Below, piece after piece: positions 1 through 44,433 of a DNA stretch of 44,433 nucleotides. A program made the translations under genes and the position numbers. The notes below the pieces were generated by a model. The model saw only the letters and a program-made list of their open reading frames with translations. It ran no database searches and was not told where the DNA came from. Where the stretch lies: positions 1 through 44,433 of the forward strand of contig JADFQD010000010.1 in assembly GCA_022561975.1 (NCBI GenBank), written 5' to 3'. Position 1 is the stretch's first letter; each line of letters starts with the position of its first letter. This DNA is from Acidobacteriota bacterium. Its GTDB lineage: Bacteria; Acidobacteriota; Thermoanaerobaculia; Multivoradales; JAHEKO01.

Positions 1-115
1 TATCGACCTCCTCGGCGTACTTCGAGTACGCCTGCGTCGGACTCAGTCGCAAGCCTTGTACCTTCAGCCTTTTGCGGCGTCTCGTCACGAATCTGGTGAG
101 AAGGTCAGGCTAGGA
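1..115. repeat. Repeat-like intergenic stretch with a perfect hairpin
   Basis: No gene is visible in this stretch. Positions 14-32 form a perfect hairpin: arms GGCGTACT and AGTACGCC around a TCG loop. It is followed by a CG-rich, low-information segment ending in TCAC...GTGA near 85-99. The mix of a compact palindrome and non-coding sequence directly in front of a gene looks like a dispersed intergenic repeat, but the window holds only this one copy. A possible -10-like element (TAGGAG, about 111-116) lies at its downstream edge. Confidence 0.35.
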
Positions 116-231
116 GTCTGCGCGGCCTGAGTTTTATCCCCGCGTCAAAAGTTCTTGCCAAGCCCAGGTGGCCTGGATGGCTGCAGGGAGCCGGCGGAAT
201 CTTCGTCGTTGCGAGCGGCCTGACTCTGCTC

Positions 232-2136
232 ATGGCTGCTCCGGTGTTGCGCGACCCCGGCTCGCGGCTCTTCGGGTCGGAAATCGTCGGGCGCCACGAA
301 GCGCCCTTCATCGTCGCCTACCTGTTCGAGAATCCACGCGGGCCGGGTCTTTTTACTCAGCCGGCGACCGACTATCTGGGCGCCGCCGTTGCCGCGATCA
401 CTGGAGACGGCATCAGGGCGCTCAACATCGTCGTACTGGCGAGCTTTCCGCTCGCCGTTCTTTTTTCCTACCTTTTGGCGTTTCGTCTGTCCGCATCCCG
501 GCCGGCGGCTTGGCTGGCCGGTCTGTTGTACGGCTTCGCTCCCTTTCACCTCGCCCAATCCGCCTACCACCCGCACGGTTCCCAGACCCAATGGCTGCCA
601 CTCTATCTGCTGGCACTCTGGCTCTGCCTGGAAGGGTGGAGTCTGGGTCGGAGCTTGCTGTTGGCGCTGGCGACGGCTCTCGTCGTGCTGTCCAACTACT
701 ACTATGGCCTGATCGCGGCCGTGGTGACGCCCTTCGTGCTCCTCGGATTCTGCCTGGGCCGCGCGGCCGAAAAGCGGTCGTGGGCTCGCGACCTAGCAAC
801 GACGCTGGCATCGCTCGCGGCGGTCTCGATAGTGGGTCTGGGCTACGTCGCTCGCGCAGCGCCGGCGGTTCTCGAGAACCCGGAGGCCCTCGCGTTTCCA
901 CGAGAGGATCTCCTGCTCTACGGTGCGCGATGGTGGAGCTACCTGATCCCGCCGGTCGAGCATCCGCTCTTCGGCTCCTGGTCCCGCGACCTCTGGGCCC
1001 GACAGGGCCTCGGAGGACTACTCGAACAGCAGGTCACCGTCGGAGTCGGACTTATGCTGCTCAGCGGTGTGGCCCTGGTGGGGTGTTTTCGGGGCGAGCG
1101 CGAAAACGGCCTCACCGCCGTCTCGGCCCTCACTCTTGCGGCGGGGGGCGCATTCTGGTTTTCGCTGGCGCCATCGGCGGCGGGGGGTTGGTCATCACTG
1201 CTGCGACCCTCGGCGGTGATCTACGAGGTCTTGCCCATGTTCCGGGCACACGCGAGGTTCGGACTGGTGGTGTTTCTGGCGCTGGCGATCCTGGCGGCGA
1301 TTGGAGCCGCCCGACTGGCGCGAAGCCGCTCGCGCACGGCCAGGTTCTGGGCGGCTGCGCTGGTTGCGGTCGCCATCGTGGAGCTGGCGCCCCTGCCGCC
1401 GTTCCGGTGGCGAGAGGTGCTCCCCACATCCGCCCATCGCTGGCTGGCACAGCAGACCGAGCCGGTGCGGGTCATGGACTGCGTGCCGTCTGGAAGTACC
1501 GGGGAGCGGACGTTCTTCCTTCGCTTCGCGCCCGAGATCTCGGTGCTCAGGAACATCGAGGATTGCGGAGATCCCGGTTTCATCGCCGGGCTCGCGCAGC
1601 GCGGCTTCAGCCATATGCTGGTACGAGGATCGAGCCCCTTCGGTCGCTGGCTAGCCGCTCGCGCCGCGCCCGACGGGTTGCGGGCAGTGGGCAGCTTTGA
1701 CGATGCCCTCCTGTTCGAGGTAGACGACGGCCCTCCGCAGCGGCTGTTGACGAGTTTCTCGGGTGGTTTCCATTGGCGCGAGTACAAGGATGCCAGAACC
1801 TATCGGTGGATGAGCCAGAGTGGCACCCTGACGGTGACCAACGCCACCGCCGAAGCCCTGAGTGCAAGACTCGAGTTGGAGCTTCATGCGTTTGCCGGTT
1901 CTCGCCGACTGGACGTGAGTCTCGATGGCGACCGGGTCGAGGAAATCGAAGTGGGTACCGAGGTTGGGGCATACTTGCTCGAGTCCTTCGAGCTAGCGCC
2001 CGGAGACCATGTCATCGAACTTAGATCCCGATCGCCTGCGACCGTGGCCGACGAAGTCCTCGGCAACCTCGATCAGCGGGCGCTGACCGTCGCCCTGTGG
2101 GACTTCCACTGGTCCTTCGATGACGGCCCGGAGTAA
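232..2136 (+). CDS. Polytopic membrane protein, GT-C/YfhO-like (putative glycosyltransferase)
   Basis: This is a 634-residue protein. Its N-terminal two thirds (to about residue 400) is a series of hydrophobic helices, and the rest is a soluble, beta-rich extracytoplasmic domain. The first loop holds acidic residues and is followed by an FxQPATDYLG-type segment. That layout resembles GT-C fold lipid-linked sugar transferases and YfhO-like proteins; the exact substrate cannot be read. The frame stays open upstream to a TGA at 97-99 and encodes a convincing first membrane helix (residues such as IFVVASGLTLLM) before the ATG at 232. However, no ATG, GTG or TTG lies in that extension, so 232 is the first usual start although it cuts the helix. 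It lies directly before the AdoMet decarboxylase gene. Confidence 0.6.
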   Translation: MAAPVLRDPGSRLFGSEIVGRHEAPFIVAYLFENPRGPGLFTQPATDYLGAAVAAITGDGIRALNIVVLASFPLAVLFSYLLAFRLSASRPAAWLAGLLYGFAPFHLAQSAYHPHGSQTQWLPLYLLALWLCLEGWSLGRSLLLALATALVVLSNYYYGLIAAVVTPFVLLGFCLGRAAEKRSWARDLATTLASLAAVSIVGLGYVARAAPAVLENPEALAFPREDLLLYGARWWSYLIPPVEHPLFGSWSRDLWARQGLGGLLEQQVTVGVGLMLLSGVALVGCFRGERENGLTAVSALTLAAGGAFWFSLAPSAAGGWSSLLRPSAVIYEVLPMFRAHARFGLVVFLALAILAAIGAARLARSRSRTARFWAAALVAVAIVELAPLPPFRWREVLPTSAHRWLAQQTEPVRVMDCVPSGSTGERTFFLRFAPEISVLRNIEDCGDPGFIAGLAQRGFSHMLVRGSSPFGRWLAARAAPDGLRAVGSFDDALLFEVDDGPPQRLLTSFSGGFHWREYKDARTYRWMSQSGTLTVTNATAEALSARLELELHAFAGSRRLDVSLDGDRVEEIEVGTEVGAYLLESFELAPGDHVIELRSRSPATVADEVLGNLDQRALTVALWDFHWSFDDGPE

Positions 2137-2149
2137 GATAGTGGCCTCG

Positions 2150-2536
2150 ATGGCTTCACACCATTTCGTTGGCAAGGGACTGGTTTCCAGGGAACTCGCC
2201 GAGGCTGTCCGTGAATCGGGCAGCTTGATCGGGAGGGTTACGGCCCTGGTCCGTGGCGCCGGGCTCGAGGTCGTGGGCCACCGGCTGGTTGAGTTCGACA
2301 ACGGCGGCCTCACCGCCGTTTGGGTGCTGGCCGAGTCGCATCTGGTGCTCCACCACTGGGGCCACGAAGGGTACGCCACCATCGACCTGCACGTCTGCGA
2401 CTATCGGGTCTCGAACGCCGTCAAGGCCGCGAGCCTGATCGAGAGTCTCACCGCGTTCTGCTTCGCGGACGCCACTGTGACCTGGCGGGAGCTGCACCTC
2501 GAGGATCCGGCGCCCGCTTTGAAGGCGCCCGCCTGA
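2150..2536 (+). CDS. speD: S-adenosylmethionine decarboxylase proenzyme
   Basis: The product decarboxylates S-adenosylmethionine to supply aminopropyl groups for spermidine synthesis. Enzymes of this family cut themselves to form a pyruvoyl cofactor. The signature is clear: AESHLVLHHW holds the Ser-His pair at the self-cleavage site, followed by GYATIDLHVC with the conserved Cys, about 20 residues apart. The 128-residue length fits the short SpeH/SpeD class. I chose ATG 2150 because it gives the usual N-terminus. GTG 2141 and ATG 2120 (which overlaps the preceding gene by 17 bases) are in-frame alternatives. No spermidine synthase gene is in the window. The start lies 13 bases after the membrane protein, so the two may be cotranscribed. 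Confidence 0.85.
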   Translation: MASHHFVGKGLVSRELAEAVRESGSLIGRVTALVRGAGLEVVGHRLVEFDNGGLTAVWVLAESHLVLHHWGHEGYATIDLHVCDYRVSNAVKAASLIESLTAFCFADATVTWRELHLEDPAPALKAPA

Positions 2537-2624
2537 AACCACACCGAAGGGCCGGTCAGGGCCGCGTTACGATCGCGGCGATCAAGTAACCGTGCCGTCG
2601 AAGGCGCGGGAATTTTCGGTAGAG

Positions 2625-3124
2625 TCAAGCAAACGCTCTGACCGCGAGACCCGTGATCCGCGCCAGCGGCGGCCACCAGGCATGACAAGCGAGGTCCAGC
2701 ATCCGCAGCCATCCAGGGATGAATAGAATCCCGGTCTCGGCAACGACCTCGAAGCCCGTAGCGACCAGCATCCGCCGCAGAGCCGAGCGAGAACAGGATT
2801 TCTCGAAGCCGTAGCCGTAGAGCCCGATCCTGTCGAGCACCGCGACCATCAAGGGACGCATAAACGGGTCATGGCGGTTGGGCACCCCGACGATCGCGCC
2901 GCCCACTGCAGGATGCGCGTGTTTCTGGCTTCGTCCCAGAGATCCGTCTTGAGCACCTTGAGTTCTTGAAGGGGTTGGAGATGCTCCTCGAATAGCCTCT
3001 GCTCGTTGTCACGGTAGTACGCGGTCGATACCGCCCCGCCCAGGTCGGGAAACGTCGACCCCACGCGTGCCCAGAACGCCTGATAGCGATCAGTGTTCTG
3101 ATCAAATGTATCTTTCCAAGCCGG
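2625..3124 (-). pseudogene. Class I SAM-dependent methyltransferase remnant (internal deletion)
   Basis: Two fragments in different frames make up one broken methyltransferase. The upstream fragment (from about 3124 down to 2908) reads WKDTFDQNTDRYQAFW, then ...AYYRDNEQRLFEEH...KTDLWDEARNTRILQWA. This is the N-terminal part seen in type-11-like methyltransferases before the SAM-binding Rossmann core. At about 2906 the frame changes and the sequence jumps to GAIVGVPNRHDPF...EKSCS...GILFIPGWLRMLD, the C-terminal end of the same family. The whole SAM-binding motif I/II region is missing. An in-frame TGA (3125-3127) sits just before the first fragment. The gene therefore carries an internal deletion with frameshift and a lost start. 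It lies downstream of the initiator tRNA on the same strand. Confidence 0.7.
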
Positions 3125-3269
3125 TCAAGAAGCGCGCATCAGATCTTTGCGTGATCTCGGAGGAAAAGCGGCGAACTGGAAAGGGTGACGTGGGATGGAT
3201 GGTTCCATGACGCTCGAAAACCCCGCCGGGCAGTTCGGCCGCAAGCCAAGTCCGACGGAGCGATTATCC

Positions 3270-3347
<78 letters not shown>

Positions 3348-3375
3348 GCAAATGTCCCCGAATCCGGGGGGCTGG

Positions 3376-3404
3376 ATCGTGCCATACGACGGATTTCGTG
3401 TCAA
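3376..3404 (-). promoter_or_regulatory. Probable promoter of the initiator tRNA
   Basis: On the minus strand a perfect TTGACA (-35) at 3404-3399 overlaps the stop codon of the DUF2339 gene. It is followed by a 17-base spacer and CACGAT (3381-3376) as a weak -10. The expected start would lie about 20 bases before the tRNA. The spacing and perfect -35 support it; the poor -10 lowers confidence. Confidence 0.4.
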
Positions 3405-5242
3405 TTGGAAGGCGGCGGTTCGCTCGACTTCCGGTCGGACGAAAGTCCACGCTGATAGAAGAAGGACAGAAGCAGGAGCACGAGGCCCAGCACCACGAAC
3501 GAGACGATGCGATAGCCGCGCTCGAGGAATGAGAGGTCGAACAGGAACACCTTGGCGATGGTGAGGCCGATCAGAAGGAGCCCCTGCCAGCGTAAGGCCT
3601 TCGAGCCCTTCTTGACGCCGACTGCGATCAGAAGACTGCCGCTTAGGGTCCACAGGAGGGAAAGGCCGAGCTGCCGGGCGAGCCGTGGATCGAGGCCTCC
3701 GCTGGCAGTTCCTAAGATTCGCCAAACCTCCTCGGAGAGACCCCACACGGCAACCGCGTTGGCGGCGAATCCCGCGATTCCGAAGAGCCGGCGCTCGCCG
3801 GGCTCGATTCGACTGCGCTGGGAAGTGGCCCAGTAGGTACTCGAGCCCAGGGCCGTCACGAGCGCGACGAAGGCCAGAAAGCGTTCATTGAGCAGAAACC
3901 TCTCGGGTGCGCCCGAGGTGTCGAGGAGCAGTGCGACGACGACAGCCAGGAGAGCCAGACCGGTCAACCGCAACGCCTGGACGCCCCCGCGAAAGCCCGC
4001 CCATACGAGAGCGGCGCCCTCGACGGCCAGTGCCGTGCGGATCCATTCGCCCTCCAGTCGAATCGGGATGGCGGCGGTCGCGAAGGCCAGCGCCAAGCCG
4101 GCGAAGAGATAGCGGGTCGTAGCCGCGGTCGCTCTCCGCGCGAGGGCCAGGTGCGCGGCAGCCAGCGCGAGCACCGCGAGCGTCAACCACCCTCGATGGT
4201 CGTCATAGAGCATCAGATGAAGGCTCAGAGAGAACCAGAAGGCGTTGGCGAGAACCAGGAAGGTTTCTTCCAGGTGAAGAGTCGCACCCCGGCGGGAGCG
4301 GAGAGCTGCGAGCGAGGCGAACAGGACGAAAAACAGCGTCGCATAGAGGAGGGTGGGCAGCAGTTTGGCGGGCTCGTAGAACCGGAGGTACCAGGAAAAG
4401 AAATAGAAGACGACTCCGGCCAGAGCGATCGGCGCGATCCAGCGCCAGGTGCTGTACCACGCGAGGCTCAAAAAGCCCGCTACCAGTGCCAGCAGATAGA
4501 CAAAGAGAGTCGTCTGGCTGTCGACACCCGTGCTGAGCAACCCAGGGGTCATCAGGCCGCCGAGGAGCGCCAGCACCGCCAACCTCTGGGAATTTCGGCC
4601 TCTTGCCAAGCCCGCCAGGGCCCCGGTGACCATGATCATGCCGCCCAAGGCCGCGGCCTGCGGGATCAGTTTGTAGAAGTCCCACGCGGCATACAGAGAC
4701 AGAAACAGAACGCCGCCGCCAAGGGCGGCAATGCCTTCCGAGAAGTAGCGATGACCGCGGCTCAGGAACCACTGGCTCGCGGCGATGAGAGTCGTCCCGG
4801 CGAGCAGGCCGATGGCGACCCTGCCGGACGGCCCGATCCAGTTGTTGTCGAAGGCGTATTTCAAGAAGAACGAGGTTCCCAGCAGGACCGCCACGATGCC
4901 GATTCGGTTGAGCCACTGGCCGGCAATGAGAGCCTCGAGGTCGAAGGGGCGGCGTTCGGGTGGAGCCGCGGGAGGCGGTGCCTCATGGTCTGCGACCCGT
5001 GGCGTAGCCGGAGTTTCTTGGTCCCGACTTTCTTCTTCCGGAGCAGGCCGATCAGGCCGCTGCCGACCGCCTGCTTGTGGCGCGCTTTCCGTACTTTCGC
5101 CGGCGGCCAGAATCGCGGAGAGTTGGTGAACTTTTTGATCCAGCGTCTTCAGTCGAATGAAGTTGAAGATCGCCAACGCCGAGCCGCCGGCCATGAAAAC
5201 GAACAGCAGGAAGGCACAGCCGAGAAAGAGGGATTCAGCCAT
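3401..5242 (-). CDS. DUF2339 family multi-pass membrane protein
   Basis: This is a 613-residue inner-membrane protein of unknown function. It starts with an N-terminal helix, then a short coiled-coil-like segment (LKTDQKVHQL-type heptads, residues about 30-45), then a Pro/Ala/Glu-rich linker to about residue 100. The conserved entry QWLNRIGIVAVLLGTSFFLKYAFDN follows and is typical of DUF2339. After it come about 15 hydrophobic helices to the C-terminus. The family's biochemical role is not established; a transporter or envelope-biogenesis function is only a guess. The short charged tail ends just before the tRNA-fMet gene. There is no clear Shine-Dalgarno in front of ATG 5242. Confidence 0.85.
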   Translation of the reverse strand: MAESLFLGCAFLLFVFMAGGSALAIFNFIRLKTLDQKVHQLSAILAAGESTESAPQAGGRQRPDRPAPEEESRDQETPATPRVADHEAPPPAAPPERRPFDLEALIAGQWLNRIGIVAVLLGTSFFLKYAFDNNWIGPSGRVAIGLLAGTTLIAASQWFLSRGHRYFSEGIAALGGGVLFLSLYAAWDFYKLIPQAAALGGMIMVTGALAGLARGRNSQRLAVLALLGGLMTPGLLSTGVDSQTTLFVYLLALVAGFLSLAWYSTWRWIAPIALAGVVFYFFSWYLRFYEPAKLLPTLLYATLFFVLFASLAALRSRRGATLHLEETFLVLANAFWFSLSLHLMLYDDHRGWLTLAVLALAAAHLALARRATAATTRYLFAGLALAFATAAIPIRLEGEWIRTALAVEGAALVWAGFRGGVQALRLTGLALLAVVVALLLDTSGAPERFLLNERFLAFVALVTALGSSTYWATSQRSRIEPGERRLFGIAGFAANAVAVWGLSEEVWRILGTASGGLDPRLARQLGLSLLWTLSGSLLIAVGVKKGSKALRWQGLLLIGLTIAKVFLFDLSFLERGYRIVSFVVLGLVLLLLSFFYQRGLSSDRKSSEPPPSN

Positions 5243-5316
5243 CGTATTGAGCGATCCCGCTAGGTGAGAAGCAGGCTTCGCTCGATTGTAGCGGGTCCGC
5301 CGGGTCCGGTCGGTAG

Positions 5317-7143
<1,827 letters not shown>

Positions 7144-7166
<23 letters not shown>

Positions 7167-8544
7167 TCCGGTCTCCGCGCGCCAGAGTGATCTTGAGCAG
7201 CGGTGGCGTGATCAGCGTGGTCACGATCACCATGATGACGACGGCCGAGAAAATCGTGCCCGAGATCACCGGCTCGCCGTGCAGTATCAGGGCCGCGCCA
7301 ATGCCGGCGAAGATCAGTCCGACCTCGCCTCGCGGAACCATTCCGACGGCGACCGAGAGCCGATCCAAGCCCTTTTCGACGACTCCCAGGGCACAGATCA
7401 TTTTTCCCGCGATGGCGGCCAGCGAGAGCAGAGCGGCGAAACCCAGCACCTCGACCTGGCCGAAGGTCGACAGGTCCACCTTGATGCCCATCAAGACGAA
7501 GAACACCGGCACCAGAAACGTGTTGATCGGGCGCAAGAGTTCTTCGACGCTGTGATCGCCTCGATCCAGAAAGTCCCGATAGTGAACCTCGTCTAGGACC
7601 AACCCGGCCGCGAAGGCGCCGACGATGGGCGCCAGCTCAATGACGTTGGCGAGGTAGGCGAGGAGGAAACAGAACGTCAGGGACACAGTTAAGAGGAGTC
7701 CTCGAATCCGCAATCGGCTGGCCAGGCGGAAGACTTTGGGCGAGAGCCAGCTTCCGACTACGATCGCGCCGACCAGGAACGCCGTGGCCTTGAGAACGAT
7801 CACGACAACGTCCGAAGTTGCGATCGAACCGCCGGCATTGGCCGCGGCGATGATTCCTGAAACCACGGCCAGAATCATCAGGCCGAGCACATCGTCGAGG
7901 ACCGCGGCCCCGAGGACGATCTTGGCCTCGCGGGTCGAGATTTTGCCGAGATCGGTCAACACCCGAGCGGTGATGCCGACGCTGGTCGCGCAAAGCGTGG
8001 CGCCGATAAAAACATGTACCAGTGCGTCCTCGGAGGGCAACAGCCACGTCGAAAGGCCCCAGCCCAGGAAAAACGGCGCGATCACTCCAAGGCAAGCCAC
8101 CAACAAGCTCGACGCGCCCACCGAGAGCATCTCCTTGATGTTGGATTCCATGCCGACCTCGAAGAGAAGCAGCACGACCCCCAGCTCGGCCAGAATCACG
8201 ATGCCCTGGTTGGTTGCGAGAAAGTCGAAGCCATGGAATCCCACCAGTGCGAGGTTGCCCAGGACGACGCCGGCGACCAGCTCACCTAGCACCGCCGGTT
8301 GGTGAACGCGCTCCGCGAGCTCTCCTCCGAGCTTGGCGCCGATGAGAATGATGACCAGTCCCAGGAGGACCGGCGTCACCGGGCTCTGATGCCCTCCGGC
8401 TTGCGAATGTTTGGTTTCGGTAGCCGGGTCCTCGGTCGTGGCCACGGCGGCGGGGCCCTCGGTGCCGGCAGTCCAGCCGGGCCCGACGCCGGTTGCGACC
8501 AGAACAAGGCCGCCAAGCAAAAGCGCGAGTATCGCTCGTCTCAT
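7144..8544 (-). CDS. CPA2-family cation:proton antiporter
   Basis: The 466-residue protein begins with an unusual N-terminal helix plus a Gly/Ala/Glu-rich segment (residues 1-55). This may be a cleaved signal sequence or an extra helix. The Na+/H+ exchanger domain follows, with about 12 membrane segments. The ATSVGITARVL and GAAVLDDVLGL motifs carry the paired aspartates that bind ion and proton in CPA transporters. There is no RCK/TrkA-N domain at the C-terminus, which marks it as a shorter KefB/GerN-like antiporter rather than a glutathione-gated Kef. The ion (Na+ or K+) cannot be decided. A Shine-Dalgarno (AGGAGA) lies before ATG 8544. It is divergent from mfd. Confidence 0.88.
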
Positions 8545-8626
8545 TCGCCGATCTCCTATGAGTTACAATCGATGCGAGCGCGATCGTAACATCTGAAAGC
8601 TGCCGTCCGGATCGGACCGAAATACA
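8545..8626. promoter_or_regulatory. Divergent promoter region, antiporter / mfd
   Basis: This 82-base gap separates two divergent starts. On the plus strand TACAAT at 8623-8628 reads as a -10 element. If it is used, transcription would begin a few bases before the second in-frame ATG of mfd (8639). No convincing -35 is visible for either direction. Confidence 0.3.
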
Positions 8627-11600
8627 ATGGGCGGCGTTATGAACGGTTGGGGGTCTCAAAACGAGCGGCTACGGGCGTCTGATGCCTATCAGCGGCTGCG
8701 CCGAGATCTCGGGCCGGCAAGCGGTTTACCGGCGGAAGCGGCGGCCTGGATTCACGCCCTGCTGGCCGAAGAGCGCGAGCAAGATGCTCTGGTGATCGTG
8801 CCGCGGGAGTCGGCGGCGCTGGCCTGGCAGGCCGCGGCGGAACTGTTCGGACACGCCGCGACGTTTTTCTCGCCGCCATCCTTGACGCCCTATCAGTCCG
8901 CGGCCCTGCCGATGTCGATCGCGGTGCGCGAGGTCGTGACGCTCGACCGGTTGGCCCGAGGCGAGGCCAGGATCTTGATCACCACGCCGGCCGGACTGTT
9001 CCGCAAGCTGCCGTCGCAGAGCGCGCTCTCGGGGCGGGCGATCACGGTCGAGCGGGGCGAAGAGCTGGATCTCGACGCCCTGATCGCAGGGCTTCTGGAT
9101 TTGGGCTTCGAGCGCGTCGATCTGGTCGAGGAAGTCGGAGGGTTTGCCGTTCGCGGCGGCATTGTCGACTGTTTTCCTCCGGGCCTGGAGCTGCCCCTGC
9201 GGTTCGATTTCTTTGGCGACCAGATCGAATCTTTACGATCGTTCGATCCCGGAGATCAGAGGTCGCGCGAGGAGATTGCGAGCGCCAGGCTCTTGCCTCT
9301 GACGCTCTTCGAAACCGGAGTCGAGCGGATGGCGCGACTCGGCGCGATCCTGCTTCGGGAAGGGGCTGACCTGAGCGGTGAGGAGAAGGCTCGCGTTGCG
9401 GGCCTGCTCGAGGGGGTTTCGTTTCCGGGCTGGCAAGAGCTTTTGCCGGTGCTCGAAATCGGGGCTTCGACCGTTCTCGACTGGTTGCAGGACGAACCTT
9501 TGATCTGCGTCTTCGAGCCCGGTGATGTGCTGGCCGAGGTGAGCGCGTACGCCGAACGGCTGGCGTCCGATCGCGAGCACAAGCGAACCATCGGCGAACT
9601 GGCGCTAGCCGAAGAGCGGTTGCTTCATTCGAAGCGGACGGTCGAGACGATGGTGGAAGCTGCGGCCCTGACGATTTCGAACAGCGTCTCCGAGGTCGAG
9701 GCGGTGAGCTTCGGTGCCAGCTCGACGGACCTCTTTCACAATCAACTGCAGCGTTTTCCGGCCGAGGTGGCCGCTGCTCTCGCGCGCCACGAGCGAGTCG
9801 TGATCGCGGCGCCGAGTGAACATCGAGGCCGGCTGGAGGCCTTCTGCGAGAGCTATGGACTGGCGTTCGGAGCGCAGGGAGTCAGCGTTGTTGCCGGCGA
9901 GCTGGACCGGGGATTTCGGCTACCGGCTGCCGGACTGTCTCTGTTCTCCGAAGATCAACTGTTTCGTCGGGTAGCACCACGCCGGAGCCGGCGGCGCGGA
10001 GCGGTCTTCTTTTCGGGACTCCGGGATCTCAAGCTCGGCGATTTCATCGTTCACGAGGACCACGGCATCGGCCAGTTCGTCGGCCTGCGTAGCCTCGGCA
10101 AGGCCGCCGACGATGATTCACATGTGCCCGAGACGCTCCGCTTGCCCGTTCGTGGGTCCACGTTGGGCGGCGTCGAAGCGCTCGAAATTCGGTATGCGGG
10201 CAGTCGCACGCTGCTCCTGCCGCCCTCCGGCCTCGACCGCATGCAGCGCTACATGGGGTTCGACGGCGTGGCGCCGAAACTGGACCGGCTGGGCGGTACG
10301 TCGTGGGTGCGCAAGAGGGATCGCGTCAAGTCGGGCATGCGAAGAATGGCCGGGGATCTTCTCAAGCTCTATGCCGAGCGGCAGCTCGCCCGGGCTCCCG
10401 AAATGGCCCCGGATTCGGATCTGCAAAGCCAGTTCGACGCCGCCTTCGATTACGAGCCCACAGAAGATCAGCTTCAGGCGATCCTGGCGGTCAAGGAGGA
10501 TCTCGAAGACTCACGTCCGATGGATCGGCTGTTGTGCGGAGACGTCGGTTTCGGCAAGACCGAGGTGGCGATGCGGGCGGCCTTCAAGGTCGTTGACGGC
10601 GGCTTTCAGGTCGCGGTTCTGGCGCCCACCACGATCCTCGCGGACCAGCATCTGGAAACCTTTCGCAAGCGCTTCGCGGGATTCCCGGTCGAGGTCGACA
10701 TGGTGTCGCGGTTTCGCACGACCAAGGAAGTGGCCGCGGTTCGTGAGCGGCTGAGCCGAGGCGCAATCGACATTCTTATCGGGACCCATCGCTTGCTCAG
10801 CCAGGACGTCGAGTTCTCGAAGCTCGGGCTCCTGATCATCGACGAAGAGCAGCGCTTCGGGGTCGCCCAGAAAGAACGAGTACGCAAACTCAAGAAAGAC
10901 GTGCATGTGCTGGCGATGACCGCGACTCCGGTGCCGCGCACGCTGCAGCTCTCTCTGGCGGGAGTGCGCGATCTTTCGACCATCGAAACGCCGCCCAGAG
11001 GCAGGATGGCGGTGGAGACCGCGATCGTGCCCTTCGGACGGGAGTTGGTTCGCGAAGCCATCGAGTACGAACTCGATCGCGGCGGGCAGATCTACTATGT
11101 CTACAACCGGGTCGAGAGTATCGAGGAGATGGCGCAGCAGCTGAGCGAGATCTGTCCGCGAGCCCGAATCGTTATCGGACACGGCCGGCTGTCCGAGAAC
11201 CAGTTGGCCAAGCGCATGCGTGCCTTCAAGGCGGGAGACTACGATCTCTTGCTGGCCAGCACGATTATCGAGAACGGCATCGACATCCCCAACGTCAACA
11301 CTATTTTAGTGCATCGAGCCGAACGCTTTGGATTGTCCCAGCTGTACCAATTGCGCGGCCGGGTCGGCCGCAGCCGGCGACTGGCCTTTTGCTACCTGAT
11401 GACGCCCCCGCGGCAAGCTCTCACGGCGCTTTCGCGCAAGCGCCTGGAAGCGATTCGCGAGTTCACCGAGCTCGGCGCCGGCTTCCGTGTTGCCGCTCGT
11501 GACCTCGAGATTCGAGGCGCGGGAGATCTTCTGGGCGCCGAGCAGAGTGGCCACATCGCGGCAGTGGGCCTCGAGACCTATCTCAAGATGCTGGATGAGA

Positions 11601-12064
11601 CCGTGCGAGAGCTGCGAGGGGAGGTGATTGTCGACTCGATTTCGACCGCGATCGAGTTGCCGTTCGAGCTGGTGGTGCCCGAGGAATATCTCGCCGAACA
11701 GAACCTCCGGCTCGAGTTGTATCGCCAGATCGCAGCCGGTGAAGGTTCGTCGGAGGAGCTGCTGGCCGAATTGCGCGACCGCTACGGCGAGCCTCCCAAG
11801 TCTGTTCACCGCCTGCTCGAGGTGTCGGCCCTCAAGCGCTTGGCCGAGTCGCTACGCGTGCAGTCGATCACGGGTGGGTCCGGAACGCTCAAGATCCGCT
11901 TCCGGCACGATACGCGAATCGCGGCCGAGGATCTGATTCGTTTCGTCGGCGAGCGCGACGAACTCTCGTTCAGTCCGAGCGGAGTGCTAACCTGGGCGGG
12001 CGTTCCCGACGAACGGTTGGTGATGTGGGCTCACCAGGCTCTGGAGGAACTCTCAGCCAATTGA
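8627..12064 (+). CDS. mfd: Transcription-repair coupling factor Mfd
   Basis: The product removes RNA polymerase stalled at DNA lesions and recruits UvrA. The 1145-residue chain has the full domain order. The UvrB-like N-terminal module includes GGFAVRGGIVDCFPPG. The CarD-like RNA-polymerase-interacting domain is near residues 465-575 (LKLGDFIVHEDHGIGQF). The RecG-type translocase has Walker A GDVGFGKTE near 640, DEEQRFG near 738 and TATPVPRTL near 765. A helicase C-lobe contains QLRGRVGRS, and the TRCF C-terminal domain is near 1000-1095. ATG 8627 is given as the start, but ATG 8639 suits the putative -10 at 8623 better. The TGA stop overlaps a TTG start of the next gene. Confidence 0.97.
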   Translation: MGGVMNGWGSQNERLRASDAYQRLRRDLGPASGLPAEAAAWIHALLAEEREQDALVIVPRESAALAWQAAAELFGHAATFFSPPSLTPYQSAALPMSIAVREVVTLDRLARGEARILITTPAGLFRKLPSQSALSGRAITVERGEELDLDALIAGLLDLGFERVDLVEEVGGFAVRGGIVDCFPPGLELPLRFDFFGDQIESLRSFDPGDQRSREEIASARLLPLTLFETGVERMARLGAILLREGADLSGEEKARVAGLLEGVSFPGWQELLPVLEIGASTVLDWLQDEPLICVFEPGDVLAEVSAYAERLASDREHKRTIGELALAEERLLHSKRTVETMVEAAALTISNSVSEVEAVSFGASSTDLFHNQLQRFPAEVAAALARHERVVIAAPSEHRGRLEAFCESYGLAFGAQGVSVVAGELDRGFRLPAAGLSLFSEDQLFRRVAPRRSRRRGAVFFSGLRDLKLGDFIVHEDHGIGQFVGLRSLGKAADDDSHVPETLRLPVRGSTLGGVEALEIRYAGSRTLLLPPSGLDRMQRYMGFDGVAPKLDRLGGTSWVRKRDRVKSGMRRMAGDLLKLYAERQLARAPEMAPDSDLQSQFDAAFDYEPTEDQLQAILAVKEDLEDSRPMDRLLCGDVGFGKTEVAMRAAFKVVDGGFQVAVLAPTTILADQHLETFRKRFAGFPVEVDMVSRFRTTKEVAAVRERLSRGAIDILIGTHRLLSQDVEFSKLGLLIIDEEQRFGVAQKERVRKLKKDVHVLAMTATPVPRTLQLSLAGVRDLSTIETPPRGRMAVETAIVPFGRELVREAIEYELDRGGQIYYVYNRVESIEEMAQQLSEICPRARIVIGHGRLSENQLAKRMRAFKAGDYDLLLASTIIENGIDIPNVNTILVHRAERFGLSQLYQLRGRVGRSRRLAFCYLMTPPRQALTALSRKRLEAIREFTELGAGFRVAARDLEIRGAGDLLGAEQSGHIAAVGLETYLKMLDETVRELRGEVIVDSISTAIELPFELVVPEEYLAEQNLRLELYRQIAAGEGSSEELLAELRDRYGEPPKSVHRLLEVSALKRLAESLRVQSITGGSGTLKIRFRHDTRIAAEDLIRFVGERDELSFSPSGVLTWAGVPDERLVMWAHQALEELSAN

Positions 12065-12879
12065 GGCAAACGATTGCAACCCTCACGCTGAGTGCCGTCG
12101 CCCTGTGTTGCGGCATCGCCTGCGGTCGGAGGGCTCCGGCGGCCGACGTCGTGGCGCAGTTGGGTCGTCAGCCGGTCCCCTACGCCGAGTTCGATGTTTA
12201 CCTGGCCGCGAACGCGATCGTTGAAGCTCCTTCGCTCGACAGCGAGGTACTGTCCAGCCTCTTCGATCAGTTCCTCGAGGAACTTCTCCTGACCCGGCTC
12301 GCGGCCGACGAAGGGATCGAAGCGGGCGCTGCGCGCGTTGCCGTTGCCCGCCTGATCTCCGAGGCCAGTGAGCCGGTCGATCGCGGCGAGGTCGAAGCCT
12401 TCTTTCGAGCGAATCCGGACCGATTTCGCCTGGCCGAGAGTGTGCGATTGCGTCAGGTCCTGGTGGAGGAGCGTGCCACCGCCGAGCTCGCGGCTCGAGA
12501 GCTGGCCGCCGGCGTGCCTTTCGAGGAGGTGGCGCGGCGATACTCGCAGGGTCCTCGAGCCGCTGAGGGTGGCGATCAGGGTGTGCTGACGCGCGAAGAC
12601 TTGCCGCCCGAGATCGCCCATCAGATTTTCGGACTGCCTTCGGGAGAAGTCAGCGAAATCATCGCGGCCGAATACGGTTTTCACATCTTTCAGATCTCCG
12701 AGCGCTACCCGGAGACACAGACACCGCTCGACGCGGCCGCTAGGGAGATCGTCGAGCTGCTCGAGGAGAGGAAGCGGGGCCAAGCTGCGCGAGTCCTCCT
12801 CGAACGAGCGGTCAAGCGCTACAATATGCGTCTCTACCCACGGAATCTTCCGTTCCAGTACCTGGGGAAATATGACTAG
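12061..12879 (+). CDS. Parvulin-type peptidyl-prolyl isomerase lipoprotein
   Basis: This is a predicted lipoprotein foldase of the periplasm. The signal sequence is followed by a lipobox-like GIAC (or ALCC just before it). A SurA-N-like helical segment runs to about residue 120. A PpiC rotamase domain covers about 135-235, with LRQVLVEE, FEEVARRYSQGP...GGDQGVL and YGFHIFQI matching the parvulin fold. TTG 12061 is chosen because it forms a TTGA overlap with the mfd stop and gives a compact signal peptide. ATG 12025 (in frame, inside mfd) is the alternative. The end overlaps the next gene by 8 bases. Pairing with a SurA-like protein suggests outer-membrane-protein folding. Confidence 0.85.
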   Translation: MRQTIATLTLSAVALCCGIACGRRAPAADVVAQLGRQPVPYAEFDVYLAANAIVEAPSLDSEVLSSLFDQFLEELLLTRLAADEGIEAGAARVAVARLISEASEPVDRGEVEAFFRANPDRFRLAESVRLRQVLVEERATAELAARELAAGVPFEEVARRYSQGPRAAEGGDQGVLTREDLPPEIAHQIFGLPSGEVSEIIAAEYGFHIFQISERYPETQTPLDAAAREIVELLEERKRGQAARVLLERAVKRYNMRLYPRNLPFQYLGKYD

Positions 12880-13942
12880 ACAGAGCACTCTCAAGGGCGG
12901 TTCAATCCTTCTGGTAGCCGCCGTCCTATCCGCGACGGTTCCAGCTGTTGGTGAAGTCAACCGGGTTGTCCTGCGGGTCAACGATCGCATTGCCACTCTC
13001 GTCGACTACGAGAATCTCAAGAACGAGAGGGTTCGAGGGCTGGCGCGCTCAGAGATGTCGGAAGAAGAGCGGCAGCGACAGCTGGCCGGCGTTGGGATCG
13101 ACACAATGCGCAACCTGTTTCAAGAGATGCTCTTGCTGTCGCGCGCGGACCAGCTCGAAGTTCGAATCGGGCCATCGCAGATGCAGGAGGCGGTGGAGAG
13201 CACCAAGAAGAGCTTCGGGATCGACACCGACGAGGACTTTGAGGAGGCTCTACGCCAATCCGGGCTGACTCGCGAGAGTTTGCGCGAGCAGATCGAAAGC
13301 AGCCTGAGGATTCAAGAGGTCTTCGGCCTCGAGGTCTATTCGCAAGTCGGCGTCGAGGAAGAGGACCTGAGGCGCTACTACGGGTCTCATCCAGATGAGT
13401 TTCGCACCACCGCCGCCGTGTTGCTGCGGGAGGTGATCGCTCTCGAGTCGTCGGGTCTGGATGAGGCGGCATTGTCCGACTTGGCGGCCAAGGTCAGGGA
13501 GGCGATGGCTGCCGGCAAGGCCGATCAACTACTGGCCGAAACCCAGGTCGACGGTTTGACGACCGGTTGGATCGACTTGGGGTGGGTCGAGAGCGGCGAC
13601 CTCGACCCGCAGCTCGAAGCGGCGATCGCAGACGTCGAGGCGGGTGGAGTCAGCGAGCCGACGGCGGCTCGGGGCGGACTGCACCTGCTGCAAGTACTCG
13701 AGCACCGGGACGCGCGAGTGCGTGAGTTCGCCGAAATTCGAGAGCAGCTGGAGCTTGCCGAGCGAAGTCGCCGGATCGAAAAGCGACAGGCCGAGTACCT
13801 GCGCGAACTCGAGGACGCGGCTTTCATCGTGGCGAATCCGCCGCCCGAAGCGGCGGACTTTCGTGCCGAGTGGGCCGGCGTTGGCCAACCGGCTTTCATC
13901 GAGCGCCCGGACGGCGTCGAACCCGAGTCAGAGAGCGGCTAG
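12872..13942 (+). CDS. SurA-like periplasmic chaperone/PPIase
   Basis: This 356-residue exported protein starts with a Sec signal peptide (residues 1-27). A SurA N-terminal chaperone domain follows to about 170: NDRIATLVDYEN, then the FQEMLLLSRADQLEVRI helix typical of SurA. A single parvulin domain lies near 175-295 (LREVIAL, GWIDLGWV, GGLHLLQVLEHR). E. coli SurA has two rotamase domains, so this is a one-rotamase version. It probably escorts unfolded outer-membrane proteins. It overlaps the preceding foldase gene by 8 bases and ends 181 bases before mraZ. Confidence 0.85.
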   Translation: MTRQSTLKGGSILLVAAVLSATVPAVGEVNRVVLRVNDRIATLVDYENLKNERVRGLARSEMSEEERQRQLAGVGIDTMRNLFQEMLLLSRADQLEVRIGPSQMQEAVESTKKSFGIDTDEDFEEALRQSGLTRESLREQIESSLRIQEVFGLEVYSQVGVEEEDLRRYYGSHPDEFRTTAAVLLREVIALESSGLDEAALSDLAAKVREAMAAGKADQLLAETQVDGLTTGWIDLGWVESGDLDPQLEAAIADVEAGGVSEPTAARGGLHLLQVLEHRDARVREFAEIREQLELAERSRRIEKRQAEYLRELEDAAFIVANPPPEAADFRAEWAGVGQPAFIERPDGVEPESESG

Positions 13943-14050
13943 CGGCGCCTTCGTCGCGGACGCTACAGTCCGCTGTCCGGAGCCTCCGGGGAGGTGGTTG
14001 GGAACGATGGGGCAGCCCATTTACGCTTGGTTTTCGGTTCCTGAAAAAAG

Positions 14051-14090
14051 GTGGACTAAAGTGGACAGAAGTGGAGTCTGATGGTAGGGT
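14051..14090 (+). promoter_or_regulatory. dcw promoter with three MraZ-type boxes
   Basis: Three direct repeats GTGGA(C/G) start at 14051, 14061 and 14071, exactly one helical turn apart. MraZ is known to bind TGGG-type repeats with this spacing in front of its own gene in other bacteria. The middle box contains TGGACA (14062-14067), which is 17 bases from TAGGGT (14085-14090), a reasonable -35/-10 pair. MraZ bound here would cover the promoter, so autorepression of the whole division operon is the likely logic. Confidence 0.7.
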
Positions 14091-14123
14091 CACTCAGATT
14101 TTCATGGAAGGTATGTCCTGTTC

Positions 14124-14564
14124 ATGTTTCGCGGAAGTGCGCCAGCAAGGATCGACAATAAGGGCCGGTTGAAGGTCCCCACGACGTTTCGACGTGTCCT
14201 GGAGGAGCGCTACGGCCGCGAGCTGTTCATCACCTCGATCGTCGGTGAGTCGGTCCACCTTTACCCGCTCGAAGTCTGGGAAGAGTTGGAGAATCGTCTG
14301 GCCGGTCTTCCGTCCACCGATCGGACCAAGATGCGGTTCCTGGAACGCGTCGCCTACTTCGGTCAGCAGGCACAGTTGGATTCGCAGGGGCGGGTGGTCG
14401 TGTCGCCGCTATTGCGCGAGAGCGCGGACATGACCGGTGAAGTGGTCGTGGCCGGCCGCTTGGATCACCTAGAGGTTTGGAACCACGACCGACTGCTCGC
14501 AAGATTCCGGGAACAGCCGTTCACGGACGCGGATTTCGAGTACCTGAGCGAGCGCGGCATCTAG
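14124..14564 (+). CDS. mraZ: MraZ, transcriptional regulator of the dcw cluster
   Basis: This is a 146-residue protein with two SpoVT-AbrB-like halves. The first begins FRGSAPARIDNKGRLKVPTT, and the second has QAQLDSQGRVVVSPLLRE near residues 81-100. This DxxGR duplication is the MraZ signature. MraZ forms a ring that binds direct repeats upstream of the dcw operon; such repeats lie at 14051-14077. ATG 14124 is preceded by GGAAGG. It is the first gene of the operon, and rsmH follows after 22 bases. Confidence 0.96.
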   Translation: MFRGSAPARIDNKGRLKVPTTFRRVLEERYGRELFITSIVGESVHLYPLEVWEELENRLAGLPSTDRTKMRFLERVAYFGQQAQLDSQGRVVVSPLLRESADMTGEVVVAGRLDHLEVWNHDRLLARFREQPFTDADFEYLSERGI

Positions 14565-14586
14565 CAAGTTCATTGAAACGAATTGA

Positions 14587-15528
14587 GTGCAACACCAACC
14601 AGTCCTGCTTCGCGAAGTCAGCACCTTTCTCCGGCCGGAGCGAGGAGGGTTGTTTGTGGACTGCACCGTGGGTCTCGGAGGCCACGCGGAAGCGATCCTC
14701 GGCGCAAGCCCGGAGGTTCGCGTTCTGGGTGTCGATCGTGACCCGCAGGCGCTGGCAATGGCGCGCGAGCGTCTCGAGCAATTCGGTTCGCGCGTGCGGC
14801 TGGTGGAGGCGGATTTCGCCGACTTGCCGGAGGTTTTGGAGCAGCTCGGTGAAGGGCTCGCGACGGGTGTGCTGGCGGATCTCGGAGTCTCCTCGCTGCA
14901 GCTGGATTCGGCAGAGCGGGGGTTCAGCTTCAGGCGGAACGGGCCCCTCGACATGCGCATGGGAGACCAAGGTCCGACGGCGGCTGATGTCGTCAACACA
15001 TATTCGGAGGAAGCTTTGCGAAATATTCTTTGGCAGCACGGCAACGAGAGACAGGCGCGTCGAATAGCGAGAGCACTCGTTCGGGAACGTGAGATAAAGC
15101 CGCTCGAGACGACGGACGACTTGAAGAGAATTGTCTACCGGGCCAAGAGCAAGTCCGGCCGCCCCGGGCGCGGACCCTGGAGAAGAGAAGGCCGCGTCGA
15201 TCCCGCGACCCGCGTGTTTCAGGCGCTCAGGATCGAGGTCAACATGGAGCTTTCGCGACTCCAGACGCTCTTGGACAAAGTGGTCAAGCTGATCGACGCC
15301 GAAGGTCGGCTGGTGATGATCTCGTACCACAGTCTCGAGGACCGAATCGTGAAGAACTCCTTGCGCCAACTGGCTCGAGGCAAGATCGACGGAATCACTG
15401 GCCGGACCCATTCGGAGACCCGAGTGATCGAAGTCTTGACAAAGAAACCGGTTCGGCCCTCGGCGGAAGAAATCGCGATCAACCCACGGTCCCGGTCCGC
15501 GCGGCTACGCGCCGCAAGGAGGCTTTAG
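14587..15528 (+). CDS. rsmH: 16S rRNA (cytosine-1402-N4)-methyltransferase
   Basis: RsmH (MraW) methylates C1402 in the ribosomal P site using SAM. The 313-residue protein starts HQPVLLREV. It contains the SAM-binding motif FVDCTVGLGGHAEAIL (about residues 23-38), GVDRDPQAL, LADLGVSSLQLDSAERGFSF and SYHSLEDRIVK, all family hallmarks. The inserted helical domain is Lys/Arg rich. GTG 14587 is the only start that gives the normal N-terminus. It holds its usual second place in the dcw operon. Confidence 0.97.
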   Translation: MQHQPVLLREVSTFLRPERGGLFVDCTVGLGGHAEAILGASPEVRVLGVDRDPQALAMARERLEQFGSRVRLVEADFADLPEVLEQLGEGLATGVLADLGVSSLQLDSAERGFSFRRNGPLDMRMGDQGPTAADVVNTYSEEALRNILWQHGNERQARRIARALVREREIKPLETTDDLKRIVYRAKSKSGRPGRGPWRREGRVDPATRVFQALRIEVNMELSRLQTLLDKVVKLIDAEGRLVMISYHSLEDRIVKNSLRQLARGKIDGITGRTHSETRVIEVLTKKPVRPSAEEIAINPRSRSARLRAARRL

Positions 15529-15535
15529 TTCTCTC

Positions 15536-15880
15536 GTGAGGCGTTCGTATGCCGTTGTCCGGCCGGTCAGTAACACCTACCTGATTCGGGAGCGTGATCG
15601 CCGACGCCGTCGAGAGCTTCTGTGGGTCGCGAGCGTCTTGGTCCCGCTCGGACTCTGTGCTCTGGTCTACGTATGGCTACAGGTCGAGGTGCTGCGGGTA
15701 GGCTATCGCATTCACGACCTCGAGAAACTTCTGGAACGGCGCGTTGGACTCGAAAGGCAGCTCGGGCTGGAGGCGGCTTTTCTCGGGAGCCCGCGACGGA
15801 TCGAGCAACGCGCGGTCGCTGAATTGGGGATGTCGGCACCGGCTGCGGAGCAGCTGATCTTTGCGGAGGCGACGCCGTGA
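15536..15880 (+). CDS. ftsL: Cell division protein FtsL-like
   Basis: This 114-residue bitopic protein has an Arg-rich cytoplasmic N-terminus (RERDRRRRRE). One membrane helix follows (about residues 30-48), then a coiled-coil stretch (VGYRIHDLEKLLERRVGLERQL) and a short C-terminal region. Sequence similarity to FtsL is weak, as is usual for the family. The call rests on topology and its fixed place between rsmH and ftsI. FtsL would pair with the FtsB encoded at 6.8 kb. It starts with GTG 7 bases after rsmH and ends in a GTGA overlap with ftsI. Confidence 0.85.
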   Translation: MRRSYAVVRPVSNTYLIRERDRRRRRELLWVASVLVPLGLCALVYVWLQVEVLRVGYRIHDLEKLLERRVGLERQLGLEAAFLGSPRRIEQRAVAELGMSAPAAEQLIFAEATP

Positions 15881-17862
15881 ACGGCCGGCTCGCAGTCTTT
15901 TTGGTGATGATGGCTCTGTGGGCCGTCGCGATCTCCGCCCGGCTTTTCCAACTGCAGGTGGTCGAGCACGAGAGCTACCGGCAGCGGGCGTTGGACCAGC
16001 AGCTCCAAGTGGTCGAGCTGGCGCCGCCGAGAGGCACAATCTTCGATGCCCGCGGTCGCCAGCTGGCGGTCTCGATGGCGGTGGACTCGGCGTATGTTCT
16101 GCCGCACAAGATCGCCGATGTCCAAGACGCCGTCAAGAAGATAGCCCCGATTCTGGGCCTGACGCCCGAGGCAACGCTCGAACGACTGACCGACCGGCAT
16201 CGATGGCTGTGGCTGGCTCGCCAGCTCGATCCTCCGGTTGCCCAGGCGCTTCGAGACCTCGAGATCGAGGGTCTTGGTTTCGTGGAGGAGAGCAAGCGGT
16301 TCTATCCTCTCGACGAACTGGCGGGCCCGGTGCTCGGTTTCGTGGGCACGGACCATTCGGGGCTGGCCGGTCTGGAATCCGCCTACAATCAGGTCGTCTC
16401 CGGTAAGCCGGTGCGCCGCCGTTTCCTGAGGGATGCTCTCGACGGTGGCGTGGTGGCACCGGGTTTTTCGTTTATCGACGCCGAGCCCGGTGCCGACCTC
16501 CACCTGACGATCGACGCGACGGTTCAGCACATCGTCGAAGCCGAGCTTGCTCGAGCACTCGAGACGAGTCGAGCGCGGGCCGGTGTTGTGGTGTTGATGC
16601 AGCCGCGAACCGGCGCGATTCTCGCGATGGCCTCGCTGCCGACCTACAACCCCAACCGGTTCGCTGACTACCCACAGACTCGATGGCGCAACGCAGCCGT
16701 CGAGTTTGCCTTCGAGCCTGGATCGACTTTCAAGGCCATCACCGCGACTGCGGCACTCGAAAGTAATTTGATCGATCCGATGGACATCATCGACTGCGGG
16801 CAGGGCGGGATCACGCTCGGTTCCATGAGGATCCGGGATCACAAGCCCTTCGGACGCCTCACCTTTCGCGATGTGATCGCCCGATCCAGCAACGTCGGAA
16901 TCATCAAGGTCGGGTTGAGACTCGAGCGCTCGGACCTCTTCGAGCAGATCCGCAAGTTCGGTTTTGGCTCTCCGACCGGCATCGATCTTCCCGGCGAGAA
17001 CGCCGGGATCTTTCGCAGTGTCGAGAAATGGTCGAAGTACGAGGCCGCCTACCTTTCGATCGGCCAGGGAATCTCGGCCACGCCGGTTCAGCTAGTGCGG
17101 GCATTTGGCGCCCTTGCCAATGGCGGAATTCTGGTCCGGCCGCACATCGTGGCGAGTATCGATCACGGCGACCGCGGCGATCTCCGATGGGCGCCGGCAC
17201 ACGGCAAGGCAAGCGAGGCCGTGGCGAGCGCCGCGACGCTGCGGACGGTCACGCGCCTGCTCGAGGCCGTGGTCGAGGAGGGCGGGGGAACGCTGGCTGC
17301 GGTTCCCGGCTATCGAGTCGCCGGTAAAACCGGCACGGCGCAGAAGGCGCTGCCGGGGGTAGGCTACCTCCCGGACCGCCATGTTGCGAGTTTTCTGGGC
17401 TTCGTCCCGTCACGCCGTCCGGAAATCGTGGCTCTGGTGATGCTCGATGACCCCGAGGGGCGTTTCTACGGGGGTGAGGTCGCGGCTCCGGTCTTCGGCT
17501 CGATCATGGCGCGGGTTCTTCCCTATCTGGGCGTCGCCCCCAGCCTACCCGATGGCTTTGACGCGCAGCCGGAGACGAGAACGTCGACGGCCACTCCGGC
17601 GCGGGAGGCGCGCGCCCTGCTGGTCCGCGCCATGCGGCCGGCGGCCGGCGGCGTATCTGAGCAGGGGGAGCGACTGGAGCTGGGCAGTGTGCCCGATGTT
17701 CGCGGCCTGACCGCTCGGGAGGCGATCCAGGTGCTGGCCGAGACCGGTCTCATGCCCAGGCTGCATGGCAGTGGCTTCGTCGAAACCCAGGTCCCGGTCG
17801 CGGGCCAGCCCCTGGAGATGGCGGCAGGAGAAGTCGAAATTTGGCTCGGAGCGAGCTCTTGA
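15877..17862 (+). CDS. ftsI: FtsI/PBP3 septal transpeptidase with C-terminal PASTA domain
   Basis: This is the septum-specific class B penicillin-binding protein that cross-links peptidoglycan. The 661 residues read in order: membrane anchor (5-25); the dimerisation/pedestal domain starting PPRGTIFDARG; and the transpeptidase with catalytic S283 in the STFK motif, SSN (337-339) and KTGTA (484-488). A single PASTA domain lies near 607-658 (VPDVRGLTAREAIQVLAETG), linked by an Ala/Arg/Thr-rich stretch (about 560-605). The PASTA domain is absent from E. coli FtsI but known in Spo-VD-like and many other PBPs. It starts with GTG in a GTGA overlap with ftsL, and its TGA shares one base with murE's ATG. 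Confidence 0.96.
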   Translation: MNGRLAVFLVMMALWAVAISARLFQLQVVEHESYRQRALDQQLQVVELAPPRGTIFDARGRQLAVSMAVDSAYVLPHKIADVQDAVKKIAPILGLTPEATLERLTDRHRWLWLARQLDPPVAQALRDLEIEGLGFVEESKRFYPLDELAGPVLGFVGTDHSGLAGLESAYNQVVSGKPVRRRFLRDALDGGVVAPGFSFIDAEPGADLHLTIDATVQHIVEAELARALETSRARAGVVVLMQPRTGAILAMASLPTYNPNRFADYPQTRWRNAAVEFAFEPGSTFKAITATAALESNLIDPMDIIDCGQGGITLGSMRIRDHKPFGRLTFRDVIARSSNVGIIKVGLRLERSDLFEQIRKFGFGSPTGIDLPGENAGIFRSVEKWSKYEAAYLSIGQGISATPVQLVRAFGALANGGILVRPHIVASIDHGDRGDLRWAPAHGKASEAVASAATLRTVTRLLEAVVEEGGGTLAAVPGYRVAGKTGTAQKALPGVGYLPDRHVASFLGFVPSRRPEIVALVMLDDPEGRFYGGEVAAPVFGSIMARVLPYLGVAPSLPDGFDAQPETRTSTATPAREARALLVRAMRPAAGGVSEQGERLELGSVPDVRGLTAREAIQVLAETGLMPRLHGSGFVETQVPVAGQPLEMAAGEVEIWLGASS

Positions 17863-19343
17863 TGGTGCCCGAAGTGATGCGCGCGTCAGAATTGATCAGA
17901 GGCTTGCCGATCGAATCCCTGGAGAAGGATTTTGAGATCACAGGGGTCACGCATGATTCCCGGAAGGTTCGTGACGGCGACCTCTTCGTGGCTCTGGTGG
18001 GTGATCGGTTCGATGGACGCGCCTTCGTCGCAGAGGCCAAGGCCCGAGGTGCCGCCGGCGTACTTTCGGTGGGCAATCCGCCGGCAGAGTATGACGGTCC
18101 ATGGCTTCGCGCGGGCGACCCGCGCGCGGCCATGGGACTTCTGGCAGCTCGGCTTCACCAGCATCCGGACCGCAACCTGGTGATGGTGGGCATCACCGGC
18201 ACCAATGGCAAGTCGACGGTTCTTGCGCTGGTGGCTGCGATGCTCGAATCGGCCGGCCATTCCACGGGAACGATCGGCACTTTGGGGCATCGATTCGGGA
18301 ACCTCGAAATCGAGGCCGGCCGCACGACTCCCGAAGCGACCGATCTGTACCCGCTGCTGCACGACATAGTAGAGCGCGGAGGTCACGCGGTGGTGATGGA
18401 AGTGTCGTCGCATGCGCTGGCTCTGGAGCGCGCCGCCGGCTTGGGTTTCGATGTCGCCGCGTTCACGAATCTCTCTCGGGATCACTTCGACTTTCACCGC
18501 GGTTTCGAGGACTACTATGCGGCCAAGCGCCGGCTTTTCGATCAGCTCAAGCCGGGAGGTTGGGCGGTCTTGAATCGGGACGACCCCTACGGGCGCAGGC
18601 TGGTCGCAGACCTCGAGGCCCGCTCGGTAGCGGTTATCACCTTCGGCGAGCGCGACGCCGACGTCTCGGTGGTCGGCGCGACCGTGACCATCGAAGGAAT
18701 CCGAGCGACTCTCGAGACGCCCCGGGGAGAGCTTGCGGTTGCCTCGCGGCTGCTGGGGCATTTCAATTTGCTCAACCTGCTGGCGGCGGTGGCTTGCGGC
18801 GAAGCCCTGGAGCTCGACCGCGGAGCGATCATCGAGGGAGTGAGAAGGCTCGGACCCGTGGCCGGCCGTCTCGAGGCGGTGGATTGCGGCCAGCCGTTTC
18901 CGGTATTTGTCGACTTCGCCCACACCGACGCGGCGCTGGCCGCGTCGTTGGGATCTTTGCGCGAGATCGCGTCGGGGCGAAAGATCGTGTGCGTCTTCGG
19001 TTGTGGTGGCGATCGCGATCCCGGCAAGCGGGTGCTCATGGGGCGCGTAGTCGGCGAACTGGCCGATCTGCCGATCGTCACGTCCGACAACCCACGGCAC
19101 GAGGACCCGATGGCGATTATCGCCGCCGTCGAACAGGGACTCGAGCAGAGCGGCAATGAGGCCTACAGGGTGGTTCCCGATCGCCGCGAGGCGATCGCAC
19201 GGGCGGTGGCCATCGCCGATGAAGGTTGGCTGGTCGTGGTCGCCGGCAAGGGCCACGAGGAAGGCCAGATCATCGGCGACGAGGTCCGGCCGTTTTCCGA
19301 TCGCGACGAGCTGATCGCAGCGCTGGAGGCCCGTTTTGGCTAG
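17862..19343 (+). CDS. murE: UDP-MurNAc-tripeptide ligase MurE
   Basis: MurE adds the third amino acid to UDP-MurNAc-L-Ala-D-Glu. The DNPR motif (SDNPRHEDP, near residue 410) marks the meso-diaminopimelate-specific type, as opposed to lysine enzymes. Other landmarks are the N-terminal Mur domain with THDSRKVRDGDLFVAL, the ATP site ITGTNGKST near 112-120, EVSSHAL, and AGKGHEEGQ near the C-terminus. The 493-residue length is normal. ATG 17862 overlaps the ftsI stop by one base (TGATG). An in-frame TTG at 17841 is a possible but less likely start. It overlaps murF by 8 bases. Confidence 0.97.
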   Translation: MVPEVMRASELIRGLPIESLEKDFEITGVTHDSRKVRDGDLFVALVGDRFDGRAFVAEAKARGAAGVLSVGNPPAEYDGPWLRAGDPRAAMGLLAARLHQHPDRNLVMVGITGTNGKSTVLALVAAMLESAGHSTGTIGTLGHRFGNLEIEAGRTTPEATDLYPLLHDIVERGGHAVVMEVSSHALALERAAGLGFDVAAFTNLSRDHFDFHRGFEDYYAAKRRLFDQLKPGGWAVLNRDDPYGRRLVADLEARSVAVITFGERDADVSVVGATVTIEGIRATLETPRGELAVASRLLGHFNLLNLLAAVACGEALELDRGAIIEGVRRLGPVAGRLEAVDCGQPFPVFVDFAHTDAALAASLGSLREIASGRKIVCVFGCGGDRDPGKRVLMGRVVGELADLPIVTSDNPRHEDPMAIIAAVEQGLEQSGNEAYRVVPDRREAIARAVAIADEGWLVVVAGKGHEEGQIIGDEVRPFSDRDELIAALEARFG

Positions 19344-20751
19344 AGGAACGCTACGCGAGGCCGCCAGCGCGATGAGCGGTCAGCTACTTCACGGAGATCC
19401 CGACGCGCACTGGTCGGGCGCGGCCCTCGACTCGCGGCAGATCACCGGAGGAGAGCTGTTCTTCGCGCTCTCGAGCGGGCGAACCGACGGCCACCGGTTC
19501 GTTGGTGAGTCGCTCGCTCGTGGCGCCGCAGGCGCCGTGGTCGAAGAGGCGGTGTCACCGCCGGCGACCGGCGGGTTGATCAAAGTCGACGACTCTCTGG
19601 GCGCGCTTCATTTGCTGACCCGTCACGTTCGCGCGCGCCTGCCGGAGCGCTTGGTGGCGGTCACCGGGTCTGTGGGCAAAACCACGACCAAAGATCTCTT
19701 GGCGTTGATGCTGGCGAAGCGGTACGCGGTGGCGCGCAATCCGGGCAACCTCAACAATTTGTTTGGATTCCCGATTTCGCTCCTCGGTGTGCCTGAAGGG
19801 ACCGAATGGATGGTCGCCGAGATGGGCATGTCGACGCCGGGCGAGCTACGTCAGCTCGCCGATTTGGGCCGTCCGGATTTCATCATCTACACCAATGTTC
19901 GCCCCGTGCATCTCGAGTTTTTCGAGAGCTTGCGAGGTATCGCGGAAGCCAAGGCGGAACTCCTCGAGGGACTTTCGAGTGAGGGCATCGTGATCGCCAA
20001 TGCCGACGATCGGGAGGTGGTCCGAATCGTCGCGAGACACCCTTGCCGGAAAGTCTGGTTTGGACTGGAACAGAATGCGGAGTTTGGAGCTGAGAGCGTG
20101 GTTGAGCTTCCGTCCGGTGGCAGCCGCTTCGTTTTCCGGGTCGGTGACGATCGCTACCCGGCGAGTCTGCCACTGTATGGGCGCTACAGCGTCGAGAACT
20201 TCCTGGCCGCCGCGGCTTGCGCCCATACCGTCGGTCTCGATATCGAGGAAATCCTCGAAGCCGCCGCGCAGGCCGAACCCGGGTCGGGGCGGGGAGTGGT
20301 CCACCGGTTGCCCGAGAATGTTCTTCTCGTCGACGACACCTACAACTCGAATCCCGATGCTCTGTCCCAGGCGATGGTCAGCGCGCGCGCTCTCGAGGGC
20401 CGGCGCCATTGGGCGGTGCTGGGATCGATGCTCGAGCTCGGCGCGGGTGCGGCCGACTTCCATCGCCAACTTGGTCGAGAGGCCGTTGGCTTGGGGTTCG
20501 CGCCGGTTCTGGCGGTGGGCACCGAGGCGCGCGCTCTGGCCGAAGGCGTCAGCGAAGCGGGCGGCACGGCCGTCTGGATGGAGAGTGCCGAGGAGGCCGC
20601 AGTGAGGGCCGGCAAGGAGCTTGCCCCCGGCGACGTCGTTTTGATCAAGGGCTCGCGAGGCATCGGACTCGACCTGGTGGTCGAGCACCTGCTTGGTGAT
20701 CAGAGCCAGCAGAACCAGCAGAGCCAGCAGGTCGAAGAGGAAGACGAGTAG
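19336..20751 (+). CDS. murF: UDP-MurNAc-pentapeptide synthetase MurF
   Basis: MurF ligates D-Ala-D-Ala to UDP-MurNAc-tripeptide. Family landmarks are LDSRQITGGELFFAL, the P-loop VTGSVGKTTTKDLL (about residues 108-121), NPGNLNNLFGFPISLL, AEMGMSTPGEL and DDTYNSNPDALSQAM. The 471-residue protein carries a short C-terminal low-complexity tail of Gln/Ser followed by Glu/Asp (SQQNQQSQQVEEEDE), encoded by a short purine-rich repeat; this is not a family feature. The start is TTG 19336, inside the end of murE. The TAG stop shares one base with the GTG of mraY. The D-Ala-D-Ala ligase that feeds it is not in this cluster. Confidence 0.96.
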   Translation: MARGTLREAASAMSGQLLHGDPDAHWSGAALDSRQITGGELFFALSSGRTDGHRFVGESLARGAAGAVVEEAVSPPATGGLIKVDDSLGALHLLTRHVRARLPERLVAVTGSVGKTTTKDLLALMLAKRYAVARNPGNLNNLFGFPISLLGVPEGTEWMVAEMGMSTPGELRQLADLGRPDFIIYTNVRPVHLEFFESLRGIAEAKAELLEGLSSEGIVIANADDREVVRIVARHPCRKVWFGLEQNAEFGAESVVELPSGGSRFVFRVGDDRYPASLPLYGRYSVENFLAAAACAHTVGLDIEEILEAAAQAEPGSGRGVVHRLPENVLLVDDTYNSNPDALSQAMVSARALEGRRHWAVLGSMLELGAGAADFHRQLGREAVGLGFAPVLAVGTEARALAEGVSEAGGTAVWMESAEEAAVRAGKELAPGDVVLIKGSRGIGLDLVVEHLLGDQSQQNQQSQQVEEEDE

Positions 20752-21836
20752 TGCTCTATCACCTGCTCTTCCCACTCTCCGAACAGTTCGCGGCGCTCAA
20801 TGTGTTCCGCTACATCACGTTCCGCTCGGCGGGTGCGATCGTGACCGCGGTCGCACTCTCGCTGGTTCTCGGCCCGTGGTTCATTCGCCGGCTCCAGAGC
20901 TGGTCGATCGGTCAGAGCATTCGAGAGGAAGGTCCCGAGCGGCATCGGGCGAAGGCGGGAACGCCCACCATGGGCGGACTGCTGATTCTGTTCTCGGTGC
21001 TGCTTTCGACGCTGCTGTGGGCCAAGCTCGCGGACCCCCTGATTTGGCTGGTCGCTGGGGTCATGGTTTCCTTCGGGCTGATCGGCTTCGCCGACGATTG
21101 GCTCAAGATTCGCCGGCGCCACAACCGCGGTCTCAGCGCCGCTACCAAGCTTCTCTTGCAGACCCTGGTCGGGGCCGGGGCCGCAGTGATCATGCTTCGG
21201 CTGCCGGAGGGCTTCGAAGTAGCCTCTACGATCGCCCTGCCGTTCTTCAAGAACGCGGTGTTCAATATCGGCTGGCTCTTCGTTCCTTTCGTCGCGCTCT
21301 TGCTGGTTGGGTCTTCCAACGCCGTCAATCTGACCGACGGGCTCGACGGCCTGGCGATCGGCGCGGTACTGATCGCGGCCGCGACCTACGGTATTTTCGC
21401 GTACGTCGCCGGCAACGCCGTGGTTGCCGCGTACCTGCAGGTTCCATTCGTTCGCGGCGTTGGCGAGGTCGCCGTTTTTTGCAGCGCGCTGGTCGGAGCG
21501 AGTGTCGGATTTCTATGGTTCAATGCTCATCCGGCAGAGGTTTTCATGGGCGACGTCGGTTCGCTCGCCTTGGGCGGCGCGATCGGAACCGTGGCCGTGC
21601 TTGCCAAGCAAGAGATCGTGCTGGCCCTGGTCGGCGGGTTGTTCGTGATCGAAGCCCTGTCGGTCATCGTCCAGGTGACGTCGTTCAAGCTCACCGGTAA
21701 GCGTGTTTTTCGCATGGCGCCGATCCATCACCACTTTGAGTTGGGCGGTTGGTCCGAGCCCAAAATCATTGTGCGTTTCTGGATTCTGGCGTTTCTCTTT
21801 GCATTGATAGGCCTTTCGACCTTGAAGCTGCGATGA
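20751..21836 (+). CDS. mraY: Phospho-MurNAc-pentapeptide translocase MraY
   Basis: MraY transfers phospho-MurNAc-pentapeptide to undecaprenyl phosphate, making lipid I at the inner membrane. The 361-residue, ten-helix protein has all signatures: GTPTMGG near 64-70, the catalytic Asp cluster FADDWLK and NLTDGLDGLAIG, FNAHPAEVFMGDVGSLALGG and RMAPIHHHFEL(GGW). It starts with GTG that overlaps the murF stop by one base and ends in an ATGA overlap with murD. Confidence 0.98.
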   Translation: MLYHLLFPLSEQFAALNVFRYITFRSAGAIVTAVALSLVLGPWFIRRLQSWSIGQSIREEGPERHRAKAGTPTMGGLLILFSVLLSTLLWAKLADPLIWLVAGVMVSFGLIGFADDWLKIRRRHNRGLSAATKLLLQTLVGAGAAVIMLRLPEGFEVASTIALPFFKNAVFNIGWLFVPFVALLLVGSSNAVNLTDGLDGLAIGAVLIAAATYGIFAYVAGNAVVAAYLQVPFVRGVGEVAVFCSALVGASVGFLWFNAHPAEVFMGDVGSLALGGAIGTVAVLAKQEIVLALVGGLFVIEALSVIVQVTSFKLTGKRVFRMAPIHHHFELGGWSEPKIIVRFWILAFLFALIGLSTLKLR

Positions 21837-23326
21837 CCGACGAACGCGAACAGCAGTCCTGGCACCGGGTTCTTGTGTATGGTCTCGGCGTCTCCGGTTC
21901 CGCGGCGGCGAGCTTCCTGCACGACCGCGGTGTCGAGGTGCTCCTCGTGGACCAGCGCCGCGCCGAGGACCTCGTACTCGACGCCCTGGTCGACGTCGTC
22001 CCCGGCTCTGAGCCCTCCGCCGTCTCCGCTGGCTCCGTCGGCCGCGCTGGTGCCAAGATCGAGTTCCTTCTTGGAGAAGAGCCGAGTCGCTTGCCGCCCG
22101 GGATTGATGCGGTCGTGGTCAGTCCCGGGGTGTCGCCCGAAAGGCCGCTCTTGGTCCAGGCTCGGCGCCGGGGCATTCCGATTCTTGCCGAGGTCGAGCT
22201 GGCCTTTCCGCATTTGGACGGCCCGGTGATCGGCATCACCGGCAGCAACGGCAAGAGCACGACCACCGCGATGACCGGGGCGTTGCTCGAGGCCTCGGGT
22301 TTCGCGCCGCAGGTGTGCGGCAACATCGGAGTTCCTCTGGTGTCGGTGATCGAAGGCGCGCCGGGCAGGGTCTTCGTCGTCGAGCTCTCGAGCTTCCAGC
22401 TCGAGACCGTGTCCAGATTCCGGCCCAAAGCGGCGGCGCTGCTCAACCTGTCGCCCGACCATCTGGACCGCCACGGCAGTGTCGAGGGCTACTTAGCCGC
22501 CAAGGCGAGACTGTTCGCCTGCCAGGGAGAGAATGATTTCGCGGTTCTGAACGCGGACGACCCGCTGGTGCGCCAGGTCGGAACACGCGCGCGCAAACGC
22601 TACTTTTCCCGCCTCGAAAAGGTCGAGGACGGCTGCTATCTCGACGGAGACCTGGTGGTGGAGGTCGATCCCGAGACCGGAGCTCACGAGCTTTTCCGGC
22701 GCTCTGACGTGTCCCTGCAGGGCGAACACAATCTCGAGAATGCGATGGCGGCTGCGCTCCTGGCTCGCTCGGTAGGGGCCTCTCCGGTCGGCTTCGGCGC
22801 CGCGCTGGCCGGATTCGAGGGACTCCCGCATCGGCTGGAGACCGTGGGCCTGCTCGACGGCGTCCAGTGGATCGATGACTCGAAAGGCACCAACGTCGGC
22901 GCGGTGCTCAAGTCGTTGGAGGCCATGCCCGCGGGTAAGGTTCATCTGATCCTCGGGGGTCGAAGCAAAGGCGAAAGCTTCGTGCCGCTGCGTGAGCCGG
23001 TGGGAGAGAAGGCGGCGCGCGCGTATTTGATCGGCGAGGCCGCGGACGAGCTCAGGGCCGTTCTCGAAGGCTCGGCGCCACTGGAAGAATCGGGAGATCT
23101 CGAGACGGCGGTACGTCACGCGGCGGAAGTTGCCGTGCGCGGTGAAACTGTCCTGCTGTCGCCGGGGTGTACCAGCTTTGATCAGTATGCGAACTTCTCG
23201 GCCCGCGGCGACCATTTTCGCCGGCTCGTGCGGGCTCTGGCGTCGGACCAGGCTATTGGAGACGGTGAAGACGACGGAGATGGCGGCGATGGCGCCGTTG
23301 TCGGTGGACGAGGAGCCAATGGCTAA
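21833..23326 (+). CDS. murD: UDP-MurNAc-L-alanine:D-glutamate ligase MurD
   Basis: MurD adds D-Glu in the cytoplasmic steps of peptidoglycan synthesis. The 497-residue protein has a Rossmann-like N-terminal domain (VLVYGLGVSGSAAASFL) and the ATP site GITGSNGKSTTTAM near 131-144. It also has VVELSSFQLE, NLSPDHLDRHGS and SPGCTSFDQY(A)NF near the C-terminus. An extra Ser/Ala/Gly/Pro-rich insertion lies in the N-terminal domain (about residues 48-67), and the Gly/Asp tail (DGEDDGDGGDG) is low complexity. ATG 21833 forms ATGA with the mraY stop. It overlaps ftsW by 8 bases. Confidence 0.97.
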   Translation: MTDEREQQSWHRVLVYGLGVSGSAAASFLHDRGVEVLLVDQRRAEDLVLDALVDVVPGSEPSAVSAGSVGRAGAKIEFLLGEEPSRLPPGIDAVVVSPGVSPERPLLVQARRRGIPILAEVELAFPHLDGPVIGITGSNGKSTTTAMTGALLEASGFAPQVCGNIGVPLVSVIEGAPGRVFVVELSSFQLETVSRFRPKAAALLNLSPDHLDRHGSVEGYLAAKARLFACQGENDFAVLNADDPLVRQVGTRARKRYFSRLEKVEDGCYLDGDLVVEVDPETGAHELFRRSDVSLQGEHNLENAMAAALLARSVGASPVGFGAALAGFEGLPHRLETVGLLDGVQWIDDSKGTNVGAVLKSLEAMPAGKVHLILGGRSKGESFVPLREPVGEKAARAYLIGEAADELRAVLEGSAPLEESGDLETAVRHAAEVAVRGETVLLSPGCTSFDQYANFSARGDHFRRLVRALASDQAIGDGEDDGDGGDGAVVGGRGANG

Positions 23327-24401
23327 GAAGCTCGCATTCGACGCCGTGCTCTTTACCACGGTGCTGGTCCTCGTGGGTTTCGGCTTGACTGCGGTCTATT
23401 CGGCCAGCGTTGCCACGGCGCAAAATCAAGGCTCTGAGAGCGCGCTGATGGTGAAACAGTTTTTTGCCGCGGTGGTCGGCATCCTCCTCATGTGGATCCT
23501 GATGCATTTCGACTATCAACTGTTCGGGCGCAAGCCGGTCGTTTGGAGCCTGTTCGCGCTTACCGTGGCGTTGTTGCTCCTGGCGCTGCTCTCGCCGACG
23601 CTCAACGGCACCAACCGTTGGTTGATCATCGCCGGAATGTCGTTTCAACCGTCGGAGCTGGCCAAGTTCGCCCTGGTGCCTCTGCTGGCATATCAGTTGG
23701 CAAAGACGGACACGCTGCGCGACAACCGGAGGTTCGTCTTGCCGGCGATTCTGACCGCAGGAAGCCTGGCGACTCTCGTGCTTCTGGGGCGTGACCTCGG
23801 CACCGCGGCCATGCTGATCGCGATGACCGCTCTGCTGCTTTTCTTCGCCGGGCTTCCGCTGTGGCGCATTCTCGCGGCGGCAGCACTGGTGGGTCCTCTG
23901 GTGGCGGCGGCAATCTACTTCGAGCCCTACCGAAGGGCTCGTTGGCTCGCCTTCCTCGATCCCGCGGCCGATCCTCTGGGTACCGGGTTTCAGGCCTTGC
24001 AGTCTTTGATCGCCGTTGGTTCCGGAGGAATCTTCGGCCTGGGCCTCGGGCAGGGCTTGCAGAAACTACACTTCCTGCCCTATCCGCATTCGGACTTCGT
24101 ATTCTCGATTGTTGCCGAGGAACTCGGACTCCTCGGCTGCTTGATCCTGGTAGCGCTTTTTGGCGTGCTTCTATGGCGCGGCGCCCGCGCAGGTCACCGG
24201 GCCCCGGACGCCCTGGGCCGCTACCTGGCTTGGGGTCTCACCGGTGGGCTTTGCGTCCAAGCTGCCATTCATATGAGCGTTGCTCTGGCCCTGCTTCCGG
24301 CGACCGGTATCACTTTGCCGTTTGTTTCGTACGGCGGGTCCTCGCTGGTCGCGAGCCTGGCCGCGTCCGGAGTGATTCTGAACGTGTCACAGCATGCATG
24401 A
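23319..24401 (+). CDS. ftsW: FtsW, septal peptidoglycan glycosyltransferase (SEDS family)
   Basis: FtsW polymerises lipid II at the septum together with FtsI. This 360-residue protein has about ten membrane helices and SEDS signatures: NGTNRWL...FQPSELAKFALV (about residues 91-115), GRDLGTA, and the C-terminal TGITLPFVSYGGSSL. ATG 23319 is chosen because AGGAG lies just ahead of it and the protein then begins MAKKLAFDAVLF. The frame stays open upstream inside murD, with ATGs at 23280 and 23289 as alternatives. It overlaps murG by 8 bases. Confidence 0.96.
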   Translation: MAKKLAFDAVLFTTVLVLVGFGLTAVYSASVATAQNQGSESALMVKQFFAAVVGILLMWILMHFDYQLFGRKPVVWSLFALTVALLLLALLSPTLNGTNRWLIIAGMSFQPSELAKFALVPLLAYQLAKTDTLRDNRRFVLPAILTAGSLATLVLLGRDLGTAAMLIAMTALLLFFAGLPLWRILAAAALVGPLVAAAIYFEPYRRARWLAFLDPAADPLGTGFQALQSLIAVGSGGIFGLGLGQGLQKLHFLPYPHSDFVFSIVAEELGLLGCLILVALFGVLLWRGARAGHRAPDALGRYLAWGLTGGLCVQAAIHMSVALALLPATGITLPFVSYGGSSLVASLAASGVILNVSQHA

Positions 24402-25590
24402 TGAAGATCGCGGCAAGCGCCAAGAGTCGATCCACATCCTCATGGCGGGGGGCGGGACCGGGGGCCACGTGTATCCGGCGCTGGCAATTGCAGCCGAGCT
24501 TGCCGAGCGAGGTAACTTGGTGAGCTGGATCGGACGCCCATCGAGCATGGAAGAGACGCTGGTGCGTGCGGCCGATGTTCCGTTTCACACGCTCGAAGCC
24601 AAGCCATGGGTGGGCAAGGGGCTTGCCGCGAAGGCGGGGGCGGTCGCGACCCTGATGGCCTCCAGCCTGCGGGCACGGAGCCTGGTGCGCCGGCTCGCTG
24701 CGGACGTCGTTCTGGGCACCGGCGGCTACGTCTCGACACCGGCACTTCTTGGCGCGAGGCTGGCCGGGCGGCCGGTGTTCTTGCTGGAGCCCAACGCCGT
24801 CGCGGGGTGGGCCAACCGGATCGCCTCGAGGTGGTGTAAGGCAGCCTTCGTGGCTCATGAGGATGCCGCTCGGCTGCTCGCGTGCGAGACCGTCGTCAGC
24901 GGGACTCCGGTGCGCAGGAGTTTTCACGAGGTCGATCCGCTACCGGCCCAGGATCCACATCTGCTGGTCTTGGGAGGCAGTCAGGGAGCGGTTCAGATCA
25001 ACGACGTGATGCCATCCGTCGTGCGCCGCCTCTCGAGCGCAGCCGGCCTGGCTGGTTTGAGTATCACGCACCAGACCGGGCGTGCAGACCTCGCGTCGGT
25101 ACGGACCGCGTATGCTGATCTCGGGATGGCTGATCTCGGGATGGCCGATCTCGGGAGGGTCCAGAGCCCGAAGCTCGAGCCTATGGTCGAGCCTAGGGTT
25201 GAGCCGACGGTTGAGATAGTGCCGTTCATTGACGACATGGCAGCGGCCATGGCCAAAGCCCAGTTGGTGGTTTCGAGAGCGGGCGCCCTGGCGATAGCGG
25301 AACTCGGCGCTGCCGGGCGTCCGGCAATCCTGATTCCCTTGACCGCAGCCGGAGCCGGGCACCAGAGATTCAACGCCGAGCGGATGGCGGATTCCGGCGC
25401 CGCCGTGGTCCTGGCCGGCGAGGAGGTCACAGCCAAGAACTTGGGAGACACGATCGCACAGCTCTTGAGCGATCGCCCCCGGTTGGAGTCGATGGCGTTG
25501 TCGGCTCGGTCGCTGGCAAAACCCGCGGCGGCGGCGGAGATTTCCGAAGCTCTCGAGCGAGCCGCCAGGACGCAGAGGGGTGCCGCCTGA
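24394..25590 (+). CDS. murG: MurG, lipid II-forming GlcNAc transferase, with repeat insertion
   Basis: MurG adds GlcNAc to lipid I, completing lipid II. N-terminal motif AGGGTGGHVYPALAIA (about residues 18-33), GTGGYVSTPALLGA, EPNAVAGWANR, LGGSQGAVQIND and SRAGALAIAELGAAGRPAILIP identify it. The 398-residue length is somewhat above the usual 355-370. Part of the excess is an insertion at about residues 239-275, just before VPFIDDM, built from tandem repeats: ADLGM three times, then EP(M/R/T)V three times. The insertion lies in the C-terminal UDP-GlcNAc domain in a loop. It ends TGATG, sharing one base with the murC start. Confidence 0.96.
   Translation: MHDEDRGKRQESIHILMAGGGTGGHVYPALAIAAELAERGNLVSWIGRPSSMEETLVRAADVPFHTLEAKPWVGKGLAAKAGAVATLMASSLRARSLVRRLAADVVLGTGGYVSTPALLGARLAGRPVFLLEPNAVAGWANRIASRWCKAAFVAHEDAARLLACETVVSGTPVRRSFHEVDPLPAQDPHLLVLGGSQGAVQINDVMPSVVRRLSSAAGLAGLSITHQTGRADLASVRTAYADLGMADLGMADLGRVQSPKLEPMVEPRVEPTVEIVPFIDDMAAAMAKAQLVVSRAGALAIAELGAAGRPAILIPLTAAGAGHQRFNAERMADSGAAVVLAGEEVTAKNLGDTIAQLLSDRPRLESMALSARSLAKPAAAAEISEALERAARTQRGAA
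25114..25215 (+). repeat. In-frame tandem repeats inside murG
   Basis: Three copies of a 15-base unit (GCTGATCTCGGGATG and near-copies) run from 25114 to 25158. A short spacer follows, then three 12-base copies of the GAGCCTATGGTC type from 25177 to 25212. Both keep the frame and lengthen one loop of MurG. They look like minisatellite expansions from replication slippage. Confidence 0.85.
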
Positions 25591-26999
25591 TGTTTAGCCG
25601 TTTCGCGGACCTTTCGAACGTTCATTTCATCGGCATCGGTGGCGCCGGGATGAGCGGCATCGCGGAGGTTCTTACGGACTACGATCTTACGGTCACCGGC
25701 TGCGACCTGCGCGAGAGCGAGGCGACGCTAAGGCTACGCAAGCTCGGGGTGAAAGTCGAGATCGGCCATTCGCCGGCGCATCTCGATTCGGTCGACCTGG
25801 TGGTGGTGTCGTCAGCGATCGACGAGGCCAACGTCGAGGTCCGAGGAGCGCGCGAGCGAGGCCTCACGATCGTACGCCGAGCCGAGATGCTGGCGGAACT
25901 GATGCGTCTCAAGTATGGAATCGCGGTGGCCGGCACTCACGGCAAGACCACCACGACATCTTTGATCGGGACCGTGCTGACCGAGGCCGGCCTGGATCCG
26001 ACGGTAATTGTCGGCGGCCGGCTGCGAGTTTCCGGCACCGGTGCCCGGCTGGGCCATAGCGATTACCTGGTTGCGGAGGCCGACGAGTTCGACCGGAGTT
26101 TTCTCAGGCTGCAGCCGATCCTGGCGGTGGTGACCTCGATCGATACGGATCATCTGGACACCTATCGAGATCTCGATGATATCTGCGATGCCTTCGTTCG
26201 ATTTGCTTCGAAGGTGCCGTTTTTCGGCGAGCTCATTGTCTGTCTGGACGACCCCAACGTCCGCGCGATTCTGCCGAGATTGAGCGACCGGCGGACACTG
26301 ACCTACGGCTTCTCGCCGCACGCCGAATTGTCGGCTCGAGACCTCGAATTCGTCGACGGGGGAGCGAGGTTCACCGTGCACTCCGCCACCGACGGACGGC
26401 TCGGCTCAGTCAGGATCCCGCTGCCGGGACGACACAACACCCAGAATGCGCTGGCTGCAATAGCCGTCGGCCGGGCCGTCGGTCTCGACTTCGAGCAGAT
26501 CGCCTCGGCGCTGGAGAAGTTTTCCGGCGTTCATCGTCGCTTCGAGCGCTTGGGAAGTTGGCACGGCGCGGAGGTGATCGACGACTACGCCCACCATCCA
26601 ACCGAGGTGGCGGCGACGCTGGAGGCCGCCCGCTCGGCGTTCCCCGGCAGAAAATTGCACGTTGTCTTCCAGCCGCACCTCTTCAGCCGCACGCGGGATC
26701 AGGCGGAGGCGTTCGGCCAGGCGTTGCTGGCTGCCGACCATGCCATAGTGACCGAGATCTATCCGTCCCGAGAGGCGCCCATCGAGGGGGTGAGCAGCAC
26801 TCTGATCTCCGACGCTGCCAGGCGAGTCGGCCATCCAAAGGTGGAGGACGCGATGGGGTTTGTGGAGGCGAGAGCACAGCTCGAGTCCGCGGTTGATCCC
26901 GGCGCCGTGGTGATTACCATGGGGGCCGGCGATGTGTATCGACTCGCCGCCGAGCTGGCTGCGGAAGGCGCTAAGGAACGAGCGGAGGAATCCGCGTGA
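25590..26999 (+). CDS. murC: UDP-MurNAc:L-alanine ligase MurC
   Basis: MurC adds the first amino acid to UDP-MurNAc. The 469-residue protein shows HFIGIGGAGMSGIAEVL at the N-terminus and the ATP site AGTHGKTTTTSL (about residues 114-125). EADEFDRSFL, RRFERLG, DDYAHHPTEVAATLEAAR and FQPHLFSRT follow, all MurC signatures. It starts in TGATG with murG and ends in a GTGA overlap with ftsQ. In many bacteria murB and ddl follow murC; here ftsQ follows directly. Confidence 0.98.
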   Translation: MFSRFADLSNVHFIGIGGAGMSGIAEVLTDYDLTVTGCDLRESEATLRLRKLGVKVEIGHSPAHLDSVDLVVVSSAIDEANVEVRGARERGLTIVRRAEMLAELMRLKYGIAVAGTHGKTTTTSLIGTVLTEAGLDPTVIVGGRLRVSGTGARLGHSDYLVAEADEFDRSFLRLQPILAVVTSIDTDHLDTYRDLDDICDAFVRFASKVPFFGELIVCLDDPNVRAILPRLSDRRTLTYGFSPHAELSARDLEFVDGGARFTVHSATDGRLGSVRIPLPGRHNTQNALAAIAVGRAVGLDFEQIASALEKFSGVHRRFERLGSWHGAEVIDDYAHHPTEVAATLEAARSAFPGRKLHVVFQPHLFSRTRDQAEAFGQALLAADHAIVTEIYPSREAPIEGVSSTLISDAARRVGHPKVEDAMGFVEARAQLESAVDPGAVVITMGAGDVYRLAAELAAEGAKERAEESA

Positions 27000-27850
27000 G
27001 CGATCGACTGAGACGACCGCCGCTGCCCATGCCCGAGCTGGAGCACTTTCGCCGGCGTCAGTTCGTCTCGCGACATCGCCGCCGAAAGCTGATCTTCCGG
27101 TTGGCCCGGCCCTTTCTGGCGGCCGTAGCGATCGTCGGGCTGCCGAGCGCGCTTGCCGGGTGGATTCTTCTTTCGGACCAATTCATCGTGCAAGAGGTGA
27201 GCGTCGCGAGCACCCGAAGGGTGTCCGCGTCCTGGGCCGAGCAGCGACTCACACCACTGGTCGGGAAGCACCTCTTCGCCGTGGATCTGCGCGACGTGGA
27301 AGCGGCGCTCGCCGACCACAATTGGGTCAGCGGGGCCCGGCTCAGGCGGTGCCCGCCCAACCGCTTGGAGGTCGAGATTCTGGAGAAAGACCCGGTCGCT
27401 TTGATGGTGCAGGGCGAGAGTCTGGCGTACTTGGATCCGGCCGGTCGCGTCATAGGGCCTTTCGATCCGAATGATCCGAGCATCGACTCGGCTGACTTGG
27501 TCTTGATGTCGGCTCCGCAGGACCGGTTGGACCTGGTCGCCAGCGGCCTCGCTTTGCTCGACTCATGGCGCCGAAAGCGGCTGCCTTTCAGCGAGGGTTT
27601 GTCCGAGATCAGCGTTTTGACGTCGACCGATTTTCGGGTGATCACAGCAGGTTTGCCATTTCCGATCTTTGTGTCCTCGCTGAACCTGGCCGACGGACTT
27701 GCCTCGCTGGTCCGGTACGGTCCCCAGCTCGAACGACGATTATTCCGGCTGTCTCCAATCGGAGCGGTCGATCTGAGATTTGGTGGACGAATTGTGTTTC
27801 AACCGGCGGTTCCGAAGCCGCACAACCTGGAGGGCCAAAGAGATGCCTAA
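26996..27850 (+). CDS. ftsQ: Cell division protein FtsQ/DivIB
   Basis: This is a bitopic divisome protein that holds FtsL/FtsB. The 284 residues contain a basic cytoplasmic tail (HFRRRQFVSRHRRRK) and a membrane helix (about 38-58). A POTRA domain follows (about 62-130, FIVQEVSVASTRRVS to RRCPPNRLEVEILEKDPVALM), then the FtsQ beta domain to about 265. The GTG start overlaps the murC stop (GTGA). It overlaps ftsA by 8 bases. Confidence 0.93.
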   Translation: MSDRLRRPPLPMPELEHFRRRQFVSRHRRRKLIFRLARPFLAAVAIVGLPSALAGWILLSDQFIVQEVSVASTRRVSASWAEQRLTPLVGKHLFAVDLRDVEAALADHNWVSGARLRRCPPNRLEVEILEKDPVALMVQGESLAYLDPAGRVIGPFDPNDPSIDSADLVLMSAPQDRLDLVASGLALLDSWRRKRLPFSEGLSEISVLTSTDFRVITAGLPFPIFVSSLNLADGLASLVRYGPQLERRLFRLSPIGAVDLRFGGRIVFQPAVPKPHNLEGQRDA

Positions 27851-29081
27851 GCCGAGTTCCCGCACCGTTGTCATCGACATCGGCTCATCAAAAGTCGGTG
27901 TCTTGATCGGTCAGGCCAATGAGCATGGCTTCATGGAGGTCGTGGGCAAGGGCTACGCCGCCAACCGAGGCACGCGCAAGGGGCACGTTGTCAATGTCGA
28001 GGCCACGGTCGCCGCCTTGAAGAAAGCTTCCGAAGAGGCCGAGGTCATGGCCGGCGTCGAGGTCGATCGCGCCTACGTAGGCATGGCGGGCACCGATGTG
28101 CGCTGTGTCAATTCGCGCGGAATGGTTTCGGTGGCAAGAAAGAACCGAGAGATCAATCGCCTCGACATCGAGCGAGTGCTCGAGGCCGCGCAGGCGGCGG
28201 CGCTGCCCTCGGATCGAGAGATCCTTCATGCTATTCCCCAAGAATTCATCGTCGACGAGCAGGGGGGCATTGCCGATCCGCTCGGAATGACGGGCTCGCG
28301 GCTGGAAGTGGCGGTGCATCTAGTGACCTGCAACACGACGCGCTCGAAGACGCTGCTCACTTGCGTCAACCGTGCCGGTATCGAGGTCGTCGAGATGGTG
28401 TTCGAGCCGCTTGCGACCGCCGAGGCCGCGCTGACTCACGACGAGCGGGAACTCGGCGCTCTGCTGCTCGATATCGGCTCGGGAACCACCGAGTATGCCT
28501 ACTTCTCAGAGGGCGAAGTCCGGCACAGCGGCGTGTTGCCGATGGGATCAGGGCACTTCACCAACGACCTCGCGATGGTGCTGCGCACGCCCTTTGCCGA
28601 GGCCGAGCAGATCAAGGTGCGCTACGGATGCTGCCTGGCCGGTATGCTTGGCGAAGAGCAGGGGATCTCGATTCCGGCGGTTGCGGGTGGTCCACCGCGG
28701 GTGGTCCCGAAGGCCGAACTCTGTCAGATCCTCCAGCCGCGGGCGGAAGAGATTCTGACGCTGGTGCGCAACGACCTGATACGTTCGGGAATGGAAGCGG
28801 ATTTGCGCGGCGGCGTGATCTTGACCGGCGGCGGTGCCCAACTCGACGGCTTGCTGGAAATGGCGGAGCAGATTTTCGATACCGGCGTGCGCTACGGTCT
28901 ACCCCAGGGATTGGGAGGGCTGGTGGACGTCATCAGCTCGCCGATCTGGACGACGGCTTCCGGCCTCCTGCTCTACGGGCAGGCCACTGAGATGAGCAAG
29001 CTGCGGGCCTCCAAGAGCAAGGGCTCCTCCATCCGGGCCGTAGTCGGCAGCTTTAAAGAAATGTTTTCGGATTTACTGTGA
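27843..29081 (+). CDS. ftsA: Cell division protein FtsA
   Basis: FtsA is an actin-like ATPase that ties FtsZ filaments to the membrane. The 412-residue protein has [14 protein letters not shown] at the N-terminus, the second phosphate-binding motif [15 protein letters not shown] near 202-216 and [15 protein letters not shown] near 320. A C-terminal amphipathic helix ([17 protein letters not shown]) is the membrane-targeting sequence. ATG 27843 is preceded by GGAGGG and fits family N-termini; the frame is open further upstream inside ftsQ. The next gene, ftsZ, follows after 28 bases. Confidence 0.97.
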
Positions 29082-29109
29082 TGGACTCAGTCTTCAAAAG
29101 GAGCACGTC

Positions 29110-30420
29110 ATGATTCTATTTAGTGACCAAGACTTGGGCAGCGAACTACCGATCACGTTAGAGGAAGATATCGTGCCGGCTCGGATCAAGGTTATCGGGA
29201 TTGGTGGCGGTGGCGGCAATGCGGTCGATCGCATGATCGACTCGCGTATGGGCGGTATTCAGTTCATTGCCGCGAACACCGATCTTCAGGCCTTGAGGAA
29301 GTGCCGGGCCCCGGAGAAGATCCAGCTCGGAAGTTCCCTGACCCGAGGCCTGGGTGCGGGCGGTAACCCCGAGATCGGGCGCAAATCCGCTCTCGAGGAC
29401 ACCGACCGGATTTTGGAGCTGCTTCAGGGCACCGACATGGTGTTTCTGACCGCAGGCCTCGGTGGTGGCACCGGCACCGGTGGGATACCGATTGTAGCTT
29501 CGCTGGCGGCGGAGATCGGAGCGCTGACGGTGGCGGTCGTGACCAAGCCTTTCGCGTTCGAAGGTCGCCGCAGAATGGAGCAGGCCGAGCGTGGCCTCCA
29601 AGAATTGGAAGAGGCGGTGGATACGTTGATCACCATTCCCAACGAGCGCCTGCTCAGCTTCGTCGAGCGGGGCACGCCCCTGTCCGAGGCCTTCCGCATT
29701 GCCGACGACGTGCTGCGACAGGCGGTCCAGGGCATCAGCGACTTGATCACCGTCCCGGGCGAGATCAACGTGGATTTCGCCGATGTCAAGACGGTGATGA
29801 CCGGCATGGGCATGGCGATCATGGGTACCGGAGTCGCCAGGGGAGAGAACCGAGCCGTCGAGGCCGCACGGAGCGCGATCTCCTCGCCGCTTCTCGAGGA
29901 GACGTCGATCGAGGGTGCGCGCGGCGTCCTGCTCAATATTTCGGGAGGTCGCGATCTGGCGTTGGACGAGGTCGCAGAGGCGGCGCGGGTGATCTCGGAT
30001 GCCGTCGATCCGGATGCCCACATCATCTCGGGGATGGTGATCGACGAGTCCCTCGAGGACGAAATGAAAGTCACGGTCATTGCGACCGGTTTTGCCGGCC
30101 GCGAACGGACCCCGACCGAAAAGCCGCTGGCAGGGCAGGACGACTTCTTCAGTCCGCAGCCATCGGCTGGCGGCGCGGGTGCCGCTGCCTCCGCCGACTC
30201 CAAGCGCAGGGCGCCAAGAGTGGCTCGGTCGCTCGGAGAGACCGAGCTGCGGCCTCGGGCGCAAGCCAATCAGCCGCGACCCGAGCCGCCCGAGAAGGTG
30301 CCCTTCTACCGCAAGGTCATTGCGCAAACCCGAGGTGAAGATCCCGGAGGCTTCGGTCCGAACTGGTCGAATGTCGATGATTTTGACATTCCCACGGTGC
30401 TGCGCAAGCAGATGGATTAA
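29110..30420 (+). CDS. ftsZ: Cell division protein FtsZ
   Basis: FtsZ is the tubulin-like GTPase that forms the Z-ring. The 436 residues carry a short N-terminal extension (about 25 residues), then [22 protein letters not shown](L)QAL, and the tubulin signature [11 protein letters not shown] near 115-125. The T7 loop reads [12 protein letters not shown] disordered Pro/Ala/Arg linker (about 345-400) leads to the C-terminal peptide [14 protein letters not shown], which binds FtsA. Its own strong ribosome site (AAAAGGAG, 9 bases from ATG) is set apart from the overlapping genes upstream. That allows higher FtsZ synthesis than its neighbours. Confidence 0.99.
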
Positions 30421-30431
30421 CCTGGCGGCGG

Positions 30432-30983
30432 ATGAACTGGTCGGAACGAGAGCGGCGATGGTGGATCGCCGCTCTCGCGCTGATCCTCCTGATCTACGCC
30501 ACCCTCTACTTCGTCCGTGGACCGGTCGAGTTTCTGAGAGCGCACGGTGTGCTGCGCCTCACGGTCGGAGCGCTCTTCGGAGTTGCGGCTCTGGGAGTCG
30601 TCCGGCAGGTTTGGAAGCGCGGTGCCGGGCCCCGGGAGAGGGTGGTGCTGCTGGCCTTTGCCGGCGTCTTTTGCGGGGCGGTTCTGCTGGCCGATTTGCC
30701 GGAGGAGAAACTGCACTTCCTCGAGTACGGGCTGCTCGGAAGTGTTCTGTTCCAGGCGTGCCAAGAGCGCTCGGCGAGACTCGGACGTGGCCGCCTGAGC
30801 GCGGCATGGCTCGCCATGGTGCTGGCCGGGCTGGCGGGATGGGGTGACGAAGGCATCCAGGCGGTACTCCCCAATCGCTATTACGATCTCCGGGACATTC
30901 TCTGGAACCTGCTCGGCAGTTCGATCGTGATTCTCGCGCTCTTCTCAGCCGCGGCCGCTCGTAGGCGCGATTCTCGGCTCTAG
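30432..30983 (+). CDS. VanZ-like family membrane protein
   Basis: The 183-residue protein has four to five membrane helices. Two conserved features identify the VanZ-like family: EEKLHFLEYGLLGSVLF (about residues 96-112) and GDEGIQAVLPNRYYDLRDILWNLLGS (about 137-162). The acidic/His residues in those loops are typical. VanZ itself confers low-level teicoplanin resistance, but the molecular role of the family is unclear. It starts 11 bases after ftsZ, so it may be the last gene of the dcw transcript, which suits an envelope role. Confidence 0.82.
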   Translation: MNWSERERRWWIAALALILLIYATLYFVRGPVEFLRAHGVLRLTVGALFGVAALGVVRQVWKRGAGPRERVVLLAFAGVFCGAVLLADLPEEKLHFLEYGLLGSVLFQACQERSARLGRGRLSAAWLAMVLAGLAGWGDEGIQAVLPNRYYDLRDILWNLLGSSIVILALFSAAAARRRDSRL

Positions 30984-31202
30984 CTTATAGCTAAGCCAGC
31001 GTGGATCAGCTATCCGGCGAGCAACCACTGAGGAGCGACGTCGGCCCGGTCCTTCCCCGATCTGATCATTCGAAGTAGGGTAAAGTCAGGCAACGTCATT
31101 TACCGGCTGAGGCCCGAAGCGAAGGGCAGGTTCTTGCAGGCAATTCGCGGAGGCGCCTCGGAGGGGTAGCAGATCTTTGGTGACACACGAGAGGAGGAGC
31201 TA
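30984..31202. other. Intergenic region, no gene seen
   Basis: The 219 bases after the VanZ-like gene hold a weak hairpin (GCTTA/TAAGC near 30982-30998) without a T-run, so it is not a convincing terminator. A TAGGGTAAA near 31076 could be a -10 for the metzincin gene. A strong ribosome site (GAGGAGGAG) lies directly before ATG 31203. No RNA gene is recognisable. Confidence 0.4.
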
Positions 31203-32375
31203 ATGATTGGTGCAGTCTGTCCGGGATGGGGGAGGGCCCCAAAGGCCATCTTGGTGGTAGTCCTGGGAGCCTTGCTCGGAGCCTGCGATCCGCACGATCG
31301 CGTCAAGTTCACGAACCCATCATCAACCGGCGAGATCGGGATTCTCCTCGACGGTACTGTCGATGGTTCGGGTGAGAACGACAAGAAGTACATAACCACC
31401 GCGGATGGGCACGTCGATCCGGGGGGCGTCACTTCGGGAGCCAACAACGAGGTGATCGCGTGGCAGAAACGGCGCCCGGTAGCGCTCGAGGAAAGTGTCG
31501 GCTGGACAGCCGGTAAAGAGGATGTGACCGTGCCGTTCGCTAACCACATGGGGATCCCGTTCGAGGTGTGGCTCGTCAAAGGGCCTACAGCGGATCGCCA
31601 AGCGCAAGCCGTAGCAGCTTGCGTCAAGCTGGATCAGATTTGGCGCGACGAGCGCATGGGCGCGTTTATTTCCTCGTTCTCGATGAACGACGTGACGGGT
31701 GATCCGGACGCTGCTGATTTTCACGATTTTACCTGCGCCAAAGCGGCGGACATCAAAACGGACATCGGTTTCAACGCCAGCCGCATCAACATCTATTATG
31801 TGGATCGCGTGGATTTCGGAACCGGATTCGGAACCGGCAAGGGCGTTTGGTGCGGCGGTGGCTTGGTCGCCATGGGCAGAACCACGAGTGACCACTTGTC
31901 GGCCCACGAAGCCGGGCACGGCTTCGAGCTCGATCACGTCAACTCGCTGACGACGAACTTCGACACGACCAACGTGATGCACAATGCCAGCAACAACAGA
32001 GAGTGGTTGACTGAGGGGCAAACGTTCCGAGCGCACCTGGAACCGAACTCGGCGATCAACGACCTGTACGCGCTCCGGCCCGGGCTGCCAACGCGCGATT
32101 GTGGAAATCTCTCGGAGACGGTGTCGCTCAAGGCCGTCGTTGAGTTTGGCAGGGAGGCGGTTCCGTTTCTCTTGCGCGCGGTGGCGGTAGGCCCGTCGCC
32201 AGAGCGGGTTCGGTCCTTCGACTCGAGTTATCGGCAACGAGCTCTCAACGCCCTAGTGGCCATTGGACCTGAGTACGTTGTCGAGGACTTGCGAACTGTT
32301 GGGGATTCGGCCGAGGACGCAGACCTTCGAAAGTGGATCGAAGACGCGGTGCGCAAGTTGAGCGGCGGACGATAG
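31203..32375 (+). CDS. Lipoprotein with metzincin-type zinc protease motif and HEAT-like C-terminus
   Basis: A signal peptide with lipobox LLGAC puts the mature N-terminus at C28. Near residue 235 the sequence HEAGHGFELDH gives the three zinc-binding histidines (235, 239, 245) and the catalytic Glu of a metzincin. The usual Gly at position 8 of the motif is Glu. NVMH at 257-260 fits the Met-turn that metzincins place behind the zinc. Residues about 305-388 form helical pairs (VSLKAVVEFGREAVPFLLRAV, RALNALVAIGPEYVVEDL) resembling HEAT repeats, an unusual partner for such a protease. A secreted or outer-membrane-tethered peptidase is likely. No family name can be given with certainty. Confidence 0.7.
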   Translation: MIGAVCPGWGRAPKAILVVVLGALLGACDPHDRVKFTNPSSTGEIGILLDGTVDGSGENDKKYITTADGHVDPGGVTSGANNEVIAWQKRRPVALEESVGWTAGKEDVTVPFANHMGIPFEVWLVKGPTADRQAQAVAACVKLDQIWRDERMGAFISSFSMNDVTGDPDAADFHDFTCAKAADIKTDIGFNASRINIYYVDRVDFGTGFGTGKGVWCGGGLVAMGRTTSDHLSAHEAGHGFELDHVNSLTTNFDTTNVMHNASNNREWLTEGQTFRAHLEPNSAINDLYALRPGLPTRDCGNLSETVSLKAVVEFGREAVPFLLRAVAVGPSPERVRSFDSSYRQRALNALVAIGPEYVVEDLRTVGDSAEDADLRKWIEDAVRKLSGGR

Positions 32376-32414
32376 GCGCTTGCTGCGTCCTTGGCGGCTT
32401 GGCTCTTCCTCGAA

Positions 32415-33077
32415 TTAGGCCGAAGATCGAACGTCCGATCGCGCGCCGGGGGGCAGGGTCTCGCCTTCGCTCGCCGGCGCTTGCAAAAGGTACTGGACGT
32501 CCTCGAGGAAGGTCTTCTTCTCCTGCGCTCCGAGGTAGGAGGAGTAGATCAGCCCTTCCCGGTCGAGGATGAAGGTCATCGGGTAGCCTTCCAACCCGCC
32601 GAACATTTTTGTCGAGACGGCCGCCGGGTCGAGGAGAACCGGGTAGGCCATCGCCAGTTTCTCGGCGTACGGGCGGACGATGGCCAGCCCTTCCTTATCG
32701 GTAGAGATCCCGAGGATTGCGAGCTCCCCGGCAGGGATTTCCCGTCGGAGCTGGTTCAGCTCGGGGATCTCGCTGCGACAGGCGATGCACCAAGTGGCCC
32801 AGAAGTTGAGCAGCACGACCCGGCCCCGGTGATCGCTCAGCCGGTGAAGCTCGCCGTCGAGACCCAGAAGCTCAAAGTCGGGGCCGGGCAGCAAACGGGC
32901 CGCCGAACGGGCGTCGATCGCCTGCTCTGGGGGCTCCGGCAACTCAGCCGGCCGGGCGGTCCTTTCTCCACCGCAGCCAAGGCCGGCGAACACCAGGACC
33001 ATCGGTAGTAGAGCGAGAGGCGTCCAACCCGGCCTAGCGATCGGCAGCCGCGGCCTCCCGTTCGCGATGCAGCTCAT
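32415..33077 (-). CDS. TlpA/ResA-like thioredoxin-fold lipoprotein
   Basis: This is an extracytoplasmic thiol-disulfide oxidoreductase. A signal sequence ends in lipobox GLGC (C35), followed by a Pro/Ala linker and a redoxin domain. The active site reads WATWCIAC near residues 92-99, with LLNFWAT before it and the cis-Pro region GYPMTFILDREG near 164-175. TlpA/ResA proteins reduce cytochrome c apoproteins or copper-centre thiols. Its start overlaps the end of the DUF3179 gene by 44 bases, so the two are made together. This context suggests it may keep the DUF3179 partner's Cys or Sec residues reduced. Confidence 0.88.
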   Translation of the reverse strand: MSCIANGRPRLPIARPGWTPLALLPMVLVFAGLGCGGERTARPAELPEPPEQAIDARSAARLLPGPDFELLGLDGELHRLSDHRGRVVLLNFWATWCIACRSEIPELNQLRREIPAGELAILGISTDKEGLAIVRPYAEKLAMAYPVLLDPAAVSTKMFGGLEGYPMTFILDREGLIYSSYLGAQEKKTFLEDVQYLLQAPASEGETLPPGARSDVRSSA

Positions 33078-33750
33078 CGATGGTACCGGTCATCTCGCCC
33101 CGACCCTCGCAGTGCGCGCAGGTCAGCACCAAGGTCTCCGGGTGCTGTTGTCGCCACTCGCCCCAGCGAACGACGCCCCAGGCTTCGGCGGGCAGCTCTT
33201 CCAGCTTCTGCCCTCGGCGCGCACCCTCCAAGCCCTCTCCCGAACTCTGCAGCCAGAGCGAGTCGCTCTGTGTGTCGTACATCACCAAGTTGCCATCGAC
33301 CAGTTTGCCCGACACCCCGAGGGTCAGCTCCTTCCCATCTACGCGGCGGTCGTGAACCACGACCGATTGTTCGGAAGGTCACCACGATGCCGCGATCGGC
33401 ACCCCCCCCAGCGTATCGTTGACGATCTGGTGGTTCTTGAGCACGTAGAGAGGGTAGGCGCGGTGAATGCCGCCGAGGCTGACCCCGACCACGCTGACGC
33501 CGCTCGCGAGGCCGGCCTCCGCGCCGGTCACGAACGTCGGACGGACGAGGGCCAGTTTGGCGTCTCGGGCCCGGTATTCGAGCAGGCCGTGAAACGCCTC
33601 GCCGCCGGTGATCGTGAGCTCTTCGGCGGCGTCCGCGGCCGGCTCTGCCGTCGAATCCTGGGCCTGGCTGCAGGCCGGGATTATCAGTAGCCCCAGCAAC
33701 GCGAGCGTGGCGGCGGTGAGCCATCTTCTGTTTCCGGATCGTCTGCTCAT
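33034..33750 (-). CDS. DUF3179 family lipoprotein, candidate selenoprotein (in-frame TGA)
   Basis: The frame runs for 239 codons, interrupted only by TGA at codon 124 (33379-33381). Signal peptide with lipobox IIPAC is followed by the DUF3179 core: YPLYVLKNHQIVNDTLGGVP, then W-TGA-PSEQSVVVHDRRVDG, then SGKLVDGNLVMYD...DSLW. In the family the TGA position is the first Cys of a (W/Y)CPxC motif; the second Cys is Glu here. Thirteen bases after the TGA a perfect 8-bp hairpin has loop GTT, 21 nt from TGA to loop, as in bacterial SECIS elements. A CAHC pair near the C-terminus could be a redox partner. Selenocysteine at 124 is inferred; a nonsense-mutated pseudogene is the alternative. The start ATGA overlaps the CRTAC1 gene stop. 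Confidence 0.65.
33347..33365 (-). promoter_or_regulatory. Candidate bacterial SECIS hairpin
   Basis: On the minus strand the arms CGGTCGTG and CACGACCG form a perfect 8-bp stem closing a GTT loop, beginning 13 bases after the TGA at 33381-33379. Known bacterial SECIS elements lie inside the coding region, with the loop about 16-37 nt after the UGA and a G in the first two loop positions. This hairpin meets those conditions. The sequence also encodes conserved residues (SVVVHDR), so chance folding cannot be ruled out. Confidence 0.5.
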
Positions 33751-35537
33751 CTTTGCGTCTCTTCTGTCGGTTGGTCTTCGCCCCAGGGTCGCGAAGGACG
33801 GGGTGCCGCTGGAACCTCCGTCCAGCCGCTCCTATCCTTCCACAAGCGTATACGCCTGTCGGCGCCAACCGGACCGGTTTCGGTGACCCCACCGCCCGGC
33901 CAGCGGACCTCGATCCGGCTCGCTTCGCTGGCGCCTCCGAGGCCGAAGTGGAGAACCGGCGAGTTCGACCCGGCCCAGCTTTCACCCACCAGCAGTTGGC
34001 GGATCTGGCTCTGCCCGCCGCTTTCAACCGTCACCTTGGCGCCCACCGCCCAGCGATTCGGCGCCTCGCCCACCAGCTCGATCTCCAGCCAGTGTCCCTG
34101 GACCGGCGAACGGTTGGCGAGTAGGAGAATCGGTCCGTTGTGGACCAGAACCGCGACATCGATCAGTCCGTCGCGGTCGTAATCGGCAAAACTGGCGCCG
34201 CGGCCGACGATCGGCGCCCCGAAGGCGGCCCCGGCCGTCGAGGAGACATCCTCGAAGCGGCCGTTCACGTTCTGATAGAGAAGCATCTTCTGAGGGATCA
34301 TCTTGGGGTCTCTCAGCACCTCGAGCGTCCACTCATCCTCGACGGTGGAGCCGTTCACGACCAGCAGGTCGTCGTCGCCGTCGAGTTCGAAGTCGAAGAA
34401 ACCGGTGCCCCAGCCGACCAGCGCCGGATCGATCGGCGCCAGGCGATGCTCGATCGTGGTGTCGGCGAAGAGCAGCAGTCCGTCCTCCGACAGGTTGCGG
34501 TAGAGGGCGTTGTCCTCGCCGACCCAGTGGGTGAGAAAGAGGTCGAGCCGGCCGTCCCGGTCATAGTCGGCGACGGCGGCACCCATGCCGGCGCGAGGGT
34601 CGCGGGTGCCGGCTTCGATCGAGACCTCCTCGAAGGTGCCGTCGCCCTGGTTGCGGTAGAGCCGGTCGAAGCTCTGGTCATTGCTGACATAGAGATCGGG
34701 CCAACCGTCGTCGTCGAAGTCGGCAAAGACGGCCTGGAGACCCCGCCCCGTGCTGTCCGCCAACCCCGAGCGCTCGGCGATCTCGGTGAACCGACCGCCG
34801 CCGTCGTTCTCGAAGAACAGATCCTGCTGGGGTGGGTAGTCGGCGGGGGTGGTCATGGTGGCGGGTCGCCCTCCCACCTCGGGCCGCTCGGGCACCCGGT
34901 CCCACGGAAAATCGACATAGCAGGGAACGTAGAGATCGAGGTCGCCGTCGCGGTCGAAGTCGGCGAGCGCCGGGCCGTTGGCGATGCAGTCGACCCGGCC
35001 GAGACCGGCGCCGACGCTGGCGTTCTCGAAGCTGCCGTCACCCAGGTTCCTGAACAGGACGATCTCGTCCAGGCCGGTGATCAGCAGGTCGAGCCAGCCG
35101 TCGCCGTCGACGTCCGCCCAGACGGCGCCGTTGTGCCAGCCGACGTGCTCGAGGCCGGCGGTAGTGGTGACGTCTTCGAAGGTGCCGTCGGCCAGATTGC
35201 GGAAGAGCTTGCCGCCGGTACGCTGGGCCAACTCTTCCCTCGATAACAGCACAGACCCGGCCAGGTTGGGGACAAAGAGGTCGTCGAAGCCATCGTTGTC
35301 ATAGTCGCCGAAGGCGAGTCCGGAGCCGTTGTCTTCGGGCAGGAGGGCGTTGCGGCGGTCGTTGAAGTGATGAAAATCGAGTCCGGCCTGGGCGGCGACC
35401 TCTGCGAAGACGATCGCGCCGGCGGGTGGCGAGGTGGAATCTACCGGGTTATCTCTGGCCGCCTCGTCTCCGCCGTTTCCAGTACACGCGAGGATGGCGA
35501 GCGGAACGAACACAGCGAGATAGCGAATCGCGCGCAT
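33747..35537 (-). CDS. CRTAC1-family FG-GAP/VCBS beta-propeller lipoprotein with ASPIC/UnbV domain
   Basis: A signal sequence with lipobox LAILAC precedes about seven calcium-binding FG-GAP/VCBS blades of the pattern (F/W)(A/G)DxDxDGxxDL. Examples are AFGDYDNDGFDDLF, VWADVDGDGWLDLL, ADFDRDGDLDLYV, ADFDDDGWPDLYV and ADYDRDGRLDLF. The C-terminal ASPIC/UnbV domain (HWLEIELVG...VGAKVTVESGGQSQIRQL...HFGLG) ends the 596-residue protein. Such proteins act outside the cytoplasm, probably in adhesion or as scaffolds. ATG 35537 is chosen because the lipoprotein signal starts there; an upstream in-frame ATG/GTG at 35591 would add 18 residues. It is the first gene of the minus-strand operon with DUF3179 and TlpA. 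Confidence 0.88.
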   Translation of the reverse strand: MRAIRYLAVFVPLAILACTGNGGDEAARDNPVDSTSPPAGAIVFAEVAAQAGLDFHHFNDRRNALLPEDNGSGLAFGDYDNDGFDDLFVPNLAGSVLLSREELAQRTGGKLFRNLADGTFEDVTTTAGLEHVGWHNGAVWADVDGDGWLDLLITGLDEIVLFRNLGDGSFENASVGAGLGRVDCIANGPALADFDRDGDLDLYVPCYVDFPWDRVPERPEVGGRPATMTTPADYPPQQDLFFENDGGGRFTEIAERSGLADSTGRGLQAVFADFDDDGWPDLYVSNDQSFDRLYRNQGDGTFEEVSIEAGTRDPRAGMGAAVADYDRDGRLDLFLTHWVGEDNALYRNLSEDGLLLFADTTIEHRLAPIDPALVGWGTGFFDFELDGDDDLLVVNGSTVEDEWTLEVLRDPKMIPQKMLLYQNVNGRFEDVSSTAGAAFGAPIVGRGASFADYDRDGLIDVAVLVHNGPILLLANRSPVQGHWLEIELVGEAPNRWAVGAKVTVESGGQSQIRQLLVGESWAGSNSPVLHFGLGGASEASRIEVRWPGGGVTETGPVGADRRIRLWKDRSGWTEVPAAPRPSRPWGEDQPTEETQR

Positions 35538-35910
35538 GGCTTTCTTGGGTCGAGGGTGCCGGCCGGCGTGGCCAGGCGGCGGGAACTCCACCTCGGGGAG
35601 GTGGGGAGCGCGAAGTATAGCGGCGAAGAGGCCGATCGACCGGGCAGGGCGCAGATTAGGTCCAATCCGTCGTCCCGTTCGGGCTGCACCCGTCTGGTAC
35701 CATTGGGTTTAGTGACCCCCGGAGAGTCGAACCAGGAGACAATCTCATGGGTAATGGCCGCCATCGACCCGGGCCAGAGCCGTCTCGAAGCGATGGCAAG
35801 CCGGTGGAACGAGTGCAGGGTGCTGATCGGAAGCGTGGTCGAGTCGTCGAGTCGTTGAGCTCGCCTGGGCCGGGGCCTGGAGGAAGAGCAAGCGGAGGTT
35901 TCATAGAGCC
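35538..35910. other. Intergenic region with promoter-like element and small ORF
   Basis: This 373-base gap separates the divergent CRTAC1 and SPFH genes. An extended -10, TGGTACCAT at 35695-35703, points right. A GTG-started frame at 35712-35858 follows (separate entry). A second, overlapping frame from ATG 35747 would give 55 residues rich in Arg/Pro/Gly with poor codon bias; I do not call it. GGAGG at 35894-35898 lies 12 bases before the SPFH gene's ATG. Confidence 0.5.
35712..35858 (+). CDS. Possible 48-residue small protein
   Basis: GTG 35712 opens a 48-codon frame ending at TGA 35858. It lies 9 bases after the putative -10 TGGTACCAT, so it would be a leaderless or near-leaderless message. 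From ATG 35754 onward the third codon positions are mostly G or C, as in the genome's real genes. The peptide (ending WNECRVLIGSVVESSSR) has no recognisable domain. It may be a true small protein upstream of the SPFH gene, or the region may simply be that gene's leader. Confidence 0.25.
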   Translation: MTPGESNQETISWVMAAIDPGQSRLEAMASRWNECRVLIGSVVESSSR

Positions 35911-36927
35911 ATGAAAATTATTCAATACGTCGATCCGACGGGCAATGCCATGGTTGCCCGGGTGCCGTCGAGAGGTACCGAGGCGATTGCGCTCGGTAGC
36001 CAGTTGATCGTAGAGGAGAGCCAGCAGGCGGTGTTCTTGCGCGACGGCAAGGCCCTCGACACCTTCGGTCCGGGGCGCCATACGCTGGCCACAAGGAACC
36101 TGCCGTGTCTGGCAAAGACCCTGGGGATGCCGTTCGAGGGCGAGTCACCATTTCAGGCGGCGGTGGTGTTCGTTTCCACAAAGACCTTTCTGGATCTCAA
36201 GTGGGGCACCAAGGAGCCGGTGGCCTATCGGGACAAAGAGCTGGCGATGGTTCGCCTGCGCGCGTTCGGAAAATTCGCGGTTCGGATCAGCAACTCCCAG
36301 CAATTCGTCAACGAGATCGTGGGCACCCAGGGCGTCTACACCACGGACGGTGTCGAGGCCTATTTCAAGGATGTCATCGTTGCTCGCCTGACGGATCTGC
36401 TGGGCGAGAACCTGGAGTCCATCTTCGACCTCCCCAAGCTCTACGACGAGTTCGCCATGGGGCTCGAGGCCGCGGTCAGCGAGGACTTCAGCAAGTTCGG
36501 TATCGACCTCGTCGATCTTTCTCTGGGCGCGATCACTCCACCCAAAGAGGTCCAAAAGCGGATCGATGAACGCGGCGGCATGGAAGCCGTCGGCGATACG
36601 AATGCCGACCTCGAGTTCAAGGCCGCGCAGGCGATGGGGGACGCCGCCAAGGGGAGCGGTGGGACGGCCGGCGCCGCTGGCGCTGATAGCGCCGGCGCGC
36701 CGCAGGGGAGTCAAACAGCTCCGCCTGTCCCCCCAGTGGCTCCCGTGGATTCTGGAAGCTCCCCGGCCTCTGGAACCCCCGCGGCTTCAGCGGCTGCCGA
36801 TGGAGCCACGGCCGCGGGCGTAGCGGTCGTGGCAGCCTCCGGCGCCAAGTTCTGTCAACAGTGTGGTGGCACGCTGCCGGGCGGTGCAAACTTCTGTCCG
36901 GTCTGCGGTACCAAGGTGGCGGGTTAG
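35911..36927 (+). CDS. SPFH (Band 7) domain protein with C-terminal zinc ribbon
   Basis: The first 230 residues form an SPFH domain of the YdjI/virion-core-like type. It has AIALGSQLIVEESQQAVFLRDGK, GPGRHTL, FVSTKTFLDLKWGT, a conserved FGKFAVRISN strand and a helical end with TPPKEVQKRI. A long Ala/Gly/Pro/Ser linker (about 245-310) leads to a four-cysteine zinc ribbon at the C-terminus (FCQQCGG...FCPVCGTK). There is no membrane helix, unlike classical flotillins. SPFH proteins scaffold membrane patches or phage-shock-like complexes; the ribbon may bind partners. Two small genes follow in the same direction, one with a membrane helix and one with a zinc ribbon. Confidence 0.85.
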   Translation: MKIIQYVDPTGNAMVARVPSRGTEAIALGSQLIVEESQQAVFLRDGKALDTFGPGRHTLATRNLPCLAKTLGMPFEGESPFQAAVVFVSTKTFLDLKWGTKEPVAYRDKELAMVRLRAFGKFAVRISNSQQFVNEIVGTQGVYTTDGVEAYFKDVIVARLTDLLGENLESIFDLPKLYDEFAMGLEAAVSEDFSKFGIDLVDLSLGAITPPKEVQKRIDERGGMEAVGDTNADLEFKAAQAMGDAAKGSGGTAGAAGADSAGAPQGSQTAPPVPPVAPVDSGSSPASGTPAASAAADGATAAGVAVVAASGAKFCQQCGGTLPGGANFCPVCGTKVAG

Positions 36928-36948
36928 CGGGTTACGGGCTGTTAGAGC

Positions 36949-37152
36949 GTGGCAGCTCGGGCCGATAGCGAGTCACCTCGAGTAACTTGCCCTCAGCACG
37001 CGATCGTCGAGGGATCCACGGGCAGCGTATTGGCGTCGGTCTATCCCGAAAAAGCGCAGAGCCCGTACATCCTGGTGGCGATTCTGGGCTTGATTCTGTT
37101 CGGAATCGAAGGCCTGATCATCACCGATCCGTTCCTGAAATTGGCGGTCTAG
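36949..37152 (+). CDS. Small single-pass membrane protein, unknown
   Basis: This 67-residue protein has a hydrophilic N-terminal half with VTCPQH and VEGSTGS, and one strong membrane helix near residues 41-58 (ILVAILGLILFGIEGLII). It ends in DPFLKLAV. The GTG start has no clear Shine-Dalgarno. It follows the SPFH gene by 21 bases and precedes a zinc-ribbon gene, and might be the membrane anchor for the soluble SPFH protein. That role is inference; no family is recognised. Confidence 0.5.
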   Translation: MAARADSESPRVTCPQHAIVEGSTGSVLASVYPEKAQSPYILVAILGLILFGIEGLIITDPFLKLAV

Positions 37153-37205
37153 GTGTTCACCAGTGTGCCACTTCTGTTTTCGTCTTGGTGGGTGACCCGC
37201 AAGGT

Positions 37206-37427
37206 ATGAACGAACTCACGGAGTCTCGGCAGTCGGCGAGCCCGGATCTCGGTGTCCGAGCCAGCGGCGCCAGGGCCGGCGACGAGGCGGTGCAAGAGGT
37301 CGAAGAAGTTCCGCATCAGCTTTTGGATCGGGTCGAAGGTCTTACCTGTCCACACTGCGGCGGCACGCCCGACGTTAGGAGCGGCCTGCGCGTGGTATTC
37401 TGCGAATTCTGCCGCACGCGGATCTAA
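37206..37427 (+). CDS. Small zinc-ribbon protein
   Basis: This is a 73-residue acidic protein. The last 28 residues contain two CxxC knuckles, TCPHCGG and FCEFCRTR, that should bind one zinc ion. The N-terminal 45 residues are hydrophilic and without features. The C-terminal ribbon echoes the one at the end of the SPFH protein two genes upstream, which suggests that the three genes form one unit. ATG 37206 is chosen; AAGG lies just ahead. The function is unknown. Confidence 0.55.
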   Translation: MNELTESRQSASPDLGVRASGARAGDEAVQEVEEVPHQLLDRVEGLTCPHCGGTPDVRSGLRVVFCEFCRTRI

Positions 37428-37459
37428 GGGGGGAGGCTCTCACCGTTCGACCGGCGGTC

Positions 37460-37813
37460 CTAACCGCGCCTGCGCAGTCCGAGGAGCAGCGCGAGCCCAT
37501 CGTCGATGGCCTCCAGTTCGTCGGTCGCGATCTTGCCGAAAACCTTGTGGACGTGTCGCTTGTCGATGGTGCGGATCTGATCGAGCAAAGCAAAAGAACG
37601 CCTGCGCAGGTCACCGGAACCGGACGCCAGCGCCGGATAGAGAGTACCTCTTCCGGGCGTGCCGGTGATCGGTACGACACAGAGCAGCGGATAGCGTTGG
37701 TCTTCCGTGACATCGGGATCGCTGACAATGATGCACGGGCGCAGGCCCCGTTGCTCATGACCGAGGGTGGGGTCGAGGCTGACCAGAACGACGGTACCGC
37801 GGTCGAGCTTCAC
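37460..37813 (-). CDS. MazF/PemK-type mRNA interferase toxin
   Basis: This is a 117-residue endoribonuclease toxin of type II systems. The opening RGTVVLVSLDPTLGHEQRGLRPCIIVS, then CVVPITGTPGRG and FALLDQIRTIDK, are the core MazF motifs. The Arg in EQRG and the Thr in PIT lie at the active site. I chose GTG 37813 because it forms GTGA with the antitoxin stop and gives the usual N-terminus; an upstream frame to 37849 only extends into the antitoxin gene. It would cut specific mRNA sites when the antitoxin is lost. Confidence 0.88.
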   Translation of the reverse strand: MKLDRGTVVLVSLDPTLGHEQRGLRPCIIVSDPDVTEDQRYPLLCVVPITGTPGRGTLYPALASGSGDLRRRSFALLDQIRTIDKRHVHKVFGKIATDELEAIDDGLALLLGLRRRG

Positions 37814-38112
37814 TCGTCGATCTTGACCCAGCCCTGGCCTGGAGACCACCGGACCGAACTGCCGCCCTGGGTATCGAGCAGCTCCTCGTCTTCGGCGGTG
37901 CCCCGGTCAGCCCATTCGCTCAGGCCAACCTCGGCCACTTCCCCGCTCTGTGGATGGGGGCTTTCGACCGATGCGAGCAGCTCCTGGCGCCGTCGGCTCT
38001 CGAGCTCGTGCTCGACAGCCTCGAGGATGAACCGGCTGCGGTTCCGCTCACGTCGATCGATGTCTCTCACTAACTCGTCGGGCAGGGTAATCGTGATGCG
38101 AGCCTTCGGCAC
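37810..38112 (-). CDS. Ribbon-helix-helix antitoxin of the MazF toxin
   Basis: The 100-residue protein begins with a ribbon-helix-helix DNA-binding domain (ARITITLPDELVRDIDRRERNRSRFILEAVEHEL, residues 4-38). The acidic C-terminal part is likely disordered and would wrap the toxin. It starts with GTG and ends in a GTGA overlap with mazF. A palindromic operator lies just upstream, so it probably represses its own operon, more strongly with toxin bound. Confidence 0.85.
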   Translation of the reverse strand: MPKARITITLPDELVRDIDRRERNRSRFILEAVEHELESRRRQELLASVESPHPQSGEVAEVGLSEWADRGTAEDEELLDTQGGSSVRWSPGQGWVKIDE

Positions 38113-38116
38113 AGCG

Positions 38117-38140
38117 GTATGATCATACTATATTTCATAC
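38117..38140 (-). promoter_or_regulatory. Operator/promoter of the RHH-MazF pair
   Basis: The perfect 12-base palindrome GTATGATCATAC (38117-38128) is followed by a third half-site TCATAC (38135-38140). Half-sites of this kind are typical targets of ribbon-helix-helix repressors. On the minus strand TATGAT or TATAGT lies within the operator as a likely -10, only 9-15 bases before the GTG start of the antitoxin, so the message has little or no leader. Confidence 0.6.
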
Positions 38141-38203
38141 TCTCAACGATGCGTTCACGCTCGACCCGCCTGGAGGTTTCGCTCGAGCGAACAATTGGGG
38201 CTA

Positions 38204-38232
38204 TTGACCTGATCATCTGACCAGGTCATAAT
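38204..38232 (+). promoter_or_regulatory. Promoter and operator of the Phd-PIN pair
   Basis: TTGACC (38204-38209), a 17-base spacer and CATAAT (38227-38232) form a near-consensus promoter. The inverted repeat TGACCTG/CAGGTCA (38205-38211 and 38222-38228) overlaps both elements and is a likely operator for the antitoxin. The start point predicted from the -10 falls on or next to ATG 38239, so the transcript is probably leaderless. Confidence 0.65.
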
Positions 38233-38238
38233 GGCCGC

Positions 38239-38472
38239 ATGAAGAAAATGGCCGTTTCCGAATTCAAGGCGAAGTGCATCGCCGTTCTCCGCGAGGCCCA
38301 GCAGACCGGAGAGTCGATTCTCGTAACCAGAAGAGGGCGACCTTTCGCTCGGGTCGAGCCTGTTCGAGAGACTTCTTCGGAACGGCCCCTGGGCGTGTTC
38401 AAAGGCCGGATGAAGATCCATGGAGACCTCGTCCACACCGACTCTTCAGCCGACTGGGAGGTACTCGGGTGA
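38239..38472 (+). CDS. Phd/YefM-type antitoxin
   Basis: This 77-residue protein has the Phd/YefM fold at its N-terminus: MAVSEFKAKCIAVLREAQQTGESILVTRRGRPFARVEPV. This is the beta-hairpin/helix layout that binds DNA and then the toxin. The acidic C-terminal part (DLVHTDSSADWEVL) is the likely toxin-binding tail. It starts at ATG 38239 (ATG 38248 is an alternative). Its TGA overlaps the GTG of the PIN toxin. Confidence 0.85.
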   Translation: MKKMAVSEFKAKCIAVLREAQQTGESILVTRRGRPFARVEPVRETSSERPLGVFKGRMKIHGDLVHTDSSADWEVLG

Positions 38473-38870
38473 GGCTGCTGCTCGACACCCATGTCTGGAT
38501 CTGGACTCAGGAGCAGCCGGGTCGGTTGGGCGACGCCACGACTCAGAGCCTGGCGGATCCCGAGACGAGCCTGCACGTCTCGACCATCTCCACCCTCGAG
38601 ATCTCTCGCCTGGTCGCGATGGGGACGATAGAACTCTCCGGCTCGCTGGACTCATGGGTGACCGATACTCTCGGCTCCCTGTTCTGCTCGACCATCGAGA
38701 TGTCACATGGGATCGCTGCGGGAGCGTACTCACTGCCTCCGAGTCTCCACAAGGATCCGGCGGATCGCGTCCTGATCGCCACAGCGAGACTGCACGACCT
38801 CACTCTGCTGACCGCCGATGAGAGGATCCTCTCTTATCCCCACGTACAGACTCTCGACGCCCGGAGGTAA
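38469..38870 (+). CDS. PIN-domain (VapC-like) toxin
   Basis: This is a 133-residue PIN nuclease, most like the PIN_Sll0205 type that pairs with Phd antitoxins. The acidic metal-binding set is present: D6 (LLLDTHVWIW), E44 (STLEISRLV), D99 (KDPADRVLIATA) and D117 (LLTADERIL). The GTG start is in a GTGA overlap with the antitoxin gene. VapC toxins cut tRNA or rRNA; the target here is unknown. Confidence 0.87.
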   Translation: MRLLLDTHVWIWTQEQPGRLGDATTQSLADPETSLHVSTISTLEISRLVAMGTIELSGSLDSWVTDTLGSLFCSTIEMSHGIAAGAYSLPPSLHKDPADRVLIATARLHDLTLLTADERILSYPHVQTLDARR

Positions 38871-38940
38871 GCGACAACCCGCGGACCGGGACCTACGATT
38901 GGCCCCGGGGGAGCCCCAATCGGAGCCGAGCTTGGTGGGA

Positions 38941-38964
38941 AGATCAGGCTAGAATCCTCCCGAA
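38941..38964 (+). promoter_or_regulatory. Putative -10 of the E1 dehydrogenase gene
   Basis: TAGAAT at 38950-38955 lies 9 bases before ATG 38965, preceded by GGC. There is no Shine-Dalgarno between them, so transcription from this site would give a message with a leader of only a few bases. The -35 region is not clear. Confidence 0.4.
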
Positions 38965-41085
38965 ATGACGGGCAGTTCCTCTCTCCTCCGATACGCGTTC
39001 ATGCGGCTGACGCGAGATCTCGATGCGAGGTTCGAGTCTCTGTTGCTCACCGGCCGGGTGTCGAAGTGGTACAGCGCCATCGGCAACGAGGCGACGACCG
39101 TTCCTGCCGGGCTCGCGCTGCAGCCGGGTGATGTGCTGTGCACGCTCCATCGGGATCTCGGCGCCATTCTGACGACCTACCTGGACCCCGCGCGGACCTT
39201 CCCGGGGCTCGGTTTCGGGGTGCCGGACGGCCGCCGGCCGGACCCGGTCGAGTTGCTCGAGCGGCTGGCCTGCCAGCTGCTCGGTAAGGAGCGAGGTTTC
39301 TCACAGGGTTTCGAGCGTTCGTTTCACTACAGCTACCTGGCGCCCGAGGCCGGAATCCAGCATGTTGGAATGATCAGTCATCTGGGAGCGATGATCCCGG
39401 TTGCCGCGGGGTGCGCGTTCGCTTTGAAGCAGCGGGGGTCCGACCGGGTAGCGCTCAACTTCATCGGCGACGGCGGCACCTCGACCGGTGACTTTCACGA
39501 AGGCCTCAATATGGCGGCGGTCTGGCGGCTGCCGCTGGTGTTGATTATCGAGAACAACCACTATGCCTTCTCGACACCAGCCGAGTCTCAGTACGCCGTG
39601 GAACGGTTGAGCGACCGCGGACGCGGGTACGGAATCCCCGCCGAAAGTGTCGACGGGAACGATCCAGACGAGATGGCCAAGGCCCTGGAGCGAGCCGTGA
39701 CCCGTGCCCGTTCAGGGGAGGGCCCGACGCTGATCGAGGCCATTCTGGGGCGCATGCGAGGGCACAGCGAGGGCGACGACTCCTTGAAGGTGGTGCCGAA
39801 GCGGGAGTTGGACGCCTATCTGTCGTCGGATCCGCTGCCGGCCTACGCCGAGCGGCTGCGCGCGGAAGGGACTCTCGACTTCGAGATTCAGGAGACGATT
39901 GGGCAGCGGTGTTCTTTCTTGATCGAGGCGGCTCTCGAAACCGCGATCGCGGCCGCACCACCCGAGGCGAAGACCGCGCGGCGAGCGGCGCTGGCTCCCG
40001 CTCCACCACCGGAGCCGAGTTCGGATGTCGGGAAAATGGGCCAGAAATCGGGCGAGCACTCGGGCGAGAAATCGCGCGAGACATCGGGCGAGCGATCAGG
40101 CGAGCTGGCCGGCGAGGCCGTGTCCTACATCGACGCCATTCGTCTCGCGCTCACCGAGGAGATGGAACGCGACGATCGAGTGATTCTCATGGGCCAGGAC
40201 ATCGGGCGCTTCGAGGGTGCTTTTCGGGCAACTCGCGGGCTTCACGAACGCTGGCCGAGACGTGTCCTGGACACGCCGATCGCCGAGAGCGGCGCCCTCG
40301 GGATGGCGATCGGTGCGGCGATTCTCGGCTACCGAGTCGTCGTCGAGATGCAGTTCGCCGATTTTGTTTCCTGCGGCTTCAATCAGATCGTCAACGTCGC
40401 TGCCAAGCTCTTCTATCGCTGGCAACTGCCGTGCCCGATCGTGGTTCGCTTGCCCTCGGGGGGCGGCGTCGGCGCCGGGCCGTTTCATTCGCAGAACCCA
40501 GAAGCGTGGTTTACCCACGTTGCGGGGTTGAAAGTCGTCTGTCCGTCGAGTGCCCAAGATGCCCGCGCCCTGCTCAAGGCGGCGATTCGCGACCCCAATC
40601 CGGTGATTTTCTGCGAGCACAAGTTCCTGTACCGACGGATCAAGGAAGAGCTGCCCGGAGAATGGGACGTGGCTCCGATCGGATCGGCGGCCGTGCGACG
40701 GCAGGGCGCTGATCTGACCCTGATCGGTTACGGTGCCAGCACCTGGACCTGTCTCGAGGCCGCCGAACAGCTTGCTGACCAAGGTGTCTGCGACGCCGAG
40801 GTGATCGATCTCAGGAGCCTGGTGCCACTGGACTGGCCCACGATCGAGTCCTCGGTGCGCAAGACGTCACGTGTCGTGGTGGTTCATGAGGCGCAGCGCA
40901 CCGGTGGCTTTGGAGCGGAAGTCGTGGCCGAGATCTCCGAGCGAGCGTTCGCCTGGCTCGACGCTCCGGTGGTGCGCGTCGCCTATCCGGACCTCCCGGT
41001 TCCGTACGCGCGCAATCTCGAGCAGGAACTTCTGCCCAACGCCGCGCGCGTGGTGGCTGCGGCGAAGAAAGTCCTGGCGTTCTAG
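38965..41085 (+). CDS. Thiamine-diphosphate 2-oxoacid dehydrogenase E1, fused alpha-beta chain
   Basis: The 706-residue protein joins the E1 alpha and beta subunits of a pyruvate/branched-chain 2-oxoacid dehydrogenase type. The alpha half (1-350) holds the ThDP motif GDGGTSTGDFHEGLN...ENNHYAFST near 168-200. The beta half (about 385-706) begins YIDAIRLALTEEMERDDRVILMGQDIGRFEGAF, then DTPIAESGALGMAIGAA and SGGGVGAGPFHSQNPEAWF, and ends in a transketolase C domain (DLRSLVPLDWPTIESSVRKT). A repetitive linker joins them. The family preference for branched-chain or pyruvate substrates cannot be read. No E2 or E3 gene is nearby. The gene lies alone between the toxin-antitoxin pairs and a palindromic element. 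Confidence 0.9.
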   Translation: MTGSSSLLRYAFMRLTRDLDARFESLLLTGRVSKWYSAIGNEATTVPAGLALQPGDVLCTLHRDLGAILTTYLDPARTFPGLGFGVPDGRRPDPVELLERLACQLLGKERGFSQGFERSFHYSYLAPEAGIQHVGMISHLGAMIPVAAGCAFALKQRGSDRVALNFIGDGGTSTGDFHEGLNMAAVWRLPLVLIIENNHYAFSTPAESQYAVERLSDRGRGYGIPAESVDGNDPDEMAKALERAVTRARSGEGPTLIEAILGRMRGHSEGDDSLKVVPKRELDAYLSSDPLPAYAERLRAEGTLDFEIQETIGQRCSFLIEAALETAIAAAPPEAKTARRAALAPAPPPEPSSDVGKMGQKSGEHSGEKSRETSGERSGELAGEAVSYIDAIRLALTEEMERDDRVILMGQDIGRFEGAFRATRGLHERWPRRVLDTPIAESGALGMAIGAAILGYRVVVEMQFADFVSCGFNQIVNVAAKLFYRWQLPCPIVVRLPSGGGVGAGPFHSQNPEAWFTHVAGLKVVCPSSAQDARALLKAAIRDPNPVIFCEHKFLYRRIKEELPGEWDVAPIGSAAVRRQGADLTLIGYGASTWTCLEAAEQLADQGVCDAEVIDLRSLVPLDWPTIESSVRKTSRVVVVHEAQRTGGFGAEVVAEISERAFAWLDAPVVRVAYPDLPVPYARNLEQELLPNAARVVAAAKKVLAF
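40048..40119 (+). repeat. 12-base tandem repeat encoding the E1 alpha-beta linker
   Basis: Six copies of a 12-base unit of the TCGGGCGAGxxx type lie head to tail and encode SGEH/SGEK/SRET/SGER/SGEL/AGEA. They form most of the charged, flexible linker between the E1 alpha and beta halves. The copies differ mainly in the last codon. Repeat slippage probably sets the linker length. Confidence 0.85.
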
Positions 41086-41089
41086 AAAA

Positions 41090-41116
41090 GAAAAGCGGTG
41101 ACAGTCACCGCTTTTC
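41090..41116. terminator. Perfect palindrome, likely bidirectional terminator or REP element
   Basis: The 13-base arms (GAAAAGCGGTGAC and GTCACCGCTTTTC) flank a single A. The T-run after the stem on either strand, and the position between two convergent genes, suit a bidirectional rho-independent terminator. CACCGCTTTTC is repeated once more directly after it (41116-41126), and the stop codon of the minus-strand gene lies inside. Similar palindromes occur as dispersed repeats in other genomes, so a mobile-repeat origin is possible. Confidence 0.6.
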
Positions 41117-41750
41117 ACCGCTTTTCGCTGAGCGCCTCTGTCGCGCTGCCGTCGAGGTCGTAGCCCAGCCACAGGAAGGCGACCGGACGACCAGGGGCGC
41201 CGATTGGGCCGGCAAGTTCGATCGAGCCTTCGACGACGCCATCGCGCATCGAGAGTTCGGTGGCTGCCCGAGCCCAGTCACCGCGCTCGCCGATGCGGCC
41301 GGTGCGGGCCAGCTTCTCGTCACTCGACGCCAGTACGAAACCGGCCGGTGTCAGGATGTGGACGAAGGTGACTCGGGACTCCTCGAGCAGATCGCTCTTG
41401 GCGCGGTTGACGTAATTGCCCCAGCGGGAAGCGACCGCTGTGCGAACGCCGGCCTCGAAGGCTCGAAATACGGCTTTGGCTTCGTGCACGCGGTAATCAT
41501 GCGCGCGCCGCTCGAAGTCCGCCTCGAGTCGAACCGCGGTTCGGCGTTGCTCATCGGCCGCGGCCGAGATCCTGGCATCGAAGTCGGACTCCAGCCGTCC
41601 TCGATGGTGCTCGACACGCCCCCCCGACCAGATCACCGTTCCTGCCAAAAGCAGCAGGAAAACCACAACCGTGACCGTCTCCCAAAGAACGCGTTCTGCA
41701 GTAGCCAAGAACTCAGCCCCCCTAATTCGTATCGCGGCGGAGTGTACCAT
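41115..41750 (-). CDS. Bitopic membrane protein with coiled coil and extracytoplasmic domain, unknown
   Basis: The 211-residue protein has a short cytoplasmic start, a membrane helix near residues 23-43 (VTVVVFLLLLAGTVIW) and a heptad-rich Arg/Glu segment (about 50-100, RLESDFDARISAAADEQRR). A sensor-like domain follows (VTFVHILTPAGFVLASSDEKLARTG...PIGAPGRPVAFLWLGYDL). The last part resembles a PAS-like or Cache-like extracytoplasmic sensor, but no output domain is present. ATG 41750 is chosen because GAGGAA precedes it and the longer frame runs into argS. It follows argS on the same strand after 56 bases. Confidence 0.6.
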   Translation of the reverse strand: MVHSAAIRIRGAEFLATAERVLWETVTVVVFLLLLAGTVIWSGGRVEHHRGRLESDFDARISAAADEQRRTAVRLEADFERRAHDYRVHEAKAVFRAFEAGVRTAVASRWGNYVNRAKSDLLEESRVTFVHILTPAGFVLASSDEKLARTGRIGERGDWARAATELSMRDGVVEGSIELAGPIGAPGRPVAFLWLGYDLDGSATEALSEKR

Positions 41751-41806
41751 CGCGGTAATTCCTCTTCGTGTGCCTCCGAGGTGCCTTTTGGCAGACTCTT
41801 CGTGAT

Positions 41807-43726
41807 TTACATCCGCTCCGGGATCGGCAGTCCCATGAGTTCGGTGAGCGTACGCAAGCCTTTGGAGAAGATCCGAGCGGTAGCCAGGCGGGCGGTGCGT
41901 CGCTCGACGTCCCCCTCTTGGAGAATCGGATGGCGATGGTAGATTGTGTTGAACTTCTGCGCCATCTCGAGGGCGAAGCGCGCGATCTGAGATAGCTCGA
42001 GAGACGCGATGGCGGCTTCTGTTCGCTCCTGAATCTCCGCCGTAGAGAAAATCAAATCCCAAAGATCATCCTCCCAAAGCTCCGCCGGGAGAGCCGCGGC
42101 GTGCTCCGGCTTCACTTCATCGTCGATACTCTCTTCGCGAAGCCGACGAAAGATATTGGCGGTGCGCACCAGGGAGTACTGCAGATATGGACCTGAGTCG
42201 CCTTCGAAACTGAGCGCTTCCGCGAAGTCGAAGGCAATGATGCGGTTGGTCGTCGTCTTGATCATGAAGAAACGCAGGGCCGCCAAGGCGATCGCGTGCG
42301 CCCGGCTGTCCAACTCCTCGGGAGGCAACGAGCCGTCGCGAGCTTGTATTTCCTCGCGACTCTTGGCCTCGAGCTGATCGATCAGGTCATCGGCCTTGAC
42401 TCCGATTCCCTTTCGACCCGACATCTCGAGGCGCTTGCCGTCAGTGGAGGCCTCGCTGTATCCCAGGCGAGCCGCTGCCGCCGGTGACAGGGCGACCATT
42501 TCGTAGGCAAAATGTATGGAGCGCGCCGCTTCGTCCGGATAGTTCAGTCGTTCGAGTCCGGCGCGCACGATTTTCTGCAAATAGCTCTGCCGTTTGTCGA
42601 TCACGTTGATCACCTGGTAGGCAGAGCCGAACGCGGGATGATCGTCGACACCGGTTACGGCGGACTCCCAGATCTCCTCTTCCTGCCAATATCGATATCC
42701 GAAGTCCAGTCCGAGCAAGCCGAATTTCCACAGTTGGTAGGCGATGTCCTTGCCGACATAGGTGACGGTGCCGTCGGAGCGAACGATGATCTTGTCGGGG
42801 TCCTCCAATCCGGCAAACTCGGAACTGTCCGAGAGCGGCATCAGCCAGCAGCCCGCACTTTTGCCTTCGGTCTCGAGGCGGATCGCGCCCGCGGCCGCGA
42901 GCCGCTCGAAGGCTTCGCGAAAGAAGTCGAGCTGCAGGATGGCGCTCTCACGGGTCAGGAGGTCATAGTCGACTCCGATCCTGCGCATCGTTCTCAGGTG
43001 ACGCGACACGATTCGGCGTGCCACCAGCCGGCCAATCTCGGCTCGAGCTCCCTCCCCGGATTCGAGTTCGTGCAGGGTTTGGCGGCGGAGCGCCTGGCGC
43101 TCGGTGTCTTCTCCGAACCAGCGCCCGACTTCGGCGTAGAGGTCCCAGCAGGTGTAGTCGAAGGGCTCGGGAAGGTCTCGAATGGCATCGATCGTCAGGC
43201 CTCGCAGGTCGACAAAGCCCACGACGACGTCGGCCACTTGCACGCCGGTGTCGTCGATGTAGTTTTGGACCTCCACTGTCCCTCCCAGCGCGCGCAGAAG
43301 GCGGGCCAGGACGTCGCCCAGAACTGCGTTGCGCAGATGGCCGATGTGCGCGGCCTTGTTGGGGTTGATGTTGGTGTGTTCGACAATGGTCTTCTTGCCG
43401 GTCTCTTCCGGCACCGCGATGAGCGGCTCTCTCAGCAGGGCGGCAGTCATCCGTCCACGATCCAGGTAGAAGTTGAGAAACCCGGGCCCTTCGACCCGGA
43501 CCTCTCGGACGCCCTCGGGTAGCTCGAGCCCGGCGACGATCTCTTCGGCGATCTGGCGTGGACTCTTCTTGACGTCACGAGCCAGCTGTAGGGCCCCTGG
43601 AAACGAGAGGTCACCCAGGTCGCGACGGGGCGGAATCTCTGGCCGGGCTTGGTGAGTGAGGCCGTAGAGGTCTCGAATCCTGGCTTCGATTCGAGTTGCC
43701 AGGGTGTTGCGGATTGCCGTCAGCAT
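41807..43726 (-). CDS. argS: Arginyl-tRNA synthetase
   Basis: The enzyme charges tRNA-Arg. The 639-residue class I synthetase has an Add1-type N-terminal domain, the HIGH motif in NPNKAAHIGHLRN (about residues 121-133) and SAYQVINVIDKRQSYLQK. A KMSKS-like loop reads MSGRKGIGV, with Gly at its third position. A DALR anticodon-binding domain ends the chain (SQIARFALEMAQKFNTIYHRHPIL...LGLPIPERM). The first part of the loop, MS(G/S/T)RKG, is the version seen in many ArgRS. The promoter region is shared with the divergent macro-domain gene. Confidence 0.97.
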   Translation of the reverse strand: MLTAIRNTLATRIEARIRDLYGLTHQARPEIPPRRDLGDLSFPGALQLARDVKKSPRQIAEEIVAGLELPEGVREVRVEGPGFLNFYLDRGRMTAALLREPLIAVPEETGKKTIVEHTNINPNKAAHIGHLRNAVLGDVLARLLRALGGTVEVQNYIDDTGVQVADVVVGFVDLRGLTIDAIRDLPEPFDYTCWDLYAEVGRWFGEDTERQALRRQTLHELESGEGARAEIGRLVARRIVSRHLRTMRRIGVDYDLLTRESAILQLDFFREAFERLAAAGAIRLETEGKSAGCWLMPLSDSSEFAGLEDPDKIIVRSDGTVTYVGKDIAYQLWKFGLLGLDFGYRYWQEEEIWESAVTGVDDHPAFGSAYQVINVIDKRQSYLQKIVRAGLERLNYPDEAARSIHFAYEMVALSPAAAARLGYSEASTDGKRLEMSGRKGIGVKADDLIDQLEAKSREEIQARDGSLPPEELDSRAHAIALAALRFFMIKTTTNRIIAFDFAEALSFEGDSGPYLQYSLVRTANIFRRLREESIDDEVKPEHAAALPAELWEDDLWDLIFSTAEIQERTEAAIASLELSQIARFALEMAQKFNTIYHRHPILQEGDVERRTARLATARIFSKGLRTLTELMGLPIPERM

Positions 43727-43761
43727 TGCGGCCGGGAGTGTATCGCATGAAGTGGCCGCCT

Positions 43762-43789
43762 TTGGATCGGTTCTCGAAGCTGATATGAT
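43762..43789 (+). promoter_or_regulatory. Promoter of the macro-domain gene
   Basis: TTGGAT (43762-43767), a 16-base spacer and TATGAT (43784-43789) give a fair sigma-70-type promoter. It points toward the macro-domain gene, whose ATG lies 29 bases after the -10. Confidence 0.5.
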
Positions 43790-43818
43790 CCGGGATCACG
43801 GCAAAGAAAGCTCGCTGT

Positions 43819-44361
43819 ATGGGAAAGAACCACGTAAAGATTCAGCTAAACGGCACCGAGCTCGAGCTCCTCGAGGGCGACATCACGGAACTCGACGTCG
43901 ATGCTGTGGTAAACCCTGCCAATGCCGACCTCAAGCTCGGAGCCGGAGTCGCGGGAGCAATTCTCGAGAAGGGCGGCAAGTCGATCCAGAAAGAGTGCAA
44001 TCGGATCGGCGGTACCTCGGTGGGTACGGCGGTCATCACCGGCGCCGGCGAGCTCGGGGCCAAGCACGTGATTCACGCGGTCGGTCCAAAAATGGGCGAG
44101 GGCGACGAGGATCGGAAACTGTCTTCGGCGGTGCGCTCGGCCTTGGCGCTTGCGGATCGCCACGGGCTCAAATCGATCGCCGTTCCGGCTATTTCGACCG
44201 GCGCGTTCGCAGTGCCGATGGATCGTTGCGCACGAGTGACCTTAACCGAGATCCATCGGTATTTGCAGGGCGGTACCAAGCTCGACCGGGTGGTCGTGTG
44301 CCTTCTCGATTCTGAGGTCTTTGGGACCTTCCGAAAAGAACTGCGGCGCGGTTTTCGCTAG
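43819..44361 (+). CDS. Macro-domain ADP-ribose-binding/deacylase protein
   Basis: The 180-residue protein is a single macro domain. It has LEGDITELDVDAVVNPANADLKLGAGVAGAIL with the NPAN adenine/ribose site and the Gly-rich loop (about residues 18-50). GTAVITGAGELGAKHVIHAVGP, then the diphosphate loop PAISTGAFAVPMDRCARV, follow. Such proteins remove ADP-ribose from proteins or deacetylate O-acetyl-ADP-ribose. The substrate cannot be decided from sequence. It is transcribed away from argS. Confidence 0.9.
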   Translation: MGKNHVKIQLNGTELELLEGDITELDVDAVVNPANADLKLGAGVAGAILEKGGKSIQKECNRIGGTSVGTAVITGAGELGAKHVIHAVGPKMGEGDEDRKLSSAVRSALALADRHGLKSIAVPAISTGAFAVPMDRCARVTLTEIHRYLQGGTKLDRVVVCLLDSEVFGTFRKELRRGFR

Positions 44362-44433
44362 CAGCCCGTGGTAGAAGTCCTGCGGGTCGCGTTGGGAGCG
44401 CTTTAGGGTGCGCGGCAATGCGGCGCGACGCAG
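44362..44433. other. Window end, nothing recognised
   Basis: The last 72 bases follow the stop of the macro-domain gene. I see no gene, terminator hairpin or promoter that I can support. Confidence 0.4.

Follow-up and report, generated by a model that had tools for sequence, protein, structure and literature searches.

The window, that is, the whole stretch of 44,433 nucleotides of Acidobacteriota DNA that was analysed, contains a minus-strand operon in which a short DUF3179 gene with an internal TGA lies between genes for an FG-GAP/UnbV_ASPIC repeat protein and a TlpA/ResA-like protein (Table 1). A sequence-only reading of this DNA had described a DUF3179 frame interrupted by a single TGA, without mention of the strand. 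Read on the plus strand, the interval gives a meaningless frame; the DUF3179 frame runs on the minus strand from 33750 downwards, and translation with TGA as a residue gives one in-frame TGA only, as had been claimed. The product matches the Pfam family PF11376 (DUF3179) with an E-value of 2.1e-42 and 146 bits, against a cut-off of 27. Since residues 68–212 align with positions 7–150 of the 292-position profile, only the first half of the DUF3179 family is present. The protein is exported, with a signal peptide and a probable lipobox at Cys27. Its previous designation as a lipoprotein holds in part: judged by eye, the lipobox Cys is found in four of six short forms of the gene and is absent from the two in genomes G423 and G152. 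No NCBIfam model matched the short protein, so automatic annotation probably truncates the gene at the UGA. PADLOC gave no match, and no metal-binding family was matched in Pfam or NCBIfam.

Table 1. Features of the short DUF3179 locus (window coordinates)
Feature	Position	Strand	Remarks
FG-GAP / UnbV_ASPIC repeat protein gene, upstream partner	33747..35591	(-)	Neighbour in all five orthologues
Short one-repeat Sec-DUF3179 gene	33034..33750	(-)	238 aa, ATG start, TAG stop; PF11376 match
UGA codon 124, predicted to be read as selenocysteine	33379..33381	(-)	Family CPxC first-Cys column; TGA in 6/6 short orthologues
Putative bacterial SECIS hairpin, CGGTCGTG-GTT-CACGACCG	33347..33365	(-)	bSECIS rules, low synonymous divergence, covarying stem
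C-terminal CAHC (CxxCxGxG), residues 211-214	33109..33120	(-)	Conserved in 6/6 short forms; proposed resolving cysteines
TlpA/ResA-like thioredoxin-fold lipoprotein gene, WCIAC active site, downstream partner	32415..33077	(-)	4/4 orthologues with enough flank

The TGA stop of the UnbV gene overlaps the DUF3179 start (ATGA). At the other end, the thioredoxin-fold neighbour, which had been recognized correctly, overlaps the end of the DUF3179 gene; its true start may lie inside. This downstream protein shares its fold and a WCxxC motif with the TlpA/ResA-type oxidoreductases (PF00578), but has Cys instead of the Sec of the WAxxUGC relatives in NF041054, and it scores below every NCBIfam cut-off. 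The order FG-GAP/UnbV–short DUF3179–TlpA-like is found in the window and at the four orthologous loci with both flanks; the fifth orthologue lies at a contig end and keeps the UnbV side.

These orthologues came from a search of the class in which the read-through protein was the query. Each of the five (67–71% identity, from families f1, f3, f4 and f7) contains a single TGA, and its codon position is the same in all. Among the sampled Acidobacteriota, relatives more than 60% identical to the short form were found only in the window's own order. The dN/dS ratio downstream of the TGA is 0.08–0.17, as low as in the upstream part, indicating strong purifying selection. In an alignment of 47 homologues, the column of residue 124 is that of the first Cys of the family CPxC motif, and both Cys homologues and further TGA copies occupy it. 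The earlier placement of the TGA at this Cys is thus upheld for the column, although the second motif Cys is not kept, being replaced by Glu in the short form (W-U-P-S-E). His107, close to residue 124 in the sequence, and Asn111 are invariant. The short forms make up one clade (support 100/100) nested within a Sec-DUF3179 clade (99/97) that also includes a single Cys form, L033. In three other homologues (L062, L065 and L069), Asp replaces the motif Cys/Sec (YDPLC), which gives the catalytic column a third naturally occurring state. A DUF3179 match at G069:C59:4105-4557 contains one TGA and one TAG, and is probably either a true pseudogene or the result of a sequencing error.

The source genome is a metagenome-assembled genome, 86.7% complete in 215 contigs, and carries the selenocysteine machinery. 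We found selA (344 bits), selB (352 bits, above the curated cut-off), selD (265 bits) and a tRNA-Sec gene (selC) with anticodon UCA (73.8 bits against a gathering score of 47). All lie on contigs other than that of the window, and the relatives agree on their presence, SelA being found in 140 of the 149 genomes of the class. Across the phylum, TGA-DUF3179 genes are widespread, occurring in at least 46 of 396 sampled genomes. Among the matches listed, selA was present in 44 of these 46, against 254/396 in the whole sample counted among the rows listed (Fisher P = 3e-7, for genomes that are not independent of each other). The two TGA-DUF3179 genomes in which selA was not found are G046 and G317. 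In two of the orthologues, L051 and L052, the short gene itself terminates at a further TGA, the end having been set mechanically as the next TGA; in an mRNA from either, one UGA would specify Sec and another would terminate translation.

Published rules for the bacterial SECIS element (bSECIS) specify a loop of 3–9 nt, a stem of 4–16 bp, a G in the first two loop positions, a spacing of 16–37 nt and a minimum free energy of at most −7.5 (PMC13188914). The hairpin downstream of the TGA is exactly as had been reported, with an 8 bp stem starting 13 nt past the TGA and a GTT loop, which is 21 nt past the UGA. It conforms to these rules in all six short orthologues (−9.3 to −11.6 kcal/mol). Taken alone, the hairpin is moderately unusual, as an equally good one by the same rules occurs at 2.1% of 3245 coding positions in the window; it is significant because it is conserved and covarying. 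Of the 88 windows of the gene, the one with the least synonymous divergence is that of the hairpin codons, +4 to +11 from the UGA (permutation P = 0.005). Where third bases vary in these codons, they do so in the loop, at the pair closing it or in the last codon.

The stem was then compared between 33 Sec-DUF3179 genes and 14 Cys/Asp forms, using an ungapped alignment from the UGA. In the Sec homologues, 95.7% of stem cells were paired and four pairs were altered on both sides, counts that are inflated by the relatedness of the sequences. The covariation score was matched by none of 500 shuffles, and sliding the partner abolished the signal. In the Cys/Asp homologues, only 36.7% of stem cells were paired, the level expected by chance from the shuffles. 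The WUPLAN-type long paralogues, including the source genome's second copy, failed a strict hairpin test in 9 of 15 cases because of stem mismatch; several long paralogues of family f1 have one stem mismatch. L033 is an apparent Sec-to-Cys reversion and has no hairpin at the corresponding site, whereas its sisters L031, L037 and L045 keep theirs, providing a natural control pair.

The machinery in the genome, the conserved TGA and hairpin, the covariation in Sec homologues alone and the purifying selection downstream together make it very probable that UGA124 encodes selenocysteine, as had been proposed, and that this is a genuine selenoprotein gene. SelB and tRNA-Sec would decode the codon under the direction of the adjacent downstream hairpin. 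One could instead regard the gene as a nonsense-mutated pseudogene in which translation truly stops at the TGA and the sequence beyond it is decaying, since TGA is an ordinary stop in the source genome and the second half of DUF3179 is missing. However, the same TGA is kept in six genomes of four families, dN/dS past it is about 0.1 with no further stop or frameshift, the operon is intact, and the short length is a feature of a fully supported clade. The signs of such decay named at the outset, namely a lack of sel genes, or other codons or extra stops in relatives, are absent in the short-form orthologues. We therefore consider a pseudogene extremely improbable. It is also very improbable that the UGA is read as some other amino acid, through genome-wide recoding to Trp or Gly or through leaky readthrough. 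Readthrough would likewise conserve the 3′ part, but ftsA and the UnbV gene in the window terminate at TGA, so the genetic code is not globally changed. Further, selA, selB, selC and selD are all present, the TGA falls at a family Cys column with Cys homologues, and the covarying SECIS-like stem is confined to TGA forms.

Selenocysteine in DUF3179 proteins is not in itself new. Two reviews (PMC9312934, 2022; PMC13188914, 2026) include Sec-DUF3179 (PF11376, motif UxxC/T) among the predicted selenoprotein families, and both credit it to the Olavius symbiont paper of Zhang and Gladyshev 2007 (doi 10.1093/nar/gkm514); the tables of the ocean-survey paper do not contain it. Thus, the suggestion of a new selenoprotein fails at the level of the family. 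The reviewed family is the same Pfam family, and its UxxC/T motif fits a Sec at the same Cys column, but the short form differs from it in having a single repeat where that family has two, UPSE in place of UxxC/T, a C-terminal CAHC and the UnbV–DUF3179–TlpA operon. This combination of one repeat, UPSE, CAHC and gene order seems not to have been described so far.

A typical DUF3179 protein is a tandem duplication (hhalign of the N-terminal against the C-terminal half, probability 99.7) whose second repeat lacks the cysteine, and the short form has the first repeat only. Long two-repeat Sec-DUF3179 proteins (L001 and 26 others in alignment A3) belong to the same Sec clade and have the same UGA–hairpin spacing; they differ from the short form in their second repeat, their WUPLA or WUPLC motif and the lack of a CAHC tail. 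None of the six short forms has the UxxC/T motif of the reviews (UPSE, with UASE in one orthologue). Most of the long forms here have UPLA, so UxxC/T looks too narrow as a strict criterion. The CAHC pair near the C-terminus, the existence of which had been noted correctly, is absent from the long forms. Sec124 and the CAHC cysteines are the sole Cys/Sec positions of the mature protein that are conserved in all six short forms, the only other Cys being that of the lipobox where present. The source genome itself holds two further copies. One, on the minus strand at L001:1486-2712 (G000:C111), is a two-repeat Sec form with the motif WUPLANTAVVYDR, 35% identical to the short form, and adjoins a moaA-like gene; the other (C112, L003) has neither the motif nor a TGA.

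Searches with a single sequence or a profile found no solved structure. Two structures were predicted. The core of the short-form model, about residues 71–210, has a pLDDT above 94, and the CAHC loop is of lower confidence (about 72). Compared with the PDB (VIA), this model gave matches from Z = 7.1 down to 5.3, and each of the 50 entries listed was either a Rieske protein or an enzyme containing a Rieske domain or subunit. For the long paralogue, modelled with a pLDDT of 93, Rieske matches were at Z = 7.0–4.3 and unrelated ones from 3.6 down. Foldseek was less decisive, with an E-value of 0.012 at best for the short model and no meaningful top match for the long one. Because the Z values are below 8 and the Foldseek E-values weak, the predicted DUF3179 models are best said to resemble the Rieske beta fold, the case for a relationship being weaker. 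Rieske domains (for example PDB 2qpz, 3gce and 5cxm) superimpose on the predicted fold with an rmsd of 2.5–3.1 Å over about 92 residues, but their sequence relation to DUF3179 is undetectable, and the short form is without the CxH...CxxH cluster ligands. The CPxC motif resembles the CPxH of Rieske proteins. We considered Sec124 as a cluster ligand and rejected this, as the aligned range starts at residue 93, equivalent to chain residue 2, which in a rough register, estimated from the alignment ranges and the ferredoxin sequence, would place Sec124 before the first ligand loop.

These features can be combined into a model of function. The short form would be a member of the known Sec-DUF3179 family that has a single repeat and is secreted and mostly anchored to the membrane; in it, a clusterless Rieske-like beta domain would present Sec124 together with His107 and Asn111. 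Sec124 may act as a catalytic selenol. Because the second motif Cys (UPxC) is a Glu here, CAHC is proposed to serve as the resolver instead, acting on a selenenic or selenenylsulfide intermediate, and the TlpA-like thioredoxin of the operon would reduce the resulting CAHC disulfide. The FG-GAP/UnbV protein might be the substrate, a scaffold or an anchoring partner. Redox chemistry with CAHC as the resolving pair and TlpA as the reductant is a tentative proposal, which we put somewhat below an even chance. The same degree of caution applies to the fuller picture, in which a rearranged Sec enzyme of clusterless Rieske-like fold has its CxxC recharged by the operon's TlpA-like reductase and acts on or with the FG-GAP/UnbV protein. 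If true, the operon would encode a dedicated extracytoplasmic Sec–thioredoxin relay.

The main rival for the function is a metal-handling role of Sec, His and CAHC. The protein might use Sec to bind a metal or sulfur, for example as a copper-handling factor, with TlpA keeping the selenol reduced in the manner of Sco or CcmG-type helpers. The sequence CAHC with GxG after it is typical of metal knuckles. Its occurrence here, the invariant His107 near Sec124, the conserved TlpA-like partner and the redox-inactive Asp that stands in place of Cys in some relatives are all consistent with metal binding. On the other hand, the absence of any metal-binding family match argues against it, as does the mostly redox function of Sec in the listed bacterial families (PMC13188914), and we judge this role unlikely.

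As an experimental system the short form is tractable: it has 238 residues, one conserved Sec and one conserved CxxC, and a candidate reductase is encoded next to it. With these, the function of DUF3179 and its need for Sec are directly testable. The resemblance to the Rieske fold and the tandem duplication give structural starting points for the study of this family of unknown function.

Elsewhere in the window, a cell-division cluster with ftsQ-, ftsA- and ftsZ-like genes (26996-30420, plus strand) lies just upstream of the DUF3179 gene, on the opposite strand; FtsZ alone was identified by Pfam. At 37460-38112 (minus strand) and 38274-38870 (plus strand), we recognized by eye a gene resembling MazF/PemK, a small gene partnering it and a PIN-like gene close by, which are possible toxin–antitoxin modules.

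Follow-up and report, generated by a model that had tools for sequence, protein, structure and literature searches.

A hairpin behind an in-frame UGA is very probably a bacterial SECIS element within the coding sequence of an Acidobacteriota DUF3179 selenoprotein

A hairpin downstream of an in-frame TGA was identified on the minus strand of a 44,433-nt stretch of DNA from an Acidobacteriota bacterium (contig JADFQD010000010.1, assembly GCA_022561975.1; the whole stretch is referred to below as the window), and it is considered, at a probability of roughly 0.95, to be a bacterial SECIS element located within the reading frame that encodes a DUF3179 selenoprotein. The computed support for this sequence-based reading comprises the reading frame, the conservation of the TGA, selection on the stem beyond that imposed by coding, the absence of the stem from Cys homologues, and the presence of selenocysteine (Sec) machinery. 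According to the proposed mechanism, a ribosome reaching UGA 124 would encounter the hairpin, whose stem begins 13 nt behind the UGA and whose apical loop bears GU, and the hairpin would bind SelB with Sec-tRNA(Sec); the UGA would then be decoded as selenocysteine, and the product would be a 238-aa exported protein carrying Sec in place of the first CPxC Cys of most relatives. Both SelB binding and actual Sec insertion are proposed here by analogy with the established bacterial mechanism.

The gene extends from 33750 to 33037 (minus strand) and is followed by a TAG stop at 33034–33036; its frame is open over 238 codons with the TGA, read as U124, as the sole interruption. The translated protein matches PF11376 (DUF3179) with an E-value of 2.1e-42 over residues 68–212, on both sides of U124, and its score of 146 bits against a gathering score of 27 places it in this family; the match is confined to positions 7–150 of the 292 in the Pfam model, its first half. 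The N-terminus resembles a signal peptide or lipoprotein leader on reading of the sequence, and the protein is probably exported. The TGA itself occupies 33379–33381 (minus), at the codon of the first Cys of C-P-x-C in Cys homologues. It is followed by a 13-nt spacer (CCTTCCGAACAAT, 33378–33366, minus), the 5′ stem arm CGGTCGTG (33358–33365, minus), the apical loop GTT (33355–33357, minus), in which GU is invariant or nearly so in relatives, and the 3′ stem arm CACGACCG (33347–33354, minus), both arms being identified by sequence, folding and covariation.

The layout agrees with the preliminary description of this DNA, which had reported an in-frame TGA at 33381–33379, a perfect stem, a GTT loop with G first and a distance of 21 nt between TGA and loop: the TGA is read there on the minus strand, all 8 of 8 pairs form, the G opens the loop at 33357, and the distance matches. 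The bacterial SECIS consensus of Zhang and Gladyshev (2005), taken here from a review (PMC13188914), specifies a loop of 3–9 nt, an upper stem of 4–16 bp, a G in loop position 1 or 2, 16–37 nt from the UGA to the apical loop, and a minimum free energy (MFE) of −7.5 kcal/mol or lower. The window hairpin lies inside all of these limits, with a 3-nt loop, an 8-bp stem, a G at the first loop position (GTT here; GTN or NGTGN in relatives), a distance of 21 nt and an MFE of −12.1 kcal/mol. Of the limits that had been quoted for published models, the early G and the 16–37 nt distance stood, and the loop range of 3–14 nt is replaced by the 3–9 nt of the cited review. The conserved core excludes the innermost (eighth) pair and the 3-nt loop: a 7-bp stem forms the core of the family, and it is capped by a loop of 3 nt (GUN, 8 bp) or of 5 nt (NGUGN); most relatives, including the orthologues L021 and L022, have the 7-bp form with NGUGN. 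Two coupled loop forms were found, GTC GTG giving 7 bp with CGUGN and GTA/GTG GTY giving 8 bp with GUY, and both place GU near the loop start, as the model demands (PMC13188914).

Taken by itself, the window hairpin is only mildly remarkable, and it is suggestive rather than conclusive. The window is GC-rich, and the peptide V-V-V-H-D by itself favors complementary codons; all 8 pairs survive in 2.9% of synonymous recodings of the window peptide and the lower 7 pairs in 18%. Dinucleotide shuffles had a mean of −9.1 kcal/mol and 27 of 200 were equally stable, so that the folding energy of the lone hairpin (z −1.14) was set aside as uninformative. On both strands of the window, 10 of the 1024 TGA trinucleotides precede an 8-bp Watson–Crick hairpin of fitting geometry. 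An Rfam scan of the window reported a tRNA-Met only, with no match at the hairpin.

The question is decided by comparison with homologues. A DUF3179 match was found in 60 of the 72 genomes of the order, and among named records a Thermoanaerobaculia MAG is the closest; a close-match pattern scan of the genome contigs returned one relative only. Five orthologues, 67–71% identical over both sides of the TGA, all carry it (5/5), and it recurs at the same codon in many more distant DUF3179 members. The comparison set consisted of 60 TGA and 54 non-TGA loci covering the site, obtained from searches of the order and the phylum with stretches fetched by place, and sequences after the site were aligned in an ungapped register. 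This register was taken from the window hairpin and was thus fixed beforehand for the other sequences. The genome that contains the window also holds a second TGA-bearing DUF3179 gene (L072, G000:C111:5100-6100; TGA at locus positions 484–482, minus), which reads UPLANTAVVYDRD, is about 35% identical and has the SECIS stem except that its fourth pair is a C.A mismatch, as well as a third paralogue (L073) with neither Cys nor TGA at the site.

One alternative denies the hairpin any RNA function and derives it from the codons for S-V-V-V-H-D-R combined with high GC3. Valine codons (GTN) are indeed complementary to those of His (CAY) and Asp (GAY), and when synonymous codons were redrawn from pooled usage with the peptide of each gene kept, 306 ± 6.6 of the 413 stem cells (74%) in the TGA genes still paired. 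The observed number was 389 of 413 (94%), about 12.7 standard deviations above this null, with 39 complete 7-bp stems against 4.3 expected; the loci are related and the cell counts are therefore not independent, but compensatory pairs nonetheless occur in several distinct lineages. In non-TGA genes, 162 cells were paired against 164.5 expected, and complete stems numbered 0. Among the six members of the clade formed by the window gene and its orthologues, 42 of 42 cells were paired (33.3 expected), and by subtraction 347 of 371 were paired without them, against about 273. Where the peptide differs, pairing is restored by accompanying synonymous or residue changes: the stem is CGGTCGT/ACGACCG in this clade, CGGCTGT/ACAGCCG in L032, L059, L092 and L101, CGGGCAT/ATGCCCG with TAT for Tyr in L052 and L095, and CTGGCAT/ATGCCAG with AGA for Arg in L103 and L105. 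These comparisons make an origin of the stem from coding and composition alone highly improbable. A point against the SECIS reading is that 15 of the 59 distinct TGA sequences have a mismatch (C.A or G.A) at the fourth pair, where the encoded residues force it.

Further measures agree with a SECIS function of the hairpin. The covariation score of 0.245 exceeded that of every shuffle (0.080 ± 0.009) and of every slid register, the latter being 26–48% paired; double-changed cells numbered 34 against 11 in shuffled data, and double (compensatory) changes were found at 5 of the 7 pairs. RNAalifold, unprompted, returned the same 7 pairs, and the stem codons +5, +6, +9 and +10 are identical in 74–88% of same-residue pairs, compared with 26–75% for most other codons. 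The preliminary description had held that the hairpin is kept although it must also encode conserved residues, and had named covariation confined to TGA members as supporting evidence. The first point is upheld by pairing above the synonymous null in TGA genes, and the second by compensatory and synonymous changes in TGA members, with non-TGA members at the null. Neither of the contrary outcomes it had named, stem pairs not conserved in other TGA homologues or an equally stable hairpin in Cys homologues, was observed: the pairs are conserved in the former, and the latter have no stem beyond chance.

A maximum-likelihood tree of 114 DUF3179 members places Cys genes inside Sec clades. L119 (Cys) groups with L103 and L105 (Sec) on a starred branch (100/100), and L067 (Cys) is the sister of L048 (Sec), also on a starred branch (100/99); the three Sec genes have complete 7-bp stems, and the stem is lost in both Cys genes. 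A separate Sec group, consisting of L099, L061 and L107, lies among Cys genes; L099 has the full hairpin, and in L061 and L107 2 of the 8 pairs fail in the ungapped register, and a one-nucleotide bulge would, judged by eye, bring most of the pairing back.

Members without TGA at the site have mostly TGC or TGT, otherwise Ser, Asn, Asp or His, and never Trp. The members with Ser, Asn, Asp or His form a clade (L063, L066, L069, L070, L115, L117, L122, L123 and L126) that often retains the second Cys of CPxC, and this replacement, as read from the sequences, suggests a ligand or binding role at the Sec/Cys position beyond redox alone. The genome that contains the window (215 contigs, 87% complete) encodes a tRNA-Sec scoring 73.8 bits, with the anticodon TCA (UCA) according to ARAGORN, and a full-length SelB together with SelA and SelD; the tRNA and all three proteins are above curated cut-offs. 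Stem-loops that promote readthrough exist, and the UGA might accordingly be read as another amino acid, through Trp insertion or a suppressor, with the hairpin merely aiding readthrough; this is very unlikely given a homologous residue that is mostly Cys and never Trp, a dedicated Sec machinery in the genome, and a hairpin with bacterial SECIS geometry.

Across the phylum, SelA was found in 252 of 396 genomes and is near-universal in the order. It is present in 21 of 23 hosts of TGA genes (p 0.002, uncorrected for relatedness), and since SelA is common, this co-occurrence is weak evidence; it was also rejected as a discriminator between Sec and Cys genes because hosts of Cys-type DUF3179 genes carry SelA too. 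One host of a Sec-type gene (G116, with L094), whose genome is rated 100% complete, has SelB and no SelA match, which would reflect either a gap in the assembly or a Sec synthase that has diverged.

The least credible alternative is that UGA124 is a true stop, with the gene broken or the upstream 123 aa as the product and the downstream frame as a remnant: standard ORF calling does split the gene at 33379, but TGA occupies the same codon in six orthologues, TGC or TGT stands there in most non-TGA members, and coding-like sequence is conserved on both sides, the codon-position differences among the six clade members being 0.25/0.20/0.52 downstream of the TGA, a third-position bias typical of coding sequence and similar to that found upstream (0.18/0.12/0.50).

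DUF3179 selenoproteins and bacterial SECIS elements have both been published, and the present case is no new kind of system. In one source (PMC9312934), DUF3179 selenoproteins (pfam11376) are listed with the motif UxxC/T and credited to Zhang and Gladyshev (2007). The published proteins share with the window clade the Pfam domain and the location of Sec at the first CPxC position, and other Sec genes of DUF3179 likewise proved to have a SECIS hairpin downstream. The motif differs: Sec is followed by U-P-S-E-Q-S in the clade, apart from U-A-S-E-Q-S in L018 (UPSE in 5/6, UASE in 1/6), so that Glu, not Cys or Thr, stands three residues after Sec. The clade is further marked by its half-model match, by an N-terminus read as an export signal and by a C-terminal CxxCxGxG, the last of these lying outside the motif as published; the C-terminus reads TLVL(T/R)CAHC(E/D)GxG, with CAHC(E/D)GxG invariant in the six members. 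Because domain and Sec position match, the protein is regarded as a DUF3179 selenoprotein whose motif differs. The modest novelty lies in the sub-clade, with its UPSEQ motif, its invariant CAHC(E/D)GxG and a trio of genes that is conserved. The CAHC(E/D)GxG segment (window 33037–33120, minus) resembles one DnaJ-type CxxCxGxG half-site. Among known elements, the SECIS of E. coli formate dehydrogenase is likewise a hairpin in the coding region, 3′ of the UGA, and has GU in a small apical loop.

The trio comprises the selenoprotein gene and its two neighbors on the same strand. Upstream lies a gene for an exported FG-GAP repeat/ASPIC-UnbV (CRTAC1-like) protein (33747–35591, minus; PF13517, PF07593), which is present in 5/5 orthologous loci at 57–63% identity. 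Downstream lies a gene for a TlpA/ResA-like thiol-disulfide oxidoreductase (32415–33077, minus; AhpC-TSA/Redoxin, E 1e-21), given here as the longest ORF, with a true start that may be at 33002; its product contains WCIAC, a CxxC motif, and in four of the orthologous loci it likewise adjoins the gene for the selenoprotein (61–65% identity). The order FG-GAP/ASPIC, selenoprotein, TlpA-like is kept in four loci, and in the fifth the contig edge falls inside the selenoprotein gene. The trio is situated just past a division and cell-wall cluster on the opposite strand (window 24394–30417, plus), in which Pfam identifies FtsZ and a MurG-like glycosyltransferase, and an ORF at 27780 looks FtsA-like by eye.

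No NCBIfam model matched the selenoprotein, and sequence and profile searches of the PDB yielded no credible relative. The core was modeled confidently by AlphaFold2, with pLDDT averaging above 90 in each block across residues 61–210, and the top Foldseek matches to it were all Rieske proteins (best E 0.02); a VIA-align comparison with Rieske gave Z 8.5 and an rmsd of 3.1 over 92 residues, a Z near the background stated for the tool. These structural matches hint at a Rieske-like predicted fold. Rieske homology by sequence profile was rejected: a PF00355 search gave no match in the selenoprotein, profile–profile comparison detected no similarity, first against 4 Rieske sequences and later against 40, and the cluster ligands CxH...CxxH are absent from its sequence. 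The protein may act in the periplasm as a redox protein together with the TlpA-like neighbor, and perhaps also with its own C-terminal CxxC. A more specific and rather doubtful proposal is that the UPSEQ clade is a distinct subfamily with Sec in a ligand-less Rieske-like beta-fold, the CAHC(E/D)GxG dithiol as its partner and recycling by the TlpA-like protein; if true, an exported protein that combines Sec with a distant CxxC would be a new arrangement.

Nothing of a new kind is added to the mechanism of selenocysteine insertion; what is gained concerns the gene and its family. An apparently truncated gene is very probably a full selenoprotein gene. A 2006 survey found only 4 selenoproteins, belonging to 3 families, in Acidobacteriota (PMC1794560), and DUF3179 selenoproteins now appear to be widespread in this phylum. 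With 60 homologues that have Sec and over 50 that do not, all from one phylum and including nested Cys genes devoid of the hairpin, the family provides an unusually clean data set for the evolution of SECIS elements.
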